The position numbers were made by a program, and so were the translations under genes. A model generated the notes under the pieces. The model ran no database searches. It was not told the origin of the DNA and saw only the letters and a program-made list of their open reading frames with translations. From contig KE561208.1 in the NCBI GenBank assembly GCA_000442015.1, positions 1 through 31,834 on the forward strand: DNA of 31,834 bases. Reading direction: 5' to 3'. The DNA is from Rozella allomycis CSF55 (lineage: Eukaryota; Rozellomycota). Below are positions 1 through 31,834 of the stretch, in pieces. The number at the start of each line of letters is the position of its first letter. Positions within the stretch are counted from its first letter, which is position 1.

Positions 1-324
1 AGATTTATAAAGCCGTAATGGTGAGCCTCATTACGACAATTCGGATAATCTATCCAGCCGTCGATTTACTGGATTATTTTTAAGCAATCTTTTAAGAAGT
101 TAGAAAATTTTATGAATATTATTTAAATAAATCTTTTTACTGGTTAAAAAAAGAATAGTTTTTGTATTATGGCGTATACTCCCATCCAAATTAGTTGATA
201 TTGATATACTGCACTGGATGAAAACTTGAATGACCTCTTTGTTCTTCGATCTCTTCATGTCTCACTGATATATTGTTATATTTGTATTCGGACATTTAAA
301 TTTAGTGAAACCAACAAAGCCACT
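1..324. other. Left flank, no gene resolved
   Basis: AT-rich flank upstream of the first gene. The first 70 bases are less AT-rich, and on the minus strand they read as an open protein-like frame (GWIDYPNCRNEAHHYGF) preceded by CAG. This may be the start of an exon of a gene running off the left edge, but no donor or start codon could be tied to it. The rest is probably the promoter of the gene starting at 325. I see nothing else in it. Confidence 0.4.
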
Positions 325-2268
325 ATGATTTTATTTTTTCCATTTCTTGTATCTGCTTGTCTAGCTATTTCAAAGACGAAATTTATGCTCCTAGAAAAGG
401 ATATACAATCTTCAAAAAATTTTATTGGAAAGCCGTATTATCTAGATGAGAAAATTACAGTGTTAGAAAACAACACTTCCGTCGAAGTAGATAAATTGAA
501 CTTTAGAAGGGAAAATTCATTCAAAGTTATTTTAGACGATGGTGAGATTGCAATACTGGAATTTGCAGCTGAGAGAGCACCTTTAGATATTTCCCACGTG
601 CAAAAGTCGGACTTTGTATACATTACTCCCCGAAATTTGCTGAAAGAAATATGTGATGGGATCAACAATCATGATAAAGATGAATATTATGCTTATTTGG
701 ACTATGTAAGGCCATTCAAGGTGTGCGGAGATGTACTTCGAAAGAATGATATGTTTCCGAATACAGGGCAAACGACCGCAAAGGCTGGCAACATTTTATT
801 ATTTTACAACGAGGTTACTTTTAGTAACCGTGGTACACTATTTCAATATATCAATTATGACCTTTGGACGCGCTTTTCAATAACAAACAATGACGTGACC
901 TTTCATATACCAAATGTGATGTATTCACATAAGGATTTAAAGATGCAAGTTTATATAAATGAAGTTAGCCATGGTGAAACTGAAGCTTTGAGCAAAAAGG
1001 ATATTTTTTCGATGGAAATACCGGAAGGAGTAACACACGTCACTTTTAAAGATCCTGGTCACCCTGTAAGTATCTCCAATATGACAATAATTTTAAACAA
1101 GTACAAAGATTTAGTCGTGAGCAGTGAAGTCAATGATATGATCATACCGAAGCTTCCTGCTCTAGCTGTCTCTATAGAGGGGAAATTCAGTAGTCCTGAT
1201 AAATATGGGTTATTTGCAAATGACCTTGTAATTTTGTATCGCGAAGGATCTCAAATGTACTTGGATGACGTAATTGTATGTGAAGGCCTCAAGATATGTA
1301 TTTTGCCAAATGTAAAGAAAAAGTCTAAATTGACAATTAAAAAAGATGATGGAACAATAGAATATGATGTATTTCCTCTGAATGAGAGGTTGTTTGAACG
1401 TTTCGAGCGTTATTATGAAATCCGAGATGAAAACCTATCAAGAATTTTATTACATCGGCAGTTTTATTTGAGCGGAGCCAAAGAAATTAAATACTTTAAA
1501 AAATATGAAATTGTTGAGAACATTATTGAGATAAATGGACTTTTTTTCGGACAAAACACGATTGAAGTTTCTCTAGTGTCACGTGTCCCTCTTTTAATCC
1601 GTCGCTCCTTGTTTTGGACTGTAGATTTTAATGTTGAAATTGAATGGAAAATAAGAGAATTGCTTGAAGATAAAGGAAATACAACCAGTTTATATCAAGT
1701 AGAGTCAAAATGTGAGAATTATTCCAAAGAACTTTTTGCCACGTGGCATTTAAAGACTTTTAATCCATTAATAGAAGAAATAACGCTTGGAGAGTCTAAC
1801 GTTTGTGGGTCTGTTCCCTTTAACTTCACAATCAAGTCTGATCAATTAGAGCACAGAAATGAGATATATTTTACAGCCGGTGATTTCATATCATCGTATT
1901 ATTTGATTGGTGGTGCGGGTATTAAACAGAATCTTGGAGAAATCCCTAAAATCGAGCATGACCTTAAAATGGACGACGAAGAGACAGAAAAACCTGTCAA
2001 ATATTTTGATTTGTGTAAGCGAGAAGTATCTGAAAGTGAAGATGAAACGGAAAGGGATGAAGATATTGTTGAGAAAAAACTGCCAATGAAAGCACGTCAG
2101 GATGCCAATATATATAAGCCAAAACTCGATGGAGAGTTGGTGCAAGGAGCAAATATTACTACAATGATATTGATTACAATACCGACAATATTAATACTGT
2201 TTGCATTAATAATAACTTACCGTGATGAAAAAAGGATAAAGAGTTTTCTGAAATTTCTAAAAAGATAG
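325..2268 (+). CDS. Type I membrane protein of unknown function
   Basis: Single open frame of 647 residues. The start is taken at the ATG at 325, because the next residues (ILFFPFLVSACLA) form a clean signal peptide; the longer frame would need a TTG start. A large extracytoplasmic region with a few scattered cysteines and many predicted beta-type stretches follows. Near the C terminus there is an acidic, Glu/Asp-rich segment (about residues 575-600), then one hydrophobic membrane span (ITTMILITIPTILILFALII), then a short basic tail (KRIKSFLKFLKR). The topology is therefore lumenal or extracellular with a small cytosolic tail. I do not recognise the family. It has no obvious intron, unlike most neighbours. 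It converges on BRCA2 with 61 bp between the stop codons. Confidence 0.7.
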   Translation: MILFFPFLVSACLAISKTKFMLLEKDIQSSKNFIGKPYYLDEKITVLENNTSVEVDKLNFRRENSFKVILDDGEIAILEFAAERAPLDISHVQKSDFVYITPRNLLKEICDGINNHDKDEYYAYLDYVRPFKVCGDVLRKNDMFPNTGQTTAKAGNILLFYNEVTFSNRGTLFQYINYDLWTRFSITNNDVTFHIPNVMYSHKDLKMQVYINEVSHGETEALSKKDIFSMEIPEGVTHVTFKDPGHPVSISNMTIILNKYKDLVVSSEVNDMIIPKLPALAVSIEGKFSSPDKYGLFANDLVILYREGSQMYLDDVIVCEGLKICILPNVKKKSKLTIKKDDGTIEYDVFPLNERLFERFERYYEIRDENLSRILLHRQFYLSGAKEIKYFKKYEIVENIIEINGLFFGQNTIEVSLVSRVPLLIRRSLFWTVDFNVEIEWKIRELLEDKGNTTSLYQVESKCENYSKELFATWHLKTFNPLIEEITLGESNVCGSVPFNFTIKSDQLEHRNEIYFTAGDFISSYYLIGGAGIKQNLGEIPKIEHDLKMDDEETEKPVKYFDLCKREVSESEDETERDEDIVEKKLPMKARQDANIYKPKLDGELVQGANITTMILITIPTILILFALIITYRDEKRIKSFLKFLKR

Positions 2269-2329
2269 AATAGAGATATATAGAATCATTCGACTCTTTT
2301 AAAATAAATAAACTTTCTTGGCTTTATTA
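2269..2329. terminator. Overlapping convergent 3' ends
   Basis: The 61 bp between two convergent stop codons hold AATAAA on the plus strand (2303-2308 and 2307-2312) for the membrane-protein gene. On the minus strand they hold AATAAA (complement of 2323-2328) immediately after the BRCA2 stop. The two transcripts must overlap or end within this very short spacer. Assignment as polyadenylation signals is by motif only. Confidence 0.5.
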
Positions 2330-5300
2330 TTAGTTTATTTGAAGTAAATTGGAGACTTTAGTTAATGCAATGTTCCATTTTGTTGATATTTCTGTGGTGA
2401 TTTTGTTGTTTGTAATTTTGAAAGAGGAATATTCACAGAAAACGAGATTGATGATATTGTTTTTGTAATCGATCCATTCGCATTTCAAGTTGAAGAATTC
2501 AATTGCAGTTTCTTTGTTGAAGGATGGGATGAAATCATTGAAGGGAGATTGAAAGTAGACATTGGCTATTCGAGAAGATTTATCGACAAAGAATAAATCT
2601 TGTTGAAATAATTGATTTTGATTTTTATCAAATTTTGTGATGATTTCAGAAGCAACTAGGAAAACAAAAGAAGATGAATTACTTAGAAAATGAACTTTAA
2701 TGTCAACAAATCTTTTTAACCAAATTTCGTCTATTCTTGAAAGTTGGATGAAATCTCTTTGATAGATTGCTGATTGATTTAAAAGAGATTCAGAAAGTTT
2801 CTTTATTTCACAAAAGAACGATTGATTTGCATTTAGGATTAGAATATCTTTTGAATAAGTGTTTGGATTTAAAAGAAAAAACTAGAAAAAGAATAAACGG
2901 ATTGATTACTCTGCAACGATACCCTGGTTTTAAAGATGAAAGAGATTCAGAAACTTTTTTGAAGACAATGAGAGCGAATTTATTTGATGATTTGAATGGA
3001 GTGTCACAAACTTCAATGCAAAGATTAGTTGATAAATCTGAGTTTGTTTCATTTAAATATTTTAATTCCATTTGATTTAAAGTTAATTTAAGATTAAAGT
3101 TGTAGAAAGACAAGGGTAATATTCTTGTAATGATAACATCTATGCAAGTGACAATACCACCATTTTTATTTATAGAATTTATGCTTGTTGGGATTATTGA
3201 TTTATTTAAACCAAGTTTTTCAAACCAAGCAGCTCTTTTGGTAGAATTTGAAAATAGTTTTAATTTCATTGATGGATTATTGTCTAGAATGTCACAACCT
3301 TCTTTTGACAGATATAAAGAATAATAAATATGAATTTTATCACCAATTTTTAATTTTTGTGATTTTATTGAATTTATTAAAGGTTGATCTATTGTAGCAG
3401 GCATTGAATACCAACCATCACAAACTTCAATTTCATTTTTATTTAAAAATATATTAGAAATAAAAACAATAAAATGTCTTTGTGGAATATCATCAGTTTC
3501 TGCAATCTTTTTTAAAATAGATCTTTTTGAATCTATAAATTCAATTTTGTATCTATAAACTAATTGTTCAATAACAATCTCTTTATTTAAAACATCAATG
3601 CTAAACCCTAACACTGAAATGTAGCTGGCCAACTTTAACACTATCAATCTGTAATGATTATTAACCCATTTTTCAGTTGGTTTTCTATTGGGATAAATTA
3701 ACTTACAAACATCTTCAAACGCTTTTGTTTTATTCCATCCATCTGCAAAAACATAATCTTCTGTCAAGAGTGAATCTACCATAAATCTATCTATTCATCT
3801 TTTAAAATTTACTTTGTTGCTTTAATTGGTTTTAAATTTAAATATTTCAAGGGTATTTTACATGTTGATTCTAATCTAAAGTTTATCTTGCAAATTTACT
3901 CATTGGAATTGGAAAGTCTGAAATTTCAAAAGATTTTTTAGATTTCTTTATTATTACAGGGGATGGGGAACATGCGTTGGGATGAAGCGACTTTTTAGAC
4001 TTTTTCAATCTAAACATTTTCTTTTCATTAGAAATCTTATTCTCATCAAAAATAGATTTTGCCTTTTCAAGTGAATCTCTCGTTATTTCTATCAATTTTC
4101 CATTCGCTGATTGAAACTGACTACATGATTCTTCATTGGTAACATCATTCTTAATAGAATCATCGTTGAATAACTGCTTAGCTTTGTTTAATGATTCTTC
4201 TGTCACACTAACTCTCTTGCCACCCCCTGTATTAAACCCTTGAAATGATGTTTCTTCTTCAAATAACACTTTAGCTTTGTTTAATGATTCTTCTGATACG
4301 TTAACCTTTTCCCCATCGGTAGTTTGAAATCCTTTGTACTCTACTTCCTCATTAAAGAAATCTCTCGCTTTATTAATTGATTCTTCTGATACATTAACCT
4401 TCGTGCCACCAGCCGTTTGAAATCCTTCAAAAGTTTTTTCTTCTTCAAACAACTCTTTGGCTTTGGTCAATGATTCTTCAGATATCTTGACCTTCTTACC
4501 ACCAGCTGTCTGAAATCCTTGAAAAGCCTTCTCCTCTTTAAACAACTCTTTAGCTTTGGTCAATGATTCTTCAGATACACTAACCTTCTTTCCGTCAGCT
4601 GTCTGAAATCCTTGAAACGCATTCTCCTCTTTAAACAGCTCTTTAGCTTTGGTCCATGAATCATCTGAGACATTAACCGTTTCACCTCCAATTGTCTGCA
4701 ACCCTTTAAATTCTACATTCACATTAAAGAACTCTTTGGCTCTATTTAATGACTCTTCCGATACTTTGACTTTCTTACCGCCCGCTGTTTGAAAGCCAAC
4801 ATATGACTCTTCTTTCGTATCCATAAAGAAATTGGAATCACTAGAGTTTGATTTAAGAAATATATTTTCATTTGAGTCTGGATTGGTTATTGTTTTAGTC
4901 ACGCAAGTTGAATTATCATCAGAAAAATATTCTATTCCATTCAGTAATGTTATTTCACTAGAATTTCTCTTTAAAGATTGTGTAGCTTGTTTCAATGTCT
5001 TCAATCGCACAGTGCTTGTTAGATCTCTTACTTTTTTATCCATCATCTCATGCAATAAACTCTCCTTATGATCTTTCCCTAGAAAATCGGTTACATTATT
5101 ATAAAACAATCTATATCTATTCCTTTCTTTCTTCTCACAAGATCTTATGAGATTTTTTGAAAGGTCATCAAGCTCATCATTATCTGATTCCCCCAGAATA
5201 TCATTGTATTTTCTCTTTCCTCCTGCATCCAACAAATTTATTAGCCATTCATCCAAATCATCTCCAGAATCATCAACTCTGCTCTCAAACACATTATACA

Positions 5301-5592
5301 AGTATTCATCACCATTAGATCTATCTGAAGGCAATATGACATCATCCTTTCCCCATTTACCATATGAATGATTCATAGAAGTATTGAATTTTCTCTTTGC
5401 AACTTTATTTAACCTTTTTGATTTTAAATTCTTTGTTTTCTCTACGTTTGGTGTTTCCAAACTTTCATTCCAAAGTTCTTGTAAACTCTTATTGTTTATA
5501 TCTGCTGGAAGTGGCAAAGGCGTTCCATCTATATTGGTTCCAAATTTATCTTCTTTGGATCTGTCTTTTTTTGCTTTATTGTACTGTATCAT
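2330..5592 (-). CDS. BRCA2: BRCA2 homologue with eight BRC repeats
   Basis: Homologous-recombination mediator that loads Rad51 onto single-stranded DNA. Four exons (5592-3900, 3870-3813, 3786-2910, 2881-2330) are joined over introns of 29, 26 and 28 nt, giving 1059 residues. Residues about 260-515 contain eight BRC repeats spaced about 31 residues apart, of the form F-x-T-A-G-G-K-K-V followed by SEESL-x-K-A-K-x-L-F. The helical domain and OB1 follow, recognisable by EKWVNNHYRLIVLKLASY, a V-x-EQL-x-YRY motif and DGWYSMPATID. After the third intron comes the OB2/OB3 part (GYRC joined to RFFLLNP, matching the family 'GkrYRiyhL'). The N terminus is acidic and disordered. The C terminus is short. 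The protein is far smaller than human BRCA2 but domain-complete. An E2F-like site lies 27-37 bp upstream of the start codon. Confidence 0.93.
4050..4803 (-). repeat. Eight tandem BRC repeats in BRCA2
   Basis: An array with a period of about 93 bp encodes eight BRC motifs. In coding order the cores read FQTAGG, LQTIGG, FQTADG, FQTAGG, FQTAGG, FQTTDG, FNTGGG and FQSANG. The FxTA Rad51-contact tetrapeptide is intact in repeats 1, 3, 4 and 5 only. The second half (EESL...KAK.LF) is conserved in nearly all repeats. Repeats 3 and 4 are close copies, indicating recent duplication or gene conversion. Repeat 8 is the most diverged. Confidence 0.9.
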
Positions 5593-6015
5593 CCAGGTGT
5601 CAGGTTAGTGTGGCAGAGTTGGCGCGAAAATAACCTTCCAGAACTTTAACCGTGTCTCTAAAGTATTTTAAATTTTAAAACCTGGAATTTGAAAGGAATT
5701 CCAAAAGTACGATAGGTGGACCCTATTTTGCACCATCATATCTTACTACTGTAAAATGTTCCATACTAAATTTAAATATTTATAATTGAAGTAATGATAT
5801 TTAACTTTATAAATGTATTTTGGCAAATAAAAACTAATAAAATCAAATGCCTTTTTCATCACGTGTTTTCTGATTTCCAAATTTCAAAGTCAAAAAATAG
5901 TATATTAATTTGAAAGTTTAAAACCCAATTTAAAGCTTTGCAAATGCCAATACCATATTAGAATAAAAAATGCAAGAGCACATGACGCCACAGAGATCCA
6001 ACCCCTGTCAAAGAG
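5593..6015. promoter_or_regulatory. Divergent BRCA2 / cyclin promoter
   Basis: The 423 bp between divergent start codons contain TTGGCGCGAAA at 5619-5629, a match to the E2F/MBF-type consensus, placed 27-37 bp from the BRCA2 ATG. A palindromic CACGTG lies at 5860-5865, about 150 bp upstream of the PHO80-like cyclin; in yeasts CACGTG is the Pho4/Cbf1 site. Both assignments are by motif only. The rest is AT-rich with no gene. Confidence 0.5.
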
Positions 6016-6531
6016 ATGCAGTATCCTTATGAATATACCGACTGTCCTACATTAATTTTGATAAGGATAATATCTGAAGTTTTGAATAAAATATGTAATC
6101 TGAACAACGCGCTTGGTGGCAGTAGGATAACGAGATTTCATTCGCGAGCACCGCCTAGTATTAGTATAGGCGACTATTTGGAGCGGATTGTAAAATATGC
6201 TAGTTTGGAGACGAGCTGTTTGGTGATGATATTGGTGTTTATAGATCGGATGTGTGAAAAGAATAGACATTTTAGTGTGAGTAGTTTGACGGTGCATAGA
6301 TTTCTGATAACAGCGTGTACTGTGGCAGCGAAATCTTTGTGTGACAGTTATTGTACGAATACACATTATGCAAAGGTTGGGGGAATAAGTATGCAAGAGC
6401 TGAATATGCTAGAGCTGGAGTTTTTGTTTATGATAGATTGGGATTTGGGGATAACGAGGGAGGGATTGCAAAAGTATTATATGAATCTGGTGCTGCAGCA
6501 TCCAGACAATACACTTGTTGAGCGAGTATAG
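6016..6531 (+). CDS. PHO80-type cyclin (Pcl6/7 group)
   Basis: Cyclin of 171 residues that should bind and activate a Pho85/CDK5-like kinase. The family core is clear: ITRFHSRAPPSISIGDYLER, LTVHRFLITACTVAAKSLCD, then THYAKVGGIS and ELNMLELEFL. The N-terminal CPTLILIRIISEVL helix matches the start of the cyclin box, so the ATG at 6016 is chosen, although ATGs in other frames lie just upstream. It ends shortly after the cyclin box, so it is a minimal cyclin. No intron is needed. It is divergent from BRCA2 and convergent with POL3. Confidence 0.85.
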   Translation: MQYPYEYTDCPTLILIRIISEVLNKICNLNNALGGSRITRFHSRAPPSISIGDYLERIVKYASLETSCLVMILVFIDRMCEKNRHFSVSSLTVHRFLITACTVAAKSLCDSYCTNTHYAKVGGISMQELNMLELEFLFMIDWDLGITREGLQKYYMNLVLQHPDNTLVERV

Positions 6532-6589
6532 TGAAGGAGAACACAATTTTGGAATAAAATGAATAAAGGAGCATTTTGTATTTAAACGT

Positions 6590-6689
6590 TGAAATAAATT
6601 TAATAATATATTTGAATAATTTAAATATTTGAATAATAATATTTGATAATTTCAAATATTTGAATTTAAAAAAAGTTTAAATGAATTTA
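6590..6689. repeat. AT-rich palindromic 3' spacer
   Basis: This spacer between the convergent cyclin and POL3 genes repeats ATTTGAAT/ATTTGATAAT-type units. It includes the perfect 14-bp palindrome TTCAAATATTTGAA at 6651-6664. It probably forms hairpins in both 3' ends; a function in termination is inference. Confidence 0.4.
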
Positions 6690-9600
6690 TTACCAAGAGA
6701 TGGAATTGAATCTATCTATACTTTTTGAAGCCACTTGANACCAAGAGATGGAGTTGAATCTATCTATACTTTTTGAAGCCACTTGAACATCTTTAGCGAC
6801 TCTTTTTCTCATGTAAAAGATTGGACAGTCGGAAGCAGAACATAAAACTTCTTGGTGTAGAGAACCTTGACATCTTTGACATTGAGTCCAAAGTCTAGCA
6901 AATTTGATTTCTAATTCGTTCAAGTTTAACAAATGTTTGTTGTAAATTTCAGAAATATTTGCGATACAATTTTTGCATACGGGAACGTTTTCATTTTTTA
7001 ATGGAGCTTTGCAGCCGAGACAAGTTTGTTTTTTGACTGTGAATTTGCTCATGATGCTGTTAGTTGAGGTAGCGACTTGAATGACTCTGGTGTGATCACC
7101 GGTTAAGAGTTCATTTGGGTTTTTCATTATGGGTTCAAATATGCGAAGAAGGGGTTTAGCTAGTTGATTGTTCAAGTAGTATTTGGTGTCTATTGGAAGA
7201 TTGTGTTCTAGAACGTAGATTGGATCTTCTGATTTTTCATAAGCAGCGGAACCTTTTGGAGATTGAATGATAACGTAAGCGACTCTGTCACCTAGATTGG
7301 GAGCAGAACCAGCATCTCTCTTTTTCATTCTTTCAGCTAATTCAGCATGGGCTTGTTTGTTTGCATAATCATCACCTTTATTTAAAGAGAGATTAGACAG
7401 ATACCAGTTTTGCTGAGTGCTTTTGTGATGACTAGTTGGGAAAGATCAATTTTGTTTTGAAGTAAATCTGAAATAACTTGCTTTGCATAACTAATTAAAG
7501 AAGAATGATAGAAATCCTTACTTTTTAGCACCTTGAACGTTTCTATCAATGAGGATCATTCGTAGACAAGTATCAATAACAACTTGAACTAGTCTACAAT
7601 TATCTCTTCTAACAGTTTCAATTCCTTTGGTGTCCATTTTGTCATACTTGTCAGGGTTTGTCCAATATAAACCAGCGTATCTCTTTTTGTTTATTAAAAG
7701 ATAAGGAAAATAAACTTTTTCAAATTCTAATTTGATTGGATTGATGAAAGAAGAAGAAACAAATTTAGCAGCTTCATTTCCCAACTCCATTGCATCTTTT
7801 AGATTGTCAACACCAAACTTGACCATTACAGAATCAGTGTCACCATAAATAACTTTGGCATTAAATTTATAACCATTTTGAATTGTGTATTTCTCTTCAA
7901 CCAACAATTTAGTCTTTTCAATCATCATTCTACCAAACGAAGTAACACTTTGTGATATTTGAATACATGGTAGTTTCCCAATAGTAGCACCAGTGAATCC
8001 ATAAACAGAATTAGCACTAATTTTTAATGCTAATTGTCTTCCATCTAGAACAGCTCTTTTAAATGGATCTTTTTCATTCTTTAAATCATTTTTAGCTCTT
8101 TTTCTAGCTGAAATCAATTCTTCTAAAATAATTGGCAATAACCCTTTTCTCTTTTTATTACTCAAAAATAAATCTATTCTCAAATTCTTTTATTAAAATA
8201 CCTCCAGATGGAGTTCTAATGTAATCTTCATTATTTAATTTATATTTTTCAATTGAATTTAAATTTAACAATGTTGAATAACAAAGATTGTGTGCCATCA
8301 TTATAGATGGATAAAGTGATGCAAAATCTAACGTTGCAATTGGCAAATCATAATATCCCTTAATTGGCTCAATAACTGTTGCTCCTTCATACTGTTCTTC
8401 TGTCACTTCTACTCTCATTGCTGGTATTATCAAATCATGTTCAGCTGCCTTTCTATACAACTGTGACACTACTTTGACTTGTTGTCCCCTAGACAATAAA
8501 AAGTTAAACGGAACCCCTTTTAATAGTGATTATAAATAGTTACCTATTAAATATAGATTATAAATGGTTACCTATTTTAATAGTCACTACACTCATTACC
8601 TATTTATTTCCTTACTACATTCATTACCTGTTACTCTCGCCATTTCTATGTAATTGATTAAAGACATTAATTTATCAATCAATCTTTGTGGCAAATACGC
8701 ATCCTTTCATTTTCTCATTTAATTTTTACTTTTAAACAATAAACAGCCAATCTTCTTCTAGTCTCTTCATTTCCATTCTGCAAATCTGTAATAATTGAAT
8801 GCTGAACATCCTCTTTCTGCTCTCCAAGAAAATGAGCACAAACTGAATTCAACGTATAACTTCTCAATTTATAATCTCTTTGAATAACCTGAAGCATATC
8901 CATATGCAATCTCCCTTCCATGGTCAACGCTTTACTCTCTCGCGTTCCATACGCTTTAGATGAAAACGTCGTATCCTTTGCTATCGTTTTACTCTCACTA
9001 ATCCTCCCCAAATAATTAAACTTTTCCAACTTTAACGCCTTTGCTCTATCCAACAAATATGGCCAATCAAAATTGCTTATATTATATCCAACTATCACAT
9101 CCGCATCGATCCTCACAAAAAACTCTTTCCACGCCATCAACAACTCTTCTTCAGTCTCAAAACTATACACATCAGACCCAACTATATGCGCACAACTCTT
9201 CAACGTAAACACATTCCTTATAAACGGCTGTCCTTGTCCATGCACTGTCACCATATTCGCTATCTGAATCACTGAATCTTCATTCGCATCTGGAAACACC
9301 CCCTTCCTCCCTGCACACTCTATATCAAACGATAATATCCTCAACGGCGCCAACTTTTGCCACTCTCCTTCAGGCAAATGACTAGTCAAATCTTCATAAT
9401 ACACCTTTAACACCCAAATCAACTTCATTTACTTCAACTTCTAATTGACACGGCGTGTTTTTATTCTCAATCAAATTATATTTCCCCTTTTGCAATTCAA
9501 TCCAACTCATCCCTCTAATCTCACAATCAATCATAAACCTCATTATAAACCCCAAATTACTCTCAAACGTACTAAAACTCACATTCATAAACTTTCCAAA

Positions 9601-10189
9601 CGACATCCCTCCCTCCAACACCCTCTTCGCTCCATTCACATGCGTCGGCAAACTACACACAATCTTTATATACGGCGACTTTACATCCCCATGGTACCCA
9701 TATATATTCTCCTTTTTCACAATCTCTGTCCAAACTATACTGCCTACTCCAACCCTCTGCTCCAACGACACTTTAAAACTATCCAAATCATTCTCTGAAA
9801 ACCCATTCGGCGCAGCAACATACAAGTATGGGAAAAATCCATGCACATGGCAAACTACACTATGCTCCTCACTAGTCACCCCATACAATCTCAACACCGG
9901 CGCACTAGTCAGCCCTTCGGCTCTGCTATTTCTTTGCTTTACAATATCATGCACACCACTCTTGTAATCATCAATCTCTATTTGCTGGAACACCAAATTC
10001 ATCGTTGCACTGTCCCAGTCTGGAACCTTGGGCCGTTCCCATCTTTCATGCGCTGGCGTATCTTTTATAATTTCAGTCACTGCCTTTACCTTCAGGATTA
10101 TACAGCCGCTCCAACTCTTTTTCAAAAGTTGATTCACACACCTTTTTACGCGACGAAGCTGGCTCTTCTTCTAAAGAATGTTTTGTCAT
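6690..10189 (-). CDS. POL3: DNA polymerase delta catalytic subunit
   Basis: Replicative B-family polymerase with 3'-5' proofreading. Eight exons (10189-10090, 10061-9433, 9404-8730, 8703-8628, 8516-8202, 8173-7522, 7490-7405, 7375-6690) give about 1056 residues once a 48-bp false duplication around the n at 6739 is removed. Introns are 28, 28, 26, 111, 28, 31 and 29 nt. Exonuclease motifs are intact: Exo [11 protein letters not shown], Exo [12 protein letters not shown], and Exo III YCLKDA, which is formed across an intron. Polymerase motifs A (DFASLYPSI), B ([13 protein letters not shown]) and C (YGDTDSV) are also intact. The C terminus carries CysA (CLGC...CKNC) and CysB (CQRC...CSASDC), the zinc and iron-sulphur sites. 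The start gives MTKHSLEEE, close to the usual N terminus. The fourth intron is the tandem array at 8517-8627. Confidence 0.95.
6692..6786. other. Unmerged contig overlap at n 6739
   Basis: Bases 6692-6738 and 6740-6786 are the same 47-bp sequence with one difference (gaattg versus gagttg), separated by a single n. The unit encodes the last residues of POL3 ([11 protein letters not shown]), so the apparent C-terminal duplication is an assembly artefact. Confidence 0.85.
8517..8627 (-). repeat. Intron made of four abutting intron-like units
   Basis: The fourth POL3 intron is 111 nt and divides without remainder into four units in coding order: 8627-8600 (28 nt), 8599-8572 (28), 8571-8544 (28) and 8543-8517 (27). 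Every unit begins GTAAT or GTAAC and ends ATAG or AAAG, so each boundary is AG|GT with zero bases between. Each unit has the length and ends of an ordinary intron in this genome. Units 1 and 2 share GTAATGAxTGTAGT; units 3 and 4 share ATTTATAATC; units 2 and 4 share ACTATTAAAA near the 3' end. Removing the whole block restores the conserved [17 protein letters not shown] of DNA polymerase delta. Confidence 0.9.
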
Positions 10190-10378
10190 GTGGCTTGGTG
10201 GTTACAATCCTGCCTAGTCTTTTCAATAATGGATTAAAATGAGAATAGGATTTTTATATTTCTTTAATTTCTTTACTGTCACGGTATTGTGTGTTGAAAA
10301 TCTTAAATAATTCTTTACAAAATATTGATTCGAGACTGAGAAAATTCTGACAAAATTGGCGCCAAAAAATATAATACA
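10190..10378. promoter_or_regulatory. Divergent POL3 / GON4L promoter with E2F-type site
   Basis: The 189 bp between the POL3 start (minus) and the GON4L-like start (plus) contain TTGGCGCCAAAA at 10356-10367, a near-perfect palindromic E2F/DP site. It lies 12-23 bp from the GON4L-like ATG and about 167 bp from the POL3 ATG. Such sites drive G1/S expression of replication genes in animals and early fungi. The site is seen; the regulation is inferred. Confidence 0.55.
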
Positions 10379-29533: not shown

Positions 29534-29981
29534 TGGCAAGCAAATTCAAGTTTCAACAAATTGTCGATCCTTATAGTTTGTTAAAAGTATATCATTTTTG
29601 ATTTACTTTCGATCGATCATTATTAAACTACCAGTTATTGGAAGGTTTTGTGAAAAATTACCACAAATCCTAAAGTTTCACCCAAGAAAGTACAGGAAAA
29701 CGAATTTCCAAAGCTATATCTGAATTAGTAAGCTTTTGTATTCTGATGCTCGAACAATCTTTTGTCATATTTCAATTTCAACTTGAGCCACCAATTACGA
29801 ATGCCGAACACAAAAAGTGAATCCATAGAAAATGGGCATGCAATGGAGACAAATGATCAATACTGTAATTCGAAGTGCGGAAAAAGCGCTTTTCGCTTCG
29901 ATGGATTAAGTTGNTGATGTTCGAACAATCGTTTTTGTCATATTTCATAAATGTAATTTCAACTTGAGCCACCAATTACGA
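29534..29981. promoter_or_regulatory. Divergent promoter plus duplicated GCH1 first exon
   Basis: Between the Mug135-like start (minus) and the GCH1 start (plus). Bases about 29745-29913 are a second copy of the GCH1 leader and first exon (ATG at 29801), ending at the n at 29914. Its product differs from the downstream copy at several residues and by a two-residue indel (TNDQYCNSK versus TNDCNSK). The unique promoter is therefore about 210 bp. No other gene is seen. Confidence 0.7.
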
Positions 29982-30935
29982 ATGCTGAACACAAAAAGTG
30001 AATCCTTAGAAAATGGGCATGCAATAGACACAAATGATTGTAATTCGAAGTGCGGAAAAAGCGCTTTTCGCTTCGATGGATTAAGTTGGCCAAGTAAAAT
30101 ACCATGGTGCACAATAAGCAGGCATTGGAACTGAAAAAAGGATTTCTGAGACAGAAGAAGAACGTGTCTCACGCATGAAAAGAATGCGTGAAGCTGTAAC
30201 GACGCTATTGGAATGTATAGGCGAAGATCCCAACAGAGATGGTTTGCAAGACACTCCTGAACGCTATGCTAAAGCATTGCTGTTTCTCACGAAAGGTTAT
30301 GAAGAAAAGATGTCAGGTAAATATTCTAATATGTATCTCAAAAGGAAGATGTTTTGAATAACGCTATTTTTGAAGAAGACCATGATGAAATGGTGATTGT
30401 GAAAGATATAGATGTGTTTTCAATGTGTGAACATCATTTAGTTCCATTTTACGGAAAGGTAATGCATCATGTGAATCATGAGTAATTAGGTATCCATTGG
30501 GTACATCCCCAACAAAGACGTCATTGGTTTATCAAAGCTGGCCAGAATATCTGAAATGTATTGTAGGCGATTACAAGTCCAAGANGGTTCCATTTTACGG
30601 GAAGGTAATGTATCCTGTGAATCATGAGTAATTAGGTATCCATTGGGTACATTCCCAACAAAGACGTTATTGGTTTATCGAAGCTGGCCAGAATATCTGA
30701 AATGTATTGTAGGCGATTACAAGTCCAAGAAAGATTGACAAAGCAAATAGCAAAGGCGATCGACGAAATGTTAAAACCAAAAGGTGTCGCGGTAGTTATG
30801 GAGTGTTCTCATATGTGCATGGTGATGAGAGGCGTACAGAAGCCGGGCTCAAAGACAACTACATCATCAATGCTGGGATGTTTCAGATCTGATTCTAAAA
30901 CCAGGGAAGAATTTTTATCATTAATTCAGAAATAA
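29982..30935 (+). CDS. GCH1: GTP cyclohydrolase I
   Basis: First enzyme of folate/pterin synthesis: GTP to 7,8-dihydroneopterin triphosphate. Exons 29982-30093, 30122-30316, 30349-30458 and a last exon best read in the right-hand copy (30636-30935); introns are 28, 32 and 31 nt; 238 residues. The first junction gives [20 protein letters not shown], matching fungal GCH1 N termini. The second gives [20 protein letters not shown]; the third gives [20 protein letters not shown]. Zinc and active-site residues are present: MCEHHLVPF (Cys and two His) and [13 protein letters not shown] (second Cys). The tail [10 protein letters not shown] is typical. An unmerged overlap at the n at 30585 duplicates the third intron and most of the last exon, with several substitutions. 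The gene ends 19 bp from the Eco1 stop codon. Confidence 0.94.
30440..30728. other. Unmerged contig overlap at n 30585
   Basis: About 144 bp left of the n recurs right of it with several substitutions, including two in the 31-nt intron and synonymous changes in [12 protein letters not shown]. Reading straight through would break GCH1; using either copy alone gives a complete gene. Confidence 0.85.
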
Positions 30936-30954
30936 ATTGCTTAATATTTATACC

Positions 30955-31717
30955 TTATACCTCGGAAAAGGTTTTGTAATTCTCCCCAGCATACGACTGG
31001 GCTAGCATGGAGCCATCCGTGGTTGGTTGAGAAAATGCAAGATTGGCTTTATCCAATTTCATTCCTAAGGCGAAAGAAGATCTAAGAAACTACACAAATT
31101 AAAATACCTTAGAGCATCTAACATTTTGGTCGCTACACCTTTTCTTCTATAGGATTTCGATACCCACACTCGTGATATTCCTGCCAGTCCATTCTCAAGT
31201 GGGAAAGCAAAAATCGATCCGATTATAAAGTCGGATTGTATGCATATGTAAACCTATAATACACTTTAGCACTAGTAGATTACCACCATTGAATTAAAAC
31301 ATTGATTGGGTATATCAGCTCCACCAAGGTCCATTTGTACAGCGTCCAGAACTTTATTCAGCTATGTATAGTTAATTGACTCTGGTTACAAATTTTCTAG
31401 TTGATGTCTTGCACGTTTGCCAACTGTACTTCAATATCCTTTTTGTCCCGTCCCGATCAGCATACTCAAGAACTGTAGTTCCTTCCTTTTGAATCAAGGG
31501 CTTTTCATTTAAAAGTAATTATATTACCGAACATTTAATACTGCTATTCAATTTTTCTTTGTGATACGCTTCATGTGCTTTAATATCTTTGTCGATATGT
31601 TTGCTATATAACATTCCGCAGAACTCGCATAAAATTGAAATCTTAGACTTCGGATTAGATGAAAACGATAAGAATCGTTGTCTATAAACTTTTTTATCCT
31701 TGGGAATTTTGAAATAT
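30955..31717 (-). CDS. ECO1: Cohesin acetyltransferase Eco1/ESCO, 5' end unresolved
   Basis: Acetylates the cohesin subunit Smc3 to establish sister-chromatid cohesion during S phase. Exons in coding order: 31717(?)-31528, 31500-31390, 31361-31284, 31253-31108 and 31081-30955, with introns of 27, 28, 30 and 26 nt. The N-terminal C2H2-type finger reads CEFCGMLYSKHIDKDIKAHE followed by YH. The acetyltransferase core reads AGISRVWVSKSYRRKGVATK, the acetyl-CoA loop. The last intron joins it to LGMKLDKANLAFSQPTTDGS and YAGE, the family's C-terminal hallmark. The first exon starts after a possible acceptor at 31718-31719; the initiator codon was not found and may lie in 31718-31834 or beyond the window. 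It converges on GCH1, with 19 bp between stops. Confidence 0.9.
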
Positions 31718-31834
31718 CTGAAATATATGATTTATTGGAAAAAGTACAATCATTTTTAAAAAGGAGTGATATCTTTAAAAGGGATGGCTTTTAGAAAAGC
31801 CGAATTAATTAGATTGTTCGCTTATTTAGCACCA

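Follow-up and report, generated by a model that had tools for sequence, protein, structure and literature searches.

Tandem minimal introns in POL3

The 111-nt intron of the DNA polymerase delta gene (POL3) of Rozella allomycis is probably a minisatellite of complete minimal U2-type introns (GTAA...AG, about 26-32 nt) separated by zero-length exons and presumably removed stepwise, and the Rozella genome carries several tens of arrays of this kind. In the window, by which we mean the whole stretch of 31,834 nt analysed here (strain CSF55, contig KE561208.1), the intron lies on the minus strand (8627-8517), and the reverse complement of 8517-8627 splits into 28, 28, 28 and 27 nt. All four units begin with GTAA and terminate in AG, with zero bases between them, and read 5' to 3' on the minus strand GTAATGAATGTAGTAAGGAAATAAATAG / GTAATGAGTGTAGTGACTATTAAAATAG / GTAACCATTTATAATCTATATTTAATAG / GTAACTATTTATAATCACTATTAAAAG. 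The description in the earlier note of four complete introns joined head to tail was correct to the base, and its remark that every unit has the size of a normal intron also holds, the single introns of the gene measuring 26-31 nt (28, 28, 26 and 28 nt for those modelled and 31 nt for one more outside the model). The GT...AG ends of U2-type introns are present in 4/4 units.

The host gene was identified as POL3 from the open reading frame of the exon before the array, which matches yeast Pol delta (1.4e-93). Taking out exactly 111 nt restores a conserved motif and gives a protein that aligns gaplessly with yeast Pol3 (chain 3iay) across the junction; the array boundaries were taken from this alignment, the gene finder itself having miscalled the array as 8599-8453. 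The resulting POL3 model of 845 aa is 92% identical over its full length to the deposited R. allomycis CSF55 protein (P0121), the next-best protein match showing 67% identity over 95%. Where both have sequence, the two differ at four residues, and protein comparison shows that 58 residues straddling the array position are missing from the deposited version. This gap looks like a gene-prediction failure at the array, so arrays may have disrupted further Rozella gene models.

Table 1 Features of the POL3 tandem intron array and of the single introns used for comparison (window coordinates).
Feature	Position	Strand	Basis
Whole tandem intron array, 111 nt, phase 1, between MARVT-G and VPFNF	8517..8627	-	unit parsing, gene model, protein alignment
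Array unit 1, 28 nt, GTAATGAATG...ATAG	8600..8627	-	sequence
Array unit 2, 28 nt, GTAATGAGTG...ATAG; core identity 0.67 vs unit 1	8572..8599	-	
Array unit 3, 28 nt, GTAACCATTT...ATAG; core identity 0.52 vs unit 2 (background level)	8544..8571	-	
Array unit 4, 27 nt, GTAACTATTT...AAAG; core identity 0.81 vs unit 3	8517..8543	-	
Exon upstream of array (DAYLPQRL...MARVT), last bases AG	8628..8703	-	gene model, protein alignment
Exon downstream of array (GVPFNFLL...), first base G	8202..8516	-	gene model, protein alignment
Single intron, 26 nt, comparison; exon junction CLK/DAYLP as in yeast Pol3	8704..8729	-	gene model
Single intron, 28 nt, donor GTATTT, comparison	8174..8201	-	gene model, protein alignment
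Single intron, 28 nt, comparison; junction EVE/VYYED matches CSF55 protein	9405..9432	-	gene model
Single intron, 28 nt, comparison; junction matches CSF55 protein	10062..10089	-	gene model

Arrays occur throughout the genome

Searching the assembly (9.97 Mb, 213 contigs) with the three-junction pattern AGGTAA-N18..26-AGGTAA-N18..26-AGGTAA gave 53+61 = 114 matches, compared with 1+2 = 3 for a control in which the pattern was read backwards. Grouping places 100 of the 114 matches in at least 53 distinct arrays on at least 25 contigs, the longest represented by six overlapping matches. A two-junction pattern was less specific (252 matches vs 103 for the control), and the pattern GTAA..TAGGTAA..AG was dropped for counting (210 vs 136); both of these weaker contrasts are points against the minisatellite reading. 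The array in POL3 is present as the earlier note had it, but it is not a special case. A published survey gives the intron density of Rozella, a member of the Rozellomycota, as 2.5 introns per kb (PMC8476143).

We studied 24 stretches of the assembly together with the window. Eighteen of the first 20 had been picked for pattern matches and two for DNA polymerase matches; of the further four, two were picked for arrays and two were unselected, and in these two unselected stretches no arrays of at least three units were found. Chaining yielded 41 arrays of at least three units; some of these chains have doubtful end units (e.g., the last unit of the array at L020 4196), and the third chained unit at L028 4819 reads as coding. 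After trimming, 39 arrays remained, comprising 160 units: 12 were trimers, 17 tetramers and 7 pentamers, while lengths of 6, 7 and 8 units occurred once each. The longest chained array comprises 8 units on contig C158 (L039:2169-2399, plus strand), of which units 3, 4 and 5 have identical cores.

Arrays are not tied to one gene class, as judged from the varied Pfam matches of ten open exons adjoining them: two exons of one HYDIN-like gene, three dynein heavy-chain stretches, a Sec63-domain protein, a glycogen debranching enzyme, a Sec7 protein, a ubiquitin-activating enzyme and one exon without a match. By homology, removal of the whole array restores a conserved protein in three genes besides POL3. 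The TOP2 protein aligns gaplessly across two arrays (MTDQ/DHDGSH and KYYK/GLGTS; the frame of the gene model at L040 4148 was set by hand), an SLH1/ASCC3-like helicase across an 89-nt array (IK/VLFCTATLAWG), 89 not being a multiple of three, and POL1 across a 91-nt array (LDQ/GILPKL).

Intron lengths form a ladder of unit-sized steps

The gene finder was blind to units, allowing introns of 18-330 nt under a flat length prior, with splice-site weights trained on its own first-pass introns of 20-34 nt. Its intron lengths nevertheless form a ladder near 28/57/87/112/147 nt, with peaks at 25-29, 55-59, 85-89, 110-114 and 145-149 nt holding 98, 9, 7, 5 and 7 of 218 introns, respectively, many of the longer calls looking unreliable. 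When N-free gene-finder introns of 48-160 nt were decomposed, 29/60 split exactly into GT..AG units of 24-33 nt, compared with 0.48 on average and at most 3 in 200 shuffles of the interiors; because the stretches were mostly picked for array patterns, this result speaks to structure and not to frequency, and the remaining 31 include wrong gene calls as well as array calls with misplaced ends. Consecutive AGGTA words in the studied stretches lie 28-31 nt apart in 142 cases and 24-27 nt apart in 15, and no other 4-nt bin between 8 and 99 holds more than 5 cases, while the control word ATGGA is flat at 3-13 per bin. As the seed pattern permitted 24-32 nt, sampling is biased towards that range, though this bias does not extend to the sharp 28-31 nt peak within it.

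In length, array units slightly exceed single introns (mean 28.7 nt, n=81, vs 27.6 nt, n=140; p 2.4e-8). The gene models contain 30 arrays and 140 single introns, approximate figures in which most dimers come without a homologue check. One of the arrays, at L025 4347, is mis-modelled, its 31-nt first "unit" reading as coding by likeness to a CCT protein. Among the few genes checked by homology (POL3, TOP2, the helicase and POL1), no intron longer than 35 nt without unit structure was found.

Neighbouring units are related and unit number varies

Adjacent units of the POL3 array have core identities of 0.67 (units 1 and 2), 0.52 (2 and 3) and 0.81 (3 and 4), to be compared with a mean of 0.505 and a 95th percentile of 0.652 for units of different arrays. 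The kinship that the earlier note saw within each pair is thus confirmed for units 3 and 4 and, by a narrow margin, for units 1 and 2, whereas blocks 1-2 and 3-4 have no detectable relatedness to each other. Across arrays, core identity falls with distance from 0.643 for units one apart (n=121) to 0.560 at two (n=82), 0.523 at three (n=43) and 0.490 at four (n=16), and this maximum between neighbours with decay to background fits tandem duplication followed by divergence. Growth by tandem duplication, as the earlier note had proposed, is therefore supported; descent of all four POL3 units from one founder is not obvious, because the 5' pair has no sequence relationship to the 3' pair and shows the opposite G/C composition. 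A G directly precedes 28/30 modelled arrays compared with 67/140 single introns (Fisher p 1.5e-6) and directly follows 25/30 compared with 56/140 (Fisher p 1.4e-5), so that an AGG(T) direct repeat flanks the outer units as well.

The assembly contains single-N joins, many of them flanked on either side by one and the same stretch, and some of these juxtapose two versions of an array. In TOP2 (L040), the first array has 3 units (89 nt) on one side of the N and 4 complete units (117 nt) plus a cut tail on the other, and the two versions of the exon that follows align with 196 matches, 1 mismatch and 1 gap. A difference in unit number between versions, the kind of variation that the earlier note had proposed to look for, is thereby established at one place, with 3 compared with at least 4 units. 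The second TOP2 array has 5 units in one version and 3 complete units plus one cut by the N in the other, the L019 array 5 compared with 4 plus a tail, and the L020 array 4 compared with 3 plus a tail. In each of these pairs the units differ, but no difference in number is proven, as the N truncates one member of every pair. Nearby, the single 29-nt intron between the two TOP2 arrays differs by one base between versions, the exon bases at L019 are equal (44/44), and the flank at L020 shows 347 matches, 3 mismatches and 3 gap letters. The versions could be haplotypes, strains or paralogues. No second version of the POL3 array was found in the assembly.

Within the window, single-N joins occur at 6739, 15913, 17281, 26853, 28708, 28789, 29914 and 30585, with duplicated flanks of 27 to 317 bases that are 88-98% identical and juxtapose two versions, and they disrupt gene models, for example at the end of POL3.

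Like minisatellites, the arrays consist of tandem related units of tens of bases. Given the similarity of neighbours and the two versions of the TOP2 array beside near-identical exons, we conclude that arrays probably behave like minisatellites with the whole intron as repeat unit. The range from near-identical units (the 8-unit array on C158) to fully diverged ones appears to represent tens of intermediates of intron multiplication. How introns multiply is an old open question for which few intermediates have been caught, and the Rozella genome offers a natural view of the process.

Splice sites and a proposed route of splicing

Array junctions juxtapose AG and GT without an exon base, an arrangement shared with recursive splice sites. 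Internal donors carry A at position 4 in 109/118 cases (118/140 in single introns). In 20 equal-length sister pairs, a small sample whose detection itself requires GT and AG, difference rates are 0.10 at position 4 and 0.05 at position -3, compared with 0.18 in the interior. Neither single introns nor units showed a clear branch-point motif; 3' halves are enriched for TTTAA (36% vs 13% shuffled) and 5' halves for TAGT (40% vs 16% shuffled).

Among snRNA genes, U2 (139 bits) and U6 (88.5 bits) scored over threshold, and a U1 candidate reached 69.0 bits, just below the cut-off of 69.5. Near its start the U1 candidate carries AACTTACCTGG, complementary to CCAG/GTAAGTT; on our reading of this pairing, a unit's terminal AG should reinforce the donor of the unit that follows. 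Together with the consensus-like internal donors, this complementarity suggests that units may be removed one by one in any order.

We propose that slippage or unequal exchange, kept in register by the direct repeat AGG(T) at the unit borders, makes arrays longer or shorter. Every AG/GTAA junction would be acceptor and donor at once, so that removing any run of units would leave a valid shorter array. The Rozella spliceosome, whose single introns measure 25-32 nt, would most likely excise arrays in several unit-sized steps in any order, and as every order would yield the same mRNA, changes in unit number would be nearly neutral and arrays would evolve fast. A stronger version, which we put forward tentatively and with considerable doubt, is that the spliceosome accepts only introns of about 28 nt and longer ones only as multimers, so that intron length is quantised, and that slippage in the AGGT register multiplies introns freely, any subset and order of removal giving the same mRNA. 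If this were true, the genome would hold a running source of redundant introns, and new separate introns would arise once exon bases came between units. The arrays make both the independent, any-order splicing of abutting minimal introns and a fixed intron length in Rozella testable.

Composition along arrays and alternative explanations

The first unit is richer in purines than the last in 31/39 arrays, the last units being C/T-rich, with G higher in the first unit in 35/39 and C lower in 29/39. The opposite G/C composition of the 5' and 3' pairs in POL3 is thus a polarity common to most arrays examined. The change takes the form of a step between units 2 and 3 in six modelled tetramers, and 17 dimers show it weakly. 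As the cause of the polarity, a polypyrimidine tract at the last acceptor was unconvincing, the third unit of the six tetramers being already as C-rich as the fourth.

We count this polarity against a minisatellite removed stepwise, as G-rich 5' and C-rich 3' blocks are unexpected if units are equivalent and independent; long arrays may also be read as one intron with distinct ends. Splicing could accordingly run in one step from the first donor to the last acceptor, the internal AG/GTAA junctions being harmless relics of duplication. This would account for a composition that depends on position as if the array had a single 5' end and a single 3' end, and a stwintron complex intron is described as occasionally removed in one reaction (PMC12403724). 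Relics would not, however, be expected to keep their 28-31 nt spacing and consensus-like donors while unit interiors diverge to background, and the few genes checked by homology offer no longer intron free of unit structure, for which reasons we regard one-step splicing, the chief alternative, as rather unlikely.

In base composition, the 3' halves of arrays match the complement of their 5' halves, which raises the idea that the 5' and 3' blocks form hairpins that bring the outer splice sites together, as in the inverted elements of some stwintrons and introners. The POL3 array (z -1.52) and the 8-unit array (z -1.55) do fold somewhat better than shuffles, one trimer clearly so (z -3.6), and 5' halves are slightly more similar to reverse-complemented 3' halves within arrays than between them (19.3 vs 17.9, p 0.096). 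Over all 39 arrays, however, the mean folding z is +0.17, with 6 below -1 and 11 above +1; the duplex energy of an array's own halves is no better than with the halves of other arrays (36 arrays, mean z -0.19, p 0.46), and first and last units are without a reverse-complement signal (p 0.58). A pooled k-mer comparison did not discriminate, 5' and 3' blocks correlating both directly and as reverse complements. Folding, duplex and similarity tests taken together leave a hairpin or inverted-copy origin of the blocks unsupported overall, and we consider it very improbable that hairpins explain the arrays. Least credible of all is that the arrays are assembly artefacts, a suspicion invited by the many single-N joins with duplicated flanks: 38/39 trimmed arrays are N-free, as is that of POL3, the units are diverged, the stretches duplicated at joins differ in length from a unit, and the CSF55 gene model, which is independent, is interrupted at the POL3 array.

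Relation to known systems

The nearest relatives of the Rozella arrays, among known systems, are recursive splicing, stwintrons and the dual-specific splice sites of human UBC. At the AG/GT ratchet points of Drosophila and human, acceptor and donor are likewise juxtaposed around a zero-length exon and stepwise removal is possible. Those sites sit in long introns, whereas each Rozella segment is a minimal intron of about 28 nt, in tandem and related to its neighbours, with recursive use a possibility. Stwintrons of Hypoxylaceae and Lipomyces are likewise fungal complex introns of more than one U2 intron, excised in consecutive reactions and sometimes in one (PMC12403724, PMC7138796). They are nested, the internal intron interrupting a donor, branch or acceptor element of the external one, whereas Rozella units, up to about 8 of them, abut with intact GTAA and AG. 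Human UBC and VCX3A carry dual-specific AGGT splice sites in tandem repeats, for which repeat expansion has been proposed as an intron-making route (PMC10809524); UBC units are coding ubiquitin monomers, whereas those of Rozella are non-coding minimal introns in many genes. We place the Rozella arrays as a variant of complex, possibly recursively spliced introns.

Introners and introner-like elements (Amoebophrya; fungi) also multiply spliceosomal introns (PMC7789003, PMC4457414), but as repeated families that colonise new sites and often carry inverted repeats. Rozella units resemble mainly their own neighbours and show no general hairpin, and within the studied arrays we did not find the similar copies at many gene positions that mark an introner family (0.505 between arrays vs 0.643 for near neighbours). 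The intron-length classes of ciliates were rejected as a parallel, not being multiples of one unit (PMC5014332, from whose main text the word "tandem" is absent). Among the literature matches listed for tandem, adjacent, duplicated and zero-length-exon introns and for Rozella introns, we found no report of tandem minimal-intron arrays.

Other repeats in the window

Two further tandem repeats were observed. The gene at 3883-5592 (minus strand) contains 6.6 repeats of 93 nt (31 aa, GFQTAGGKKV-like) at 4178-4794, which resemble BRC repeats of a BRCA2-like protein. A 22-nt repeat at 19176-19338, with 7.2 copies and a 96% match, lies outside the gene models.
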